The notes beneath the pieces were generated by a model. It was not told where the DNA came from and did no database searches. It worked only from the letters and a program-made list of their open reading frames with translations. 64,000 nt of DNA, from contig NZ_JAMZIE010000003.1 in NCBI RefSeq assembly GCF_024178165.1, forward strand, positions 1 to 64,000. Reading direction: 5' to 3'. Both the position numbers and the translations under genes were made by a program. The first letter of the stretch is position 1; each line of letters begins with the position of its first letter. Of the stretch, positions 1-64,000 are shown one piece after another. The DNA comes from Halohasta salina. GTDB taxonomy: Archaea; Halobacteriota; Halobacteria; Halobacteriales; Haloferacaceae.

Positions 1-133
1 TCGACGCTCCGAGACAAACGTCTTGATTGGGAACATCGTTTGTCGGGTGGCACGAACGTGTCACCCTTGCCCGCTGTGACTTCCAGCTACTGCTGAGAAC
101 TGACCAACAATCATCTACCCAAGAGCGGTCGTC

Positions 134-430
134 TTATTCCACGTGCGGCGCGGTCGCGTCGGTGCGGCCGGGAATCTCGATCTCGATTTCGAGTTCCGGC
201 TCGTCCATCCCTTCGTACTCGACTTCTAGCTCGATGGGTTCGCCGAAGGCGAAGGGGAGTTCCCACTCCTCGTCGACGATGGTGAGTTCCTCGCCATCGC
301 GGAGCTGTTCGCCAAGGGAGACGAGAAAGTCGCCGACCTCGCTGGCATCGAGGCGGTACTCCTGTTCGAAGTTGCGGCCCTGACGGATCACGGTGCGGTC
401 GTCGTCTGCTGGGGTGTCGGCATCTGGCAT
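134..430 (-). CDS. amphi-Trp domain protein
   Basis: A 98-residue, very acidic protein. The central part (residues about 15-85) matches the small amphi-Trp domain family found widely in haloarchaea: a helix with an EYRLDASEVGDFL-like stretch, then beta strands rich in alternating Glu and hydrophobic residues. I know no biochemical role for this family. The start at 430 is the only Met that keeps the whole domain. It lies 44 bases downstream of the regulator gene on the same strand, so co-transcription is possible but not shown. Confidence 0.8.
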   Translation of the reverse strand: MPDADTPADDDRTVIRQGRNFEQEYRLDASEVGDFLVSLGEQLRDGEELTIVDEEWELPFAFGEPIELEVEYEGMDEPELEIEIEIPGRTDATAPHVE

Positions 431-474
431 GGGATATCGACTCAGTAGGCCGCGAACAACAAATCAGTCGCGGT

Positions 475-882
475 TCAGTCATGCGAGCGCTCGCTCGGCG
501 GCGTGAGCGACCGTCTATCCGAGGAGTCGATGCCAAGCACCGTCGTGGCCAGCCGGTCGGCCACCAGCGGGCTCACCGATCCCGCCAGTTCGAACGCTTC
601 GGCCTCGGGGTCGTCGAGATCGAGCACGTCATCGAAAAAGCGGCGCAACACCAGATACGACTGCTGCAGCTCGACGGCCCGCTCGTGGCCCGCGTCGGTG
701 AGTTGGGTTCCCTCGTAGGGCTGGTGGTCGACCAGTCCTTTGTCGGCGAGCCGCTGGAGCATCTCGGTCGCGGTCGACGGCGACCGGCCGAGTTCGTCGG
801 CGACCCGTCCCGAGGCGACCGGCTCGCCGCTCGGGCCGGCGAGTTGGTAGACGACCAACAGATACTGTGCGGCGTCGCTCAT
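475..882 (-). CDS. DtxR-family-like winged-helix regulator lacking canonical metal ligands
   Basis: A 135-residue protein. Residues 1-60 form the winged helix typical of DtxR/MntR/SirR regulators (YLLVVYQL, a recognition helix with SPSTATEMLQRL, then a GTQLTDAG wing). Residues 65-120 resemble the DtxR dimerisation domain (LRRFFDDVLDLD, then SPLVADRL). The positions where DtxR has Cys, Glu and His ligands read Phe, Ala and Gly in my hand alignment, and no His follows the wing. I chose the Met at 882 because an upstream Met at 990 would add 36 unrelated residues. The neighbouring genes include siderophore uptake, so a link to iron is plausible, but metal sensing by this protein is doubtful. Confidence 0.75.
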   Translation of the reverse strand: MSDAAQYLLVVYQLAGPSGEPVASGRVADELGRSPSTATEMLQRLADKGLVDHQPYEGTQLTDAGHERAVELQQSYLVLRRFFDDVLDLDDPEAEAFELAGSVSPLVADRLATTVLGIDSSDRRSLTPPSERSHD

Positions 883-940
883 CGACCCACCGTCCGGCGG
901 CAGGTGGTCGACGACTGGCGATGATGGGGTGCAGTGAGTG

Positions 941-1795
941 TCATACGCGTTGTGTGAGATGACGGCGAACGGTTCGCTGGCGGGACTCACAGTAGTCGGT
1001 TAGCTGGGCGGCCGCCGAGAGGACGGGGTAGTCGACCGCAAGCGGCTGGTAGAGGTACTCGACGAGCGTACTGTGTGAGAGGCTCGCAGTGGCCGTGTGG
1101 TTCGTCGTCCCGTGGAGCGTCGACTGGCGGTCGGCGGCGAGGGCATCACACTGCTGGCGGAAGTCGGCCAGTCGCTCGTGTCGGCGACAGAGGGCCTCGA
1201 ACCCGAGTTCCAACGACGGCTGGCAGTCGTCGATCCAATCGGCAAGCTCGCCGCGGAGGTCGTCGGCCGCTCGCAACGAGTCGGCCTCGGTGTCGAGTCC
1301 CTGCCGCATGGCCCGGAGTTCAGCTTGCGACTGGTCGACCGCCGAGCAGATCGCCGCCTGAACGTCGGCGGTGAACGCCCGGTCAGTCGACGGGGCCACC
1401 GCGAGGGCGATCTCGGGGCTGAGTTCTTCGCGGATCGTCACCAAGAGCGGCTCGGGCTCGTCGACGTCCTCGATGCTGTAAGGGCGGACCGTCTCGGCAA
1501 ACAGCGACCGAACCCGCCGGGTGGTGCCGTCGCTGGAGGTCCGGCCGCTGACGGCCGCCGAAATCGAGCCCGGCGGGCCGGTGCCAGCCGGAGCCGATCC
1601 TGCCGACTGCGCCGACCCCGCCGACGAGGTCGGTGAGGTCGTCGACTGCGCCGAGGGCGGTGAGGCCGTGGGGAGTCGACTGACCCCAGTAGCAAACCGG
1701 TCGAACGCTGTCAGTTTCTCGTCGATGTGGGTTCGCTCGTCGTCGATCAGCCGCCGGGCGTCGGCGAGCTCGGTGGCCAGCTCCGAGTCGGTCAT
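941..1795 (-). CDS. haloarchaeal protein of unknown function (DUF7260-like)
   Basis: A 284-residue soluble protein. It has an N-terminal helical segment (residues 1-40), a Ser/Thr/Ala/Gly-rich low-complexity linker (about 45-85), and a conserved helical C-terminal part starting with RRVRSLFAETVRPYS and containing EELSPEIALAVAP. This layout matches a haloarchaea-only family that I associate with DUF7260. No catalytic motif is visible. It overlaps the upstream gene by four bases (ATGA at 1792-1795), so the two are almost certainly translated from one mRNA, which may be governed by the iron operator near 2931. Confidence 0.75.
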   Translation of the reverse strand: MTDSELATELADARRLIDDERTHIDEKLTAFDRFATGVSRLPTASPPSAQSTTSPTSSAGSAQSAGSAPAGTGPPGSISAAVSGRTSSDGTTRRVRSLFAETVRPYSIEDVDEPEPLLVTIREELSPEIALAVAPSTDRAFTADVQAAICSAVDQSQAELRAMRQGLDTEADSLRAADDLRGELADWIDDCQPSLELGFEALCRRHERLADFRQQCDALAADRQSTLHGTTNHTATASLSHSTLVEYLYQPLAVDYPVLSAAAQLTDYCESRQRTVRRHLTQRV

Positions 1796-2712
1796 GCTGC
1801 CCCCGCTTCGACGACGCTCAGTGGACCGCCCGCCCCGTCAGCCGTCGCCGTGAGCGTGAGCCGCCACGACGGCGGGACGGTGGCCGTGCGTTCGACGCCG
1901 GAGATCCGGAAGTCGACCGCCGACAGCCGCCGGAAACATTCGACGACCAGCGGCAGGGTGACGATGCGGTCGGCGTTCCCGAGCGGGTAGTCGGTGAGGG
2001 TGAGCTCCCAGCAGGTCGACGCACAGCGAACCGACTGGCAGTCGACGGTGTACCCGTCGAGTATCGACATCGACTGGAGGCTATCGAGGGCGGCCTCCAG
2101 CGGGGCGGCGGTCGGCGTGGTCGTCGGCGTCGAGAGCCGACACGCCGCCGTCCGAAGGATCTCGGCCTGCTCGGCGGGCGAGAGCCGCGTGTCGAGTTCG
2201 GTGGCGATGGCCTCGATGAGGAGGAGACAGAGCTCGTCGGGATGAGCGACCGTCTCGGCCACTGCGAGATACCGATCCATGATCGCCGCCTGAACCGCCG
2301 AGTGCGACGAGTCGGCGATCGTCTCGAAGACGACCCCGGCGACGGTGTGACAGAAGTCGACTGTCGCCGCTCTGTCGTCGGAACGATCGACCGGGTCTGT
2401 CGCGGGTTCGGGGTCGGTCGTGGCTGCGATATCGGTCGCAGCGACGGCGTCGACCGCTGACGGCACCGTCTCGAACTGCTCGCAGACGATGATATCGCGG
2501 CGGGGAAGCTGTGGATCGTACCGCCGGAGGGCAGTACGGTACTGTTCGGTCGCCGTGGCCGCCGCCCGGGCGGTCGACCGGCGGTCGAAGTAGCAGCCGT
2601 CGGCTGGAACCGGTCGCTCACCGGTTCGGCTACAGACGAGGTAGTAGCTCCCGGTCGGGCTAGCGAGTGACTCGATGTGGTGGCGGATATCGCCGAGTGT
2701 GGTTCCGATCAT
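1792..2712 (-). CDS. haloarchaeal protein of unknown function (DUF7551-like)
   Basis: A 306-residue protein opening with IGTTLGDIRHHIESL, followed by a cysteine and a TARAAATATEQYRTALRRYDP helix. This N-terminal module is one I recognise in haloarchaeal proteins grouped as DUF7551. A helical middle (about 130-200) and a mixed alpha/beta C-terminal part follow. No transmembrane segment or catalytic signature is seen. The Met at 2712 starts the conserved module, and the frame upstream of it is not protein-like. The gene is translationally coupled to the next gene and lies downstream of a strong TATA box and an iron-type operator at 2931-2957. Confidence 0.75.
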   Translation of the reverse strand: MIGTTLGDIRHHIESLASPTGSYYLVCSRTGERPVPADGCYFDRRSTARAAATATEQYRTALRRYDPQLPRRDIIVCEQFETVPSAVDAVAATDIAATTDPEPATDPVDRSDDRAATVDFCHTVAGVVFETIADSSHSAVQAAIMDRYLAVAETVAHPDELCLLLIEAIATELDTRLSPAEQAEILRTAACRLSTPTTTPTAAPLEAALDSLQSMSILDGYTVDCQSVRCASTCWELTLTDYPLGNADRIVTLPLVVECFRRLSAVDFRISGVERTATVPPSWRLTLTATADGAGGPLSVVEAGAA

Positions 2713-2767
2713 GGCTTCGTGGTGGTCGGGGTGGTCGACGAGGGTGATGGGCGCGAGCCGGTGGCGG

Positions 2768-2929
2768 TCAGGTAGTCCCGGTGCCGTCGGCGTAGGCGAG
2801 TGCGACCGCCGGGTCCGTGTCGGCTGCAGTACGACCAATCCGCGGGTCGGGGATCGTAACGACCGTACCGCCGTACTCCAGTGCGTCCCGTCGCGTCGGT
2901 ACCGGCGGTGCCGGTCCCTCGGTGAGTAT
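2768..2929 (-). other. possible small ORF or relic directly behind the iron operator
   Basis: An open frame of 53 codons ends with TGA at 2768-2770. Its translation is acidic and Pro/Ala/Thr-rich (it includes DALEYGGTVVTIPDPRIG), as expected for a real haloarchaeal protein, whereas the other two minus frames look random. It begins with ATA exactly where a leaderless transcript from the 2949-2957 TATA box would start; there is no ATG, GTG or TTG, and TAA lies two codons upstream. It may be a decayed gene, a gene with a non-standard start, or chance. No family is recognised. Confidence 0.25.
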
Positions 2930-2930
2930 G

Positions 2931-2948
2931 TTTTAGGCTTACCTAAAA
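2931..2948 (-). promoter_or_regulatory. iron-type (DtxR/IdeR-like) operator
   Basis: The sequence TTTTAGGCTTACCTAAAA has perfect arms TTTTAGG and CCTAAAA around CTTA. This matches the TTAGGnnnnnCCTAA style of DtxR/IdeR and haloarchaeal iron-regulator sites. It abuts a minus-strand TATA box and sits where transcription toward the DUF7551/DUF7260-like genes should begin. Regulation is inferred. Confidence 0.65.
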
Positions 2949-2957
2949 ATATATAAT
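2949..2957 (-). promoter_or_regulatory. TATA box for the DUF7551-like operon
   Basis: Read on the minus strand the bases are ATTATATAT, a strong archaeal TATA element in otherwise GC-rich DNA. A start about 25 bases downstream would fall near 2925-2930, inside or just past the iron-type operator, which suits repression by operator binding. Confidence 0.55.
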
Positions 2958-3015
2958 TACTTCGGTTGTAGGTCGGCCAAACTGTTGTGCTGTTCGGCGT
3001 GCGTCGTCGGCAGCG

Positions 3016-3036
3016 TGGGGCGGAACAGCCGCCCCA
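3016..3036 (-). terminator. GC hairpin after the siderophore operon
   Basis: TGGGGCGG and CCGCCCCA pair perfectly over 8 bp with a 5-base loop, 50 bases past the stop codon of the ATPase gene. On the minus strand a run of T (2945-2949) follows only about 70 bases later, so this is a hairpin-like end signal, not a classical terminator. Confidence 0.3.
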
Positions 3037-3086
3037 GCGGCTTCGAGAGCCGGGTTCGGTAGACATCGAGTTCGCTCCGTCGGTCG

Positions 3087-4019
3087 CTACTGACTCCCGT
3101 CGGCGGACGTGTCCGGAGCGTCGGCATCCCGATTGTCGTGAATCGGCCCGATCGGTGTGATCGTCGGGCCGCGATCGGTCGACTCCACGTCGGCCTCGAT
3201 ACCGAACACCTCCGCGAGCAGGTCCTCGGTGACAACGTCTGTGGGCCGACCGCGGGCCCGGATCACGCCGTCTTCGAGCGCGATGATCCGGTCGGCGTAG
3301 CGGGCAGCCTGCTCGATGTCGTGGAGGACGACGACGACCGTGATGTCGCGTTCGTCCCGCAGCGTTTCGATGATCTCCATTACTTCCAGTTGGTGGTGGA
3401 GATCGAGGAACGTCGTCGGTTCGTCGAGCAACAGGACGTCGGTGTCCTGTGCGAGTGCCATCGCGATCCACGCCAGCTGTTTTTGCCCGCCGCTGAGACT
3501 GCCGACCTCCCGATCCCGGAGATGCTCACAGCCCGCCAGATCGATGGCGTTGTCGACCGCACACTCGTCGTCCTCGGTGACGTGCTCGAAGAACCCGCGG
3601 TGGGGGTACCGGCCGTGGTAGACCAGATCTTCGACGGTGATCGAGCCGGGGGCGGTGCTCTCCTGGGAGAGCAACCCGAGCTTTCGGGCGAGTGCCTTCG
3701 TGTCGAGGGTGTGGATCTCCCGACCGTCGATCAGGACCGACCCCTCGTCGGGCGTGAGCTGGTTGGCGAGTCCCTTCAGCAGCGTGCTCTTGCCGGAGCC
3801 GTTCGGACCGACGAGCGCGGTCACCGCACCCCGCTCGGCGGTGATCGTCGCGCCGTCGACAATGGGGCCATCGCTGGTTGGATAGCCCAATACGAGGTCC
3901 TCGCCGGTGAGCGTCGACGCCGAGCCCTCGGTCGACTCGGAGTCCACTTCGTCCGACGCCTCGGCGCTGTCGTCGGCTCGCTTCGTCGCTCGTGTGATCG
4001 ACCCGGTGATGTCGAACAT
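3087..4019 (-). CDS. ferric-siderophore ABC transporter ATP-binding protein
   Basis: A 310-residue ABC ATPase of the FecE/FhuC type that powers siderophore import. Walker A (GPNGSGKST) lies at residues 71-79, the Q-loop near 119, the ABC signature LSGGQ at 174-178, and Walker B with DE at 195-200. A 40-residue acidic N-terminal extension precedes the domain. Its start overlaps the permease stop (around 4019), so the two are translationally coupled. It is the last gene of the four-gene minus-strand uptake operon. Ferric siderophore versus cobalamin cannot be separated by the ATPase alone; the iron operators favour iron. Confidence 0.93.
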   Translation of the reverse strand: MFDITGSITRATKRADDSAEASDEVDSESTEGSASTLTGEDLVLGYPTSDGPIVDGATITAERGAVTALVGPNGSGKSTLLKGLANQLTPDEGSVLIDGREIHTLDTKALARKLGLLSQESTAPGSITVEDLVYHGRYPHRGFFEHVTEDDECAVDNAIDLAGCEHLRDREVGSLSGGQKQLAWIAMALAQDTDVLLLDEPTTFLDLHHQLEVMEIIETLRDERDITVVVVLHDIEQAARYADRIIALEDGVIRARGRPTDVVTEDLLAEVFGIEADVESTDRGPTITPIGPIHDNRDADAPDTSADGSQ

Positions 4020-5149
4020 CAGAGCTCACCCATCTGTTGTTGTTTCCGCATCAGATACAGGAAGTAGGGCCCGCCGACCAGCCCGGTGACGATGCCGACC
4101 GGGATCTGGACCGGGGTGAGCGCCAGCCGTGCGCCGACGTCCGCGCCGACCATCAGCGCGGGGCCGACGAACAGACAGCCGACGATCAGCTTCCGGTAGT
4201 CGCTGCCGACCAGGTTCCTGACCACGTGGGGAACGATCAACCCGACGAAGGTGACGATCCCCGCGACCGCGATGCTGGCCGAGGCAGCCAACACGGCGAC
4301 ACCGGACAGCGCGAACCGAACCCGCTCGATGGACATCCCGAGGGATTTCGCCGTCTGTTCGCCCAGCAGCAGGACGTTACATTGTCGGGAGCCGGCGACG
4401 GCCAACAGCAATGCGCCCACCGACCACGGCAGCGCGAGCCGGACCTGCTCCCAGTCGGTGCCGGTCAGCGAGCCGGTCGTCCACGCGATGGCCGACTGGA
4501 CGACCCCGATGTCGTCGGCGAAGAAGAACAGCGAGGTCTGGAGGCTCTCGAAGACGGTGGCGACGATGATCCCCGCCAGCACCAGCCGGACCGGCGAGGT
4601 GCCGTTCTTCCACGCAATCGCATACACGAGCAGGAAGGCGACCGAGCCGCCAGCCGCCGCGATTAGCGGGAGAAACGCCGTCAGCCCACCGAAGACGACG
4701 AGTGTCAGCAGGATCATCAGCCCCGCCCCGGCGGAAACCCCGAGGACGAACGGACTGGCGAGTTCGTTTCTGGTCACCGCCTGGAAGATAGCCCCCGACA
4801 CCGAGAGGTTCATCCCGACGAGAATTGCGACGAACACCCGTGGCAGCCGGATGTTCCAGACGACGAGGCTCTCGGTGCTCATCTCGGGCAGCTCGCCGCC
4901 GAACAGGAAGGCGTTCCACGCCTCGAGGTTCAACACGACGTTCGGATCGAAGACGGCCTGCCAGGCCTGCGTGATCGTCATCGAATAGGAGCCGAAACTC
5001 ACCTGAATCAGCCCACCGATGACGACGATGGCGAGGCTGCCGAGGGCGACCGCCAGCAGTTGTGGATCGAACAGCCAGCCGAACCGGTTCTGTAGTCGTG
5101 GGGATCGCGTTGTCTGCTCGGCTCCGGGAGTCGACTCCTGATTGCTCAT
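4019..5149 (-). CDS. ferric-siderophore ABC transporter permease (FecCD family)
   Basis: A 376-residue polytopic membrane protein. After a polar N-terminus of about 30 residues it has roughly ten hydrophobic segments and the FecCD signature regions (NIRLPRVFVAILVG near residue 100; SIAVAGIVTFVGLIVPH near 310). It forms the membrane channel with the ATPase and receives cargo from the Tat lipoprotein encoded upstream. Its start codon overlaps the oxidoreductase stop in an ATGA at 5146-5149. Only one permease gene is present, so the channel is presumably a homodimer. Confidence 0.93.
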   Translation of the reverse strand: MSNQESTPGAEQTTRSPRLQNRFGWLFDPQLLAVALGSLAIVVIGGLIQVSFGSYSMTITQAWQAVFDPNVVLNLEAWNAFLFGGELPEMSTESLVVWNIRLPRVFVAILVGMNLSVSGAIFQAVTRNELASPFVLGVSAGAGLMILLTLVVFGGLTAFLPLIAAAGGSVAFLLVYAIAWKNGTSPVRLVLAGIIVATVFESLQTSLFFFADDIGVVQSAIAWTTGSLTGTDWEQVRLALPWSVGALLLAVAGSRQCNVLLLGEQTAKSLGMSIERVRFALSGVAVLAASASIAVAGIVTFVGLIVPHVVRNLVGSDYRKLIVGCLFVGPALMVGADVGARLALTPVQIPVGIVTGLVGGPYFLYLMRKQQQMGEL

Positions 5150-6129
5150 TGGGCATCCAGTCCGGACTGCTGGTCGTCGTCACGATACGCGCGAATCGCG
5201 TCATCGTCGATCGCCGCCAGCAACTGGTCGGTGTCGACGGCCGCGACGATCGCCTCGGGATCGAGATGGTCGGCCAGCGTTTCGTGGGCCTCCTCGGCCC
5301 GGCGGTCGATTTCCGCATCGGTCAGATAGCCGTCGAACCGGTCGTCGATGTAGGTTTCACGCACGCGCTCGAAGCGGTCGGAGTCGGGATCGACCGGAGC
5401 CGCCTCGCCGTAGAAGTCGTCGAACCACTCGACCCAGTTTGCTCGCTCGGCCCACTCGTCGTCGAGTTCGGACTGCTGTCGGACCCAGTCGACGCCGGCG
5501 GCGACCGACTCCCACCAGCCGTCGTCGATGCGAGCGTCGGCAACGACGCGTTTCCCGACTCTCGCACCGCGTCCAGCCGCAAGGATCGCCTGTTTATCCG
5601 GTTTCCCGGCGGGCGAGGCGACGTAGAGCCCCTCGACTGGCGTCGAGCCATCGGCGTCGGGATAGTCGCGGTCGAACCGGTCGTCGGCCTCGTTGTCGTG
5701 GTCGCAGGTCTCGAACATCGCCTCGTTGGAATCGAGGCCGCGCAGGTACTCGCCGTCGTAGCGCGTGGCCGCGATCACACGGCGGGCAGTGACTGGCTCG
5801 CTCTCCTGCGATGTGATAACGAATCCGTCGGCGGCATCGTCGTCGGGACGGTCGACCGACTCCACGAGGTCAGGAACGACGGTACAGCCGGCGGTTTCGG
5901 CGTGGTCGTGGATCAGGTCGTAAAAGGTCTCGATGTCGGCCCCCTCTGGAAACCCGAGATAGTTTTCGAGGTGGGCACAGCGCTGGATCGACGAGCGGCC
6001 ACGGTCGAAGACGGCGGTGTCGAGGCCCTCACGGGCGGTGAACACGCCAGCCGAGCAGCCCGCGGGGCCGCCGCCGACGATGACGACATCGTGGTCGTAT
6101 TCAGTCCGTGTGGTGGGTGATGTGCTCAC
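5146..6129 (-). CDS. FAD/NAD(P)-dependent oxidoreductase in the siderophore operon
   Basis: A 327-residue protein with a start GTG at 6129, two bases past the upstream stop. The N-terminus has a Rossmann FAD motif (DVVIVGGGPAG, about residues 14-24) and resembles thioredoxin-reductase-like flavoproteins. It lacks the CxxC redox pair, so it is not a thioredoxin reductase. Residues about 200-327 are an acidic helical extension with several Trp. Position between the binding-protein and permease genes suggests a role in handling the imported iron complex, for example ferric-siderophore reduction or siderophore modification. That role is inference. Confidence 0.8.
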   Translation of the reverse strand: MSTSPTTRTEYDHDVVIVGGGPAGCSAGVFTAREGLDTAVFDRGRSSIQRCAHLENYLGFPEGADIETFYDLIHDHAETAGCTVVPDLVESVDRPDDDAADGFVITSQESEPVTARRVIAATRYDGEYLRGLDSNEAMFETCDHDNEADDRFDRDYPDADGSTPVEGLYVASPAGKPDKQAILAAGRGARVGKRVVADARIDDGWWESVAAGVDWVRQQSELDDEWAERANWVEWFDDFYGEAAPVDPDSDRFERVRETYIDDRFDGYLTDAEIDRRAEEAHETLADHLDPEAIVAAVDTDQLLAAIDDDAIRAYRDDDQQSGLDAQ

Positions 6130-6131
6130 AA

Positions 6132-7343
6132 TTAGACGTCTCCGTTGACGATGTCGGCGACTCGTTGGCGGTCGAACAGCTGTTCGTCGGCGGGGATTTC
6201 GGGGTACGGGCCCTCCTCGTATTCTGGCCATGCACCGAAGGTATCCGGATACAGCTGCTTGGCAGTCATCTCCAGCTGGAACAGATTGAGAATCGGCCCC
6301 TGATATCGGGCCCCCTGTGGGTACAGCCGGTCGTCCTGGACTGCCGTGATCTCCGAGGCCACCGGATCGGATCGAAACGCCTCCCGTCGCTTCGGGAGGC
6401 TCGTCTCCGGTTCGAAGCCGCCGAGCAGGAGGATCACGTCGGGGTCGGCCTCCAGTAGCGTCTCGAAGTCGACCACCGAGTTCGATTCGACCTCCCCCTC
6501 GAAGGCGTCGCGTGCGCCGAGCGGTTGAGTGTGAGCAGTCAGGAAGCCGGGGGTACTCAGCGTGTAGGCGTAGATCTCTTCGATATCGGCCGACGCGAGC
6601 ATCACTGCCGAGGGGCGCTCGGATTCGGCCGGGAGATCCGTCTCGATAGTCGACAGGAGATCCTCGTGGATTTCGGCGAGCGCCTCGTACCGGGCCTGCT
6701 CTTGGAACGCCTCGGCAACGAGTTCGAACTGTTCCCAGAGGGTGTAGTATTCGTAGCCGTCGGCGTAGGCAGCCGCCGGTTCGGCGTGGCGATCGGAAAG
6801 CGAGTTGCCGAACCACGGTGAAATAGTGGTGCCGATCTCGTCGATATCTGCTTGGTCCCAGCCGTCCTGTTTGGTGATCCACGCCGGGTCCGCGAGATGG
6901 ATATCGCTATCGAGTTCGTACAGTTTCTCTTTGCTCGGCTCCCACGAGGAGTAGAGACCGGTCCAGTCCAGCGAGACGCCCGGCAGGCGTTCGACGAACT
7001 GGTTCCACAGTCCATCGTAGTAGTCGGGAGCGTGCATCGCCGTGATCGAGTCCCCCCGACCGAGGGCGAATGCCATCCCGGCATGGTGAGTGAGTCGCGT
7101 GAAGACGGTCTCGGGCGGCGACTCGAAGATGACCTCGCCCATCGGCGCGATCGAGACCGTATACGAGTCATCAGCCTCAGTCGAGTCACCATCGGCCTCG
7201 TTCGAATCACCGTCCTCGCTGGCGTCCGTCGGCTCGGTCGACGACCCCGTACAGCCGGCTAGGAGACCGCCGCCGACCGCGCTTCCGATGCCGAGATAGT
7301 GTCGACGTGTAACGTCCAACTGCGTTTCGAACCCTTCCTGCAT
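6132..7343 (-). CDS. ferric-siderophore substrate-binding lipoprotein
   Basis: A 403-residue precursor. The N-terminus has a twin-arginine motif (RRHYLG) and a lipobox (LLAGC), followed by an acidic Ser/Glu/Asp linker, so it is exported by Tat and anchored outside the membrane. The body is the two-lobe FepB/BtuF-type fold (VFTRLTHHAGMAFALG, then a VILLLGGFEP region). I chose the Met at 7343 because it lies 23-28 bases from a TATA box and gives a proper signal peptide; a Met at 7367 would fall upstream of the predicted transcription start. It is the first gene of the uptake operon. Confidence 0.92.
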   Translation of the reverse strand: MQEGFETQLDVTRRHYLGIGSAVGGGLLAGCTGSSTEPTDASEDGDSNEADGDSTEADDSYTVSIAPMGEVIFESPPETVFTRLTHHAGMAFALGRGDSITAMHAPDYYDGLWNQFVERLPGVSLDWTGLYSSWEPSKEKLYELDSDIHLADPAWITKQDGWDQADIDEIGTTISPWFGNSLSDRHAEPAAAYADGYEYYTLWEQFELVAEAFQEQARYEALAEIHEDLLSTIETDLPAESERPSAVMLASADIEEIYAYTLSTPGFLTAHTQPLGARDAFEGEVESNSVVDFETLLEADPDVILLLGGFEPETSLPKRREAFRSDPVASEITAVQDDRLYPQGARYQGPILNLFQLEMTAKQLYPDTFGAWPEYEEGPYPEIPADEQLFDRQRVADIVNGDV

Positions 7344-7348
7344 GCGTT

Positions 7349-7363
7349 TTAGGGTAGCCTTAA
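7349..7363 (-). promoter_or_regulatory. iron-type operator at the transcription start of the siderophore operon
   Basis: TTAGGGTAGCCTTAA has arms TTAGG and CCTTAA (one base imperfect) and lies between the TATA box (7366-7371) and the start codon at 7343. Binding here would cover the transcription start. Confidence 0.6.
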
Positions 7364-7365
7364 CC

Positions 7366-7371
7366 AATAAA
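7366..7371 (-). promoter_or_regulatory. TATA box of the siderophore operon
   Basis: The minus strand reads TTTATT, 23-28 bases upstream of the ATG at 7343, which fits a leaderless transcript. Iron-type operators flank it on both sides. Confidence 0.55.
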
Positions 7372-7384
7372 GGAGTTTCGGAAC

Positions 7385-7398
7385 TTAGGGAGACCTAA
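7385..7398 (-). promoter_or_regulatory. upstream iron-type operator of the siderophore operon
   Basis: TTAGGGAGACCTAA has perfect arms TTAGG and CCTAA with a 4-base centre, just upstream of the TATA box. It overlaps the TAG stop (7395-7397) of the small gene upstream. With the site at 7349 it brackets the promoter, suggesting two-dimer or cooperative binding. Confidence 0.65.
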
Positions 7399-7595
7399 AA
7401 CCAACCAGTGGTTAGAACGGTCGACCACACCGGGGACACATCGGCGACGGTCCGGAGCGTCCGGAGTGCGACTTTCCGATCGTCGGCTGCGGCGGGGTAG
7501 AGGGCGACAAGCGTGTCGACTGCCTCGTCGACAGCACCGGCCTCGACCAGTTCGCGCAGGTGGTCGGATGCGGGAGACTGGTTCGAATCGTCCAT
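7395..7595 (-). CDS. small helical protein of unknown function
   Basis: A 66-residue acidic protein, DDSNQSPASDHLRELVEAG and onward, predicted to form three short helices. The Met at 7595 begins the protein-like part; an earlier Met would add an out-of-character Cys/Trp-rich segment. I do not recognise the family. It is divergent from the amidase gene, and its stop codon is embedded in the iron-type operator of the downstream siderophore operon, so read-through into that operon is conceivable. Confidence 0.55.
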   Translation of the reverse strand: MDDSNQSPASDHLRELVEAGAVDEAVDTLVALYPAAADDRKVALRTLRTVADVSPVWSTVLTTGWF

Positions 7596-7692
7596 CGGAT
7601 GCTGTGAGTACGCGCTCTGTGACGACGGCAAAAAGAGAGGACACAGTGATGACCGCCAAACTGTTTTGCCACACGACTCAGTCACCACGGGT

Positions 7693-9108
7693 ATGTCCGA
7701 CCCGCCCCTCTGTGAGCTGTCGGCGACCCGGCTCGCCGAGGATATCCGAACCGGATCCCTCAGGCCCGTCGACGTAGTCGACGCCTACCTCAACCGAATC
7801 GAGAGCGAAAACAACTCACTCAATGCCTATATCTCCGTCATCGAGGAGTCCGCCCGCGAAGCTGCCCGCGAGGCCGAGACAGCCCTCGACCGTGGCGAGG
7901 CGGTCGGCCCGCTCCACGGCGTCCCGGTCGCACTCAAGGACCTCCGAGCGATGAAAGCGGGCGTCCGCCACACCTTCGGCTCGCGGCTGTTCGCCGACTT
8001 CGAGGCCGACCGAACCGCGGTGATCGTCGACCGCCTGGAAGCCGCCGGAGCCATCGTCCTCGGGAAGACCAACACCTCCGAGTTCGGCCACAAAGGGGTG
8101 ACACAGAACGAACTCGTCGGCGCGACCGCCTCGCCGGTCGACCGGTCGCTGAACGCCGGCGGCTCTTCCGGCGGCAGCGCCGCGGCGGTCGGCGCGGGTA
8201 TGGCCGCACTCGCCACCGGCAGCGACGCCGGGGGGTCGATCCGTATCCCGGCGGCCTGCTGTGGCGTCTTCGGGATGAAACCCTCCTTCGGGTTGGTCCC
8301 CATCGACTCGCGGCCGAACGCCTTCGGAGCCAAGCGACACCACACCGCGTTCGGCCCGCTGAGCCGAACCGTCGAGGACGCCGCACTCATGCTTGAGGTG
8401 ATGGCTGGCCCCCATCCGGCCGATCCCGGTTCCGTTCCGGTCGACGTCGACTTTCGGGCAGCGGTCGACCGGCCGATCGACGACGTATCCATCGCCTACT
8501 CGCCGGATCTCGACGTCTTCGCGGTCGACCCTGCGGTGCGAGCAGTCGTCGAAGACGCGCTGACGGGCTTCGAGGCCGCCGGAGCCACCGTCGAGGCGGT
8601 GACGGTCGATCACGGGCTGTCGATGGCCGAACTGAGCGAGGCCGTCGGCGCGACGTTCACTGCAGCGATGGCGGCCACAGCGACGGTCCTGAAAGAGAGC
8701 GCCGGCGTCGACCTGACAGCCCAGCCGGACGATGTGAGTGACAGCCTGCTGGCGATGATCGAACAGGGACGGGCCGTCGAGTCGACCGAGATCGCGCGGA
8801 CAGGCATCGTCCGCACCGAGCTGTTCGACGCCGTCCAGTCGATCTTCGGACCGTACGACCTGCTGGTGACGCCGACGTTGGCGCGGCCCGGCTTCGGGCT
8901 GCACGAAGAGCTCGGACCCGACGAGTGGGGCACAGTGCTGACGTGGCCGTTCAACATCACGGGGCATCCGGCGGCCTCGGTTCCGGCCGGCCGGACCGAC
9001 GCGGGGGCTCCGGTCGGCCTGCAGGTGGTCGGACGGCGGTACGCCGACGATACGGTGCTGACGGCGAGTGCGGCGCTCGAAGGCCAGCGGCCGTGGGGAG
9101 ACAACTAA
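7693..9108 (+). CDS. amidase signature family protein
   Basis: A 471-residue enzyme of the GatA/amidase family. The Ser-cisSer-Lys triad is visible: Lys82 (VALKDLR), Ser158 in GGSSGGSAAAVGAG, and the nucleophile Ser182 in GSDAGGSIRIP. Such enzymes hydrolyse amide bonds. No gatB or gatC neighbours it and its length is close to stand-alone amidases, so a tRNA amidotransferase role is less likely, though not excluded. The start at 7693 gives the usual N-terminus (CELSATRLAEDIRTG); an earlier in-frame Met would run back through the divergent gene. Confidence 0.88.
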   Translation: MSDPPLCELSATRLAEDIRTGSLRPVDVVDAYLNRIESENNSLNAYISVIEESAREAAREAETALDRGEAVGPLHGVPVALKDLRAMKAGVRHTFGSRLFADFEADRTAVIVDRLEAAGAIVLGKTNTSEFGHKGVTQNELVGATASPVDRSLNAGGSSGGSAAAVGAGMAALATGSDAGGSIRIPAACCGVFGMKPSFGLVPIDSRPNAFGAKRHHTAFGPLSRTVEDAALMLEVMAGPHPADPGSVPVDVDFRAAVDRPIDDVSIAYSPDLDVFAVDPAVRAVVEDALTGFEAAGATVEAVTVDHGLSMAELSEAVGATFTAAMAATATVLKESAGVDLTAQPDDVSDSLLAMIEQGRAVESTEIARTGIVRTELFDAVQSIFGPYDLLVTPTLARPGFGLHEELGPDEWGTVLTWPFNITGHPAASVPAGRTDAGAPVGLQVVGRRYADDTVLTASAALEGQRPWGDN

Positions 9109-9140
9109 GTTTTTTGCCCCGGTGAGACATTGAGAGTTCT

Positions 9141-9560
9141 ATGAACTACCGTGAGGTCACCACCACCGGCGAGTATATGGCGCGGCTCGAAACCGGCGCG
9201 GACTGGCGCGAGGAGATCGAAACGCTCGCTGCGGACGTCGACGCCGAAGCTGGCTGGTTTAGCGCCCTCGGCTCGGTCGAGGACGCCGAGATCTGGTTCT
9301 ACGATCAGGACGACAAAGAGTACCAGTCGGTGACCTTCGACGAACCGCTGGAAGTCGCCGCCTGTGTCGGCAACGTCAGCCTGCTGGACGGCGATCTGTT
9401 CGCCCACACCCATGCGGTGCTCTCACGGCGGAACGGGCAGGCGCTGGCAGGCCACATCAACGCCGGGACCGTCTTCGCGGGCGAGTTGTATTTCCGTGCG
9501 TTCGAGACACCACTGACCCGCGAGCGGGACGAGGATACCGAGTTGGACCTCTGGCTGTGA
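9141..9560 (+). CDS. PPC-domain (DUF296) protein
   Basis: A 139-residue protein made of a single PPC domain, the fold found in plant AT-hook proteins and in stand-alone prokaryotic proteins. The conserved HTHAVLSRRNGQALAGHI segment (residues about 93-110) carries the histidines thought to bind a metal. It is commonly called DNA-binding, but the prokaryotic function is unclear. Its stop overlaps the GTG start of the DP2 gene (GTGA at 9557-9560), so it is coupled to a replication polymerase gene. Confidence 0.85.
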   Translation: MNYREVTTTGEYMARLETGADWREEIETLAADVDAEAGWFSALGSVEDAEIWFYDQDDKEYQSVTFDEPLEVAACVGNVSLLDGDLFAHTHAVLSRRNGQALAGHINAGTVFAGELYFRAFETPLTRERDEDTELDLWL

Positions 9561-12500
9561 GCGAGACGAGCGACGGCCCCGTCGACGGCGACCAGCCGGA
9601 AGAGACCGAGAACCGGACGCCGATGCGACCGGACGACGAACGGTATTTCGACCGGATCGAGAGCCGTCTCGACGAAGCGATGGCGGTCGCCGAGCGCGCC
9701 AAAGGCCAGGGCAAGGACCCCCAACCCGAGGTCGAGATTCCCATCGCCCAGGACATGGCCGACCGAGTCGAGAACATCCTCGGGATTCCGAACGTCGCCG
9801 AACGCGTCCGGGAGCTCGAAGGCCAGATGTCCCGCGAGGAGGCGGCCCTCGAACTGGCAAAGGACTTCGCGGAGGGCCGCGTCGGCGACTACGACAGCAA
9901 AGCCGGGAAGATCGAAGGGGCAGTCCGAACCGCGGTGGCCCTCCTGACGGAGGGTGTTGTCGCCGCCCCCATCGAGGGGATCGACCGGGTCGAACTGCTC
10001 GACAACGACGACGGCACCCAGTTCGTCAACGTCTACTACGCCGGGCCGATCCGGTCTGCGGGCGGCACGGCACAGGCGCTCTCGGTCCTAGTCGCCGACT
10101 ACACCCGGAGTATCCTCGGTCTCGCGGAGTACAAAGGCCGCGAAGAGGAGATCGAACGCTATGTCGAGGAGATCAACCTCTACGACAAGGACACCGGCCT
10201 CCAGTACTCGCCGAAGGACAAGGAGAGCCGGTTTATTGCCACCAATATGCCGATCATGCTCGACGGCGAGGCGACCGGCGACCTCGAAGTCTCGGGCTAC
10301 CGGGATCTCGACCGCGTCGACACCAACTCCTCCCGCGGCGGGATGTGTCTGGTGATGGCCGAAGGGATCGCCCTGAAAGCCCCCAAAATTCAGCGCTACA
10401 CCCGCCAACTCGACGAGGTCGACTGGCCGTGGCTGCAAGACCTCATCGACGGCACCATCGAAGGCGACAAGGACGACAGCGACGAGGAAGCCACGGCAGA
10501 GGGCGACGAGGACGATGCGGATGACGAAGCTGACGACGGCGACAGCGAGACGGGCGACGACAGCGCGCCCGACGGACCAGCACGTGTCAAACCCAAAACG
10601 AAGTACCTACGCGACCTGATCGCGGGTCGACCCGTCTTCGGCCATCCCTCCGAATCGGGCGGGTTCCGACTGCGCTACGGCCGCGCCCGGAATCTGGGGT
10701 TTGCGACTGCTGGCGTCCATCCGGCGACGATGCACATCATCGACGACTTTCTGGCCACCGGCACGCAGATCAAGACCGAACGCCCCGGCAAAGCGGCGGG
10801 GATCATCCCCGTCGACTCCATCGAGGGGCCGACCGTCAAGTTGGCGACCGGCGAGGTCCGCCGGATCGACGACCCCGAGGAGGCACTGGAACTCCGCAAC
10901 GGCGTCGAGAAGATCCTTGATCTCGGCGAGTATCTCGTCAACTACGGCGAGTTCGTCGAAAACAACCACCCCCTCGCGCCGGCCGCCTACGCCCCCGAGT
11001 GGTGGATCCAGGAGTTCGATGCTGCGGGCGCGGATGTGCAGGCGCTGGAGGACGACCCGCACGTCGACCTCGAATCGCCAACCGCCGCCGAAGCCCTCCG
11101 GTGGGCCAGCGAGTACGACTGCCCGCTCCACCCGAAATACACCTACGTCTGGCACGACATCCCGGTCGAGGCCTTCGAGGAACTCGCCGCGGCCGTCGCC
11201 GACGGCGAGACTCGTGAGGGCGGCGACGTGCTCGTCGTCGAGCGAAGCAAGACGATCCGGCGGAGCCTCGAAACGCTGCTGGTCGCCCACCAGCAGACCG
11301 ACGAGAGCTGCGAAGTCCGCGATTGGCTCCCGCTGGCCCGCTCGCTCGGTGTGAGCGAGGACCTCACGAAAGAGTGGGACGAACTCTCCGACGAGGCGCA
11401 GGCGTGGGACGGCGGCGACAACGCCGTAAAGGCCGCCAACGAGGTCGCCCCCTTCGAGTTGCGGGAGCGTGCGCCGACGCGGATCGGCGCACGGATGGGT
11501 CGACCCGAGAAGTCCGAATCGCGGGACCTCTCGCCGGCAGTCCACACGCTGTTTCCGATCACCGAGGCCGGCGGCAGCCAACGAAACGTCGCCGAGGCCG
11601 CCCGGACGATGGACGACCAGGGTCGACGCGGTGTCCACAGTATGCGGATCAACCAACGGCTGTGTCCGGACTGCGGGACCCGGACGTTCAAATCCCAGTG
11701 TCCAGACTGCGGTGCCCACACCGAGCCGCACTACGAGTGTGAGGACTGTGAGGTCGTCTGCGAACCCGACGAGGCCGGCCGGGTCGAATGTCCGCGCTGC
11801 GAACGCGAGGTCACCGCCGCGGACTGGGAGGAGGTCGACCTCCGCAGCGAGTACCGCGAGGCACTGGAGACCATCGGCGAACGCGAGGGCAGTTTCGACA
11901 TTTTGAAAGGTGTCAAAGGGCTCACCTCGGCGAACAAGACCCCCGAACCGATCGAAAAGGGGATCCTCCGGACGAAACACGGCGTTTCGGCGTTCAAAGA
12001 CGGGACGGTCCGCTACGACATGACCGATCTGCCGGTGACCGCAGTCAAACCCGAGGAACTCGACGTGACCGCCGACCACTTCCGCGGGCTGGGCTACGAG
12101 ACCGACATCAACGGCGACCCGCTGCGGCACGACGATCAGCTTGTCGAACTCAACGTTCAGGACATCGTCCTCTCGGACGGCGCGGCCGAACATATGCTGA
12201 AGACCGCGGACTTCGTCGACGACCTGCTGGAGCGGCTGTACGGCCAGCCCGCCTTTTACGACGTAGAGGAGCGCGACGACCTCGTCGGGGAGTTGGTCTT
12301 CGGGATGGCCCCACACACGAGCGCGGCGGTCGTCGGTCGCGTCGTTGGGTTTACCAGCGCGGCAGTCGGCTACGCGCATCCGTACTTTCACGCCGCCAAA
12401 CGGCGGAACTGCTTCCATCCGGAGACCGAAATCAAATACCGAAACGTCGGCGGCGAATGGCAGTACGAGGATATACAGTCCATCGTTGAAGAGCGCCTCA

Positions 12501-13708
12501 CAGATCCGGAAACGGACGATTTCGGCACCGAATTCCAAAAACTATCGGCGACGATCGAGGTGCCGTCGATTGACAGTGACGGTAACCGAACTGTCCAGCG
12601 AGTCGACGCTGTCTCGAAACACCAGTCGACTAACCACCTCGTCACCATCGAAACGGAACACGGTCGAGAGATTACTGTCACGCCGGACCACACCATGCTC
12701 CGGTGGGATAATGGCCCACAGGAAGTCGACGCGATGGCACTCGAAGTCGGTGACACGGTCCCGGCACCGAGCAGTCCTAACCGGGAGCCGGTGACTGGTT
12801 CCGACAGCAGCGAGCCGATCGAGTTGTATGGTGACGGTGGGAACATGCTGGTGGACGAAATCACGTCGGTACAGTACGTCGAAAGTGATATCGACCACAC
12901 GTACTGTCTGACTGTTACAGAAACGAACACACTCGTCGCAAATGATCTATTTACTGCGCAATGTGACGGCGACGAAGACTGTGTTATGTTATTAATGGAC
13001 GGCCTTTTGAATTTTAGCAGAGAATTCTTGCCAGATAAGCGCGGTGGGAGGATGGATGCACCTTTAGTGATGTCCTCGCGAATCGACCCCGCGGAGATCG
13101 ACGACGAGGCCCACAACATGGACATCGTCGACACCTACCCACGAGAGTTCTACGAGGCCACGCTGGAGATGGCCGACCCCGAGGAGGTCGACATCCAGAT
13201 CGGCGAGGACACCCTCGGCACCAAAGACCAGTACCGCGGCTTCGACCACACCCACTCGACGACCGACATCCACATGGGGCCGAGTCTGTCGGCCTACAAG
13301 ACACTCGGCTCGATGATGGACAAGATGGACGCCCAACTGGAGTTGGCTCGCAAACTCCGGGCGGTCGACGAGACCGACGTGGCCGAACGCGTCATCGAAT
13401 ACCACTTCCTCCCGGACCTGATCGGCAACCTCCGAGCCTTTTCGAGCCAAGAAACCCGGTGTCTCGACTGCGACGAAAAGTACCGCCGGATGCCGCTCTC
13501 TGGAGAGTGCCGGGAGTGCGGCGGCCGGGTGAACCTCACCGTCCACGAGGGCTCTGTCAACAAGTACATGGACACCGCTATCGAGGTCGCCGAGCGGTTC
13601 GGCTGCCGGGAGTACACCAAACAGCGCCTGCGGATCCTCGAACGCTCCCTCGAATCGGTCTTCGAGAACGACAAGAACAAACAGAGCGGCATCGCGGACT
13701 TCATGTAG
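9557..13708 (+). CDS. polC: DNA polymerase D large subunit DP2, with in-frame intein
   Basis: A 1383-residue precursor of the catalytic subunit of archaeal family D polymerase, the replicative polymerase that works with DP1. The sequence shows the N-terminal DP2 domain, an acidic low-complexity insert (about 305-350), Cys-rich zinc modules (about 700-755 and 1300-1325) and the catalytic KRRN/CDGDED site, which is interrupted by a mini-intein at residues 952-1135. The spliced protein is 1199 residues. The start GTG at 9557 overlaps the previous stop. A foreign-looking codon tract follows the intein. The family name is also written polD2. Confidence 0.97.
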   Translation: MSETSDGPVDGDQPEETENRTPMRPDDERYFDRIESRLDEAMAVAERAKGQGKDPQPEVEIPIAQDMADRVENILGIPNVAERVRELEGQMSREEAALELAKDFAEGRVGDYDSKAGKIEGAVRTAVALLTEGVVAAPIEGIDRVELLDNDDGTQFVNVYYAGPIRSAGGTAQALSVLVADYTRSILGLAEYKGREEEIERYVEEINLYDKDTGLQYSPKDKESRFIATNMPIMLDGEATGDLEVSGYRDLDRVDTNSSRGGMCLVMAEGIALKAPKIQRYTRQLDEVDWPWLQDLIDGTIEGDKDDSDEEATAEGDEDDADDEADDGDSETGDDSAPDGPARVKPKTKYLRDLIAGRPVFGHPSESGGFRLRYGRARNLGFATAGVHPATMHIIDDFLATGTQIKTERPGKAAGIIPVDSIEGPTVKLATGEVRRIDDPEEALELRNGVEKILDLGEYLVNYGEFVENNHPLAPAAYAPEWWIQEFDAAGADVQALEDDPHVDLESPTAAEALRWASEYDCPLHPKYTYVWHDIPVEAFEELAAAVADGETREGGDVLVVERSKTIRRSLETLLVAHQQTDESCEVRDWLPLARSLGVSEDLTKEWDELSDEAQAWDGGDNAVKAANEVAPFELRERAPTRIGARMGRPEKSESRDLSPAVHTLFPITEAGGSQRNVAEAARTMDDQGRRGVHSMRINQRLCPDCGTRTFKSQCPDCGAHTEPHYECEDCEVVCEPDEAGRVECPRCEREVTAADWEEVDLRSEYREALETIGEREGSFDILKGVKGLTSANKTPEPIEKGILRTKHGVSAFKDGTVRYDMTDLPVTAVKPEELDVTADHFRGLGYETDINGDPLRHDDQLVELNVQDIVLSDGAAEHMLKTADFVDDLLERLYGQPAFYDVEERDDLVGELVFGMAPHTSAAVVGRVVGFTSAAVGYAHPYFHAAKRRNCFHPETEIKYRNVGGEWQYEDIQSIVEERLTDPETDDFGTEFQKLSATIEVPSIDSDGNRTVQRVDAVSKHQSTNHLVTIETEHGREITVTPDHTMLRWDNGPQEVDAMALEVGDTVPAPSSPNREPVTGSDSSEPIELYGDGGNMLVDEITSVQYVESDIDHTYCLTVTETNTLVANDLFTAQCDGDEDCVMLLMDGLLNFSREFLPDKRGGRMDAPLVMSSRIDPAEIDDEAHNMDIVDTYPREFYEATLEMADPEEVDIQIGEDTLGTKDQYRGFDHTHSTTDIHMGPSLSAYKTLGSMMDKMDAQLELARKLRAVDETDVAERVIEYHFLPDLIGNLRAFSSQETRCLDCDEKYRRMPLSGECRECGGRVNLTVHEGSVNKYMDTAIEVAERFGCREYTKQRLRILERSLESVFENDKNKQSGIADFM
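12410..12961 (+). mobile_element. mini-intein in DP2
   Basis: This is a 184-residue in-frame insertion splitting the catalytic KRRN|CDGDED motif. Block A begins with Cys (CFHPETEIKYR), block B has TVTPDH with the TxxH pattern, and block F ends ANDLFTAQ followed by Cys+1. The terminal residue is Gln instead of Asn and the penultimate residue is Ala instead of His, as known for other Pol-II inteins. There is no LAGLIDADG endonuclease domain, so it is a splicing-only mini-intein. Splicing must restore the active site for DP2 to work. Confidence 0.93.
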
Positions 13709-13726
13709 CGGGTGGGAGACGTTCCC

Positions 13727-13750
13727 GAACCCCCTCCGTTTCGAGTGGAG
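13727..13750 (-). promoter_or_regulatory. ORB-like element downstream of DP2
   Basis: On the minus strand this reads CTCCACTCGAAACGGAGGGG and on to GTTC. It shares the CCACTCGAAACG(A/G)AGGGG core with the left ORB of the origin at 49 kb. It lies 19 bases past the DP2 stop codon. Binding by Orc1/Cdc6 is an inference from similarity. Confidence 0.4.
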
Positions 13751-13838
13751 ATCGTCGATCGACGGGCCCGGTCGACCATCCGGCGTAGGGACGCCGACCA
13801 CTCGCGGCGTTTTTGCGGTCGGCCTGCCACTACCGGAT

Positions 13839-14744
13839 ATGGAGATCGTCGTCTTCGGTGCCGGGAGTCTCGGGAGTCTCGTTGGGGGACTGCTTGCAGG
13901 AACTCACGACGTGACGCTGGTCGGTCGATCGGCCCACATGCGGGCAATCGAAGCCGACGGCCTCACCGTTGGCGGTGCAGTCGAAACGACGGTGCGACCC
14001 CGGACCACGACCGACAGTGAGGGGTTGAGCGGGGACGTGGTGCTCGTGACGGTGAAGGCCGGCGACACCGCCACGGCCGCCGAGGCGCTGTCGACCGGCA
14101 GTTTCAATACCGTTTGCTCGCTGCAGAACGGGTTCACCGAGGAGACGCTGGTAGCCGAACTCTCGGTGCCGGTGCTGGCGGGGACGGTGACCTACGGCGC
14201 GCGACTCCGCGAGCCCGGTCACGTCGACTGCACCGGCCGCGGGACGGTTACCCTCGGTCCCTACACGGAGGACAGCGCGGCCGACGACGCGGCGGCAGCC
14301 GAACGCGCCGCGGCGGTCGGTGAGGCGTTCCGGGCGGCTGACATCGAGACCGATGTCCGCGAGAATATGGCGAAGCAGCGCTGGGAAAAACTCGCGGTCA
14401 ACGCGGCGATCAACCCTGTCACCGCGCTGGCACGGGTCGAAAACGGGGCGGTTTGTGAGGAACCACTGTGGCCGGTCGCCCGGCGGGCCGCCCGCGAGAC
14501 GGCCGCCGTCGCTCGGGCATCGGGCGTCGACCTGAGCGACGACACCGCGGTCGAAGCCGTACGGACGGTCGCGGCGTCGACCGCGGCCAACCGCTCGTCG
14601 ATGCTGCAGGACGTCGACGCCGGGCGGGTAACCGAGATTGAGGCGATCAACGGTGCCGTCGTCGAGCGCGGTGCTCAGTACGGGGTCGACGTCCCGACGA
14701 ATCGGCTGCTGACGGCGCTCGTCAACGGGTCGAAACCGCGATAA
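13839..14744 (+). CDS. panE: 2-dehydropantoate 2-reductase (ketopantoate reductase)
   Basis: A 301-residue NADPH-dependent reductase of the ApbA/PanE family that converts ketopantoate to pantoate for coenzyme A synthesis. The Rossmann GAGSLGSLVGG motif is at residues 7-17. The family Lys/Asn region (KQRWEKLAVNAAINPVTAL, about residues 184-202) is intact, as is the C-terminal helical domain. It stands alone between DP2 and a small minus-strand gene. Paralogues of this family act on other ketoacids, so the substrate is assigned by family only. Confidence 0.85.
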   Translation: MEIVVFGAGSLGSLVGGLLAGTHDVTLVGRSAHMRAIEADGLTVGGAVETTVRPRTTTDSEGLSGDVVLVTVKAGDTATAAEALSTGSFNTVCSLQNGFTEETLVAELSVPVLAGTVTYGARLREPGHVDCTGRGTVTLGPYTEDSAADDAAAAERAAAVGEAFRAADIETDVRENMAKQRWEKLAVNAAINPVTALARVENGAVCEEPLWPVARRAARETAAVARASGVDLSDDTAVEAVRTVAASTAANRSSMLQDVDAGRVTEIEAINGAVVERGAQYGVDVPTNRLLTALVNGSKPR

Positions 14745-14750
14745 AACAGG

Positions 14751-14918
14751 TCAACACCATTCTGCGAGTACCGGCGCGTCGCTCTGCCGGACCGACACCC
14801 ACGCGTCGTCGCGACTAATATCGGCGATAATATACGACGGGCTCCCGGAGGCGCCATCGATCGATGCCATCACCTCGGCGTCCGAGCCGTCGGCAACAGG
14901 TGTGTGTTCCTGTGGCAT
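14751..14918 (-). CDS. small haloarchaeal protein (DUF7556-like)
   Basis: A 55-residue acidic protein beginning PQEHTPVADGSDAEVMASID and ending with SVRQSDAPVLAEWC. I recognise the pattern from short haloarchaeal proteins of unknown function; the DUF assignment is from memory and moderately sure. The Met at 14918 was chosen over one 27 bases upstream because the extra residues are not protein-like. It is convergent with panE, six bases from its stop. Confidence 0.65.
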   Translation of the reverse strand: MPQEHTPVADGSDAEVMASIDGASGSPSYIIADISRDDAWVSVRQSDAPVLAEWC

Positions 14919-15034
14919 GGTTGACTGTCTCATCCAGATACACATAAACGTGTCGAAAGGGAATGTAAACGAGACACCACTGCGGGCCGCCGGCGTTCGG
15001 ATGATACAAGAGGCTGGCCGACGGTACGCGAACT

Positions 15035-15892
15035 ATGCACGTAGTCGACGCGATGACGCCACGGTCGGAGCTGGTGACCGTCGAGCTGCCCGGCACCCGC
15101 GATGACGTTCTGGAGTACCTACAGGAATACGGCTTTTCATCGGTTCCGGTCGTCAAGGAACGTGACGGAGCGGAGATCTATCGCGGCTTAGTCTCCCGGG
15201 ACGACCTGATCGACAGCCCCGACGAGGACCAGTTGGCGCTGCTGATGCGGGACGTGCCGACGATCACGACCGACGCGGACATCCACGCCGCCGCGAAGCT
15301 CATGCGCGAGGAAGCAGCCCGGCGCGTCCCCGTCCTCGACGCTGACGACGACGAACAGCTCCGTGGGATCATCACGCTCACGGATATCGTCCGGGCGATC
15401 GCCCGCGAAGAGATCGACGGCGAGACGCCGGTCGGCGAGCTCGCCAGCCGGGATATCAACACCACCTACGTCGACACGCCGCTGCCGGTCGGCGAACGCG
15501 AGATCTACTACGCGAACGTCCCCTACACCGTCGTCCTCGACGACGACGGCGAGATGACCGGCATCCTCACCGAGGTCGACATCGTCGAGGTCGCCCGTGT
15601 GGTCGAAGGCGAAGACGACACCGGCGAGTCGATCGCCGAACAGGACTCCGAGTGGGCCTGGGAGGGAATCAAGGCAGTTGGAAATAGCTACTTCCCGACC
15701 CGGAACGTCGAGATCCCGGCCGAACCCATCGCCGAGATCATGACCGAGGACGTGGTGACGATCTCCCGGACCAAGACGGCCAAAGAGGCCGCCCAAGCGA
15801 TGATCACGAACGATATCGAGCAGATCCCGCTGTTCGCCGGCGGCGACCTCGTCGGGATGGTCCGGGACATCGACCTGCTCGGGGGGATCTGA
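15035..15892 (+). CDS. protein with four CBS motifs
   Basis: A 285-residue soluble protein made of tandem CBS motifs (about residues 1-60, 65-125, 130-195 and 225-285), which pair into two Bateman modules that usually bind adenosine nucleotides. No catalytic domain is attached. Its stop overlaps the GlyRS start by one base (TGATG at 15890-15894), so the two are co-translated; a link to energy sensing or tRNA charging is only suggested by that arrangement. Confidence 0.88.
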   Translation: MHVVDAMTPRSELVTVELPGTRDDVLEYLQEYGFSSVPVVKERDGAEIYRGLVSRDDLIDSPDEDQLALLMRDVPTITTDADIHAAAKLMREEAARRVPVLDADDDEQLRGIITLTDIVRAIAREEIDGETPVGELASRDINTTYVDTPLPVGEREIYYANVPYTVVLDDDGEMTGILTEVDIVEVARVVEGEDDTGESIAEQDSEWAWEGIKAVGNSYFPTRNVEIPAEPIAEIMTEDVVTISRTKTAKEAAQAMITNDIEQIPLFAGGDLVGMVRDIDLLGGI

Positions 15893-17685
15893 TGGCCGAG
15901 CAGCACGACCTCATGGAGCTGGCCAAACGCCGCGGCTTCTTTTTCGGTTCGAACGGGGCCTACGGCGGGACGGCGGGCTTCTACACGTTCGGCCCGGAGG
16001 GCGCGTCGCTCAAACACAACGTCGAGTCGGCGTGGCGCGACCGGTTTACGGTCCGGCTGGGTAACGACGAGATCGAAGCGCCGACGATCATGCCCGAGGC
16101 CGTCTTCGAGGCCTCCGGCCACCTCGATGGGTTCGACGACATGCTCGTCGAGTGTGCCGAATGCGGCGAGAGCCACCGCGCCGACCACCTGATCGAGGAC
16201 GCCGTCGAGGACATCGAGGATGCCGAAGCTCTCGGCGTCGACCGGGTCGAAGAACTCATCCGGGAACACGACCTCGCGTGTCCGACCTGCGGGGCGGCCC
16301 TCGCCGGCGAGCCGGTCGAGGACTTCAACCTCATGTTCGAGACTTCGATCGGCCCCGGCTCGGGCCAGACCGGCTATATGCGCCCCGAAACAGCACAGGG
16401 AATCTTCGTGGAGTTCCCGCGGCTCAAGGAGTACGCCCGCGGCCAGTTGCCGTTCGGCGTCACCCAGATCGGCCCCGCCTACCGCAACGAGATCAGCCCG
16501 CGGCGCGGCATCATCCGCGTACGCGAGTTTACACAGGCCGAGTTGGAGCAGTTCATCGATCCCGAGGAGGACGAACCACCCCTTGGAGAAGTCGACGACG
16601 TCGGCGTGAGGCTCTACCCGGCGAGCGAACAGCACGCCGACGACGGCGGCTACGTCGACACCACGATCGGCGAGGCCGTAGCGGAGGGGATCATCGGCTC
16701 GCCGTGGGTGGCCTACTACCTCGGCGTCGCCCAAGAGTGGTACGAGCGGGTGGGAGTCGACATGGATCGCTTCCGCTTCCGCCAACACCTCGGCGGCGAG
16801 CGGGCCCACTACGCGGCCGACTGCTGGGACGCCGAAAGCGAGATCGACGGCAACTGGATCGAGATCGCCGGCTTCGCGTACCGCGGCGACTACGACCTCA
16901 GCAAACACGGCGAGTACTCCGGCGACCGCTTTACCATCTTCAAGCGGTACGACGAGCCCGTGACGGTCGAGAAGGCAGTCGTCGACCCCGACATGTCGGC
17001 CCTCGGGCCGGAGTTCGGCGGCGCGGCCGCCGACGTAGCCGAGGCACTGCAGGACCTTGCCGAAGACGATCCCGACGCCTTCGATAGCGACGAGGTGACC
17101 GTCGACGTAGACGGGGAGAGCTACACCGTCGACACCGAGGTCGCCAACTTCTCGATCGAAGAACAGACCGAGTCGGGCGAACACATCACGCCTCACGTGG
17201 TCGAACCCTCCTTCGGGGTCGGGCGAACGGTCTACACCCTCTTGGAACACGCCTACCGCGAAGACGAGGTCGACGGCGAAGAGCGGAGCTATCTCTCGCT
17301 CGCACCGGAGATGGCCCCCACCGACGTTGCGGTCTTCCCGCTTGTGACCAACGACGACGAGTTGGTCGGCGTCGCCGAGGACGTCGCGGGGTCGCTCCGG
17401 AAGGCGGGGCTGTCGGTCAGCTACGACGATTCGGGCTCGATCGGCCGCCGCTACCGGCGGCAGGACGAGGTCGGCACCCCGTTCTGTGTCACCGTCGACA
17501 AGGACGGCCTCGAAGGCGACGGCGGGCCGACCGTGACGCTGCGGGAGCGGGATTCGGCCGCCCAGATCCGACTCCCGGTCGACGACGTGGCCGCCGAGTT
17601 GGCGGCGCTGCTGGCCGGCGACCGGGAGTTCGAGGGACTCAGCCAACGGTACGACGACGTCGACACCGACGTGACGACGGCGTGA
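15892..17685 (+). CDS. glyS: glycyl-tRNA synthetase
   Basis: A 597-residue class II aminoacyl-tRNA synthetase of the alpha2 (archaeal/eukaryal) type that charges tRNA-Gly. Class II motif 2 is seen at PAYRNEISPRRGIIRVREF (about 197-215), and motif 3 in the FGVGRTVYTLLEHAYR region (about 442-457). The anticodon-binding domain fills the C-terminus (VAVFPLVTNDDELVG onward). A Cys pair (CAECGE, CPTCGA) near residues 87-142 may bind zinc. It is coupled to the CBS protein upstream and followed after seven bases by the dolichol-kinase-like gene. Confidence 0.95.
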   Translation: MAEQHDLMELAKRRGFFFGSNGAYGGTAGFYTFGPEGASLKHNVESAWRDRFTVRLGNDEIEAPTIMPEAVFEASGHLDGFDDMLVECAECGESHRADHLIEDAVEDIEDAEALGVDRVEELIREHDLACPTCGAALAGEPVEDFNLMFETSIGPGSGQTGYMRPETAQGIFVEFPRLKEYARGQLPFGVTQIGPAYRNEISPRRGIIRVREFTQAELEQFIDPEEDEPPLGEVDDVGVRLYPASEQHADDGGYVDTTIGEAVAEGIIGSPWVAYYLGVAQEWYERVGVDMDRFRFRQHLGGERAHYAADCWDAESEIDGNWIEIAGFAYRGDYDLSKHGEYSGDRFTIFKRYDEPVTVEKAVVDPDMSALGPEFGGAAADVAEALQDLAEDDPDAFDSDEVTVDVDGESYTVDTEVANFSIEEQTESGEHITPHVVEPSFGVGRTVYTLLEHAYREDEVDGEERSYLSLAPEMAPTDVAVFPLVTNDDELVGVAEDVAGSLRKAGLSVSYDDSGSIGRRYRRQDEVGTPFCVTVDKDGLEGDGGPTVTLRERDSAAQIRLPVDDVAAELAALLAGDREFEGLSQRYDDVDTDVTTA

Positions 17686-17692
17686 GCCCACG

Positions 17693-18310
17693 ATGAGCGA
17701 GTACGGTCGGCGGGCGGTCCACGTCAGCGGCGCGGGGATGCCACTGCTGTACCTGCTGGATCTGGCGACGTGGACCCAACTGCGGCTCTTCATGCTCGGG
17801 GTAACGGCCGTGGCCTTCGCCTTGGAGTTCCTCCGGCTCGTCGTCGGGCTGAACCACTGGCTCTACGACGAACTCACCCGGCCCTACGAGGCCGACAGCG
17901 TCGCCGGCTACGCCCTCTACATGCTCAGTGTCACGGCGGTCACGGTGAGCTTTGGCCCGAGCGTCGCGCTGCCGTCGGTGTTGATGCTTGCGGTCGCCGA
18001 TCCGATCAGTGGCATGATGAGCGACAACGGGGCCCACGAACACAAACGGCCGGCCGTGGTCGGCGTGACCGCCGGCCTCTGTTTCCTGCTCGCGGTGCCG
18101 TTTACGGTTGCCGCGAACGGCCCTGCGGTGGGAATCGCCGCCGCTGTGGGGGGTGCGCTGCCCGCGGCGGTCGCCGACGGGATCAAACCGATCGTTCGGG
18201 GCGTGGCCGTCGACGACAACCTCACCATTCCGCTGGTCGCGGCGGTCGGCATCGCCGGAACGTGTTGGCTGCTGGGTGTCGACACCGGCGTCGACCCGCT
18301 TTGGCTGTAG
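17693..18310 (+). CDS. dolichol kinase-like / SEC59 family membrane protein
   Basis: A 205-residue membrane protein with about six hydrophobic segments. It contains the ADPISGMMSDNGAHEHKRPAV-type CTP-kinase region near residues 101-122 and an AAVADGIKP motif near 160, which place it with SEC59/dolichol kinases and cytidylyltransferase-like enzymes. In haloarchaea such proteins are candidates for phosphorylating polyprenols used in glycosylation. The exact lipid substrate is unknown. Confidence 0.7.
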   Translation: MSEYGRRAVHVSGAGMPLLYLLDLATWTQLRLFMLGVTAVAFALEFLRLVVGLNHWLYDELTRPYEADSVAGYALYMLSVTAVTVSFGPSVALPSVLMLAVADPISGMMSDNGAHEHKRPAVVGVTAGLCFLLAVPFTVAANGPAVGIAAAVGGALPAAVADGIKPIVRGVAVDDNLTIPLVAAVGIAGTCWLLGVDTGVDPLWL

Positions 18311-18407
18311 AGTGATCGACCGCGGTTGGAGCCGATAGCCCGTGGCCGTCTGTCGGGCGGCTGTCTCGTGGTGCCATTCGTCGACCACCCGAGGAACCGA
18401 AGCCCAT

Positions 18408-18425
18408 TTACTAACTAATCAGTAA
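18408..18425 (+). promoter_or_regulatory. palindromic operator of the TetR-MATE pair
   Basis: TTACTAACTAATCAGTAA has arms TTACT and AGTAA, eight bases apart, and lies 13 bases before the ATG of the TetR gene, overlapping the only AT-rich promoter-like stretch. It is the obvious autoregulatory site for the adjacent repressor. Confidence 0.6.
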
Positions 18426-18438
18426 GTACGAGGCGAGA

Positions 18439-19017
18439 ATGGAATCGGAGACGACCGAAACGATCATCCGGGCAACCGGTCGGAGTCTCTGTGAGTACGG
18501 GTATGCCGACCTGACGATGCAGCGCATCGCCGAGGCGTCGTCGGTAACGACGGCGGCGATCCACTACCACTTCGACACGAAAGAGGAGCTTTTGAACGCG
18601 TTTCTCGACGATCTGGTCGACCGGTTCGAACGACAGGTCGACTGTGAGGCGGCCGATCCCCGCGACCGGCTCGCAGGGTTCCTCGATTCGGTGTTCGATT
18701 CGGAGGCCGACGACGAGTTCCCCATCGCACTGATGGAGCTGAAGGCCCAGGCCCCGTTCCACGAGACCTACCGCAGACGGTTCGTCGAGCTCGACGATGC
18801 GGTTCAGGGAGTCGTCGCCGACGCCGTCGACGACGGGATCGAGGCCGGCTACTTCGAACCGGTCGACGCCGACGAAGTCGCCCGGTTCGTCAGCACCGTG
18901 ATCAACGGCGGCCACCTGCGACAGGTCGCCCTCGGCGAGGATCCCGGGAAAACCCGACGGGTGATCGAGAGCTACTTCGAGACCCAACTCGGCTGGAGTC
19001 CGGAGGGTAGCGCGTGA
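18439..19017 (+). CDS. TetR/AcrR family transcriptional regulator
   Basis: A 192-residue repressor-like protein. The N-terminal helix-turn-helix (residues about 8-54: ATGRSLCEYGYADLTMQRIAE, then SVTTAAIHYHFDTKEELL) is a textbook TetR domain, and residues 60-190 form the ligand-binding helical domain. It precedes and overlaps a MATE transporter gene (GTGA at 19014-19017), so it most likely controls that efflux pump and itself through the palindrome at 18408. Confidence 0.93.
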   Translation: MESETTETIIRATGRSLCEYGYADLTMQRIAEASSVTTAAIHYHFDTKEELLNAFLDDLVDRFERQVDCEAADPRDRLAGFLDSVFDSEADDEFPIALMELKAQAPFHETYRRRFVELDDAVQGVVADAVDDGIEAGYFEPVDADEVARFVSTVINGGHLRQVALGEDPGKTRRVIESYFETQLGWSPEGSA

Positions 19018-20498
19018 AGATTTTCAAAGGCCAGGAGGAACTGGAGTTGACCGAGGGCGGCATTCTCAAGCCGCTGGTGTATCTCTCCTTGCCGATCGTG
19101 GTGACGAACCTGCTGCAGACGGCCTACAATCTGGCCGATACGTTCTGGCTCGGGCGCTACTCGACGGAGGCGCTGGCGGCAATATCGTTCGGCTTCCCGA
19201 TGGTCTTTCTGCTCATCTCGCTGGGAATGGGGCTCTCCGTCGCGGGGAGCGTGCTCGTCGCCCAGCATACGGGGGCTGGCGAGACCGATCAGGCGGAGTA
19301 CGCCGCCTCCCAGACGGTCACCTTCGCCGTCGTCGGCTCGCTCCTGTTGGGGCTGGCCAGCTACCCGCTCATCGAGCCGTTCCTCGCGTTGCTCGGGGCC
19401 TCACCCGAAGTGCTGCCGGGAGCGACCGCCTACATGGAGGTCATCGCGCTGGGCTTGCCCTTCATGTTCGGCTTCTTCGTGTTCATCTCGCTGATGCGGG
19501 GGGCCGGCGATACGATCACGCCGATGGTCGTCATGTTCGGCACGGTCGTCATCAACGTCGTCCTCGATCCGTTCCTCATCAACGGCTGGGCGATCGGCCC
19601 CGTAGCGTTTCCCGAACTCGGGATCGAGGGAGCGGCGATCGCGACCGTCTTCTCGCGGAGTTTGGCGATGATCGTCGGGATCGGAATCATGCTGTCGGGG
19701 CGGCGGGGGATCCGGATCAACGCCGTCGACATGTGGCCGGACGGCGAGTATCTCCGGAAACTCCTCCGGATCGGCGTTCCGGCCAGCATCGAGGGAACCG
19801 GTCGGGCGCTGTCGATCAACGCGCTGTTGGTCGTCGTCGGGCTGTTCTCGACGGCCGTGGTCGCAGCCTTCGGGATCGGCACGCGGGTGCTTTCGGTGAT
19901 CTTCCTGCCGGCGATCGCGGTCGCCCGCGGCGTCGAAACGATGGCCGGCCAGAACATCGGGGCGGGCAACTACGACCGCGCCGAGGCGGCCAACTACCTC
20001 GCGGCCAAGGGGCTGTTCGCAGTACTCGGGTTCGTGGGCGTGCTCATCTTCCTCGTGCCGACACCGATCGTGAGCGTCTTTACCGACGATCCCGCGGTGC
20101 TTTCGGAGGGGTCGACGCTGCTGCGGTACGTCGCGCTGTCGTTCGGCTTTACCGGGATCATGCGGGCTTTTACCGGCGGATTCCGCGGGGCGGGCAAGAC
20201 GCTCGTCGCCGCTGCGATCGCCATCCTGACCCTCGGGGGGATCCGGCTGCCGGTCGCTTACGTCGCCTCGCAGTACCGGCTGCCGATCCCCTACGCCGAG
20301 TTGGTCTACGGCGTCGAGGGGATCTGGACCGCCTTCTTCGTCTCAAACGTCGCCGGCGCGGTCATCGCGTGGCTCTGGTTCCGGCGCGGGACGTGGCGCG
20401 AGGCCGACGTCCGGGGGCCACCGGAGGGACTCGACCAGCCGGCCGACCCCGGCGAGACCGACGCCGAAGGACTCGACGCCTCGGCGGACGACGACTGA
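19014..20498 (+). CDS. MATE family efflux transporter
   Basis: A 494-residue polytopic protein with about twelve membrane segments in two halves (LSLPIVVTNLLQTAYNLADTFW at about 22-43; a matching repeat at about 240-270). MATE pumps export drugs or metabolites using a cation gradient. The GTG start at 19014 overlaps the TetR stop. A polar acidic C-terminal tail of about 35 residues follows the last membrane segment. Substrate unknown. Confidence 0.93.
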   Translation: MKIFKGQEELELTEGGILKPLVYLSLPIVVTNLLQTAYNLADTFWLGRYSTEALAAISFGFPMVFLLISLGMGLSVAGSVLVAQHTGAGETDQAEYAASQTVTFAVVGSLLLGLASYPLIEPFLALLGASPEVLPGATAYMEVIALGLPFMFGFFVFISLMRGAGDTITPMVVMFGTVVINVVLDPFLINGWAIGPVAFPELGIEGAAIATVFSRSLAMIVGIGIMLSGRRGIRINAVDMWPDGEYLRKLLRIGVPASIEGTGRALSINALLVVVGLFSTAVVAAFGIGTRVLSVIFLPAIAVARGVETMAGQNIGAGNYDRAEAANYLAAKGLFAVLGFVGVLIFLVPTPIVSVFTDDPAVLSEGSTLLRYVALSFGFTGIMRAFTGGFRGAGKTLVAAAIAILTLGGIRLPVAYVASQYRLPIPYAELVYGVEGIWTAFFVSNVAGAVIAWLWFRRGTWREADVRGPPEGLDQPADPGETDAEGLDASADDD

Positions 20499-20574
20499 CC
20501 GATCGGTAGTCGACGACGCTTTGCTATCTCGTGTGACCATAGCACACGGCAACAGGGATCACGCAACGGTTTTG

Positions 20575-20599
20575 TACCAGAGCCCAAAACGCTCTGGTA
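20575..20599 (+). other. perfect inverted repeat, hairpin candidate
   Basis: TACCAGAGC and GCTCTGGTA pair over 9 bp with a 7-base loop. It lies 76 bases past the MATE stop and no T-run follows. It could end the MATE transcript or be a protein site. Confidence 0.4.
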
Positions 20600-20790
20600 A
20601 TGGCAGTGAGTCGTCGACCGAATCCGCTCGCCCTCACCCGGCAGCGGCGGCTGCGGCGACTACCGCGAGCGGGGCGGCCATACGTGGCCGACCTCGCCTC
20701 GTTTTGACGACCGAGCCTATGATTTTGGTTCGGCCGTCGATTCGTTCTACGAGACCTCGTTTTTAGGCGCGTAGCTTGCTCTATACCACT

Positions 20791-20802
20791 ATTTTCGAAA
20801 AT
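20791..20802 (+). promoter_or_regulatory. palindrome in the argG promoter region
   Basis: ATTTTCGAAAAT is a perfect 12-bp palindrome, 12 bases upstream of the TATA-like element of argG, at the place where an activator or repressor of arginine synthesis could bind. Confidence 0.4.
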
Positions 20803-20813
20803 TAGAAGCGCTG

Positions 20814-20822
20814 AATTTAAGT
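20814..20822 (+). promoter_or_regulatory. TATA-like element of argG
   Basis: AATTTAAGT lies 25-33 bases before the ATG at 20847, fitting a short-leader or leaderless transcript. Confidence 0.45.
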
Positions 20823-20846
20823 TCCATAACTCACAGAGGGTAGGTA

Positions 20847-22076
20847 ATGACAAAGCGTGTGGCACTGGCGTTCAGCGGCGGTCTCGATACGACCGTCTGC
20901 GTGCCGGTTCTCGAAGAGGAGTACGGCTACGACGAAGTGATCGGCGTGACGGTCGACGTCGGCCAACCGGCCGAGGAGTTCGAGGAGGCCCGCGAGACGG
21001 CCGAAGCCCTCGATCTGGAGCATCACATCGTCGAGGCAAAAGAAGAGTTCGCCGACCTCTGTTTCGACGCGGTTCGCGCGAACGCGGACTATCAGGGCTA
21101 CCCGCTCGGGACCGCGCTGGCCCGTCCCGTGATCGCCAAGGCGATCCTCCGCGTCGCACAGGAAGAGGGCTGTGACGGCATCGCCCACGGCTGTACCGGC
21201 AAAGGCAACGACCAGCTGCGGTTCGAGGCCGTCTGGCGCGCCTCGGATCTCGAAGTCATCGCGCCCGTCCGCGAGATGGGGATGACCCGCAACTGGGAGA
21301 TCGAGTACGCCGACGAGCGTGACCTCCCCGTGCAGGCGGGCAACGAGGGCACGTGGTCGATCGACACCAACCTCTGGAGCCGTTCGATCGAGGGCGGCGA
21401 TCTCGAAGAGCCAGACCACGTCCCCGGCGAGGAGATCTACAACTGGACCACCACACCGAGCGGTGACACCGAGGAGATCGAAATCGCCTTCGAGAACGGC
21501 TACCCCGTGGGGCTCAACGGCGAGTCGATGGAGCCGATCGAACTCATCGAGGAACTCAACGAACTGGCGGGCTCCTACGGCGTCGGCCGCACCGACACAA
21601 TGGAAGACCGCATGCTCGGGCTCAAGGTCCGCGAGAACTACGAACACCCCGCGGCCACCACGCTGCTCAACGCCCACAAGGGGCTCGAATCGCTCGTCCT
21701 CACGAAGGAGGAACGCGACTTCAAGGCCCAAGTCGACGCCGAGTGGAGCCAGAAGGGGTACGAAGGCCTCGTGGATGGCCCGCTCGTCGCCGCGCTGGAA
21801 GGGTTCATCGACGAAACCCAGAGCAAGGTCACCGGCACGGTGACGATCCGCTTCGAGGGCGGCCAAGCCCGTGTCGTCGGTCGCTCCAGCGAGTACGCCG
21901 TCTACTCCGCCGACGCCGCCTCGTTCAACACCGAGACGGTCGGCAAGATCACCCAGGAAGACGCGACGGGTGTTGCCAAATACCACGGCTACCAGGACCG
22001 TATCGCGGCCCAAGCCGAGAAAGCGGCACAGGACGCCGAGACGAAGACGGCCGCAGACGGCGGCAACGAGGAATAA
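20847..22076 (+). CDS. argG: argininosuccinate synthase
   Basis: A 409-residue enzyme that joins citrulline and aspartate at the expense of ATP. The ATP-binding P-loop-like AFSGGLDTTVC is at residues 8-18, and the GCTGKGNDQLRFE substrate region is near 114-126. It starts the arginine gene group and is followed by argH one base after its stop. The C-terminal tail (about 25 residues) is rich in Lys, Asp and Ala. Confidence 0.96.
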   Translation: MTKRVALAFSGGLDTTVCVPVLEEEYGYDEVIGVTVDVGQPAEEFEEARETAEALDLEHHIVEAKEEFADLCFDAVRANADYQGYPLGTALARPVIAKAILRVAQEEGCDGIAHGCTGKGNDQLRFEAVWRASDLEVIAPVREMGMTRNWEIEYADERDLPVQAGNEGTWSIDTNLWSRSIEGGDLEEPDHVPGEEIYNWTTTPSGDTEEIEIAFENGYPVGLNGESMEPIELIEELNELAGSYGVGRTDTMEDRMLGLKVRENYEHPAATTLLNAHKGLESLVLTKEERDFKAQVDAEWSQKGYEGLVDGPLVAALEGFIDETQSKVTGTVTIRFEGGQARVVGRSSEYAVYSADAASFNTETVGKITQEDATGVAKYHGYQDRIAAQAEKAAQDAETKTAADGGNEE

Positions 22077-22077
22077 T

Positions 22078-23571
22078 ATGGCCGGAGACTCGACAGACAG
22101 CGACGGGGCACAGGGCGACGAGACGGTCGTCCGCCGGGACCGCTTCAGCGGCGGCCCGGCCCGCGAGTTCCTGTCGAGTCTCGCTGGCGACGAACGGATT
22201 TTTGAGGCCGACTTGGCGGTCGACCGCGCTCACGTCGTGATGCTCGCCGAACAGGAGATCATCAGCGACGAGGAGGCAGGCACGATCCTTGACGCGCTCG
22301 CGGATGTCGAATCAGCTGGCCACGGCGCGCTCGGCGGCGGGGAAGACGTTCACGAAGCCATCGAGTCGGCGGTCATCGACCACGTCGGCCCCGACGGCGG
22401 CAAGATGCACACCGCCCGGAGCCGCAACGACGAGGTGGCGGCCTGTATTCGCTACCGCCTGCGCGCGGACCTGTTGGAAGCCGCTGAGACGACCCTCGGA
22501 CTGCGCGAGACGTTGATCGAGGCTGCTGCCGAGCATACTGACACCTTGATGCCCGGCTACACACACCTCCAGCCAGCCCAGCCGATCACGGTCGGCCACT
22601 TCCTCATGTCGTACGCGTCGACGATCAGCCGCGATACGGCCCGCCTGCTGGATGCCTACGACCGAACCAACGAGTCGCCGCTCGGCGGAGCCGCGTTTGC
22701 AGGCACGCCGTTCGATATCGACCGCGAGCGCACCGCCGCGTTGCTCGGCTTCGACGGCGTGGTGGCGAACTCGATGGACGCCTCCTCGGCGCGGGATTTC
22801 CTCGCCGAGTCGACGGCGGCGCTGGCGACCCACGCCACGACACTGTCGGGACTGGCCGAGGACATCATCATCTTCGCCAACAAAGGGTACGTCGACCTCT
22901 CGGACGACTACAGTTCGACCTCGTCGATCATGCCCCAGAAGAAGAATCCCGACACCCTGGAGTTGACCAGAGCGGTGGCGGGCGACGCCATCGGCGAACT
23001 CACGGGGTTGTTGTCGACGCTGAAAGGGCTCCCGCGGGCCTACAACCGCGACCTGCAGCGGGCCCATCCGCACACCTTCCGCGCAGTCGACGCCGTCGTC
23101 GAAGCCTCGGCTGTGGCGGCCGGAGCGGTGTCGACGGCCACGTGGAACGAATCGCTACTGGCCGACGAGGCCGGAGCGGGCTTTTCGACGGCGACCGGGA
23201 TCGCCGATCTGCTGGCGATGGCCGGCCTCCCGTTCCGCACGGCCCACGAAGTGGTCGCACTGGCCGCCGAGGAAGCCGAAGACGCCGAGACCTCGGTCTC
23301 GGCCGCACTGCTCGATTCAGCCACCGAAGAGGTGCTCGGCGAGTCGTTGTTCGAGTACGTCGACCGGTCGGCCGTCGAGTCGGCGCTCGACCCCGCTCAA
23401 AGTGTCGACAGCCGCGATTCGCAGGGCGGCCCGGCGGCCGCGGCCGTCGAGTCGAGCATCGCGGGCGCACGCGAGACGCTCAGCGCCGACAGCGAGGCAC
23501 TGGCCGACAGACGCAGTGCGCTTGACGACGCCGAAACGGCCCTCCAGGAGGCGGTCGACGAGTATGTGTAG
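22078..23571 (+). CDS. argH: argininosuccinate lyase
   Basis: A 497-residue fumarase-superfamily enzyme that splits argininosuccinate into arginine and fumarate. The superfamily signature SSIMPQKKNP is near residues 283-292, with the catalytic serine, and TARSRNDEVA is near 109-118. The Met at 22078 was chosen because it immediately follows the argG stop and yields the usual N-terminus. An Ala/Asp-rich insertion near residues 440-455 is consistent with haloadaptation. Confidence 0.96.
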   Translation: MAGDSTDSDGAQGDETVVRRDRFSGGPAREFLSSLAGDERIFEADLAVDRAHVVMLAEQEIISDEEAGTILDALADVESAGHGALGGGEDVHEAIESAVIDHVGPDGGKMHTARSRNDEVAACIRYRLRADLLEAAETTLGLRETLIEAAAEHTDTLMPGYTHLQPAQPITVGHFLMSYASTISRDTARLLDAYDRTNESPLGGAAFAGTPFDIDRERTAALLGFDGVVANSMDASSARDFLAESTAALATHATTLSGLAEDIIIFANKGYVDLSDDYSSTSSIMPQKKNPDTLELTRAVAGDAIGELTGLLSTLKGLPRAYNRDLQRAHPHTFRAVDAVVEASAVAAGAVSTATWNESLLADEAGAGFSTATGIADLLAMAGLPFRTAHEVVALAAEEAEDAETSVSAALLDSATEEVLGESLFEYVDRSAVESALDPAQSVDSRDSQGGPAAAAVESSIAGARETLSADSEALADRRSALDDAETALQEAVDEYV

Positions 23572-23709
23572 GCGACTGCGGCGACCCCCGCTTGGGGGCA
23601 ACACACCAACATGAAATTCAGCCGAGGATTTCGCCAAGCCGTCGACGCCCGATAACACTCCCGTAGTGGCTTCTCCGTTTATTGTAAAATTTCAAACAAG
23701 TTCGATGTG

Positions 23710-23720
23710 TTTAAGTATAT
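23710..23720 (+). promoter_or_regulatory. TATA box of the lysW-argF operon
   Basis: TTTAAGTATAT lies 26-36 bases before the lysW start in a 174-base AT-richer gap after argH, so the carrier-protein genes probably have their own promoter. Confidence 0.5.
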
Positions 23721-23745
23721 AGGTAGGCAACGAGTGGGTACGCAC

Positions 23746-23916
23746 ATGACAGACGCAGAATGTCCGGAGTGCGGGGCTGAGGTTTCCCTGCACGACGACC
23801 TGGAAGTCGGAGAGATCATCGACTGTGGAACCTGCGGTGCCGAACTCGAAGTGATCGCGGTCGACCCGCCGGAGCTCGATACGGCCCCCGAACTCGAAGA
23901 GGACTGGGGCGAGTAA
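23746..23916 (+). CDS. lysW: amino-group carrier protein LysW/ArgW
   Basis: A 56-residue acidic protein with two CxxC pairs (CPECG at residues 6-10 and CGTCG near 27-31) that bind zinc, and the C-terminal EDWGE tail. In this family the terminal glutamate gamma-carboxyl carries the amino-acid substrate through lysine or arginine synthesis. Here it is followed by the ligase, kinase, reductase, transaminase and hydrolase of the pathway, then argF, so it most likely serves ornithine/arginine formation. Confidence 0.93.
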   Translation: MTDAECPECGAEVSLHDDLEVGEIIDCGTCGAELEVIAVDPPELDTAPELEEDWGE

Positions 23917-23965
23917 GTTTGGCGACGACCGCCGCGGTGGCGTCTTCACGCCAGATCATACACCT

Positions 23966-24850
23966 ATGAACATTGGAATTCTTTATTCGCGGATTCGGAA
24001 GGACGAGAAGCTCCTGCTGAGTGAACTCCGGGAGCGGGACCACGAGATCACGAAGATCGACGTCCGGAAACACCAGTTCGGACTCGACGGAACGACCGCC
24101 GATATTGAAGACTTGGATATCGTCGTCGACCGCTGTCTGTCGACCAGCCGGTCGCTGTACGCCACGCGGTTCATCGACCACTACGGAGTTCCGGTCGTCA
24201 ACGGTCCCGAGACCGCCGACGTCTGTGCCGACAAGGCCAAAAACAGCCTTGCGCTCGACGACGCTGGCGTGCCCACACCCGAAACGAAGGTCGCGTTCAC
24301 GACCGACTCGGCGATGGAGGCCATCGAGGAGTTCGGCTACCCCTGTGTCCTCAAGCCAGTCGTCGGCTCGTGGGGTCGACTCATGGCCAAAATCGACTCG
24401 AAGAGTGCTGCCGAGGCCATTTTGGAGCACAAGAAGGTGCTGGGTCACTACGAGCACAAGGTATTCTACATCCAGGAGTTCGTCGACAAGCCGGGGCGCG
24501 ATATTCGCGTCCTCGCTACTGACGGCGAGCCGGTCGCCGCGATGACTCGCAGTTCGGACCACTGGCTGACCAACGCCGCCAAAGGCGGCGAAACCGACGA
24601 CTTCGGCCTCGACGACAGAGCCTTAGAGCTTGTCGAGCAGGCCAGCGACGCGGTCGGCGGCGGCCTGCTCGGCGTCGACCTGATGGAGGTTGGCGGCGAG
24701 GAAAGCGGCGAATATACTGTCCACGAAGTCAACCACACCGTCGAGTTCAAAGCCCTCGATAGCTGTGTGGATATCGACGTGCCCGCCGCGGTGGTCGACT
24801 GGCTGGAATCGAAAGCCGCGGCCGAAAACGAGGAGCTGACGACCGCATGA
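23966..24850 (+). CDS. lysX: glutamate/aminoadipate-LysW ligase (ATP-grasp)
   Basis: A 294-residue ATP-grasp enzyme of the LysX/RimK family that attaches glutamate (ArgX) or aminoadipate (LysX) to the C-terminus of LysW. The ATP-grasp core spans residues about 95-280 (PCVLKPVVGSWGRLMAKI near 130; EVNHTVEFK near 255). The TNAAKGG stretch (about 203-209) is the region that distinguishes substrates; gene order points to glutamate. It overlaps the next gene by four bases. Confidence 0.92.
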   Translation: MNIGILYSRIRKDEKLLLSELRERDHEITKIDVRKHQFGLDGTTADIEDLDIVVDRCLSTSRSLYATRFIDHYGVPVVNGPETADVCADKAKNSLALDDAGVPTPETKVAFTTDSAMEAIEEFGYPCVLKPVVGSWGRLMAKIDSKSAAEAILEHKKVLGHYEHKVFYIQEFVDKPGRDIRVLATDGEPVAAMTRSSDHWLTNAAKGGETDDFGLDDRALELVEQASDAVGGGLLGVDLMEVGGEESGEYTVHEVNHTVEFKALDSCVDIDVPAAVVDWLESKAAAENEELTTA

Positions 24851-25893
24851 GCGAGGAGACTTACACCGCGACGGTCATCGGCGGGACGGGGTTTACCGGC
24901 GGCGAACTCCTGCGCCTGCTGGCGGGTCACCCGAACTTCGAAATCGAACAGGCCACCAGCCGCTCGAAGGTCAACAAGACGGTGGGCCACTCCCACCCCA
25001 ACCTTCGGGAAGTGGACCTGCGGTTCAGTTCGCCCGACGACCTCGAATCCGTCGACGTGATCTTCGCGGCGACGCCACACGGCGTCTCGATGGAGCAGAT
25101 CGACACCTTCTACGAGCACGCCGACACGGTAGTCGACCTCTCGGCTGACTTCCGCCTCAACACGGCCGAGCAGTACGAGGAGTGGTATGACGGCCACAGC
25201 GCACCCGAATACCTCGAAAAGAGCGTCTACGCGCTTCCCGAGTTGACCCGCGAGGAGTTGCCCGGCGCGGAGCTTATTGCGAGTGGCGGGTGTAACGCCA
25301 CCTCGACCATCCTCGGCCTGAAACCGCTGTTCGACGCCGATATCCTCAGCGGCGACGAGGATATCGTGGTCGACGTCAAAGTCGGCTCCTCGGAGGGCGG
25401 GGCGGGCGGCGGCGCGGCATCGAGCCACCCCGAGCGTTCGGGGATCGTTCGCCCCTACGCGCCGATTTCCCACCGCCACGAGGCCGAGATCGAGCAGTTC
25501 CTCGGCATCTCGGTGTCCTTTACCGTCCACGCGGTCGACATGATCCGCGGTTCGTCAGCCACGTGCCACGTCTTCCCCGGCCAACCGGTTTCGAAGGGCG
25601 ACCTCTGGCAGGCCTACCGTGGCAGCTACGAGGACGAGCCGTTCATGCGACTCGTCGCCGGCGGCGGTGGCGTCTACCGCTACCCCGAGCCGAAGGCCGT
25701 CGCAGGGACGAACATCGGCGAGGTCGGGTTCGAACTCGATCCCTCGAACAAGCGTATCGTCGCCTTCTCGGCGATCGACAACATGATGAAGGGCTCGGCG
25801 GGCCAAGCGATCCACGGCGCAAACGTCGCCCTCGGCCTCGACGAGACCGCAGGCCTCGACTTCGCGGGCCTCCACCCAGTCGGCGCACCATAG
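24847..25893 (+). CDS. argC: LysW-glutamyl/aminoadipyl phosphate reductase
   Basis: A 348-residue NADP-dependent reductase of the ArgC/LysY family. The Rossmann motif GGTGFTGGEL lies at residues 12-21, and the catalytic Cys149 sits in ASGGCNATST. It reduces the acyl phosphate made by the kinase to a semialdehyde on the carrier protein. It overlaps lysX and is 18 bases from the kinase gene. Confidence 0.94.
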   Translation: MSEETYTATVIGGTGFTGGELLRLLAGHPNFEIEQATSRSKVNKTVGHSHPNLREVDLRFSSPDDLESVDVIFAATPHGVSMEQIDTFYEHADTVVDLSADFRLNTAEQYEEWYDGHSAPEYLEKSVYALPELTREELPGAELIASGGCNATSTILGLKPLFDADILSGDEDIVVDVKVGSSEGGAGGGAASSHPERSGIVRPYAPISHRHEAEIEQFLGISVSFTVHAVDMIRGSSATCHVFPGQPVSKGDLWQAYRGSYEDEPFMRLVAGGGGVYRYPEPKAVAGTNIGEVGFELDPSNKRIVAFSAIDNMMKGSAGQAIHGANVALGLDETAGLDFAGLHPVGAP

Positions 25894-25911
25894 CGCCCTC
25901 GACTTTTCACT

Positions 25912-26880
25912 ATGACCGGATACATTACAGATTCGCGTACTGCTCGTATTTCGGAGCCACGCACAGACGACCAGTCGACCGAATCGGCCACCCCACAGGT
26001 GAACCAGTTTGCGACCGACGGTGGCCGACGGCCCCCGGTCGTGGTGAAAATCGGCGGCGCGAAGGCCGTCGACCCCGAAGGCGCAGTCAGTGATATCGCG
26101 AGCCTCGTCGACGAGGGCCGCGACGTGGTCGTCGTCCACGGCGGCTCAACAGCCGTCGACGAGACGCTCGAACGGATGGGGATCGAACCGACCTACGTCG
26201 AAACCCCCGGCGGCGTCACTGGCCGCTTCACCGACGAGGAGACCATCGAGGTCTTTGAGATGGTAATGGCCGGCAAGCTCAACACCGAACTGACGACGCT
26301 CTTTCGTAATGCGGGCGTCGACGCGCTCGGTCTCTCGGGAGTCGACGGCGGCCTCTTGAGTGGCCCGCGGAAATCCGCCGTTCGCGTGCTTGAAGACGGC
26401 AAAAAGAAGATCAAACGCGGCGACCACTCCGGGAAGATCACCGACGTGAACGACGAGCTACTGACCGATTTGTTGGCGGATAGCTATACGCCGGTCGTGA
26501 GCGTGCCGATGCTCGGCGAAAACAAGGATGGGTCGGTGACCCCAGTGAACGCCGACGCCGACCGCTCGGCGGCCGCAATCGCGGGCGCACTCGGCGGTGA
26601 GCTTATCATGCTGACGGATGTAACCGGAATCTACGAGGATCCGGACGATCCGGAGACGTTGATCGAATCGGCGTCGACGCCCGACGAGTTGGACGATATC
26701 GAAGCGGCAGCGGAAGGATTCATGACAAAGAAAGTGATGGCAGCGACAGAAGCACTCGACGGCGGCTCTCCGGCGGTCTATATTGGAGACGCCAACAGCG
26801 ATACGCCGGTGACCGACGCGCTCAGTGGGAGTGGGACGACGATCCACCGTAGCGTCTTAACGGAGGAGGTCGACCAATGA
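25912..26880 (+). CDS. argB: LysW-glutamate/aminoadipate kinase
   Basis: A 322-residue amino-acid kinase of the ArgB/LysZ type, phosphorylating the side-chain carboxylate. The kinase domain begins near residue 42 (VVVKIGGAKAVD) and shows VVVHGGSTAVDETLERMG and the ADRSAAAIAGAL nucleotide region. The first 40 or so residues are an unconserved polar extension; a later start is possible but no Met fits well. It overlaps the transaminase gene by four bases. Confidence 0.93.
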   Translation: MTGYITDSRTARISEPRTDDQSTESATPQVNQFATDGGRRPPVVVKIGGAKAVDPEGAVSDIASLVDEGRDVVVVHGGSTAVDETLERMGIEPTYVETPGGVTGRFTDEETIEVFEMVMAGKLNTELTTLFRNAGVDALGLSGVDGGLLSGPRKSAVRVLEDGKKKIKRGDHSGKITDVNDELLTDLLADSYTPVVSVPMLGENKDGSVTPVNADADRSAAAIAGALGGELIMLTDVTGIYEDPDDPETLIESASTPDELDDIEAAAEGFMTKKVMAATEALDGGSPAVYIGDANSDTPVTDALSGSGTTIHRSVLTEEVDQ

Positions 26881-28013
26881 GCGGGTTCGTCTTCTCGGAG
26901 AAACCGATCGAAATCGCCGACGGTGACGGCGCGTACGTCACCGACAGCAACGGCACCGAGTATCTGGATATGGGCGCGAGCTACGCCTGCGTCCCCCTGG
27001 GTCACGGCCACGAGGCCGTCCAGGAGGCCGTAAGTGACCAGCTCTCGAAGATCACCTACGTTCAGGCCTCCTACCCGGTCGAAGTCAGGACGAAACTGTA
27101 CAAACTGCTCGCCGAGACGGCCCCGAAGACCGTCGACAAGGTGTGGCTCTGTAACTCCGGGACGGAAGCCAACGAGGCGGCCCTGAAGTTCGCCCGGAGC
27201 GCGACGGGAAACTCGAAGATCATCGCGACCAAACGCGGGTTCCACGGCCGGACGATGGGCGCGCTGGCGACCACCTGGAAGGACAAATACAAGCAACCCT
27301 ACGAGCCGCTGATGGGTGATGTCGAGTTCGTTCCGTACGGTGATACTGAGGCGATGGCCGAAGCGGTCGACGACGAGACCGCCGCGGTAATCATCGAACC
27401 GGTCCAAGGCGAAGGCGGGATCAACCCCGCACGCAAGGAGTACCTCCAGCGTGTCCGCGTCGAGACCGCGACCAGCGGGGCGGCGCTGATCTTCGATGAA
27501 GTACAGACCGGGATGGGTCGAACCGGCACGCTGTGGGCCTCCGAGTGGGCCGACGTGGTGCCGGATATGATCACGAGCGCGAAAGGCCTCGGCAACGGGG
27601 TCCCGATCGGCGCGACGCTCTGTCGGGACTGGATCGCCGACAACTACGGCTCCCACGCCTCGACCTTCAGCGGCGGCCCGGTTATTTCCGCGGCCGCCCA
27701 TGCGACCGTCTCGACGATCGTCGACGAGGAGATACCAACCCACGCCGCCGAGATCGGCGAGTACATGATGGGCGAAATCGAGGCCGCCGTCGAGGAACAC
27801 GAGCTGCCGGTCCGTGACGTCCGTGGCAACGGGCTAATGGTCGGCGTCGAAACGAAACGCGGCGCGAACCGTGTGCTGCGGGAGCTCGCGCTTGAGCACC
27901 AAGTGTTGGCGCTCCCGGCTGGCCGGACAGTTGTGCGACTGCTGCCGCCGCTCACGATCAATAAAGAACACGTCGACACGGTCGTCGGCGCACTGACGGA
28001 GGCGCTGTCGTAA
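26877..28013 (+). CDS. argD: LysW-ornithine/lysine aminotransferase
   Basis: A 378-residue class III PLP aminotransferase. Lys236 in SAKGLGNG is the Schiff-base lysine, and the FDEVQTGMGRTG motif precedes it. It transaminates the carrier-bound semialdehyde with glutamate as donor. Its TAA shares a base with the ATG of the hydrolase gene. Confidence 0.94.
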   Translation: MSGFVFSEKPIEIADGDGAYVTDSNGTEYLDMGASYACVPLGHGHEAVQEAVSDQLSKITYVQASYPVEVRTKLYKLLAETAPKTVDKVWLCNSGTEANEAALKFARSATGNSKIIATKRGFHGRTMGALATTWKDKYKQPYEPLMGDVEFVPYGDTEAMAEAVDDETAAVIIEPVQGEGGINPARKEYLQRVRVETATSGAALIFDEVQTGMGRTGTLWASEWADVVPDMITSAKGLGNGVPIGATLCRDWIADNYGSHASTFSGGPVISAAAHATVSTIVDEEIPTHAAEIGEYMMGEIEAAVEEHELPVRDVRGNGLMVGVETKRGANRVLRELALEHQVLALPAGRTVVRLLPPLTINKEHVDTVVGALTEALS

Positions 28014-29122
28014 TGGCGGTCGGCACCGACGCCGACGCGGTGCTCGATCACCCCGCCGTCGACACCGAGGGCCGCAAACTCCTGACAGAACTCGTTTCGA
28101 TCCCCTCAGTATCCGGTGACGAGACCGAGGCCGCCGAGGCGCTGGCGGCATTCTTCGAAGCCCACGACCGCGAGGTGTGGCTCGACGACATCGGCAACGT
28201 CCGTGCGCCGGGCGACGATACCGTCCTGCTGACCTCGCACATCGATACGGTGCCCGGCGATATTCCGGTCGAGATCAAAGACGGCGAGGAGGGACCCGAA
28301 CTCTGGGGCCGCGGCAGCGTCGACGCCACCGGCCCGTTGGCGGCGATGGCGATCGCTGCAGTGGAAACGGGGGCCTCCTTCGTGGGCGTCGTCGGCGAGG
28401 AGTCGACCTCCCGCGGCGCGTGGCACCTCATCGAGAACCGCGAGGCACCCGACGCGATCATTAACGGCGAGCCATCTGGCTGGGACGGGATCACGCTTGG
28501 GTATCGGGGCTTGCTTGAGGGAACCTACGTCGCGACCAGCGAATCCGGCCATACCTCCCGGCCCGACCCGAACGCGATCCAGCACGCCATGAGCTGGTGG
28601 GAGCGCGTCGAGGACGTGTTCGAACCTGACGAGTGGATTCCGGTCTTCGAGCAGGTGACCACCAAGCCCGTCGAGTTCGAGGGCGGCATCTCGGTCGACG
28701 GGCTGTCGATGGAGTCGACCATGGAGTTCCAGCTTCGGGTGCCGCCGGAGCGCACCCCCGAGGAAGTCCGCGAGCTATCGGACGCCGAACTGGAGACAGG
28801 GACAGTCAACTGGACGGAGTTCATCCCGGCGGTGATGACCAGCCCCCGCAGCGAGGTCGCCCGGCTGTTCCGGGTGGCGATCCGCGAGCAGGGCGGCGAT
28901 CCCCGGCTCCTGAGAAAGACCGGAACGGCAGATATGAACATCTACGCCGAGGAGTGGGGCTGTCCCATCGTCTCCTACGGCCCCGGCGACTCGAATCTCG
29001 ATCACACCCCCCACGAACACCTGCCGCTTTCGGCGTTCGACCACTCGGTCGAGGTCTTGATCGAGGTCTGCGAACAGCTCGGTGTCGGCGAGAACACCAC
29101 ACCAACGGAGCAAGCCCAATGA
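28013..29122 (+). CDS. lysK: LysW-ornithine/lysine hydrolase
   Basis: A 369-residue M20-family metallohydrolase (ArgE/LysK) that releases ornithine or lysine from LysW. Zinc-site motifs are visible: HIDTVPGD near residue 76, WGRGSVDATGPLAAM near 99-113, and GEEST near 128. Its stop overlaps the argF start by three bases. Adjacent argF supports release of ornithine. Confidence 0.93.
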   Translation: MAVGTDADAVLDHPAVDTEGRKLLTELVSIPSVSGDETEAAEALAAFFEAHDREVWLDDIGNVRAPGDDTVLLTSHIDTVPGDIPVEIKDGEEGPELWGRGSVDATGPLAAMAIAAVETGASFVGVVGEESTSRGAWHLIENREAPDAIINGEPSGWDGITLGYRGLLEGTYVATSESGHTSRPDPNAIQHAMSWWERVEDVFEPDEWIPVFEQVTTKPVEFEGGISVDGLSMESTMEFQLRVPPERTPEEVRELSDAELETGTVNWTEFIPAVMTSPRSEVARLFRVAIREQGGDPRLLRKTGTADMNIYAEEWGCPIVSYGPGDSNLDHTPHEHLPLSAFDHSVEVLIEVCEQLGVGENTTPTEQAQ

Positions 29123-30006
29123 AGGCGAACGACTTTCTCGACATCGACGATCTGTCGGCCGACGAGGTCGACGCGGTACTGACGCGTGCAGCGGCACTGA
29201 AACACGGCGAGGACGACACCCAACTGGCCGACCAGACGCTGGGGATGCTCTTCGAGAAGCCGAGCACCCGGACCCGGATCTCCTTCGAGACCGGGATGAC
29301 CCAACTCGGCGGCCATGCCATCTTCATGGGCCCCGACGACATCCAACTCGGCCACGGCGAACCACTTAAAGACACCGCCCGCGCGATGGGCCGGTACGTC
29401 GACGGGATCATGGCCCGCCTCTTTAGTCACGAGGACGCCGAAATCCTCGCCGGGTACGCCGACGTGCCCGTGATCAACGGCCTGACTGACGATGCGCATC
29501 CGTGTCAGACCCTTGCGGATCTGCTGACAATCCGCGAGCGGTTCGACGACGACGTCCAGGTCGCGTGGGTCGGCGACGGCAACAACGTCGGCCAGTCGTT
29601 CGCGATCGGCTGTGCGCTGGCGGGGATCGACCTCACGGTCGCGACGCCATCGGAGTATCCGATGGACGACGCGGTGGTCGACCGGGCGACCGAACTCGGC
29701 GGCGAGCCCGACGTCTACACCGACCCCGAGGCCGCCATCGAGGGTGCGGACGTGATCTACACCGACGTCTGGGTCAGCATGGGCGAGGAGGACGAACGCG
29801 AGGAGAAACTCGCCGCCTTCGAGGGGTTCCAACTCAACGAGGACCTGCTGGCGGGCAGCGACGCCGAGATTATGCACTGCCTCCCAGCCCACCGTGGCGA
29901 AGAGATCACCGACGCAGTGTTGGAGAGCGACAGCTCGATCGTCTGGGAGCAGGCCGAAAACCGGCTCCACGCCCAGAAAGCGCTGTTGGTCGAACTGCTT
30001 GGATAG
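29119..30006 (+). CDS. argF: ornithine carbamoyltransferase
   Basis: A 295-residue enzyme that makes citrulline from ornithine and carbamoyl phosphate. The carbamoyl-phosphate motif STRTRISFE is near residues 50-58, and HCLPAHRG near 253-260 is the ornithine/active-site Cys motif. As the last gene of the lysW operon it ties the carrier-protein pathway to arginine; its product is then used by ArgG and ArgH. Confidence 0.96.
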   Translation: MKANDFLDIDDLSADEVDAVLTRAAALKHGEDDTQLADQTLGMLFEKPSTRTRISFETGMTQLGGHAIFMGPDDIQLGHGEPLKDTARAMGRYVDGIMARLFSHEDAEILAGYADVPVINGLTDDAHPCQTLADLLTIRERFDDDVQVAWVGDGNNVGQSFAIGCALAGIDLTVATPSEYPMDDAVVDRATELGGEPDVYTDPEAAIEGADVIYTDVWVSMGEEDEREEKLAAFEGFQLNEDLLAGSDAEIMHCLPAHRGEEITDAVLESDSSIVWEQAENRLHAQKALLVELLG

Positions 30007-30044
30007 TCGGCTCCCTCCTTTTAAAATAGTTCAGTAGTCGTCGA

Positions 30045-30509
30045 CTACCGACTGGTAAACACCGGGTACAACAGCCCTAACAGGCCGCCGTAGACGACGT
30101 GGCCGACGAGGCTCATGGGATTGATGTTCGGGACCGGTGGGGTCGCTGGCAGGACTGCGCCGACCCAGATCGGCATGACGACCGCCCCGAGGATCGCCCA
30201 GAGGACGATGCCGTAGCCGACGCCCGCCACGAGGCTCTTGCCAGGAGTGTTCGTGTACTGGGGGGCCGCGTCAGCGAGACCAGCGAAGACGACGCCGAGG
30301 ACCGCCGAGTGGGCCATGTGGATCGTCCAGCCAGCGAGGCCGCCGCTGAAGCCGTAGAGGCCGGGGATCGCCCCGCCGATGATCTCGGGCATCATGACCG
30401 ACATCAGGATGCCGAAGACGAGACCGCCGCCGAGCCCCGCGATCACGCCTGCTTTCCAGTCCGCCAGATCTGCCACGAGTGCCGTTCGAGTGGAGGTTTT
30501 GGTTGCCAT
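30045..30509 (-). CDS. four-helix integral membrane protein of unknown function
   Basis: A 154-residue protein with four hydrophobic segments (about 23-45, 55-78, 92-115 and 130-152) and little else. I recognise the type from haloarchaea, where it is sometimes mislabelled as histidine kinase; no kinase motif is present. The Met at 30509 starts a short cytoplasmic tail before the first membrane helix. It is convergent with argF. Confidence 0.75.
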   Translation of the reverse strand: MATKTSTRTALVADLADWKAGVIAGLGGGLVFGILMSVMMPEIIGGAIPGLYGFSGGLAGWTIHMAHSAVLGVVFAGLADAAPQYTNTPGKSLVAGVGYGIVLWAILGAVVMPIWVGAVLPATPPVPNINPMSLVGHVVYGGLLGLLYPVFTSR

Positions 30510-30628
30510 CTCGTGTGAGACGACGCGCAGAAAGCGGAAAATACTGCCTCGGCACGGCGCGGTCGACGCACTCCACCACAACAGTTAGGAGACCGCCGAG
30601 AGCATCGCGCAGCTATCCGGCAACCGTG

Positions 30629-31120
30629 TCAGTCAGAGTGGTCCCCGCCGTCGGGCGTTTCGATCCCCGGCGGCAGGCCGAGGTGTTTGATACCAGTCCA
30701 GTCGGTGATCTCGAACCGATATACGACCGTGGGCTCGTCGACGCTAGCCTGTCTGAACACCTCAGGTCGCCACTGTAGGTCCATTCGGTCGAGGACGCCC
30801 GCGAGTTCGGCCTCGGGGACCTCGCTCAGCCGGCCGGTCAGCAGGGCGCTCCGCCAGTTGAACGGCGTCTCGGCGCTGTAGACGAGAAAGCGGGCAGTGT
30901 CGACGGCCCGGCTCAGATCGTGTTTGCGGCTCTCCCCGCCGAGGACGTAGACGAAGTACAGCGCATCGTCGCCGTCGTACCAGAACGACAGCGGCCGGAG
31001 CACCGGGACGTCGTCGGTCGGCAACGCGAGCACGCCAACGTTTCGACTCGACAGAAAGCTCCGGATGTTGGCGTCGGTCATCGGCTCCATCCCGTATTCG
31101 GCGAGGTCGTCGACGGTCAT
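30629..31120 (-). CDS. pyridoxamine 5'-phosphate oxidase-like flavin-binding protein
   Basis: A 163-residue protein with the split-barrel FMN-binding fold (SSRNVGVLALPTDDVPVLRPLSFWYDGD, then a YFVYVLGGESRKHDL segment). Family members bind FMN, F420 or haem and range from oxidases to detoxifying reductases; nothing here fixes the substrate. The Met at 31120 begins the conserved part. Confidence 0.83.
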   Translation of the reverse strand: MTVDDLAEYGMEPMTDANIRSFLSSRNVGVLALPTDDVPVLRPLSFWYDGDDALYFVYVLGGESRKHDLSRAVDTARFLVYSAETPFNWRSALLTGRLSEVPEAELAGVLDRMDLQWRPEVFRQASVDEPTVVYRFEITDWTGIKHLGLPPGIETPDGGDHSD

Positions 31121-31261
31121 AGGGAGGGAAGACGGGCGAGAAATCCATAAGCGGTCGCTCCCGCCGGAGTACGAGACAATCGATGAAAGCGACCGGTCGC
31201 GGCCGACCACTTTCACCGCGGCCACCACACGTTTTACTTCGGTGACGCCAAAGGGAGGGCT

Positions 31262-33454
31262 GTGGCAGCCATCGACGACGAGTTGCGGTTCTTCCCGTAC
31301 GCCGAGCCCTACCCGAACCAGCGGGAGGCCATCGACCGGATCGCCAACTCGCTGGACCAGCGCCGGGACGTCCTCTTAGAGGGCGCCCCCGGCACCGGCA
31401 AGACGCTGTCGGCGCTCGTCCCCGCCTTAGCCTACGCCCGCGAGCACGACAAGACGGTCGTCATCACCACCAACGTCCACCAGCAGATGCGGCAGTTCGT
31501 CGCCGACGCACGGGCGATCACCGACACCGAGCCGATCCGGGCGGTCGTCTTCAAAGGTAAGAAGCAGATGTGCCACATCGACGTGGGGTATCAGGAGTGT
31601 CAGAGCCTCCGGGATACGACGCGGGAGTTGGTCGACACCGAACAGGACAAAGCGGAGTTGGCCGCCCGCCAACAGGAACTGCTGGATGCGAGCAAGGAAG
31701 GCGACACTAGCGCCACGGAGGCCCGCAGCGCGGTGATGGACGAACTCGATTCGGTCGAAGACGAACTCGACGAGTTGCGGGGCGGCAACGTCTGTGACTA
31801 CTACTACAACAACCTCACCGACGACACCGACGACTTCTTCGCGTGGCTCTTTGATGACGTCCGGACCCCCGACGACGTTTATAAATACGCTGACCAGCAG
31901 GGACTCTGTGGCTACGAACTCCTCAAGGAGGGGATGGAGGGCGTCGACCTCGTGGTCTGCAACTACCACCACCTCCTGGACCCGATGATCCGCGAGCAGT
32001 TCTTCCGGTGGCTGGATCGGGACCCGAGCGACGTGATCACGGTGTTCGACGAGGCCCACAACATCGAGGGTGCGGCCCGTGACCATGCCACCCGAACGCT
32101 GACTGAGAACACCCTTCAGTCGGCACTCGATGAGTTGGAGGATCTCGACGACTCCCGCGCGGAGCCGGCCCGCAACGTGATCGGGGCGTTTCTCGCAGCC
32201 CTGCGGTCGACCTACGACGACGCCCTCGGCTCGGCCTACGCCCGCGAGCAGGTCGGCGACAACTGGGAGGATATCACGGTCGCTAACGCGGACCGCCGGG
32301 ACGACCTGACGCTGGCATTTTTGCAGCGCTACGAGGGCACGGGGATCGAGATCGAGACCGAACTCGCCGTCCAGTTGGGGAAGGTCCTCGACGAGGAGTA
32401 CGAGCAGGCCTACAAGAACGGCGAGGCGACGACCCGGGCGGAGTGTCAGACCCTGCAGGCAGCGACCTTTATCAACACGTGGATGTCCGAGGGGACCGAA
32501 CTCGGCCAACATCCGATGGTCGGCGTCCGGCGTGACGGTGCCACCGACGAGATCTACGGCCGCGCCGAACTCTATACCTGTATTCCACGCGAGGTCACGC
32601 GCGAGTTGTTCGACGAGGTGTATGCGAGTGTACTGATGAGCGCCACGCTCCGGCCGTTTGATGTGACCGAGGACGTCCTCGGGCTCGAATCGCCGGCGCG
32701 GTTGGCCTACGAACTCGGCTATCCCGAGGACCACCGCCGAACGTACGCGGTCGATGTCCCGCCGCTGTTCGCCAGCGAACGCGACGACCACGAGACCCAG
32801 GAGACGATTACGGCGACACTGCGGGACGCGATTCGGTTTACGCCCGGCAACACCTTGCTCTTCTTTCCCTCCTACTCGGAGGCCGATCGCTACTACGACC
32901 GGCTGGGCGGGAACAGCGTGCAGGACCACGGCCTCGGGACGCTCATGCTCGACGAGTCCGGCACGTCGACCGAGGAGCTACGCCAGCGGTTCGTCGACAG
33001 CGACGACGCCACCCTGCTGACCTCGCTGTGGGGGACCCTCACCGAGGGGGTGAGTTTCGACGGCGACGACGCCCGGACAGTCGTGGTCGTCGGCGTCCCG
33101 TATCCCCAGCTATCGGAGCGGATGGATGCGGTACAGGATGCGTACAACCGAGCGTATAGTGACAGTCGACGCCAGCGGGACGCCGGCTGGGCCTACGCCG
33201 TGGAGATCCCGACGGTCCGCAAAACCCGGCAGGCACTCGGGCGGGTGATCCGGTCGCCCGACGACTTCGGCGTGCGAATCCTGGCGGATCGGCGGTATAC
33301 GAGCGCCGACATGGGCAAGTACAGCGTGCGGGACAGTTTCCCCGTCGAGGAGCGCGAGGAGCTGGTCGACATCGATCCGGCGAAACTGAAGTTTGCGATG
33401 CTGAACTTCTATCAGGACCACGACGCCTACGACGGCGAGCCACCGCAGCCCTGA
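31262..33454 (+). CDS. XPD/Rad3-like ATP-dependent DNA helicase with Fe-S cysteines
   Basis: A 730-residue superfamily 2 helicase. Walker A GAPGTGKT is at residues 41-48, DEAH at 263-266, and four cysteines (104, 113, 178, 216) fit the 4Fe-4S cluster of the XPD/DinG group. A coiled, acidic segment (about 125-175) lies between cysteines 2 and 3. It unwinds DNA 5' to 3' in known relatives and is linked to repair. The start is GTG at 31262. It stands alone. Confidence 0.92.
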   Translation: MAAIDDELRFFPYAEPYPNQREAIDRIANSLDQRRDVLLEGAPGTGKTLSALVPALAYAREHDKTVVITTNVHQQMRQFVADARAITDTEPIRAVVFKGKKQMCHIDVGYQECQSLRDTTRELVDTEQDKAELAARQQELLDASKEGDTSATEARSAVMDELDSVEDELDELRGGNVCDYYYNNLTDDTDDFFAWLFDDVRTPDDVYKYADQQGLCGYELLKEGMEGVDLVVCNYHHLLDPMIREQFFRWLDRDPSDVITVFDEAHNIEGAARDHATRTLTENTLQSALDELEDLDDSRAEPARNVIGAFLAALRSTYDDALGSAYAREQVGDNWEDITVANADRRDDLTLAFLQRYEGTGIEIETELAVQLGKVLDEEYEQAYKNGEATTRAECQTLQAATFINTWMSEGTELGQHPMVGVRRDGATDEIYGRAELYTCIPREVTRELFDEVYASVLMSATLRPFDVTEDVLGLESPARLAYELGYPEDHRRTYAVDVPPLFASERDDHETQETITATLRDAIRFTPGNTLLFFPSYSEADRYYDRLGGNSVQDHGLGTLMLDESGTSTEELRQRFVDSDDATLLTSLWGTLTEGVSFDGDDARTVVVVGVPYPQLSERMDAVQDAYNRAYSDSRRQRDAGWAYAVEIPTVRKTRQALGRVIRSPDDFGVRILADRRYTSADMGKYSVRDSFPVEEREELVDIDPAKLKFAMLNFYQDHDAYDGEPPQP

Positions 33455-33508
33455 GCCGACCGCCAAAGTGATGCCCGCGACAGGGAGCCGAGTACGACTG
33501 TCGTGTCG

Positions 33509-34747
33509 TCAGTCGACCGTCGGCCGCAGGAGCCGCACGACGATGCAGGTCCCGCCCGAGGCGCTCGGTTCGACGCCGACTCTGCCGTCGGCGCTCCGGA
33601 CGATCCACCGGGTCAGCCAGAGTCCGACCCCCGAACTGTGGCTGAGCGGGGTTTCGGTGTCGGTGGTCAGGACCTCCCGTTCGGCGGGTGGGAGTCCGGG
33701 ACCGTCGTCGGCGATACGGAGCGTCAGGTAGTCGTCGTCGGGCGTCGGCTCGGAGACGGTCACGTCGACGCGGGGCGTCGACGACGGGTTGTGGATGACG
33801 GCGTTCTCGAGGACGTTGTCGAGGGCGTACGGCAGCAGGTCGTGTGCCACCGCCGGGGCGGTCTCGGGGACGGACGCAGTCACCTCGGCCGACGGATAGT
33901 CGGCTTCGAGGCGACCGAGACGCTCGTCGACGATGGCACCGAGATCGATCGGCGTCACGCCGCCCTCGGCATCGCCTTCCAACTGGTCGATACAGCGTGC
34001 AGCCTCGCTCAACTCGGTGATGTTCCCGAGTCGTTGCTCCATCACGTCGACGTGGCGGTTGTCCGCGGGTAGCTCGTCGGCCAGCATCGAGAGATGGCCT
34101 TGGATGACGTTGATGTCGGTTCGGATGTTGTGCCGGAGGACACGGTTGAGCACCGAGAGTCGCTGTGCCCGCTGTTTTTGAGCCGTGATATCGCTGATGG
34201 CGAACGTCGCCCCGCTGAACCCCGCGTCGGTGTCCTGGAGCGGAGCGGCCCAGATGCGGACGTCGAGCACCGACCCGTTCCGGTGGCGGTGCTGGGCCTC
34301 GATGCCGGCCAGCGACTCGCCGCTCCGGAGTCGATCGCCGAAGGAGTCGGTGATCTCCGGTGTGGCCGTCAGACAGACGGGATACTGCCGGTTGTGCATC
34401 TCGGCCTCGCTCCAGCCGAACATCCGCGCCGCGCCGTCGTTCCACAGCTGGATCGCCCCGTCGGTGTCGACGACCACGATAGCGATGGGGACCGCTTCGA
34501 TCACGGTCGTCAGCCGGTTGCCCAGATACTGGATCGCCGTCGTCAACACGTCGGCCTCGTCTTCGGCATCCAAGCGCTCGTTCAGTACGGTGAGACAGTC
34601 GACGAAGAGGTTCTGTGCCAGCTCCTCGCGGTCGTCCATCGCCTTTCGCTGGTAGGTCTCCAACAGCAGCTGCTGGGCGTCTCCGTGGCCTTCGTCCGCG
34701 AGCACACGAAAGAGTGCGCCGATCAACTGGTCGGTATGACCACCCAT
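33509..34747 (-). CDS. PAS-domain sensor histidine kinase linked to an iron-type operator
   Basis: A 412-residue cytoplasmic kinase with no membrane segment. Residues 1-75 are an unassigned helical region, about 80-190 a PAS domain followed by DITAQKQ, the H-box is LNRVLRHNIRTDI with His206, and the rest is a HATPase domain (DNVLENAVIHN; RIADDGPGLP). The ATG is directly preceded by an iron-type palindrome, so its expression is predicted to follow iron. No response-regulator gene is adjacent. The signal it senses is unknown. Confidence 0.9.
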   Translation of the reverse strand: MGGHTDQLIGALFRVLADEGHGDAQQLLLETYQRKAMDDREELAQNLFVDCLTVLNERLDAEDEADVLTTAIQYLGNRLTTVIEAVPIAIVVVDTDGAIQLWNDGAARMFGWSEAEMHNRQYPVCLTATPEITDSFGDRLRSGESLAGIEAQHRHRNGSVLDVRIWAAPLQDTDAGFSGATFAISDITAQKQRAQRLSVLNRVLRHNIRTDINVIQGHLSMLADELPADNRHVDVMEQRLGNITELSEAARCIDQLEGDAEGGVTPIDLGAIVDERLGRLEADYPSAEVTASVPETAPAVAHDLLPYALDNVLENAVIHNPSSTPRVDVTVSEPTPDDDYLTLRIADDGPGLPPAEREVLTTDTETPLSHSSGVGLWLTRWIVRSADGRVGVEPSASGGTCIVVRLLRPTVD

Positions 34748-34763
34748 TTTAGGCTTGCCTAAA
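34747..34763 (-). promoter_or_regulatory. iron-type operator abutting the sensor kinase start
   Basis: TTTTAGGCTTGCCTAAA has perfect arms TTTAGG and CCTAAA around CTTG. The last base is shared with the start codon (34745-34747), so a bound regulator would block transcription start or ribosome access on a leaderless message. Confidence 0.7.
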
Positions 34764-34888
34764 GGCTAGGGTGGGTTAACCATTTGGATACCGACGAGGC
34801 AGGATCGCTCGTCGTGGGTCGGTTTGATCGAAGCGAACGGGAGGAGACTCGTCGCCGGATTGGTATCCGCTGGCGGTCGCGTATCGGT

Positions 34889-35183
34889 TCAGGTGAACAG
34901 CCGTTCGGAGAGCGGCGCGAGGCGTCGACGGACGGTGACGAACAGTCCAGAGACCACCAGAACCGCCAGCAGTCCTCGCCGGAGCGTGCCCGTAGTGACA
35001 GCGAGGGCCGGCAGTCCGACCGCCAGCGCGACCAGGAAGTCTTCGGGCGCGCCGGCATACCTGACGAGTCGACGCGGTCGGAGCCAACTGTGCCGCCGGC
35101 AAGCACAGCAGTATTCGACGGGGCGTCAGTGCTACATCTCCGGATGAGGAGGCATCAGGCAGTGGGATAGACTGGGGATTCAC
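34889..35183 (-). pseudogene. possible frameshifted small membrane protein with CxxC motif
   Basis: An open minus frame from 35125 to the TGA at 34889-34891 encodes a protein-like 78 residues: EYCCACRRHSWLRP with closely spaced cysteines, then two hydrophobic helices (FLVALAVGLPALAV and GLLAVLVVSGLFV) and a basic tail. It has no start codon. A second frame starting at ATG 35183 supplies a plausible N-terminus (PQSIPLPDASSSGDVALTP) and would join it by one frameshift near 35110-35125. So this may be a broken gene, a sequencing error or coincidence. Confidence 0.35.
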
Positions 35184-35227
35184 AGCCGCACAGGACGGTT
35201 CGGTCGACCGGTTGACTGTCGGTGAAC

Positions 35228-35554
35228 CTACAGCACGCGGAGCCGGTAGCCCTCGGCGGCCGTCTCGTCGGTCACCCGGTCGGCTTCGACGGCGGCGTCG
35301 AGGAGGTCGTCGACGAACGCTTTGGGTACCTCGACGCTGATGAAATCGGTGCCCTCACGGGCCGTGGTGAGGCGGGCCATCGTCCGGCTGGTACCGTCGT
35401 CGTTGTAGATACTGCCGACGCGCTCGCCGTCACGGCGAAAGCGGAGGGTCACGTCGGTCGGCTCGATCTCGTCGAAGCTCACTTCGAAGACCCGGTCGTC
35501 GCTCTCGATCCGGGCGAGCATGCGGCCGTCCTGTTCGGTGACGAGCTGTTTCAC
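35228..35554 (-). CDS. small haloarchaeal beta-rich protein of unknown function
   Basis: A 108-residue protein with alternating strands (ARIESDDRVFEVSFDEIEP, DVTLRFRRDGERVGSI) and a C-terminal helix. I recognise it only as a haloarchaeal conserved type. I chose the GTG at 35554 because a TATA box (minus-strand TTTATTCG at 35576-35583) lies about 26 bases upstream, fitting a leaderless transcript; an internal Met at 35518 is the alternative. Confidence 0.65.
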   Translation of the reverse strand: MKQLVTEQDGRMLARIESDDRVFEVSFDEIEPTDVTLRFRRDGERVGSIYNDDGTSRTMARLTTAREGTDFISVEVPKAFVDDLLDAAVEADRVTDETAAEGYRLRVL

Positions 35555-35575
35555 ACCGCGAGTAGGGGCTCGGAT

Positions 35576-35583
35576 CGAATAAA
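35576..35583 (-). promoter_or_regulatory. TATA box supporting the GTG start at 35554
   Basis: Minus strand TTTATTCG, centred about 26 bases before the GTG, the usual distance for leaderless haloarchaeal genes. Confidence 0.45.
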
Positions 35584-35763
35584 TCGGGCGGTGGTCACGT
35601 CCGGTGGAATGTCGACTTCTCGGTGTTCGGAGCACGCAGCCAACTTCAGGACGCTCCTGCAAAATTTAGTGCGTGAAGTCGGCACAGTACCGTCGGTTCT
35701 TTCAGGTTCCTCCTGCTGACTCAGTTGTGCAGTGTAGATGCATACTGAGCCCGTCAAACCAGT

Positions 35764-35991
35764 TTAACTTCGCATACAGTCAGATGACGTCTCTGGTCGC
35801 CGCTTCAGCAAGGCAATGCCAATACCTAGTCCGAAGAGTCCGAAGACCAGTGTTGTTACGGCTGCCAGCATCGGTGACGGGGTGAATTGAACCCCAAGAA
35901 CACCCCCGAATACGAGTGCGACACCGAACGGGATCTGCATCCGCAGCCATCCTCGAAAGTCCGCCACTGGGTCAGGATTCGGAACCTGCAT
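35764..35991 (-). CDS. small two-helix membrane protein
   Basis: A 75-residue protein with two hydrophobic segments (FGVALVFGGVLGVQF and AAVTTLVFGLFGLGIGIALL) and a basic C-terminus. No family is recognised. It lies in a somewhat less GC-rich stretch than its neighbours, between two minus-strand genes. The Met at 35991 is the only one giving a full first helix. Confidence 0.6.
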   Translation of the reverse strand: MQVPNPDPVADFRGWLRMQIPFGVALVFGGVLGVQFTPSPMLAAVTTLVFGLFGLGIGIALLKRRPETSSDCMRS

Positions 35992-36180
35992 TAGTTGTTG
36001 GTTTTTGAACCAGTATGATAAAGACTGAGGAGTGTCGCTGGGCAGTTTGGTTTCTGGACTAACCGCTCAGAGACTGGTTCGGACTCGATCAAAACTGCTG
36101 CTGTACACGCGGTCGCAGTCTCGCATATGAAAACAGATGTGAAAGTTCAACCGTCGACACACCGATCCACCGAGAGCCGC

Positions 36181-37302
36181 TTACAGGTCAGCGACGTCTT
36201 CGATGGCGTCGGTCAGTTCCTTGATCGACTCGACGTCGTGTTCGCCCATGTGACCGATGCGGAACGTCTTCTCGCCCAACTGCGAGCCGTAGCCGTTCGA
36301 GAAGACCATGTCGTACTCCTCGCTGACCTGCTCGATTGTCTCGGCGACGTCGATCCCCTGCGTATTTTCGATACAGGCGACCGTCTTCGACTCGTAGCCC
36401 TCCTCGGGGAACATGGCGAAGTGTTCTTCGGCCCAGTCCTGGACGTACTCGGCCATCTCCGTGTGGCGCTCGGCCCAGCCCTCGTGGGTTTCGTCGAGCA
36501 TGCGTTTCATCTGCTTGCGGTAGGCCAGCATGATCGGGATCGCGGGCGTCGAGTGGGTCTGGCCCTTCCGGTCGTAGTAGTCGAGACAGCGCTGGAAGCC
36601 GCCGTACCACGACGCCTCGTCCTTTTCGAGCTCTCGCTCGTAGGCCTCGTCGCTGACGACACAGATCGCGAGTCCCGGCGGCATCGCGAAGGCCTTCTGT
36701 GAGGAGGCGAAGATCACGTCGATCCCGTGTTCGTCGATGTCGACGTAGTCGCCGCCGAGACACGACACCGCGTCGACGACAAAGTAGGTGTCGGGGTACT
36801 CGTCGACGACGTCGCCGATCTCCTCGACGGGGTTGCGGACGCCGGTCGAACTCTCGTTCATGACCGTCGCGACCACGTCGTAGTGTTTGTCGCTGTTCTC
36901 TAGTTCCTCACGGATGTCTTCGGGTTTGATCGCCTCGCCCCACTCGTATTCGAGCCGGTCGACGTTCTTGCCGAGCCGCTCGGCGACGTTGGCGTGGCGC
37001 TCGCTGAAGCTCCCGCAGGTCGGCACGAGGATGTTCTCGTCGACGAGGTTGAGCGTCGACGATTCCCAGAACTCGGTGCCCGAGCCCGTGAGGATGATGA
37101 CCTCGTTGTCGGTGCCGAGGAACTCCTTGGTGTCCTCGACGATCGTGGTGTAGAGGTCGGTCATCCGGTCCATCCGGTGGCCGAACATCGGCTGGGCCAT
37201 CTCCTCGATGACGTCCTCCCGTACTTCGGTCGGACCGGGGATGTACAGCGTCTTGTCGGGGTAGTCGTCGGTATACTCCTGTTTCTTGGTCACGAAATCC
37301 AC
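36181..37302 (-). CDS. class V PLP aminotransferase (alanine-glyoxylate/serine-pyruvate type)
   Basis: A 373-residue fold-type I aminotransferase. Lys203 in SSQKAFAMPPG is the PLP lysine and DAVSCLGG near 178-185 carries the PLP Asp. The N-terminus has the family GPTEVRE motif. Members transaminate serine, alanine, glyoxylate or phosphonates; the sequence does not decide which. Its promoter side faces trpB, which is transcribed in the same direction 90 bases upstream. Confidence 0.87.
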   Translation of the reverse strand: MDFVTKKQEYTDDYPDKTLYIPGPTEVREDVIEEMAQPMFGHRMDRMTDLYTTIVEDTKEFLGTDNEVIILTGSGTEFWESSTLNLVDENILVPTCGSFSERHANVAERLGKNVDRLEYEWGEAIKPEDIREELENSDKHYDVVATVMNESSTGVRNPVEEIGDVVDEYPDTYFVVDAVSCLGGDYVDIDEHGIDVIFASSQKAFAMPPGLAICVVSDEAYERELEKDEASWYGGFQRCLDYYDRKGQTHSTPAIPIMLAYRKQMKRMLDETHEGWAERHTEMAEYVQDWAEEHFAMFPEEGYESKTVACIENTQGIDVAETIEQVSEEYDMVFSNGYGSQLGEKTFRIGHMGEHDVESIKELTDAIEDVADL

Positions 37303-37391
37303 CTTCTGGCTGTTTTTGGGCAGCGAGAGGCTATGGTAGTTTTGATACTGGTCTGGCGTCGACCGGGAGCGATCACCGCCACTGTCGACCG

Positions 37392-38546
37392 TTAGGAGAG
37401 GTCGAAGTGCTCGGCGGCCGTCTGCATGTCCTTGTCCCCCCGTCCACAGAGATTGACGAGGATGGTGTCGTGGCGGTCTTCTTGGGCCAGTTTCTTCGCC
37501 AGTGCGATGGCGTGACTCGGCTCCAGTGCGGGAATGATCCCCTCGGCCTGACTCAGTTCCTGGAACGCATCCAGTGCCTCGTCGTCGGTGATCGCGTGGT
37601 ACTCCGCCCGGCCGAGCGACTGGAGGGCGGCGTGTTCCGGCCCCACAGCAGGATAATCGAGGCCCGCCGAGACCGAATGGTTCTCGGTGTCGTCGTCGAT
37701 GACCTTCGTTTTCATCCCCTGGAAGATCTGGGGCTCCTCCTGTTTGGATTTCGACAGCGGCGCGGAGTGGTGGGAGTCGTCGGTGCCGCCGGGTTCCGCG
37801 CCGTAGAGCGCCACGTCGTCATCCAAGAAGGCGCTGAACAGCCCGATGGCGTTCGAGCCGCCGCCAACACAGGCGACACACGCGTCGGGCAGTTCGCCGT
37901 GGAGCTCCTGAATCTGCTCGCGAGCCTCTTTCCCGATCACCGACTGGAACTCCCGGACCATCCGCGGGAAGGGGTCGGGGCCGACAGCGCTGCCCACGAG
38001 ATAGTGGGTCTCCTCCATGTTCTGGGCGAAATCTTCGAGGGCGGCGTCGACGGCCTCGGCGAGGCCCTTGTTCCCGCGGGTGACGGGTTCGACCTCCGCG
38101 CCCATCAGGCGCATCCGGAAGACGTTCATCTCCTGTCGACCGATGTCCTTGGTCCCCATGTAGACGGTCACGGGCATGTCGAGCAGCGCGCCGACCATCG
38201 CGGTCGCGGTGCCGTGCTGGCCCGCGCCGGTCTCGGCGATCAGCCGCTCCTTCCCGGCGTGTTTGGCCAACAACGCCTGCCCGAGGGCGTTGTTCAGCTT
38301 GTGGGCCCCGCCGTGGAGCAGGTCCTCGTGTTTGAAGTAAATGTCCGCACCGTAGATTTCGGACAGTGTTTCGGCGTAGAAGACGGGGGTCGGTCGACCG
38401 CCGTAATGTTTCAGATAGTACTGGAACTCCTCCTGGAACTCCTCGGTCGGCACGACCGAATCGAAGGCCTCCGCGAGTTGGGCGAGCGGCTCCTCTAGTG
38501 CTTCGGGAACGTGACGACCACCGAATTCTTCAAATTCACCGGACAT
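37392..38546 (-). CDS. trpB: tryptophan synthase beta chain
   Basis: A 384-residue PLP enzyme that condenses indole and serine. Lys83 (GGAHKLNN) binds PLP, Glu105 in AETGAGQHG is the catalytic acid, and GGGSNAIG plus SAGLDYPAVGPEHA are intact. It has no trpA or trpC neighbour, unlike the trpCBA arrangement of many haloarchaea, so it may be a second TrpB or a lone locus. A promoter with an inverted repeat lies just upstream. Confidence 0.93.
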   Translation of the reverse strand: MSGEFEEFGGRHVPEALEEPLAQLAEAFDSVVPTEEFQEEFQYYLKHYGGRPTPVFYAETLSEIYGADIYFKHEDLLHGGAHKLNNALGQALLAKHAGKERLIAETGAGQHGTATAMVGALLDMPVTVYMGTKDIGRQEMNVFRMRLMGAEVEPVTRGNKGLAEAVDAALEDFAQNMEETHYLVGSAVGPDPFPRMVREFQSVIGKEAREQIQELHGELPDACVACVGGGSNAIGLFSAFLDDDVALYGAEPGGTDDSHHSAPLSKSKQEEPQIFQGMKTKVIDDDTENHSVSAGLDYPAVGPEHAALQSLGRAEYHAITDDEALDAFQELSQAEGIIPALEPSHAIALAKKLAQEDRHDTILVNLCGRGDKDMQTAAEHFDLS

Positions 38547-38566
38547 GGAACAAAGACGGGTGGGTG

Positions 38567-38574
38567 TAAATATA
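38567..38574 (-). promoter_or_regulatory. TATA box of trpB
   Basis: The minus strand reads TATATTTA, 21-28 bases before the ATG at 38546, fitting a leaderless message. Confidence 0.5.
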
Positions 38575-38595
38575 GCTTTTATTATTATCAGCTAT
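38572..38595 (-). promoter_or_regulatory. inverted repeat over the trpB promoter
   Basis: ATAGCT (38572-38577) and AGCTAT (38590-38595) form 6-bp arms around a 12-base AT-rich centre, overlapping the TATA box and the region just upstream. It is a candidate operator for tryptophan-responsive control. Confidence 0.4.
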
Positions 38596-38680
38596 GAAGG
38601 ATCGAGAGTCGATTGAGAGGGAGCGGCAGAATCGAGAGCCGACGGAGCGAATCGGGACGATCGACCGACTGTTCACCCGC

Positions 38681-38953
38681 TCAGAGGAACTGGAGGGGGA
38701 CGACGGCGATGTAGGCGAGAACGCCGACGACGACCGCCCAGAACGCCACGTCACGGCGGCGGAACAGGTCGAACTCCTCGTAACACCCCGCGTTGAGGGT
38801 CCGGACGGCAAGACCGGTGATCACGAGCCCGCTCCCGAAAAAGACCGAGAGCTGTGGCTCGAAGCCGGCCAGCGAGGCGAGCCCGACGGCTTGGCCGATC
38901 GTGGCCAACCCGAACAGCCCGACGAGGTAGACGGCGAGTTTCGCACGATCCAC
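38681..38953 (-). CDS. small three-helix membrane protein
   Basis: A 90-residue protein with three hydrophobic segments (about 6-30, 37-53 and 68-88) separated by short polar loops (a CYEEFDLFRRRD loop). Typical of small haloarchaeal membrane proteins of unknown role. It is divergent from hel308 and about 130 bases upstream of trpB on the same strand. Confidence 0.7.
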   Translation of the reverse strand: MDRAKLAVYLVGLFGLATIGQAVGLASLAGFEPQLSVFFGSGLVITGLAVRTLNAGCYEEFDLFRRRDVAFWAVVVGVLAYIAVVPLQFL

Positions 38954-39020
38954 ACCCGAGTGTCAAATTAGAATAATATAGTATTTTCCATTACGTTCTG
39001 GGATGGTCGGGGTCCGGAAA

Positions 39021-39026
39021 TTTAAA
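39021..39026 (+). promoter_or_regulatory. TATA-like element of hel308
   Basis: TTTAAA, 26-31 bases before the ATG at 39052. Confidence 0.45.
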
Positions 39027-39051
39027 CCCCGACAGCGGTCAAGGGGAGCCA

Positions 39052-41502
39052 ATGAAGCCAGCCGAGATCCCCGGACTGCCGCCGGGGGTCGACGACCAAC
39101 TCGCGGGCGAGGGGATCGAGGAGCTGTATCCGCCGCAGGCCGAGGCCGTCGACGCGGGCCTCACCGAGGGCCAGAGCCTTGTCGCCTCGGTGCCGACCGC
39201 CAGCGGCAAGACCCTGATCGCCGAGCTCGCGATGCTGTCGGCCATCGAACGCGGCGGCAAGGCCCTCTACATCGTCCCACTGCGGGCGCTCGCCAGCGAG
39301 AAGAAAACCGAGTTCAAGCGCTGGGAAGACCACGGGATCTCCGTGGGAGTCTCGACCGGCAACTACGACTCCAGCGAGGAATGGCTGGCGAGCCGGGATA
39401 TCATCGTGGCAACGAGCGAGAAGGTCGACTCCCTCGTGCGGAACAACGCGGGGTGGATCGACCAACTCTCCTGCGTTGTTGCTGACGAAGTCCACCTCGT
39501 CGACGACCGGAACCGCGGCCCGACGCTCGAAGTCACCCTCGCCAAACTCCGGCGCATTAATCCGGGGCTGCAGGTCGTGGCGCTGTCGGCGACCGTGGGA
39601 AACGCCGACGAAGTCGCCGACTGGCTCGATGCCGAACTCGTCCACTCGGAGTGGCGACCCATCGACCTCCGGATGGGAGTGCATTTCGGCAACGCGATCA
39701 ACTTCGACGATGGCAGCCAGCGCGAGGTCCCCGTCGAGGGGAGCCAGCGACAGACCGAGGCGCTGGTCGACGATACCCTCGACGAAGGTGGGTCGACGCT
39801 CGTCTTCGTCAACTCCCGGCGGAACGCCGAATCGGCCGCGAAACGGCAGGGCGGGGTTGTGGGGCGTCGACTCGATACCGACGAGAAAGCGGAACTCCGA
39901 GAGTTGGCCGAGGAAATCCGCAATGTCTCGGACACCGAAACGAGCGACGATTTGGCCGACTGCGTCGAGAACGGCGCGGCGTTCCATCACGCCGGACTGG
40001 CCAGCGAGCACCGAAGCCTCGTCGAGGACGCCTTTCGGGACCGCCTGCTGAAGGTGATCTGTGCGACGCCGACGCTCGCGGCTGGGGTGAACACGCCCAG
40101 CAGGCGGGTCATCGTCCGAGACTGGCGGCGTTACGACGGCGAGTTCGGCGGGATGAAACCCCTCGACGTCCTCGAAATCCACCAGATGTGTGGGCGCGCG
40201 GGCAGGCCGGGCCTCGACCCCTACGGCGAGGCCGTCCTACTGGCGAAGGACGCCGACACGATGGACGAACTCTTCGAGCGCTACATCTGGGCCGACCCCG
40301 AGGCCGTGCGGTCGAAGCTGGCTGCCGAGCCCGCCCTGCGGACCCACTTACTGGCGACGATTTCCTCGCGGTTTGCCAACAGCCGCGAGGGACTACTCGA
40401 ATTTCTGGAGGCGACGCTGTACGCCACCCAGACCGGCGACGACGGGCGGTTGGAGAGCGTGACCGACTCGGTGCTGGCATATCTGGAGGCCAACGAGTTC
40501 ATCGAGCGCGAGGACGGCACGATCCGGGCGACAAACATCGGCCACACGGTCTCGCGGCTCTACCTCGATCCGATGAGCGCCGCCGAGATCATCGACGGCC
40601 TGCGGTACGCCGAGGAGAATCGTGGCGAGGCATCGACGTCGACCGGCGGAAGCCAGCGCGAGCGACCCGCCGCCGATACAGCTGACGACGCGGCAGGAGC
40701 ATCCGGTGGCTTCGTCTCGGCGAGCGACCTTCGGGATGGAGACGAAACGGAGGGCGATGGTGAGTCGACTGGTGACGCCGATACGGAAAGCCGAGAGCCT
40801 GCACGACCGAGCCCACTCGGGCTCTACCACCTCGTAAGCCGGACGCCGGATATGTACGAGCTCTACCTGAAATCGGGGGATCGGGAGACCTACACCGAAC
40901 TCTGTTACGAGCACGAATCGGAGTTTTTGGGCCGTGTGCCGTCCGAATACGAGGACGTGGCCTTCGAGGACTGGCTGGCGGCGCTCAAGACGGCCAAGCT
41001 GCTCGACGACTGGGCCAGCGAGGTCGACGAGGATCGGATCACCGAACGGTACGGCGTCGGACCGGGCGACATCCGCGGCAAAGTCGAGACCGCCGAGTGG
41101 TTACTGGGCGCGGCCGAGCAGTTGGCCGGAACGCTGGAACTGTCCTCGACGGTCGCCGTCCGGGAGGCGAAAAAGCGGATCGAGTACGGGGTCCGCGAAG
41201 AGTTGATCGACCTCGCAGGGGTACGGAACGTCGGCCGCAAGCGCGCCCGGCGGCTGTTCGAGGCCGGGATCGAGAGCCGGGCGGACCTGCGGGAAGCCGA
41301 CAAGGGGGTCGTGTTGGGGGCGCTCCGGGGTCGACAGAAGACCGCCGAGACGATCCTCGAAAACGTCGGTCGGGAGGATCCCTCGCTGGAAGCGGTCGAA
41401 GCGGTCGAAACCGACACCGCGGCAGTTGCGCGCGAGGGCGACGACCGGACTGAATCGGACAGCGAAACCGACGCCGACCAGTCGAGTCTGGGTGATTTCT
41501 GA
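39052..41502 (+). CDS. hel308: ATP-dependent DNA helicase Hel308
   Basis: An 816-residue Ski2-like superfamily 2 helicase acting at stalled forks. Walker A TASGKT is at 49-54, DEVH at 145-148, motif III LSATVGN near 183, and motif [12 protein letters not shown] near 380. A low-complexity acidic insert (about 524-587) splits the winged-helix/ratchet part, and a HhH region ([19 protein letters not shown]) lies near the C-terminus. It overlaps the KEOPS subunit gene by one base. Confidence 0.95.
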
Positions 41503-41990
41503 TGGCACTCATCGACGGACACGCCGAGATAGACGATCTGGATGAGTTCGTGACCGAAATTGGTCGGATCGGCGACGAAACGGGGTCGACGGTCCAGTTG
41601 TTCGACGCCGACTACGTTGCCGGAGAGCGGCACCTCCGGCGGGCCGTCGAGATGGCGAATCGAGCCGTCGACCGCGGGTCGGCGATCGCCCGCGATCCGG
41701 CAGTGGAGGTGTTGCTGTATGCGGCCGGCCGACGGCAGATCAATCGGGCACTCGAAACCGGGGTCGGCGAGGAATCCCAAGCGGTCGTTGCCGTCGTGGA
41801 CGGCGGCGACGAGGCCGCAGCGGTCGCGGCCGTCGAGGCGTTGCTGTCGTCGACCGACCCCGTCCAATGGGGCGACAGAGAGACACTAACGGAGTTTTTC
41901 GATATCGGGGATGCGGAGTTAGCTGTCGTCGACGGCGACCTCGAATCGGTCGTCCTCGAACGGGTCGCACTGCTGGCGGTCGAAGGGTAG
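41502..41990 (+). CDS. cgi121: KEOPS complex subunit Cgi121
   Basis: A 162-residue protein of the Cgi121/TPRKB family, the tRNA-recruiting subunit of KEOPS, which makes t6A37 in ANN-decoding tRNAs. Support comes from the EVLLYAAGRRQINRALETG motif (about 67-85) and the family size. Coupling with hel308 (TGATG) is a known haloarchaeal arrangement. No other KEOPS gene is here. Confidence 0.88.
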   Translation: MALIDGHAEIDDLDEFVTEIGRIGDETGSTVQLFDADYVAGERHLRRAVEMANRAVDRGSAIARDPAVEVLLYAAGRRQINRALETGVGEESQAVVAVVDGGDEAAAVAAVEALLSSTDPVQWGDRETLTEFFDIGDAELAVVDGDLESVVLERVALLAVEG

Positions 41991-42008
41991 CGCCGGCGAG
42001 CGTATATC

Positions 42009-42031
42009 GAACCCCCCTGTTTCGGCTGGAG
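42009..42031 (-). promoter_or_regulatory. ORB-like element between cgi121 and tRNA-Gln
   Basis: The minus strand reads CTCCAGCCGAAACAGGGGGG and on to TTC, sharing the CCAnnCGAAAC and G-run pattern of origin recognition boxes. It lies 30 bases downstream of the tRNA gene in the direction of tRNA transcription. Confidence 0.4.
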
Positions 42032-42061
42032 AGCTGTTGGAGGTTGTGAACGAGAGAGAAT

Positions 42062-42133
42062 AGTTCCACCAGGATTCGAACCTGGGTCGTTGCCCCCAGA
42101 AGGCAACAGGATTGGCCACTACCCCATGGAACT
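42062..42133 (-). tRNA. tRNA-Gln (CTG anticodon)
   Basis: 72 bases folding into a full cloverleaf on the minus strand: acceptor AGTTCCA/TGGAACT (7 bp), D arm with GTAGTGG, anticodon stem TTGCC/GGCAA with loop TTCTGGG giving anticodon CTG, and T arm CCAGG-TTCGAAT-CCTGG. No CCA is encoded and there is no intron. Confidence 0.95.
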
Positions 42134-42271
42134 GTGCGCATCCGGTAGAAGCAGGTGAGTTTACAAAACCGTGTCGGTTCGGCAGTCGACTGTGTCGACG
42201 ACCCACGGGTCGGGTCAACAGGCGAGCGCCGAATCAGCACCTATTAGGTCGCAAGCGAGCCACTCGCCTGT

Positions 42272-42862
42272 ATGTACATCGGCCGCTTCATCGTCGTCGG
42301 ACCGGGACTCGGAGCCTACCGCGTCTCCTCCCGGTCGTTTCCGAACCGACAGATCACCGACCGTGAGGGCACCCTGACCGTCGGCCCAACCGAAGACGCT
42401 CCCGAGACCGACAACCCATACGTCTCGTACAACTGCGTGCGAACGGTCGACGGCCCGGCCACGGAGGGCGAAGTCGCCGTCGTCGGCAACGGCTCCCACG
42501 TCGACCCCGTCGCCGAGAAACTCGAACTGGGCTACCCGCCGCGGGACGCGCTGGCCGCGAGCCTGCTCACACTCGACTACGAGAAGGACGACTACAACAC
42601 CCCCCGGATCGCAGGCGTCGTCGCCGCAGAGGAGGCCTACATCGGTACCGTGCGCCACGACACGCTGCTCGTCAAAGCGGTCGACGAACCGACCCTCGTG
42701 GCGACCTACGAGGAAAACAGCCCCACGGCCTACGATCTCGACGCCGCAACGGCCGCCGACGCCGCGGCGGAACTCTACGAGGCAGCGTACGAACACGCGG
42801 TCTGTGCAGCCGGTGTCGAAGTCGACGACGGCGCGACGTACGCTATCGAAAACGGCGAGTAG
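42272..42862 (+). CDS. purO: archaeal IMP cyclohydrolase PurO
   Basis: A 196-residue enzyme that closes the purine ring (FAICAR to IMP) in archaea lacking the PurH cyclohydrolase. The N-terminus [18 protein letters not shown] near 20-26 and YNCVRTV near 52 are family hallmarks. It is monocistronic between tRNA-Gln and a convergent nucleoside-phosphorylase-like gene. Confidence 0.92.
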
Positions 42863-42910
42863 TCGGCAGTAGTCGTCGCATAACCGGGAGTAGTCAGCAC
42901 CTAATCGGGA

Positions 42911-43765
42911 TCAGTCGACGAATTCGTCGACGACTGCCTGTCCGACGCGAACGGCGTTTTCGATGCCGAGATCGAAAACGTCGGCCTCGATGCTTGTGGC
43001 TGGATCGCCGCCCGCCGGTTCGCGGTCGAAGTTGGCTGCTGCGCGGATACTGAGATACTGATCGAGCAGGTCGAACCGGTCGAGCGCCGTGGCGGTGCCG
43101 GCGTCCTCCATTTGGGTGGTTGCGTAGTCGTCGATGCCATAGGAGTCACAGAGCGCGTCGACCTGTTGTGCCGTCGTCTCGCCGTGATACACTTCGTCAC
43201 CACAGACAGTCGGACCGACGTCGACTGCGGGGGTGCGGGAGTCGTCGTACCGCTGGCGGATTTCTGTTGCCCGGTCGCTATCGGCTAGCTGTACGTCGCT
43301 GGCGGCCGCCAGCGCGCGGTCGACGAGCGACTCATCGAGGTGCCAGAGGTAGTCGTCGGCGAGCCACTGCATCCGGCCCGTCGTCTCGCCGATCCGGAGT
43401 TTGATGTCCCAGTCGACCACGCGGTCGGCGACGAACACCGAGCCGAGCGTGCCCGCAGCGGGCCGACAGCCGGCGATGCCGACCGAGAGGATCGTGGCAT
43501 CGCCGAGGTCGACCGCTTGACCCGCGGCGAGCGCACTGACGGTCGTGGCCGCGGCGGCCTTCCCGATGCCGGTCGGCGCAACCGCGAGGCCGGAGTTAGT
43601 CGCGTAGTACAGGGGATAAGGGAGGCCCGCGAGGGCGAGTTCGCGGTCGAAATCGTACCGGTCGAGCCACGGGTCGACCTCGCTGGCGTCGCCGGTGTAC
43701 TCCGCGTCGGTAAAGGCCGGAAGTACGACGGCTTCGGGGGCGACGGTTGCAGGGGAGTGCGTCAT
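42911..43765 (-). CDS. purine nucleoside permease/phosphorylase-like protein (NUP family)
   Basis: A 284-residue soluble protein resembling the NUP family, whose fold is that of nucleoside phosphorylases: NSGLAVAPTGIGKAAAATTVSAL near 57-79, SVGIAGCRPAAGTLGSV, and TTQMEDAGTATALDRFDLL near 210-228. No membrane helix or signal peptide is seen, so transport is unlikely; nucleoside phosphorolysis or salvage is more plausible. It is convergent with purO. Confidence 0.78.
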   Translation of the reverse strand: MTHSPATVAPEAVVLPAFTDAEYTGDASEVDPWLDRYDFDRELALAGLPYPLYYATNSGLAVAPTGIGKAAAATTVSALAAGQAVDLGDATILSVGIAGCRPAAGTLGSVFVADRVVDWDIKLRIGETTGRMQWLADDYLWHLDESLVDRALAAASDVQLADSDRATEIRQRYDDSRTPAVDVGPTVCGDEVYHGETTAQQVDALCDSYGIDDYATTQMEDAGTATALDRFDLLDQYLSIRAAANFDREPAGGDPATSIEADVFDLGIENAVRVGQAVVDEFVD

Positions 43766-43879
43766 ACCGACCGGTCAGTGCGGGTGACAAAGAGCGTGGG
43801 GGTCGGAGGGCGGAGGTCTGCGGGGCGGTCCAAGGGTCACGGACCCAACGAATTTCCGACGCTCGACCATACGGGGAGT

Positions 43880-44554
43880 ATGCGCTTCGGCGTCATCTCG
43901 GATATTCACGGGAATCTGCCGGCTCTCGAAGCCGTGTGTGAAGCCATGCCGCCGGTCGACCGCGTACTGTGTCCGGGCGACGTGGTTGGGTACAACCCGT
44001 GGCCCGCGGCGTGTGTCGACCGGCTGCGGGAGTTGGGCGCGGTGACCGTCCGGGGGAACCACGACCGGGCGGTCGCCTTCGACGGCGGCCGGGGGTTCAA
44101 CGCGATGGCGAAAGCCGGGGTTCGGTACGCCCGCGAGCAGTTGGGCGAGGCCGACGTCGAATGGCTCCGGTCGCTGCCAACCGAGCAGTTCGTCGCCGAC
44201 GGGCGGGTCCACGTGGTCCACGGCCACCCGGAGGACCCCGACCGCTACACCTACCCGCGGGAGTTCGCGGCGTCGATGCTCGGCGACGGTGTCGACGTGC
44301 TGCTGCTTGGCCACACTCATGTTCAGGGCGTTCGGCGGTTCGACGACGGTGTCGTCTGTAATCCGGGAAGCGTCGGCCAGCCGCGGGACGGCGACCCGAA
44401 AGCGGCCTTCGCGGTGCTGGATCTCGACGAAAACGAGGGGACGGCGACCGTCGAAACCCATCGAGTCAGTTACGACGTCGACCGCGTGGTCGAGGCCGTC
44501 GACGAGGCGGGGCTCCCCCGAGAGATCGGCACCCGATTGCGGTCGGGGAGGTGA
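43880..44554 (+). CDS. metallophosphoesterase (YfcE/MJ0936-like)
   Basis: A 224-residue calcineurin-like phosphoesterase. Metal motifs are complete: SDIHGN at 7-12, PGDVVG near 33, GNHDRA near 57, HVVHGHPED near 107, and LLLGHTHV near 143. Family members hydrolyse phosphodiesters such as bis-pNPP; the biological substrate is not known. The Met at 43880 was preferred to upstream ones because motif I begins seven residues later. Confidence 0.88.
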   Translation: MRFGVISDIHGNLPALEAVCEAMPPVDRVLCPGDVVGYNPWPAACVDRLRELGAVTVRGNHDRAVAFDGGRGFNAMAKAGVRYAREQLGEADVEWLRSLPTEQFVADGRVHVVHGHPEDPDRYTYPREFAASMLGDGVDVLLLGHTHVQGVRRFDDGVVCNPGSVGQPRDGDPKAAFAVLDLDENEGTATVETHRVSYDVDRVVEAVDEAGLPREIGTRLRSGR

Positions 44555-44618
44555 TCACGCGCCTGCGGTCGAGGGAAATGACACACAGATTTATCAGATT
44601 ACAGTTACTGGTGGAACT

Positions 44619-45524
44619 ATGGTATCACCAACACTCCTACAGGGAATACCCACTAACCCTGGAGAGCTATTTGCACAGTACGGGGATGTCGTACTCGCGT
44701 TTGGCATCCGGATACTCACCTTCGTCGTCGCCTTCGTCGTGCTCTATCGGATCGGCAAGTCGGTGTTCGTCCGGATGGTCAAACGGGCACTCGACTCCCG
44801 TGAGTTCTCCTCGGCGGTCGTCAGTCTCGGCTCGTCCATTGCCGGGGCGGTCGCCCTGTTCGGCGCGGTGGCGGTCGCGGCGGCGGTCGCTGGCGTCGAC
44901 GCCATCCTGACGGCGTTTGCGACGATCACCGGCGCGCTCGCGTTGGGTGTGGCGTTCGCTGCGGGCGACATCATCGAGAACTTCGTTGCGGGAATCTTCA
45001 TTCTCAAAGACAAACCGTTCGAGGTCGGCGACCACATCGAGTGGGACGGCAACGACGGCATCGTCCGGGAGATCGACCTCCGTGTCACCAAACTCGATAC
45101 GTTCAACAACGAGCAGGTGACGGTGCCGAACGGCGATCTGGCCAACTCGGTCGTGATGAATCCGGTCGCCAACGAGACCCGCCGGGTGCCGTTCGACTTC
45201 GGCATCGAGTACGACGCCGACATCGAACTGGCCCGTGAGATCATCATCGAGGAGGCCCACAAGATCGACGGCATCCTTGACGATCCCGAACCGACCGCGC
45301 CGGTCACGGGGCTCGCGGACTCGGCGGTCGTCCTCAACGGTCGCGTCTGGATCAACCCTCGAAAGACGGGTGCTGGCGGCGTCAAAAACCAGTGGGTCGA
45401 GGCCGTCAAAACGCGTTTCGACGCCGAAGGCGTCGGGATGCCGTACCCCTACACCGAACTCACCGGCTCGATCTCGGTCGACGGCATCGAGACCGCAACC
45501 GCCGAGGCAATCAGCGACGACTGA
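44619..45524 (+). CDS. mscS: small-conductance mechanosensitive channel (MscS family)
   Basis: A 301-residue membrane protein with three N-terminal hydrophobic helices, the pore helix rich in Ala and Gly (GALALGVAFAAGDIIENFVAGI, given in part), the beta domain (PFEVGDHIEWDG; VPNGDLANS) and a C-terminal alpha/beta domain. It opens under membrane tension to release solutes after osmotic downshock, a real hazard for a halophile. Confidence 0.92.
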   Translation: MVSPTLLQGIPTNPGELFAQYGDVVLAFGIRILTFVVAFVVLYRIGKSVFVRMVKRALDSREFSSAVVSLGSSIAGAVALFGAVAVAAAVAGVDAILTAFATITGALALGVAFAAGDIIENFVAGIFILKDKPFEVGDHIEWDGNDGIVREIDLRVTKLDTFNNEQVTVPNGDLANSVVMNPVANETRRVPFDFGIEYDADIELAREIIIEEAHKIDGILDDPEPTAPVTGLADSAVVLNGRVWINPRKTGAGGVKNQWVEAVKTRFDAEGVGMPYPYTELTGSISVDGIETATAEAISDD

Positions 45525-45560
45525 ATCGAGCGGATTCCTTTTTCGAAGGCGGCAGTCGGC

Positions 45561-46739
45561 TCAGACGTGGTCCTGAACGATTTCGAGCGTTTCCTCGCGG
45601 TCCTCCCAGTCGACGAACAGTGCGACCGAGGTTGCGCTGGTGATCACGTCTTGGAGGTTGATGCCCGCGTCGGCGATCGGCGTCAGGATCGACTGGATGA
45701 TCCCCGGTCGGTTGGGGAGTTCGCCGCCGGTGACGCGGATGACCGCGACGCCGTCCTCGACGGTCACACTCGAGAGGGTTGTCCCGCCGACGACCTCCTC
45801 GTGGAGCAGTGCTTCGGCCTTCTCGGCGACCGACTCGGTGACGTAGAACGTGATCGAGTCCATCCCGCTGGCGACCGCGTCGACGTTGATCTCGGCGGCC
45901 CGCAGTGCTTGGGAGAGATCCGCAAGGATGCCGGGACTGTTGCGGATCGCCCGGCCGGCGACGGTGAGGCAGGCGAGTTCGTGTTCCTGCATGTCGATGA
46001 GGTTCTCGAACTCGCCTTCGATCTGGGTGCCGCCCGTAAGGAGGTCGCCGTGCTGGTAGTGGACGACCCGGACACCGAGGTGTTCGTGTTTGTACGACAG
46101 GGCACTCGGCGCGACGACCTCCGCCCCACGGAACGAGAGGTTCCGGAGTTCGTCGACGGAAATGCGGCCGACGTTGCGTGCACCCTCGACGACGCGGGGG
46201 TCGCCGGTCATGACGCCCTCGACGTCGGTGACGATCACGACCTCGTCGGCGTCCATGTAGTTGCCGAGCATGACCGCGGTGGTGTCGCTGCCGCCGCGGC
46301 CGAGCGTGGTGATCTCGCCGGCGTCGTTCTGGGCGAGAAAGCCCGTGATGACCGGGACGACGCCGTCGAGTTCGCCCGCGAGGTCGGCAGCGCGCTGTTT
46401 GGTGGCCTCGACGTCGACCTCGCCGAGATCGTTGGTGATGATCGGCCACTCCTCGCTGCCGGGTTCGAGGAAGACGGCGTCGACGCCGCGTGCGGAGAGC
46501 GCGGCCTTGAGCATCCTAACGCTAGTGCGTTCGCCCATCGAGACGATCTCGGCACGGTCGGCATCCGAGGCCTCGAAGTTGATCTCGTCGAGCAGGTCGT
46601 CGGTCGTCGACCCCATCGCGCTGGCGACGACCGCCAGTTGGTGGCCCGCCTCGACGGCGGCGGCGATCGAGTCCGCCGCACGGTTGATCCGGTCGCCGCT
46701 CCCGAGACTCGTTCCGCCGAACTTGGCGACGAGGCGCAT
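45561..46739 (-). CDS. lysC: aspartate kinase
   Basis: A 392-residue amino-acid kinase that makes aspartyl phosphate, the first step to threonine, methionine and (by the DAP route) lysine. KFGGTS at residues 6-11, GRGGSDTTAV near 204 and the two ACT domains from about 255 on (GRAIRNSPGILADLSQAL; NRPGIIQSILTPIAD) are visible. ACT domains imply feedback inhibition. The Met at 46739 was chosen, seven residues inside a longer frame, because it begins the family N-terminus. The presence of this kinase is consistent with lysine made by DAP and the LysW genes serving arginine. Confidence 0.94.
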   Translation of the reverse strand: MRLVAKFGGTSLGSGDRINRAADSIAAAVEAGHQLAVVASAMGSTTDDLLDEINFEASDADRAEIVSMGERTSVRMLKAALSARGVDAVFLEPGSEEWPIITNDLGEVDVEATKQRAADLAGELDGVVPVITGFLAQNDAGEITTLGRGGSDTTAVMLGNYMDADEVVIVTDVEGVMTGDPRVVEGARNVGRISVDELRNLSFRGAEVVAPSALSYKHEHLGVRVVHYQHGDLLTGGTQIEGEFENLIDMQEHELACLTVAGRAIRNSPGILADLSQALRAAEINVDAVASGMDSITFYVTESVAEKAEALLHEEVVGGTTLSSVTVEDGVAVIRVTGGELPNRPGIIQSILTPIADAGINLQDVITSATSVALFVDWEDREETLEIVQDHV

Positions 46740-47001
46740 CAGGCGGCCCCCCGCAGGCACGATACGTCACTGCGACCGTCGTAGGTAGCTTCCGTGTCCG
46801 TGGTAAACATGAACGGTCATAACATGGGGTCCCGCATAACGTTGTTCACTTCCGGAAGAGTCGACGAACGGAACAATCAGGGCCGCAAACCGAACACGCG
46901 CCGACCGACCGGCGGGATGTGACGGAATAATCGGACGAAAAAGCAGGAAATCCGGGCCCGGAAACGAAACGGGCGGGTGGAAGCAGGACCGATGGTGCGG
47001 C

Positions 47002-47727
47002 TCAGCTGTCGCCCCAGCTGTCGGGAACCTCGATGACGTAGCGGCCGTCCTCGCGGAGCGAGATGATGTACTCCTCGCGGTCGTACAACTCCATCAGGTT
47101 CAGTTCGTACTGGCCGGGGCTGACGATCCGGATACTCTCGAACTGGTCGTTGAGTTCCTTTCTGAGTTGGTCGAGGTTCGACTCCGATCGCTCCCCTTCG
47201 GATGTCGACTGCTCGGCGGCCGGTGTCGACTGCTCGGCGGGTTGCCCATCGGTCGGCTGTCCGTCGGCCGGCTGGTCGGCGGTCGGTGGCGACTGCCCGG
47301 CCGGCTGGTCGGGGGCTCCGGAGGCCTCCGACGACTCGGTCGACGGCCCCATCGCACCGGCGGCGGTTATCTCCGAGGAGTCGACCACGTCCGAACGAGC
47401 GGTCGACTGGGCCGGCGATTCGCCCGCCGCGGCGGCGGGCTCCGCGGAGCCGGCTTCGTTATCGTCGCCGAACCCCTCCGTTTCGGGTGGAGATGTCTGA
47501 CGGTCGGCTGATGCAGTCTCGGCGGGTTCAGGGTCGATCGTCACCGACTCTCCAGTCGACGCGTCAGGTGAGGAGTCCGCCGAGGAATCGGCGGCCGGCT
47601 CGTCGTCAGTGGTCGATCCGGACGGTTCGAACTGGAACTTGTTGCCGCCGCAGTCCGGACAGCCCGACAGCATCTCCTTGGAGCCATCGGGGAAGGTACG
47701 GCCGCAGTTGGTACACTGGTGTGGCAT
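47002..47727 (-). CDS. oapC: origin-associated zinc-ribbon protein OapC
   Basis: A 241-residue protein with an N-terminal zinc ribbon (CTNCG at 5-9 and CPDCG at 23-27), a long low-complexity Ser/Glu/Pro/Gln linker (about 36-190), and a conserved C-terminal strand-helix region (FESIRIVSPGQYELNLMELYDREEYIISL, in part). It matches the OapC/ArvC type found with oapA and oapB beside haloarchaeal origins. Its function is unknown. An ORB-like motif lies inside the linker code. Confidence 0.82.
   Translation of the reverse strand: MPHQCTNCGRTFPDGSKEMLSGCPDCGGNKFQFEPSGSTTDDEPAADSSADSSPDASTGESVTIDPEPAETASADRQTSPPETEGFGDDNEAGSAEPAAAAGESPAQSTARSDVVDSSEITAAGAMGPSTESSEASGAPDQPAGQSPPTADQPADGQPTDGQPAEQSTPAAEQSTSEGERSESNLDQLRKELNDQFESIRIVSPGQYELNLMELYDREEYIISLREDGRYVIEVPDSWGDS
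47470..47492 (-). promoter_or_regulatory. ORB-like element inside oapC
   Basis: The minus strand reads CTCCACCCGAAACGGAGGGG and on to TTC, close to the origin ORB core. It is within the region coding the poorly conserved linker, where DNA sequence is free to hold a site. Confidence 0.4.
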
Positions 47728-47733
47728 AGACGC

Positions 47734-48120
47734 TTACTTCCGGGAGACCAGCGCGCTGATGAGCTGTTCGTCCTTGTGGAGCGTCTCGATCTGGTTAGCC
47801 GGACCGATCACGGTGAGTTTCTTGGTCGACTCTCGGCCCATCAGGCGGTCGAGAAAGCTCTGGTCGGCTGTCTCGGCGCGGGGGTAGCTCTCGATTTCGA
47901 TTCCGGAGAAGTCGTCGGGGCTGATCTCGGTCATCGTGACCTCGATGAGCTTGGACTCCTCGTCGGGAGAGAGTCCCTCTTCGAGGATGACGATGTTTCC
48001 CTCGCGGACCCCATCGAGGATGAGCCGTATCTTCTCCATGCTCCGAAGCCCGGCCATCCGCGAGCCGCTAATGAGGTCGATCTGGACGCCGTCGTTCGAG
48101 TCGGGCGTTGTCTCTGGCAT
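47734..48120 (-). CDS. oapB: origin-associated protein OapB (DUF2073)
   Basis: A 128-residue protein of the DUF2073/OapB/ArvB family (IDLISGSRMAGLRSMEKIR, given in part, at 14-32; RLMGRESTKKLTVIGPANQ near 91-109). It is always near an Era-like GTPase. Its start overlaps the GTPase stop by one base and its stop lies six bases from oapC, so the three form one operon. Function unknown. Confidence 0.85.
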   Translation of the reverse strand: MPETTPDSNDGVQIDLISGSRMAGLRSMEKIRLILDGVREGNIVILEEGLSPDEESKLIEVTMTEISPDDFSGIEIESYPRAETADQSFLDRLMGRESTKKLTVIGPANQIETLHKDEQLISALVSRK

Positions 48121-48761
48121 TATCCGAAGTACTCCGCGATCTTGTCGTAGACCTCGTCCATGTTGTTGCCCTCCAGCGCCGACAGCGGGACCGTCTCGTG
48201 GTCGGGGAAGGCGTCGGCGACGCGTTGGACGTCCGACTCTTCGAGGTCGGTCTTGTTGGCGAAGATGAGGACGGGGAGTTCCCGGCTCTCGATGATCCCG
48301 ATCAACATGGTGTTGACCTGCGTGAAGGGGTCGCTCGTCGAGTCGAGCACGTAGATCACGCCGTCGACGTCCTCTCGGAGCCAGTGCATGGCCTCGGCGA
48401 CCCCTTCGGTCGCCTCTCGGGAGCGCCGGATGGCGTCGTCCTTCTCCATGTCGTGGTCGAGGAACTCCTTGTAGTCGACCTTCGTGGTGACGCCGGGCGT
48501 GTCGACGATGTCGATGGTGACCGACCGTCCGTTGCGCTCGATGTCGACGCCCTCCTTCCGGCGAGCCCGCCGCGTTTCGTGTGGAACGTGGCTCTCGGGA
48601 CCGATAGCGTCGCCGGTCCAGTCGCGTGCGATACGGTTCGCAAGGGTCGTCTTCCCGGCGTTTGGCGGTCCGTAGATGCCGATCCGCTTCGGCTCTGCGG
48701 ACGCAAACAGCCGGTCTGTGACCCGTGAGATGCTGTCTTTGAGGTTCGTTATCAGACCCAT
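48120..48761 (-). CDS. oapA: origin-associated Era-like GTPase OapA
   Basis: A 213-residue GTPase. G1 is GPPNAGKTT at 31-39, G3 DTPG near 81-84, and G4 NKTD near 166-169. No KH domain follows, unlike bacterial Era. It leads the oapABC operon, which runs away from the origin in this window. The Met at 48761 gives the normal short N-terminal helix; the 49 residues before it in a longer frame are not conserved-looking. Confidence 0.88.
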   Translation of the reverse strand: MGLITNLKDSISRVTDRLFASAEPKRIGIYGPPNAGKTTLANRIARDWTGDAIGPESHVPHETRRARRKEGVDIERNGRSVTIDIVDTPGVTTKVDYKEFLDHDMEKDDAIRRSREATEGVAEAMHWLREDVDGVIYVLDSTSDPFTQVNTMLIGIIESRELPVLIFANKTDLEESDVQRVADAFPDHETVPLSALEGNNMDEVYDKIAEYFG

Positions 48762-49151
48762 CGTTGAAGCTCCCGCACCCCCCGCATCCGCGCGTACAGA
48801 GGAGCGTATGGCACATGGTGGCTGCCGTGTCCACTTAAGCACTGCGTCAGACAGGGGTCGACCGACAGCCGTATTACGGTGGCTACCGGCCGATCGTGGG
48901 TGTTTCAACCGGTTTTTCCGACTCGCATGGAGTGTCGACCGGTCGTGAGTGTCGGTGATCGATGACGGTCAGTGGGAGACGAGAGCCGATCGCTTCGACA
49001 GTACGCGGGAGCCCCGGAAGGACCTCGTAGTCCGACAGACTGTCGGTTTAGAAATGTAGATCGAACAGTAATTATGGCTCGAATTGGTGACTATCTCGGA
49101 AAGGTCGATTAGCAGATAGCTTACTCGGGTGACAGGTACCGGGCGAATCCC

Positions 49152-49187
49152 GGCCTAGCCCCCCACCCCTTCGTTTCGAGTGGAACA
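49152..49187 (-). promoter_or_regulatory. origin recognition box, left (inverted)
   Basis: On the minus strand it reads GTTCCACTCGAAACGAAGGG followed by GTGGGGGG and CTAGGCC. It shares 26 identical bases (from GAAACGAAGG to CTAGGCC) with the right box in opposite orientation. Orc1/Cdc6 initiators bind such boxes. Confidence 0.8.
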
Positions 49188-49224
49188 CGACACAGGCGCC
49201 TGGCGGTCGAGGGGTTTCGCGTCG

Positions 49225-49365
49225 ACTAGAAAATTGCTAGACTAGTCGTACTCTCATACAACAATGAACGGTCTATATCTAAAAGAATAGTAGAGCAGTG
49301 CGGGTCCTGTTTAAGCGATTAGAATATAAAGATTTTGCTTATATAGGAACAGTTATTGGCTCACC
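49225..49365. other. AT-rich candidate DNA-unwinding element
   Basis: Between the two ORBs lies a much more AT-rich stretch with TATATCTAAAAGAATA and AGAATATAAAGATTTTGC segments. The sequence setting is that of the unwinding element of archaeal origins. Confidence 0.65.
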
Positions 49366-49383
49366 CCCTACCCTCCCTCGTGC

Positions 49384-49419
49384 GTTTCCAGTTGAAACGA
49401 AGGGGTGGGGGGCTAGGCC
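49384..49419 (+). promoter_or_regulatory. origin recognition box, right
   Basis: It reads GTTTCCAGTTGAAACGAAGG followed by GGTGGGGGG and CTAGGCC, matching the haloarchaeal ORB pattern. It points outward, opposite to the left box. Confidence 0.8.
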
Positions 49420-49488
49420 GAATAGTTACCTATCCGACAGTACGGGTCGGCACAGTTTCGTGTCGGCTCCGTCCGCTACTGCGATGAC

Positions 49489-49563
49489 TGTTCCTACGAC
49501 AACCATTTTCGCGACAATCATTTCCACGACGATTATTCCCACGATAATGGTTCTCGCAACTAC
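49489..49563 (+). repeat. 15-bp degenerate tandem repeat array
   Basis: Five adjacent 15-base units resemble each other: TGTTCCTACGACAAC, CATTTTCGCGACAAT, CATTTCCACGACGAT, TATTCCCACGATAAT and GGTTCTCGCAACTAC. Weaker copies may follow to about 49608. They lie 70 bases outside the right ORB. Confidence 0.6.
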
Positions 49564-49686
49564 TTCCCACCCGACACCGGTTATCAGGTTGTTGTTTCCC
49601 GTGACACCGTTTCGGTCGCCCCGACCTGTACGTCGACTCGAAACGGAGGTGTCGACGGTCCACTCGACCGGACACCGAGACAGCGG

Positions 49687-49752
49687 TCCCGATCCGAACG
49701 TGTGTCAGTCCCGGTCCGGACGTGTGTCAGTCCCGGTCCGGACGTGTGTCGG
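49687..49752 (+). repeat. three 22-bp direct repeats
   Basis: Units at 49687-49708, 49709-49730 and 49731-49752 share TCCCGrTCCGrACGTGTGTC plus two more bases; the second and third differ only at base 21. They end 54 bases before the phosphoesterase start. Confidence 0.85.
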
Positions 49753-49806
49753 TCGACCCGCGTGCGTGGAACAAGGTTATAGTCTCGACTCCGAAACGTC
49801 ACGTCA

Positions 49807-51156
49807 ATGGACGACGACGCGGACGGCCGGGTCTACTACGTGATCAGTGACCTCCACATCGGCGGCGACGAGCAGTTGGAGGACGTCGAGTTCCTCGACG
49901 AACTGCTGTCGTTTCTCGACAGCCTCGCGTCGACCGACGAGAACGCCGAGCTGATCATCAACGGCGACGCTTTCGGTCTCTGGGAGTTCACCACCGTCGA
50001 GGGGCTCGAGAAGTTCGACGTCCTCGAGTCGACCTACCCCGAACTGTTCGCCCAACTCCGAACGACCGGTCGGAACATCGATATCACCCTCCTGCCGGGG
50101 AACCACGATCACGAACTGGCGGCCTACGACGCCTACGTCGACCGGTTTGCCGAGTACAACGTCGACCTCGTCCAGGAGCCCGCGATCGAACGCCGGGTCG
50201 GCGACCGGCTGATCCACTTCGAACACGGCCACCAACAGGACCCCAACAACCGGATCGACGACTGGGGGAACCCTCATGCCACCCCGCTGGGCTACTACTA
50301 CAACACGCTTGTCACGAGCCGCGCCGGCCAACTCTCCGATCGGGGCCGCTACAACTGGCTCAAGGACGTCCAGGCGGTCACGCCTACCGAACGGATGCCC
50401 GTCTGGCTCATCTCGAAGTACTTCTACCGGGAGATGAACCCGGTCCTCCGCTACTCGCTGTTCCCGTTCCTCCTGTTGTTCAACATCAGCGCCCTGCTGG
50501 CGGTCGTCGCCGGCCTCGATCTCCTCGGCATTTGGTCGCTGCCGGTCGACTGGACGGCCGCGTTCCTCGAGCAGTTCGGCCGCGCCGGCGACCTCGCGTG
50601 GCTCCTGTTGTCGATCAACGTCAGCGTCACCGGCCTCCTCCTGCTGGTGGGGATCCCCCTGTACTTCATTCGTCGGGACGCCAGACAGACGATCAACCGG
50701 TTCGGCGTCTTCGAGACCGAACTCACCGTCGACGCCGAGGCCCCCTACGAGGCGGCCGCCCGCGAGGTGTTCGACGAGACGCCCGAAACGGCGATCTTCT
50801 GTTACGGCCACACCCACCGCCCGATGGTCAAGCGGGTCGACGACGGGGTGTTGGTCAACACGGGGACGTGGCTCAAGCGACTCCACCGCCGTGACGGGAT
50901 CATCGGGATCCTCCCACCGGTCTTCTACCCCTCCTACGAGCTGGCGACGGTTCGTATCGCTCCCGCCGCCGACGGTGTGGCCGTCGAGTACCACACTATC
51001 ACCAAACCCAGTCCGGCCACCGAGGAGCTCACGCTCACGGAGCGGCTGTTTACCGTGGGGCGGGAGCCCGAATCCGACCTCCCCGACCGGACGGTCATCG
51101 AGGGGGCGACAGGCGCTCGGCCGCCGCCCGAGCCGGCGGTCCAGGAACTCGACTGA
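49807..51156 (+). CDS. membrane-associated metallophosphoesterase
   Basis: A 449-residue calcineurin-like phosphoesterase with two membrane helices inserted between metal motifs. Motifs: SDLHIGG (14-20), NGDAFGLWE (near 54), PGNHDHE (near 98), HFEHGHQQDP (near 139), and YGHTHRPM (near 335). Hydrophobic segments lie near 221-245 and 265-290. This layout is common beside haloarchaeal orc1 genes. Substrate unknown; the helices suggest a membrane-bound or lipid-linked target. Confidence 0.87.
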   Translation: MDDDADGRVYYVISDLHIGGDEQLEDVEFLDELLSFLDSLASTDENAELIINGDAFGLWEFTTVEGLEKFDVLESTYPELFAQLRTTGRNIDITLLPGNHDHELAAYDAYVDRFAEYNVDLVQEPAIERRVGDRLIHFEHGHQQDPNNRIDDWGNPHATPLGYYYNTLVTSRAGQLSDRGRYNWLKDVQAVTPTERMPVWLISKYFYREMNPVLRYSLFPFLLLFNISALLAVVAGLDLLGIWSLPVDWTAAFLEQFGRAGDLAWLLLSINVSVTGLLLLVGIPLYFIRRDARQTINRFGVFETELTVDAEAPYEAAAREVFDETPETAIFCYGHTHRPMVKRVDDGVLVNTGTWLKRLHRRDGIIGILPPVFYPSYELATVRIAPAADGVAVEYHTITKPSPATEELTLTERLFTVGREPESDLPDRTVIEGATGARPPPEPAVQELD

Positions 51157-51295
51157 CCGGACCGAAGGGAGAACGTTTTTGTACTCGGTGTGCCTCTGCT
51201 TCGTCTGCATCATCTGGACGTCCCCACGCCACGCCGACGAACGGAACGCCCCGCTTACGGTCCCTCCGGTCGGTTTGGTGTGGTACGTACCACGG

Positions 51296-51317
51296 GTTCC
51301 ACCCGAAACAGGGGGGT
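51296..51317 (+). promoter_or_regulatory. ORB-like element immediately upstream of orc1
   Basis: GTTCCACCCGAAACAGGGGG plus GT ends three bases before the orc1 start codon. Its position suggests autoregulation by Orc1/Cdc6. Confidence 0.55.
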
Positions 51318-51320
51318 AGC

Positions 51321-52880
51321 ATGACGAAGGACACAACTGACTCGGAGCCGGAGTCGGCCGCCGACGCCGACGAACCGACCGCCGCCAGAGACCGCTCAGC
51401 CACGTCGACCGACCTCGATTTCGATACCGTACTCGACGACGAGGAGGAAAGTCAGGGGCTGTTCGACGATCTGCTGGCCAGCGAGCCGATCTTCGAGAAC
51501 AAGGAGGTCCTTCGGCCGTCCTACACGCCCCACGAGCTCCCCCACCGGAACGATCAGATCAACCGCATGGCGACGATCCTCGTCTCCGCACTTCGGGGCG
51601 ATACCCCCTCGAACATCCTCATCTACGGGAAGACGGGGACCGGCAAAACCGCCAGCGCGAAGTTCGTCAGCCAGGAGCTCGAATCGACTTCCCAGAAGTA
51701 CGACGTCCCCTGCGAGGTCGAGTACATCAACTGTGAGGTCACCGACACCCAGTATCGGGTGTTGGCCCAACTCGCGAACAAGTTCATCGAGAAAAACGAG
51801 GCCCGCATCGAGTCGAAAATCGAGCGTCTCGAGACGGTTCGGGACCGTTTCCAGTCGACCGACACCCCGTCTGATCCCACCGGCGAGCCCGACGACACCG
51901 ACGAGGAAATCCGCTCGCTCGCCGCCGAGTACGACGACGTCGCGGCGGTCGACGACGAGATCGACGAACTGGAAGCCGACCTCGCGGAGCTCGATCCCGT
52001 CCCGATGACCGGGTGGCCCACTGATCGCGTCTATTCGACGTTTTTCGAAGCCGTCGACTACCACGAGCGGGTGGTCGTCATCATGCTCGACGAGATCGAC
52101 AAGCTCGTCGAGAAAAGCGGCGACGACACCCTCTATAACCTCTCGCGGATGAACTCCGAGCTCACCAACTCCCGGATCTCGATCATGGGGATCTCCAACG
52201 ATCTCAAGTTCACCGACTTCCTCGATCCCCGCGTCAAGTCCTCGCTGGGCGAAGAGGAGATCGTCTTCCCGCCGTACGACGCCACACAACTCCGGGATAT
52301 CCTGCAGCACCGCGCGGACGTGGCGTTCAAATCCGAGGCCCTGACCTCCGACGTGATTCCGCTGTGTGCGGCCTTCGCCGCTCAGGAACACGGCGACGCC
52401 CGGCGCGCGCTCGACCTCCTTCGGACGGCGGGCGAACTCGCCGAACGGAGCCAGGCCGATCTCATCGAGGAGACCCACGTTCGGCAGGCACAGGACAAGA
52501 TCGAACTCGACCGGGTCGTCGAGGTCGTCCGTACGCTCCCGACTCAGAGCAAGATCGTCCTCTTTTCTATCATCCTCCTCGAAAAGAACGGGGTCCACAA
52601 CATCAACACCGGCGAGGTGTTCAACATCTACAAGCGGCTCTGTGAGGAGATCGACGCCGACGTGCTCACCCAGCGCCGGGTGACCGACCTCATCAGCGAA
52701 CTCGATATGCTCGGGATCGTCAACGCGGTCGTCGTCTCGAAGGGTCGCTACGGCCGGACCAAGGAGATGAACCTCTCGGTGCCGATCGACGAGACCGAGG
52801 CCGTCTTGCTGTCGGACTCCCGGCTCGGCGACATCGAGAACGTCCAGCCGTTCGTGCAGGCCCGCTTCGACAACGACTGA
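51321..52880 (+). CDS. orc1: Orc1/Cdc6 replication initiator
   Basis: A 519-residue AAA+ initiator. Walker A is GKTGTGKT at 103-110, Walker B VVIMLDEID near 252-260, sensor 1 near ISIMGISND, and the winged-helix domain occupies the C-terminus (INTGEVFNIYKRLCEEID; RRVTDLISELDMLGIV, in part). An acidic insertion (about 178-225) is typical of haloarchaea. The nearby origin and oap genes indicate it is the initiator of that origin. Its TGA abuts the stop of the convergent signal peptidase gene (TGATCA at 52878-52883). Confidence 0.96.
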   Translation: MTKDTTDSEPESAADADEPTAARDRSATSTDLDFDTVLDDEEESQGLFDDLLASEPIFENKEVLRPSYTPHELPHRNDQINRMATILVSALRGDTPSNILIYGKTGTGKTASAKFVSQELESTSQKYDVPCEVEYINCEVTDTQYRVLAQLANKFIEKNEARIESKIERLETVRDRFQSTDTPSDPTGEPDDTDEEIRSLAAEYDDVAAVDDEIDELEADLAELDPVPMTGWPTDRVYSTFFEAVDYHERVVVIMLDEIDKLVEKSGDDTLYNLSRMNSELTNSRISIMGISNDLKFTDFLDPRVKSSLGEEEIVFPPYDATQLRDILQHRADVAFKSEALTSDVIPLCAAFAAQEHGDARRALDLLRTAGELAERSQADLIEETHVRQAQDKIELDRVVEVVRTLPTQSKIVLFSIILLEKNGVHNINTGEVFNIYKRLCEEIDADVLTQRRVTDLISELDMLGIVNAVVVSKGRYGRTKEMNLSVPIDETEAVLLSDSRLGDIENVQPFVQARFDND

Positions 52881-53759
52881 TCAGCCTAGCAGTTCGCGTC
52901 GACCGACGGCGTAGGCTCCGCTGGCCCCGATCGCACCGAGTCCCGCGGGCACCAGCGACCCGAAACTCGCCGCCCCGGTCAGCGCCAGTCGGATGTAGCC
53001 GACCTTCGGGAGCCGAAGCTGTGCGATGCCGGTGATCCATCCCGGTTTGACGACCGGCGCGATCCCGTTTGCCTGATCGTACTTCCCGTTGCTCGCCTCG
53101 TTGTCCCCTTTGGTGATGTAGCCCCCGTGGGGTGCCGGGCAGTTGTTCAACTCCTCACAGCTGTCAGCGGAGACGTAGTCGGGGTTCGCCCGGTCGTACC
53201 AGTTTTCGCCCGCCTCGACGGAGAAATGTGCCCGGTGGATGATCGGCGGCCCGAGCGAACCGGGATCCTTGTAGACGACCACGCTTCCCGGCTGATTGAA
53301 CGACTCGTGGCCCTCTCCGTCGACCGCCGTGCGGGTTACGACGCCGGTTTCGTCGGCCGCATCGGGGGCGAACCGGCCGGGCTCGGTGACCAATATGAGG
53401 TCGTACTTGTTGATGTTCGGCTCCATGCTCTCGCTTTCGACCGCGACCATCGGCGGCCAGACGCCGCTGACGCCGAACAGGACCAGCCCGATCAGCAACA
53501 CGATCCCGAAGCTGATCGCCACCTCGCGGAACAACAACAGTGGGCCGTCGGTTGCGGTCCACACTCGTCGCCATACCGGTTCCTCGGTCGACGCCCGACT
53601 GCCCAAGCGCTCGCTCCCGTCGGCACCCGATTCAGTCGCCGCGGAGTCCGAACCTGTGGCGTCGACCCGCCGGTCGCCGGTCCCCCCGTCGGTCGTCGAC
53701 CCTCGGTCCGCCGTCGACGCGGCTTCGTCGTCCGGCGACCGACGATCCCCTGGACTCAT
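52881..53759 (-). CDS. signal peptidase I
   Basis: A 292-residue archaeal/eukaryal-type signal peptidase (S26B). A polar N-terminal region of about 65 residues precedes a membrane helix (AISFGIVLLIGLVLFGVSGV, about 80-99). The catalytic Ser is in SESMEPN (about 110), the His in IIHRAHF (about 170), and the Asp/Gly-rich KGDNEASNG near 218. A second hydrophobic segment lies at the C-terminus. It cleaves Sec signal peptides outside the membrane. Confidence 0.92.
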   Translation of the reverse strand: MSPGDRRSPDDEAASTADRGSTTDGGTGDRRVDATGSDSAATESGADGSERLGSRASTEEPVWRRVWTATDGPLLLFREVAISFGIVLLIGLVLFGVSGVWPPMVAVESESMEPNINKYDLILVTEPGRFAPDAADETGVVTRTAVDGEGHESFNQPGSVVVYKDPGSLGPPIIHRAHFSVEAGENWYDRANPDYVSADSCEELNNCPAPHGGYITKGDNEASNGKYDQANGIAPVVKPGWITGIAQLRLPKVGYIRLALTGAASFGSLVPAGLGAIGASGAYAVGRRELLG

Positions 53760-53985
53760 TGTCCGCTCATTCGATTGGCCCGTGTTTGAAGCTTCTGGGT
53801 ATGTTCCCCGACACGTCTTGTGATTTAATCAGTGGATACTTCGATTCCATCGAGTTTAGTGGTCGCCTACTCACCGGTAGACCTCGTTTACTCCACCTCT
53901 GGCCGGGGTTCGATGCCACAGTTCACGGCCGGCGGTCGCGTGCCGGTTCGGCATCCTTTTGACCGGAGCCACCCCACAACTGGGT

Positions 53986-55605
53986 GTGTCTCTGGAGACG
54001 CAGTCGGCGGTCGTCCGCGCCCTCGCCGCTCGTGGGTACAACGCCGAGCGGAAGGCCGTGACGCTGCTGGCCGGGGCGGCAGACCCGGCGGCCGCCGTCG
54101 AGGCGGTCGCTGAGTCGACCGACGACGACGCACTTCGGGTGACCGTCGGCGACGTTCGGCGCGTTCTCGATGCCGACCCGGCCCCGGATCCGCCGGGCGT
54201 CGGGACCGACTCGTCTCCAACCTCCGTTTCGACTCCAACCGAAATAGACAGTAACCAACCGACGACAAGTGGCCCTCCAGCCGAAACAGGGGGGTCTTCC
54301 GAGACGACTTCCGGGACCGCTACCGCGGCGTCCGGAACGACGAGTGGGGCCTCCGGCGCCGCCAATGCGGCGGCTGCGGGATCGGCGGGCGAGCGGTCCC
54401 CGCAGCACGCCGAGATCACCGGCGATATCACCGGCCGGAGCACCGGTACCGGCGAGTACCGCCAGTTCGTGACGACGTTTCGGGACCGCTACGAGCGGCT
54501 CTCGAAACTCCTCGGCGGCCGAGTCAACCACCGGCCGGCGTCGGCGATCCAGTCGATGGGCGGCGGCAGCGACGCCGAGATGATCGGACTGGTCAACGAC
54601 ATCCGGTCGACCGCCAGCGGCCACTGGCTGATCGAACTCGAAGACACGACCGGGACGTTCCCGGCGCTGGTGATGAAGGATCGCGACATCGCCGATCTCG
54701 TCGACGACCTGCTGCTCGACGAGTGTATCGCCGTTCAGGGGACACTCGCCGACGACGGCGGTATCATGTTCGTCGACTCGCTTTTCTTCCCCGATGTCCC
54801 CCGGACGTTCCGCCCGTCGACGGCCGATCGCCACGTCCAGGCCGCCCTCATCTCGGACGTCCACGTCGGCAGTCAGGAGTTCATGGCCGACGCGTGGAAC
54901 CGGTTTGCGGACTGGCTCCACACCGAGGAGGCCGAACACGTCGAATATCTCCTCATCGCGGGCGACATGGTCGAAGGTGTCGGCGTCTACCCGGAGCAGG
55001 ACAAGGAGTTGGACATCGTCGACATCTTCGATCAGTACGAGGCCTTCTCGGAGCATCTCAAAGCCGTGCCCGGCGACATGGAGATCGTGATGATCCCCGG
55101 AAACCACGACGCCGTCCGGCTGGCCGAACCACAGCCCGGCTTCGACGAGGAACTCCGGTCGATTATGTCGCCCCACGATGCCCGGATCACCGGCAATCCG
55201 TCGACGGTCACCATCGAGGGGGTCTCGGTGTTGATGTACCACGGCGTCTCGCTCGACGAGGTGATCGCCGAACTCCCCGACGACAAGGCTAGCTACGACG
55301 AGCCGCACAAGGCGATGTACCAACTCCTGAAAAAGCGACACGTCGCACCACAGTACGGCGGCAAGATGCGGCTCGCCCCCGAGACGAAGGACTATTTAGT
55401 TATTGACGACGTACCGGACGTGTTCCACACCGGTCACGTCCACAAACTCGGCTGGGGGAAGTACCACAACGTGCTCGCAGTCAACAGCGGCTGTTGGCAG
55501 GCCCAGACCGCCTTCCAGAAGAAAGTCAACATCGACCCCGACGTTGCTCACGCCCCGATCGTCGACCTCGATACGCTGGATATGACCGTCCGGAAGTTCG
55601 CCTGA
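53986..55605 (+). CDS. polB: DNA polymerase D small subunit DP1 (exonuclease)
   Basis: A 539-residue subunit of family D polymerase with an Mre11-like 3'-5' exonuclease. The N-terminal helical domain is followed by a Ser/Thr/Gly/Ala linker (about 65-140), an OB fold (about 175-275) and the phosphoesterase motifs SDVHVGS (about 291), LLIAGDMVEG, PGNHDAV, YHGVSLDE and TGHVHKLG. The GTG at 53986 gives SLETQSAVVRALAARGYNAE, the usual start; a TTG at 53959 is possible. DP2 is 40 kb away. Also written polD1. Confidence 0.94.
   Translation: MSLETQSAVVRALAARGYNAERKAVTLLAGAADPAAAVEAVAESTDDDALRVTVGDVRRVLDADPAPDPPGVGTDSSPTSVSTPTEIDSNQPTTSGPPAETGGSSETTSGTATAASGTTSGASGAANAAAAGSAGERSPQHAEITGDITGRSTGTGEYRQFVTTFRDRYERLSKLLGGRVNHRPASAIQSMGGGSDAEMIGLVNDIRSTASGHWLIELEDTTGTFPALVMKDRDIADLVDDLLLDECIAVQGTLADDGGIMFVDSLFFPDVPRTFRPSTADRHVQAALISDVHVGSQEFMADAWNRFADWLHTEEAEHVEYLLIAGDMVEGVGVYPEQDKELDIVDIFDQYEAFSEHLKAVPGDMEIVMIPGNHDAVRLAEPQPGFDEELRSIMSPHDARITGNPSTVTIEGVSVLMYHGVSLDEVIAELPDDKASYDEPHKAMYQLLKKRHVAPQYGGKMRLAPETKDYLVIDDVPDVFHTGHVHKLGWGKYHNVLAVNSGCWQAQTAFQKKVNIDPDVAHAPIVDLDTLDMTVRKFA
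54219..54299. promoter_or_regulatory. outward-facing pair of ORB-like motifs inside DP1
   Basis: At 54219-54240 the minus strand has GGTTGGAGTCGAAACGGAGG (weak), and at 54275-54299 the plus strand has CTCCAGCCGAAACAGGGGGG (better). Their orientation, G-runs pointing outward, mirrors the origin ORB pair. Both are in linker-coding DNA. Confidence 0.35.
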
Positions 55606-55656
55606 GGCCCAACAGCGATAGATGCTATTTTAGGCCCGACACACGGAGAGGCCCGT

Positions 55657-58542
55657 ATGGATTACGACCCGCAGGAACTCGAAGCCGACTGGCGGGAGCG
55701 GTGGGATGCCGAAGGGCGCTACGAGCCCGATCCTGCCGCGAGCGCCGACCTCGAAGACGAGGAGACGACCTTTATTACCGTCCCGTATCCCTACCCCAGC
55801 GGCGGAATGCATATCGGCCACGCCCGAACCTACACTGTCCCCGATGTCTACGCCCGCTACCGCCGCCAGCAGGGCGACGACGTGCTGTTCCCGATGGCGT
55901 GGCACGTCACCGGCACGCCGATCATCGGCGCGGTCGAGCGGCTCGAAAAACGCGAGGAAAAACAGATGTCCGTCCTGCAGGACACCTACAACGTCTCCGA
56001 CGACGTGCTCTCGGAGCTCGAAACGCCGATGGGGTATGCCCGGCATTTCATCGAGGAACACTACAAGCAGGGGATGCAGTCGCTGGGCTTGTCTATCGAC
56101 TGGCGGCGGGAGTTCACGACCAACGACGACCGCTATTCCAAATTCATTACGTGGCAGTACGAGACGCTCAAAGAGCGCGGTCGACTCGAAAAGGGCCTCC
56201 ACCCCGTCAAATACTGCACCGAGCAGGAAAACCCCGTCACTACTCATGACCTCTTAGAGGGTGAGGACGTCGAGTATCAGGAGTACACCCTCGTCAAGTT
56301 CGAACACGGCGACGCTGACGACACGACCACGGTCCCGATGGCCACGCTTCGACCCGAAACGGTCCGTGGGGTCACAAACGCCTACATCAATCCCGACGCT
56401 ACGTACGTCGAGGCGACCGTCGACGGCGAGCCGTGGCTCGTTTCGGTCGAAGCCGCCGAAAAACTCGAACTGCAGGACCACGACGTCGAGATCCACCGCG
56501 AGTTCCAGGGCTCCGAATTCGTCGGCGAAGGCGTCACCAACCCAGTCACCGGCGACGAGGTCATCGTGCTCCCCGCCGAGTTCGTCGACGCGGACAACGC
56601 CACGGGCGTCGTCATGTCGGTGCCGGCCCATAGTCCGGACGACTACCTTGCCTTGCAGGAAGCGAAAGCCGACTCCGACCGTCTCGAATCCTACGGGATC
56701 GACCCCAAGGAAGTCGACGCCATCGAGCCAGTCCCCATTCTGGACGTCGAGGGGTACGGCGAGATTCCCGCGAAGGACGCCGTCGAATCGGCTGGCATCA
56801 CCGACAGCAACGACCCCGATCTCAAAGAGGTCACTCAGGACGTCTACAACGCCGAGTTCCACACGGGTCGACTCCACGACGAGTACGGCGAGTACGCCGG
56901 TGAGCTCATCGAGGACGTTCGCGACGAGTTAGCCGCCGCCTACCGCGAACAGGGCGACTTCGGCGCGATGTACGACTTCCCCGAGCCGGTCGTCTCGCGG
57001 GCTGGCGGGAAAGTAGTCGTCGCCTACCAGGATACATGGTTCCTCACGTACAACGACGAGGACTGGAAGGCCGAAGCCAAGCGGGTCGTCGAGGGGATGG
57101 ACACTAACCCCGCCAACACCCGCGGGGAGTACGACCACACCATCGACTGGCTCAACGAGTGGCCCTGCATCCGCAACTACGGGCTCGGCACTCGGCTCCC
57201 GTGGGACGATAGCTTCGTCATCGAGCCGCTTTCGGACTCGACGATCTACATGGCCTACTACACCATCGCCCACCGGCTCGACGAGATTCCGGTCGACGAT
57301 CTCGATCGGGACTTTTTCGACGCGCTGTTCTACGGCGCAGACGCCGTCGAGGGCGAAGTCGACGAGCGCGCGCTCGATCTCCGCGCCGAGTGGCAGTACT
57401 GGTACCCCGTCACCCAGCGGTTCTCGGCCAACGACCTCATCTCGAACCACCTGACGTTCTACCTGTTCCACCACGCCGAGTTGTTCGACGAGGCCCAGTG
57501 GCCCGACGGCATCACGATTATGGGAATGGGCCTGCTGGAGGGCGAAAAGATGTCCTCCTCGAAGGGCCACGTCGTGCTCCCCGGGAAGGCCATCGAGAAC
57601 TACGGCGCGGACACCGTCCGCTTCTTCCTGCTGAACTCCGCCGAACCGTGGCAGGATTACGACTGGCGAGCCGATCAGGTCGCGGGTGTCGAAAACCAGC
57701 TCCGACGGTTCTGGAACCGCGCCCAGGAGCTGATCGACGGCGACGAGCCCGATGTCGACCCCGATACCGACCTCAAACACATCGACCGCTGGCTGCTGTC
57801 GAAGCTCCAGTCGACCATCGAGTCGACGACCGACGCGCTCGACAACGCCGAGACGCGGAGCGCCTCGCAGGCGGCCTTCTACGGCTTCGAGGAGCACCTC
57901 AAATGGTACCGTCGTCGGGCCGACCTTGATCGTTCGGGTGCCCAGTGGACGCTCCGACACGTCCTCGAAACGCGGCTCCGGCTGCTGGCTCCGTTCATCC
58001 CCTTCATGACGAACGAGCTGCACGAACAGCTCACCGGGACGCCGGCCGAGGACGCGCCGTGGCCCGAGGTCGACCCCAAGTGGCAGTCGACACGCACCGA
58101 AACCGAGGAGCGACAGATCGAGCGGCTCACCGACGACATCCAGGACATCCTCAACGTCACCGAACAGGACCCCGAGACGATTCGCGTCTACGCCGCTGCC
58201 AACTGGAAGCAGTCGGTCTTCGAGACGGTCCGAGAGACCGGCACCAACGTCGGCGACGTGATGAGCGAGGTCATGCAGGACCCCGACCTCCGGGAGCGCG
58301 GCAACGAGGTCAACGACCTCGTCGGGGATCTGGTCGACCTCGTCCGGAGCCTTGACGACGAGACGCTCGCCGTGCTCGACGAGGTAGACGAGATCTCGAC
58401 CTACGAGACGGCCGTCGAGTTCCTCGAACGGGAGTACGACGCCACCGTCGAAGTGTACGCCGAGGACGACGAGGGGATCGTCGACCCAGAGGGTCGGGCC
58501 GCCAAGGCGGTACCGTTCCGGCCGGCGATCCACATCGCCTGA
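55657..58542 (+). CDS. leuS: leucyl-tRNA synthetase
   Basis: A 961-residue class I synthetase of the archaeal/eukaryal type. HIGH is at residues 52-55 and KMSSSKG near 631-637. The editing (CP1) domain lies about 200-480 and the anticodon-binding and C-terminal domains follow. It attaches leucine to tRNA-Leu. It starts 51 bases after DP1. Confidence 0.96.
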   Translation: MDYDPQELEADWRERWDAEGRYEPDPAASADLEDEETTFITVPYPYPSGGMHIGHARTYTVPDVYARYRRQQGDDVLFPMAWHVTGTPIIGAVERLEKREEKQMSVLQDTYNVSDDVLSELETPMGYARHFIEEHYKQGMQSLGLSIDWRREFTTNDDRYSKFITWQYETLKERGRLEKGLHPVKYCTEQENPVTTHDLLEGEDVEYQEYTLVKFEHGDADDTTTVPMATLRPETVRGVTNAYINPDATYVEATVDGEPWLVSVEAAEKLELQDHDVEIHREFQGSEFVGEGVTNPVTGDEVIVLPAEFVDADNATGVVMSVPAHSPDDYLALQEAKADSDRLESYGIDPKEVDAIEPVPILDVEGYGEIPAKDAVESAGITDSNDPDLKEVTQDVYNAEFHTGRLHDEYGEYAGELIEDVRDELAAAYREQGDFGAMYDFPEPVVSRAGGKVVVAYQDTWFLTYNDEDWKAEAKRVVEGMDTNPANTRGEYDHTIDWLNEWPCIRNYGLGTRLPWDDSFVIEPLSDSTIYMAYYTIAHRLDEIPVDDLDRDFFDALFYGADAVEGEVDERALDLRAEWQYWYPVTQRFSANDLISNHLTFYLFHHAELFDEAQWPDGITIMGMGLLEGEKMSSSKGHVVLPGKAIENYGADTVRFFLLNSAEPWQDYDWRADQVAGVENQLRRFWNRAQELIDGDEPDVDPDTDLKHIDRWLLSKLQSTIESTTDALDNAETRSASQAAFYGFEEHLKWYRRRADLDRSGAQWTLRHVLETRLRLLAPFIPFMTNELHEQLTGTPAEDAPWPEVDPKWQSTRTETEERQIERLTDDIQDILNVTEQDPETIRVYAAANWKQSVFETVRETGTNVGDVMSEVMQDPDLRERGNEVNDLVGDLVDLVRSLDDETLAVLDEVDEISTYETAVEFLEREYDATVEVYAEDDEGIVDPEGRAAKAVPFRPAIHIA

Positions 58543-58555
58543 TTCTCGACGTCTC

Positions 58556-58837
58556 TCAGACGGATCGGGCCAGCCGCGCCGCCCGAATGGCGGTCAACAC
58601 GAGGATAACCAACAGTGCCGTCGACACCGCGAAGACGACCGCCAGCAGCAGGAACCACCCTTCGGGCCCGACCACCGGGTACTCGCGTGTAGTGACGACG
58701 GGACCGAGCAGTTCGAACACCCGCACGGCGTAGGCCACTGCCGCCACCAGTACCCCGACGACGAGTCCGACAGTCACGTTTCGTCGCACTCCGAGGGCGT
58801 CGATCAGCGTCTCCGGTCGGTTGTCAGCGTCGCTCAC
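58556..58837 (-). CDS. small two-helix membrane protein
   Basis: A 93-residue protein with hydrophobic segments at about 23-45 and 60-83 and a short basic tail. I recognise the pattern (TLIDALGVRRNVTVGLVVG, in part) from haloarchaeal proteins of unknown function. Convergent with leuS. Confidence 0.7.
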   Translation of the reverse strand: MSDADNRPETLIDALGVRRNVTVGLVVGVLVAAVAYAVRVFELLGPVVTTREYPVVGPEGWFLLLAVVFAVSTALLVILVLTAIRAARLARSV

Positions 58838-58887
58838 ACCCTACGTAGTCACCGACTAACTAAATCGACTCCGACTTGCCGCCGTCA

Positions 58888-60237
58888 TCATTGGTAGGCC
58901 CCGAACTCTTCGCCTTCGAGGAGGAAGTAGCCGGTCCCGACGAGACCGATGGCACTCGCCAGCCCGAAGGCCACAAGCGGGCTTTCGGGGACCAACTGGC
59001 CCGGGCCGAACGGGTCCGCGAGGCCGCCGTAGATCGCGCCGCCGACCGCACCGCTGGGGATCACGATCAGGTTCCGAAGCAGATAGTAGGTGCCGGTGAG
59101 TCGGCCGCCACCGCCCGATTCGGCCGGGCCGACGATCAGCGCTTTGTGCGCCGGCAGTCCCGCAAACCGGAGCCCAGAGAGCGCGAAGAGCGCGACCATC
59201 GCGGCCGCGCTGGCCGGGGCCGAAATCAACAGGATCGGGAAGATCGCGTACACCGCGAATCCGGTTGCGACCACCGGCTTGAGGCCGACCCGCTCGGCGG
59301 CGGCCGCCGCTGGAGCCATCACCAGTAGGGCGACCGCCATCTCGACGCCCAGCAGCAGTCCGAAGAAGGCGTCCGGCGAGAGGTCGACACCGCCGACGAC
59401 CGGGAGGGTGACCGCGAGGCCGACCCCGCGGAGGTCGGTGACGACGATGATGAAGAAGACGTACACCATCCCGTTGGCGAACCGAACCAGCGTGTCGCCG
59501 ATCAACAGCGGCCGCAGTGCCGACGGCATGCGTCGCAGATCCGCCCGGATCCGTGCGAGGCCGGCAAAGGAGTCGCCGAACGAATCGTCGCCCGCGTCGT
59601 ACGAGCGGTGCTGGACGAGGGTTGCGACCGCGCCGAAGACGAGGGCTACCCCCAGCACGTAGCGGAAACTCACCGCGAACTCGGGATGGAGGGTCAGCAG
59701 CCCGGCCGCAATTATGGGACCCAGTAGGAACGCACTCCGGCGGAAGGTTTCGGTGCTGGCGAAGCCGCGAGCCAAGCGGTCGGGTTCGACGCTCTGTTTG
59801 ACGATCGCGAACGTCGCTCCCAGCCCGAACGATTTCCACGCCTGAGCGAGGACGAGGCCGACGAACACCCAGAGCCACGCCGGGATCGCCACGCCGCCGA
59901 CGGTGAGCGTTCCCAGCGAGGGAGCGACGAGCCACAGGCCGAACCCCAGCGTCGACGCCAGCCCGAAGACAGTCAGGGCGTACCGCGAGCCGATCCGATC
60001 GGAGACCACCCCGCCGGGGTACGGGTAGACGGCGCTGATCAGGTTGCCGAAGGTGCCGAAAAGGCCGATGACGAACGCGCTCGCGCCCAGCACCTCCAGA
60101 TAGCGCGGTAGGAACCGTGTGGTCATCTGGAAGCCGAGGCTGAAGGCGAACATCGCCACCGAGAGTACGAGTACGTCGCTGTCGAGTCGGAGGAACTGCC
60201 GGTAGCCGGCCAGCGGTCCGGACGACCGATCGCTCAT
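58888..60237 (-). CDS. MFS transporter
   Basis: A 449-residue polytopic transporter with about twelve membrane helices and the major facilitator loop motif (GGVVSDRIGSRYAL, about 72-85). The Met at 60237 begins a short polar tail before helix 1; another in-frame Met six codons upstream is equally possible. Substrate not predictable. Confidence 0.88.
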   Translation of the reverse strand: MSDRSSGPLAGYRQFLRLDSDVLVLSVAMFAFSLGFQMTTRFLPRYLEVLGASAFVIGLFGTFGNLISAVYPYPGGVVSDRIGSRYALTVFGLASTLGFGLWLVAPSLGTLTVGGVAIPAWLWVFVGLVLAQAWKSFGLGATFAIVKQSVEPDRLARGFASTETFRRSAFLLGPIIAAGLLTLHPEFAVSFRYVLGVALVFGAVATLVQHRSYDAGDDSFGDSFAGLARIRADLRRMPSALRPLLIGDTLVRFANGMVYVFFIIVVTDLRGVGLAVTLPVVGGVDLSPDAFFGLLLGVEMAVALLVMAPAAAAAERVGLKPVVATGFAVYAIFPILLISAPASAAAMVALFALSGLRFAGLPAHKALIVGPAESGGGGRLTGTYYLLRNLIVIPSGAVGGAIYGGLADPFGPGQLVPESPLVAFGLASAIGLVGTGYFLLEGEEFGAYQ

Positions 60238-60346
60238 TGGGTTGACATCGGCCAACGGGGGAAAAACGCTACCGAAACCCCCGCTGGGGATGGCTGGTTC
60301 GCCCGGATCGAACCCCTAAAGGTCGGCCCGTCCGTCAGTGCGAGCA

Positions 60347-61306
60347 ATGACGATCTCGCTCGGTACCGCGAGTGCAGCCCCCGGTGAGTCCGACACCGGT
60401 CGACTCGACGTCGGCGACACCCGCGACGGTAGCAGCGTCGGCCTCCCAGTGGCGGTGATCAACGGTGCCGACGACGGCAAGCGGCTCTATCTCCAGGCAG
60501 TCAGCGACGGCGACGAACTCAACGGGCTCGGCGTGATCCGCCGGGTCGTCCCCAAGATCGATCCGACCGAGCTTTCGGGGTCGATCCTCGTCGTCGGCAT
60601 CGTCAACTACTTCGGCTTCCAAGTGGCCGAACACCGCAACCCGATCGACGACCGGAAGCTGAACCGCACGTTCCCCGGCGACCACAACGGCAGTTCCAGC
60701 GAGCGCATCACGGCAGCGGTCTTCGATGCCGCCAAGACCGCCGACTACATTCTCGACCTCCACCAGGGCTCGACCAGCCGGATGATCGACGAGGTCAGGG
60801 TGCGGTGTGGCCGCCGCCACGGCCTCCACAGCGAGTGTCTCAAGCTGGCGAAGGTGTTCGACTGCGGCCACGTGCTTGACCAGAAGGGCCCCGAGGGCCA
60901 GCTCGCTCGCGTCGCCCCCGACGAGGGCGTTCCGACGATCGACCCCGAGCTCGGTGGCGCGGTCGGCTTCGACGAGACCAGCATCCAGCGGGGCGTCGAC
61001 GGTGTGTTCAACGTGCTCCGGTACTACGGCTTTCTCGACGGTGACGTCTCGACCAACCGCCAGACGCGAGCCAAACGGTTCGACCAGTACGGCGCGCCAG
61101 CCGGCGGCATCGTCGACTTCCGTGTCGAGTTGGGGGCCCGCGTTTCCGCGGGCGATACCCTCTTCGAGGTGACCGATCCCTTCGGCCGGATCGAGGCCAG
61201 CGTCACTGCCGACACCGACGGCGTCTTCTGGCGCTCCCGGCGGCTCCCGCAGGTCGCTACCGGCGAGTACGTCTGTTCGGTCGGCACCAACGTCGACAGC
61301 TACTGA
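60347..61306 (+). CDS. succinylglutamate desuccinylase/aspartoacylase family protein
   Basis: A 319-residue zinc carboxypeptidase-like enzyme. NGADDGKRLYLQAVSDGDELNG (in part, about 36-56) is the degenerate first metal motif: the expected His-x-x-Glu is replaced by Asp/Asp-Glu residues. RKLNRTFPGDHNG (about 107-119) and DLHQGS (about 143) fit the family. Members deacylate amino acids or related compounds; the substrate here is unknown. Confidence 0.8.
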   Translation: MTISLGTASAAPGESDTGRLDVGDTRDGSSVGLPVAVINGADDGKRLYLQAVSDGDELNGLGVIRRVVPKIDPTELSGSILVVGIVNYFGFQVAEHRNPIDDRKLNRTFPGDHNGSSSERITAAVFDAAKTADYILDLHQGSTSRMIDEVRVRCGRRHGLHSECLKLAKVFDCGHVLDQKGPEGQLARVAPDEGVPTIDPELGGAVGFDETSIQRGVDGVFNVLRYYGFLDGDVSTNRQTRAKRFDQYGAPAGGIVDFRVELGARVSAGDTLFEVTDPFGRIEASVTADTDGVFWRSRRLPQVATGEYVCSVGTNVDSY

Positions 61307-62662
61307 TCAGCGTTCGGGATGGGTCGCCGCGTCGAACCCGCCCCGAACGAGGGGTTTGGCGATGTGGCGGCGGGCGACCGGCGGCACCTCGTACCAGCCG
61401 GCTTCGAGCTCGCGATCGACTTCGCGGTCGACTTTCGCCGGCTCCGTGGTCCCACAGTCCCGACACCGATAGCCCTGGCCGCGGCCCGCGGATTTCATCC
61501 GTCGACCGCAGTCCGGACAGGTCGGTGTGACCCGTTCGGTATGGTTCAGTTCGCGGACGGCGAACTTTTCGAGCTTGATCGTCCCCTCGCTGTGCTCGCC
61601 GCAGACGGTTAGCCGGTCGCCGATCCGGAGGGCCCGCACCCGGTCGCGGAACCGCTTGGTCGGCTCGAAGGCCACGCAGTCGACCGTCTCGACGTCGGTT
61701 GTCCCGGTCGACGCCGCCATATCGGCCGTCTCCATCGACGCCGCCGTATCGGCCGCGGCCAGTTCGAAAAAGACGTGGCCGCCCTGTCGGGTTTCGGGCG
61801 GCGATTCGACCACGCCGTCGACCCGGTAGCCAGCACCCTCCCGGAGCGCGCCGATCGAGCCGGCGGCGAGGTGGGCGTCGGTCCCCTGATTGGTCAGGAA
61901 GGTCGACCAGCGGTCGACGGTCTCGGTCCCTGCGGCATCGGCGATCCGGTCGGCGACCCGCCGGGTCGCCGCCGGGTCGTCGCCCCGGATCCCATATAGG
62001 ATCGGCCCCGGTGCGTTGGGGACACAGACCGCCGCGCCCGCCTCGCGGTCGACGGTGTCCCACACCTCGGGGTAGCCGTCTTCGGCGGCCGCGAAGACGG
62101 CCTCGCGGTCGACCGCCCGCGGCGTCCCACAGCGGTCGAAGGCACGGTAGGCGATCGTCTCGTGGGTCCATGCCTCGAAGGCCGCCCACGCGCCGACAGC
62201 CGCCAGCGCGCCGATCCGCCCCCGCCCTCGGACGTCACAGCCGGTTCCTGCCCAGCCGCGGTGGCGGTAGCCCGCCGCGTCGATAGTTGCGCGGGCCTCC
62301 TCGAGTATGAGCCGGTGGCGGATCGCCCGCCGGGCGTGGTCGACGACCGCTTCGGGTACCGCCTCGGGGCTGCCCGGTGCGACCACGACCCCCGGACTGG
62401 TGCGGCTGTCGGCGTTGATCGCCAGCGACTCCAGCCGGTCGCAGGCGAGTTCGAAGGCGCGGTCGGCCGCAAGGTCGGTGTGGAGTGCGAGGGCGGCGTT
62501 CCCCCGCGTTTTGTGTTTCACTGCAGGATTCAGACGAATCAGCAGGCGGCGGTCGACGCGGCCGCCGGCGTCGGCGATGGCCTCGGCGAGCCGGGTTGCG
62601 AGGTAGGTCGTACACATCCCCTCGCTGCGGGAGTCGGTGTCGTCGAGGCCGATGACGGTCAT
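61307..62662 (-). CDS. tiaS: tRNA(Ile2) agmatidine synthetase TiaS
   Basis: A 451-residue ATP-dependent enzyme that puts agmatine on C34 of tRNA-Ile(CAU), so that AUA is read as isoleucine. The N-terminal IGLDDTDSRSEGMCTTYLA, the kinase-like domain, an OB domain and a C-terminal zinc ribbon (CPDCGRRMKS, CRDCG) are all visible. The Met at 62662 was chosen; an earlier Met adds 18 unrelated residues. Agmatine for the reaction derives from arginine. Confidence 0.93.
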   Translation of the reverse strand: MTVIGLDDTDSRSEGMCTTYLATRLAEAIADAGGRVDRRLLIRLNPAVKHKTRGNAALALHTDLAADRAFELACDRLESLAINADSRTSPGVVVAPGSPEAVPEAVVDHARRAIRHRLILEEARATIDAAGYRHRGWAGTGCDVRGRGRIGALAAVGAWAAFEAWTHETIAYRAFDRCGTPRAVDREAVFAAAEDGYPEVWDTVDREAGAAVCVPNAPGPILYGIRGDDPAATRRVADRIADAAGTETVDRWSTFLTNQGTDAHLAAGSIGALREGAGYRVDGVVESPPETRQGGHVFFELAAADTAASMETADMAASTGTTDVETVDCVAFEPTKRFRDRVRALRIGDRLTVCGEHSEGTIKLEKFAVRELNHTERVTPTCPDCGRRMKSAGRGQGYRCRDCGTTEPAKVDREVDRELEAGWYEVPPVARRHIAKPLVRGGFDAATHPER

Positions 62663-62816
62663 CGACCGCGGTAGTCGGCGGCCGCGAAAACCGCTTTCGG
62701 CTCCAACCGGGTACAAAAACCTGCCGACGGCATTGGCGACGAATCAGGAGACGGAGGCCGGATGGGAAACGCAGTCGACGCAACACATATATGGCTGAAA
62801 TCGCCTAGAACCCGGT

Positions 62817-63785
62817 ATGTCACGGACAGCACTGGTCGGCAACATCACCGCGATGCTGGAGGATGCGGGGTTCCTCGTCAGCGACCGGTGTTCGGTCCGG
62901 CCCAAGAGCTTCGACCTTGCGGCGCGGCGCGGCGAGGACCTCGTGCTCTTGAAGATCCTCGGCAATATCGACGCCTTCACCGGCGAAACGGCTGCCGAGT
63001 TGCGGCGACTGGGCGACTACCTGTCGGCGACGCCGCTGGTGATTGGCCTGCGGACGCGGAACGAGGACCTCGAACCGGGGGTCGTCTACTTCCGCCACGG
63101 GGTGCCCGTGTTCAACCCCGACACCGCCTACGACCTGTTCATCGAGGAGGTACCACCCCTCATCTACGCCGCGCCGGGCGGCCTCTATGTCAGTATCGAC
63201 GGCGACCTGTTGGCCGACGAACGCGAGGAACGCGGCTGGAGTCTCGGCCGGCTGGCCACCGAACTCGGCGTCTCCCGGCGCACGGTGTCGAAGTACGAAG
63301 ACGGGATGAACGCCTCTATCGAGGTGGCGATCAAGCTCGAAGAGCTGTTCGACCAGCCGTTTTCGAACCCCGTGTCGGTGTTCGAGGGGGCCGAGGACGT
63401 CCGGGACGCCGATCCCATCCCCGAGGGGCCGGACGTCGACCCCGACGACGAGGACGTGTTGACGCGGCTCACCAACGCCGGCTTCGACGTCCACCCCACC
63501 AACCGCTCGCCGTTCAAAGCCGTCAGCGAGGACAACGACGGCCGCGAGCGGACCGTCCTGACCGGCCACTCGCCGTTCACGCCGAGTGCGAAAAAGCGCG
63601 CCCGGCTGATGAGTTCGATCGGCCGCGTCACCGAAACCCGGTCGATCTACTTCACGACCGACCGGGTCAAACAGGAGTCGGTCGACGGCACCGCCATCGT
63701 CTCGACCGAGGAGTTGGCGGCGATCGACGACCCCGATCGTATCCGCGAACTGATCCGCGAGCGGGCCGCCGAGCCCGAGGCCTGA
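62817..63785 (+). CDS. putative HTH-type transcriptional regulator
   Basis: A 322-residue archaeal protein. Residues 1-115 resemble a restriction-endonuclease-like or nucleotide-binding alpha/beta region ([19 protein letters not shown]). Residues about 130-180 are a Cro/C1-type HTH ([20 protein letters not shown], then [11 protein letters not shown]), and the C-terminus is an alpha/beta domain. The family is found across archaea and annotated as putative regulator. A TATA-like AACACATATATGGC lies about 30 bases before the start. Confidence 0.85.
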
Positions 63786-63786
63786 G

Positions 63787-64000
63787 TTAGGCGTAGTGGG
63801 TTTCGAGGTGGTCGACGATGTCGGTGCTCTCGGCCATCCCGTTGACGTCGTTGGCCTCGTCGATCAGCACCGGCACACCGGTCTGACCGCTTACTTCCTC
63901 GACTTCCGTGCGCTCGCTGTGGGCGCGTGGGACCTCTCGGGACTCGTAGTCGAGACCGAGTTCGTCGAGTTTGGTGATCACTTTCGCGCAGTACGGACAG
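63787..64000 (-). CDS. glutaredoxin-like protein (5' end outside the window)
   Basis: At least 71 residues of a small thioredoxin-fold protein. The CPYC redox motif is encoded at 63988-63999, followed by AKVITKLDELGLDYE, TGVPVLID with the cis-Pro, and DIVDHLETHYA. The N-terminal strand is cut by the right edge. It reduces disulfides or glutathione-like thiol adducts; in haloarchaea the thiol partner is probably gamma-glutamylcysteine. Confidence 0.85.
   Translation of the reverse strand, partial: CPYCAKVITKLDELGLDYESREVPRAHSERTEVEEVSGQTGVPVLIDEANDVNGMAESTDIVDHLETHYA

Follow-up and report, generated by a model that had tools for sequence, protein, structure and literature searches.

In Corynebacterium glutamicum, hrrA, which encodes the response regulator of the heme two-component system HrrSA, is repressed by DtxR (PMC12327846), and thus the principle of an iron repressor acting on a two-component gene is known in bacteria. 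The DtxR consensus of Corynebacterium is TTAGGTTAG(G/C)CTAACCTAA (PMC1382209). In Xanthomonas campestris the two-component system VgrRS serves adaptation to iron starvation, its kinase being described as sensing iron directly at the membrane (PMC5231390). In Haloferax volcanii all fhu siderophore-uptake operons are reported to carry the signal of the DtxR-family regulator ferR (PMC11349517).

The locus described here lies in a 64,000-nucleotide stretch of the Halohasta salina genome (hereafter the window). Akin to the control of hrrA, a DtxR-family iron repressor is predicted to act on a two-component gene, so that iron state would enter a phosphorelay. Whereas hrrA is a bacterial gene whose product is partnered with a membrane-bound heme sensor as its response regulator, the predicted target here is an orphan soluble PAS kinase of archaea, with a DUF7551-type N-terminal domain. 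The half-sites, TTAGG and CCTAA, are those of the C. glutamicum type, which are more widely spaced (PMC1382209). As in the haloarchaeal FerR / Idr-SirR-TroR iron regulon, a DtxR-family regulon would include siderophore uptake; the available excerpt of that account, however, names no histidine kinase as a member (PMC11349517). With VgrRS the locus shares a two-component link to iron starvation, but here iron would set the amount of kinase, whereas the VgrRS kinase is described as sensing iron itself (PMC5231390). No iron-regulated histidine kinase of haloarchaea came up in the literature searched; because the main DtxR-regulon studies of 2011, 2015, 2017 and 2024 lay outside that search, the status of a first report is unproven.

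The features at the kinase locus are as follows.

33509..34747, minus strand: histidine kinase gene, product of 412 aa (Pfam, orthologue alignment and AlphaFold2 model), with a four-helix DUF7551-N domain at residues ~4-85, PAS at 79-187, an H-box with H206 and HATPase_c at 306-407
34508..34747, minus strand: coding region of the kinase N-terminal domain, by profile comparison homologous to the N-terminal half of DUF7551
34748..34763, no strand assigned: operator TTTAGGCTTGCCTAAA, a perfect inverted repeat (TTTAGGC-TT-GCCTAAA) with the core TTAGG-N4-CCTAA at 34749-34762, abutting the kinase ATG and kept in 34 of 35 orthologues
approx. 34775..34780, minus strand: weak TATA-like hexamer GTTAAC (CTTATC/TTTATA in orthologues), placed by positional conservation upstream of the gene

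The first-pass annotation had described a palindrome with perfect arms touching the start codon of the kinase, and this is what the minus strand reads: TTTAGGCAAGCCTAAA-ATG, the A of the ATG being position 34747. The palindromic TTAGG...CCTAA half-sites, the hallmark of an iron operator, are exact. With up to three mismatches allowed, the 16-mer has four matches in the window against 0.34 expected, a count that no shuffle reached. Across the genome of 3.04 Mb in 25 contigs, TTAGGNNNNCCTAA, i.e. the core TTAGG-N4-CCTAA, gives 14 sites, and a reversed-pattern control gives one. Six kinase-bearing relatives carry 13-28 sites each, against 0, 0, 0, 0, 1 and 7 for their reversed controls. An operator serving a divergent gene was also considered and rejected: no plus-strand gene is called beside the site, and the upstream neighbours of the orthologues differ.

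Orthologues of the kinase with 43-57% identity were found in Halopenitus, Salinibaculum, Halovenus, Halobellus, Haloferax, Halonotius, Halobaculum, Haloarcula and Halomicrobium. Its distribution is patchy: of 392 genomes sampled from the class, 30 have the gene, as a single copy, and these fall in 12 of 86 genera; it is absent from all three sampled relatives of the same genus, and no annotated plasmid-borne copy was found. Conservation of the palindrome in front of orthologues had been proposed as a check on the claim, and its absence there was not borne out: among 35 distinct loci (duplicates removed) the core is exact at 32, has one mismatch at two and is missing at one (L042, genome G181), and at all 34 site-bearing loci it holds the same position, ending 0-1 nt from the start codon. 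Pairwise identity between these sites is 99% in the arms and 43% in the four central bases; over the 50 nt upstream it drops to 34%, so that the flanks are close to random. Apart from the operator, upstream conservation is seen mainly in a TTAT (-31 to -28, numbered back from the end of the site) and in an A-rich element around -36; these probably represent the archaeal TATA box and BRE. The neighbours of the kinase gene are common only within genera and differ between genera, none being conserved across them, and hence the operator stays with the kinase gene. Since L042 branches inside the kinase family beside Haloferax (FastTree topology, support values disregarded), its missing site is best read as a secondary loss. 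A further kinase copy, on the MAG contig CAKZQY010000225.1 (L026/L133), has an intact operator and a frame broken after ~44 codons, and is either a pseudogene or an assembly error.

The product had been called a cytoplasmic PAS histidine kinase, and we agree: Pfam recognizes PAS and HATPase_c (E 1.6e-15), and no membrane segment is evident, the highest mean hydropathy over 19 residues being 1.62. HisKA scores 21.1 bits, under the Pfam cut-off of 26.9; H206, N315, D347, G349 and G351 are invariant in the alignment of 30 kinase orthologues. In the AlphaFold2 model (mean pLDDT 78), four helices at the N-terminus are followed by a PAS domain, an extended helical segment that holds the H-box, and a kinase ATPase domain; the nearest folds to this model are PAS/LOV histidine kinases. 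A search of the conserved positions for metal or heme ligands gave no conserved Cys, and most of the conserved His fall within the H-box, the PAS domain or the ATPase region. No response regulator adjoins the kinase at its loci across genera; because the catalytic residues are intact, the kinase would be expected to phosphorylate a response regulator encoded elsewhere.

Other copies of the operator place the site among iron genes. The relevant features of the window are these.

475..990, minus strand: DtxR-family regulator, candidate binder of the operator (PF01325, E 2.3e-14; internal ATG start likely)
1792..2712, minus strand: DUF7552-DUF7551 protein of 306 aa (Pfam), with the N-terminal domain of the kinase
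2933..2946, no strand assigned: another copy of the operator, TTAGGCTTACCTAA, ahead of the DUF7552-DUF7551 gene
3087..5149, minus strand: uptake-operon genes for an ABC ATPase (3087-4019) and a FecCD/FhuB-type permease (4019-5149)
6132..7343, minus strand: leading gene of the uptake operon, for a siderophore-type substrate-binding lipoprotein (Peripla_BP_2)
7349..7398, no strand assigned: two operators in tandem at a spacing of 36 nt, one imperfect (7349-7362) and one at 7385-7398, upstream of the siderophore-type binding-protein gene

The earlier statements that the palindrome is the one found in the uptake operons, and that the kinase lies ~27 kb from the siderophore genes, are both correct. 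Two sites, at 7349 and 7385, stand upstream of the gene for the siderophore-type binding protein, the nearer (7349) being 5 nt from its ATG at 7343, and the site at 2933 precedes the DUF7552-DUF7551 gene (ATG at 2712), not an uptake gene. Further sites in the genome stand before FbpA/FbpB-like transport genes and an ABC ATPase, one lies between a DUF5059-halocyanin gene and DpsA, and a few have no obvious iron link. In the relative G276, sites precede a siderophore-type binding-protein/ABC cluster and genes for a DtxR-family regulator, an FbpA-like protein, a GMC oxidoreductase and a DUF7552-DUF7551 protein.

Across 30 genomes of the family, the exact operator precedes 15 of 20 siderophore-type binding-protein genes (18 of 20 with one mismatch allowed), whereas none of 30 ZnuA-type Mn/Zn genes and none of 29 SBP_bac_5 peptide-binding genes has it. 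The 20 genes are those whose match to the Pfam model is confined to its C-terminal part, a pattern that, judging from the window's own operon, appears to mark siderophore-type proteins; the best-scoring Peripla_BP_2 loci, taken as mostly of other substrate types, have the site in three of 29 cases. These counts bear out the label of an iron-type operator, and on these gene assignments it holds that the site marks iron rather than Mn/Zn genes. Tandem sites 36 nt apart are common before the siderophore-type genes of relatives (L234-L253); the kinase has a single site, and repression there may therefore be weaker.

The N-terminal domain of the kinase links it to one of these genes. Against PF24420 the kinase matches positions 9-81 of 187 (E 2.5e-6; 28.1 bits, under the cut-off of 52.6); it is thus no full-length DUF7551 by the Pfam threshold, which a few orthologues pass, with the N-terminal half only. 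Comparison of this domain with the N-terminal half of DUF7551 by hhalign gave 97.4% and E 1.2e-11 over 70 columns, and the kinase and DUF7552-DUF7551 models have a matching four-helix pattern. On these alignments, the first ~80 residues of the kinase and the N-terminal half of DUF7551 share a common origin; searches by sequence for solved relatives of the domain gave insignificant matches only. Among the DUF7551 loci of other genomes (L077-L106), ~18 of 30 have the site within ~350 nt upstream, and in G276 it abuts the ATG of the DUF7552-DUF7551 gene, as it does at the kinase. The DUF7552-DUF7551 protein is, by the placing of these sites, a recurrent member of the predicted operator regulon, which puts the uncharacterised DUF7551 domain in an iron regulon. 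By inspection, the kinase and a full DUF7551 gene have no clear association in their occurrence. The best Foldseek matches of the DUF7552-DUF7551 model are H-NOX proteins (E 1.9e-4), with a TM of only 0.30 (query) and 0.43 (target). We rejected DUF7551 as a true heme H-NOX, there being no conserved proximal His in the stretch 200-256 (correspondence by eye); DUF7551 had no sequence match to H-NOX chains, and PF07700 had no match in the genome. The likeness to H-NOX seen in the model is a weak lead.

In light of these observations, we consider it likely that a DtxR-family repressor blocks the kinase gene when iron is ample, and that starvation derepresses the kinase and, through it, a two-component output. 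The palindrome would be the operator of an iron-loaded DtxR-family repressor; that a metal-bound protein of this family represses the kinase is the strongly favoured step, and the candidate binder is presumably one of the three clear DtxR-family proteins of the genome, of which one is encoded in the window. Given the place of the TATA-like element, the predicted transcription start falls within the operator or on the ATG itself, and a protein bound between TATA box and start codon should thus block initiation of a probably leaderless transcript. As iron falls, the repressor would be released and transcription of the soluble PAS histidine kinase derepressed, and the kinase would then modulate two-component output. 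Because the operator is kept at the same spot in nearly all relatives, iron-starved cells very probably make the kinase. The common helical domain suggests that the kinase and the co-regulated DUF7552-DUF7551 protein may respond to one signal or contact one partner.

Three other accounts of the site were weighed against this one. That the palindrome before the kinase is a chance match, or an inherited one without function, is very improbable: chance was ruled out by the genome-wide control together with the conservation among orthologues, and an idle relic is contradicted by retention in 34 of 35 of them despite divergent flanks and a variable centre. The operator might instead answer to Mn or another divalent metal, through an MntR/TroR-like DtxR member, the kinase then being a Mn-limitation gene. 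The DtxR family does include Mn sensors, the DtxR-like protein of the window scores best, weakly, against MntR models, and a P1B metal ATPase gene has a site at its start; the contrast between ZnuA-type and siderophore-type genes, and the presence of the site at Dps and iron-uptake genes, make this account unlikely.

We hold it just as unlikely that the DtxR-family regulator activates or fine-tunes the gene, so that the kinase is made when iron is ample. DtxR of Corynebacterium is a dual regulator, with opposite signs for dps and ftn (PMC1382209), and here too one site lies near DpsA. Against activation, the site at the kinase follows the TATA-like element and reaches the start codon, where a bound protein would block, and it is found in the same position at siderophore-type genes, where induction at low iron is expected.

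Repression relieved by iron starvation is thus the reading that we retain. Haloarchaea have many orphan histidine kinases without known purpose, and one of them now has a firm, testable physiological context, iron limitation, because its operator has been kept over deep divergence. It suggests that archaeal iron state, beyond switching uptake genes, feeds a phosphorelay, as with DtxR and hrrA in Corynebacterium. A broader proposal, which we put forward tentatively and regard as rather doubtful, is a two-tier haloarchaeal iron response in which the iron repressor would set how much of a dedicated soluble kinase is made. The kinase and the co-regulated DUF7552-DUF7551 protein, which would be a heme-less H-NOX relative, would have their sensory helical domain in common; this would be a new iron-starvation signalling module, acting from the kinase on an unlinked response regulator.

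Several other sites and one gene of the window deserve mention. The operator at G000:C18:283669 (L068) runs into the beginning of a gene for a P1B-type heavy-metal ATPase, which may export iron or another metal. GMC-oxidoreductase-like genes, unexpected as regulon members, are preceded by operators in two genomes (G000:C19:219587, L006 and L072; L143). At G000:C18:484482 and 484516 (L070), ~4 kb from a DtxR-family gene, two operators in tandem precede the gene of a 77-aa protein that matches DUF7553 weakly, under the threshold. In one relative (L134, G397:C2:131332) the operator directly adjoins the start codon of a gene for an HTH_10 (Bat-like) transcription regulator, and at L132 (G175:C5:17202) that of a small gene, FeoA-like by eye. 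Among the operators picked out as abutting an ATG in other genes, those besides these two and L133 gave short reading frames only. The window also carries, at 9557-13708 on the plus strand, a gene for the DNA polymerase II large subunit (DP2) with an intein-splicing domain.
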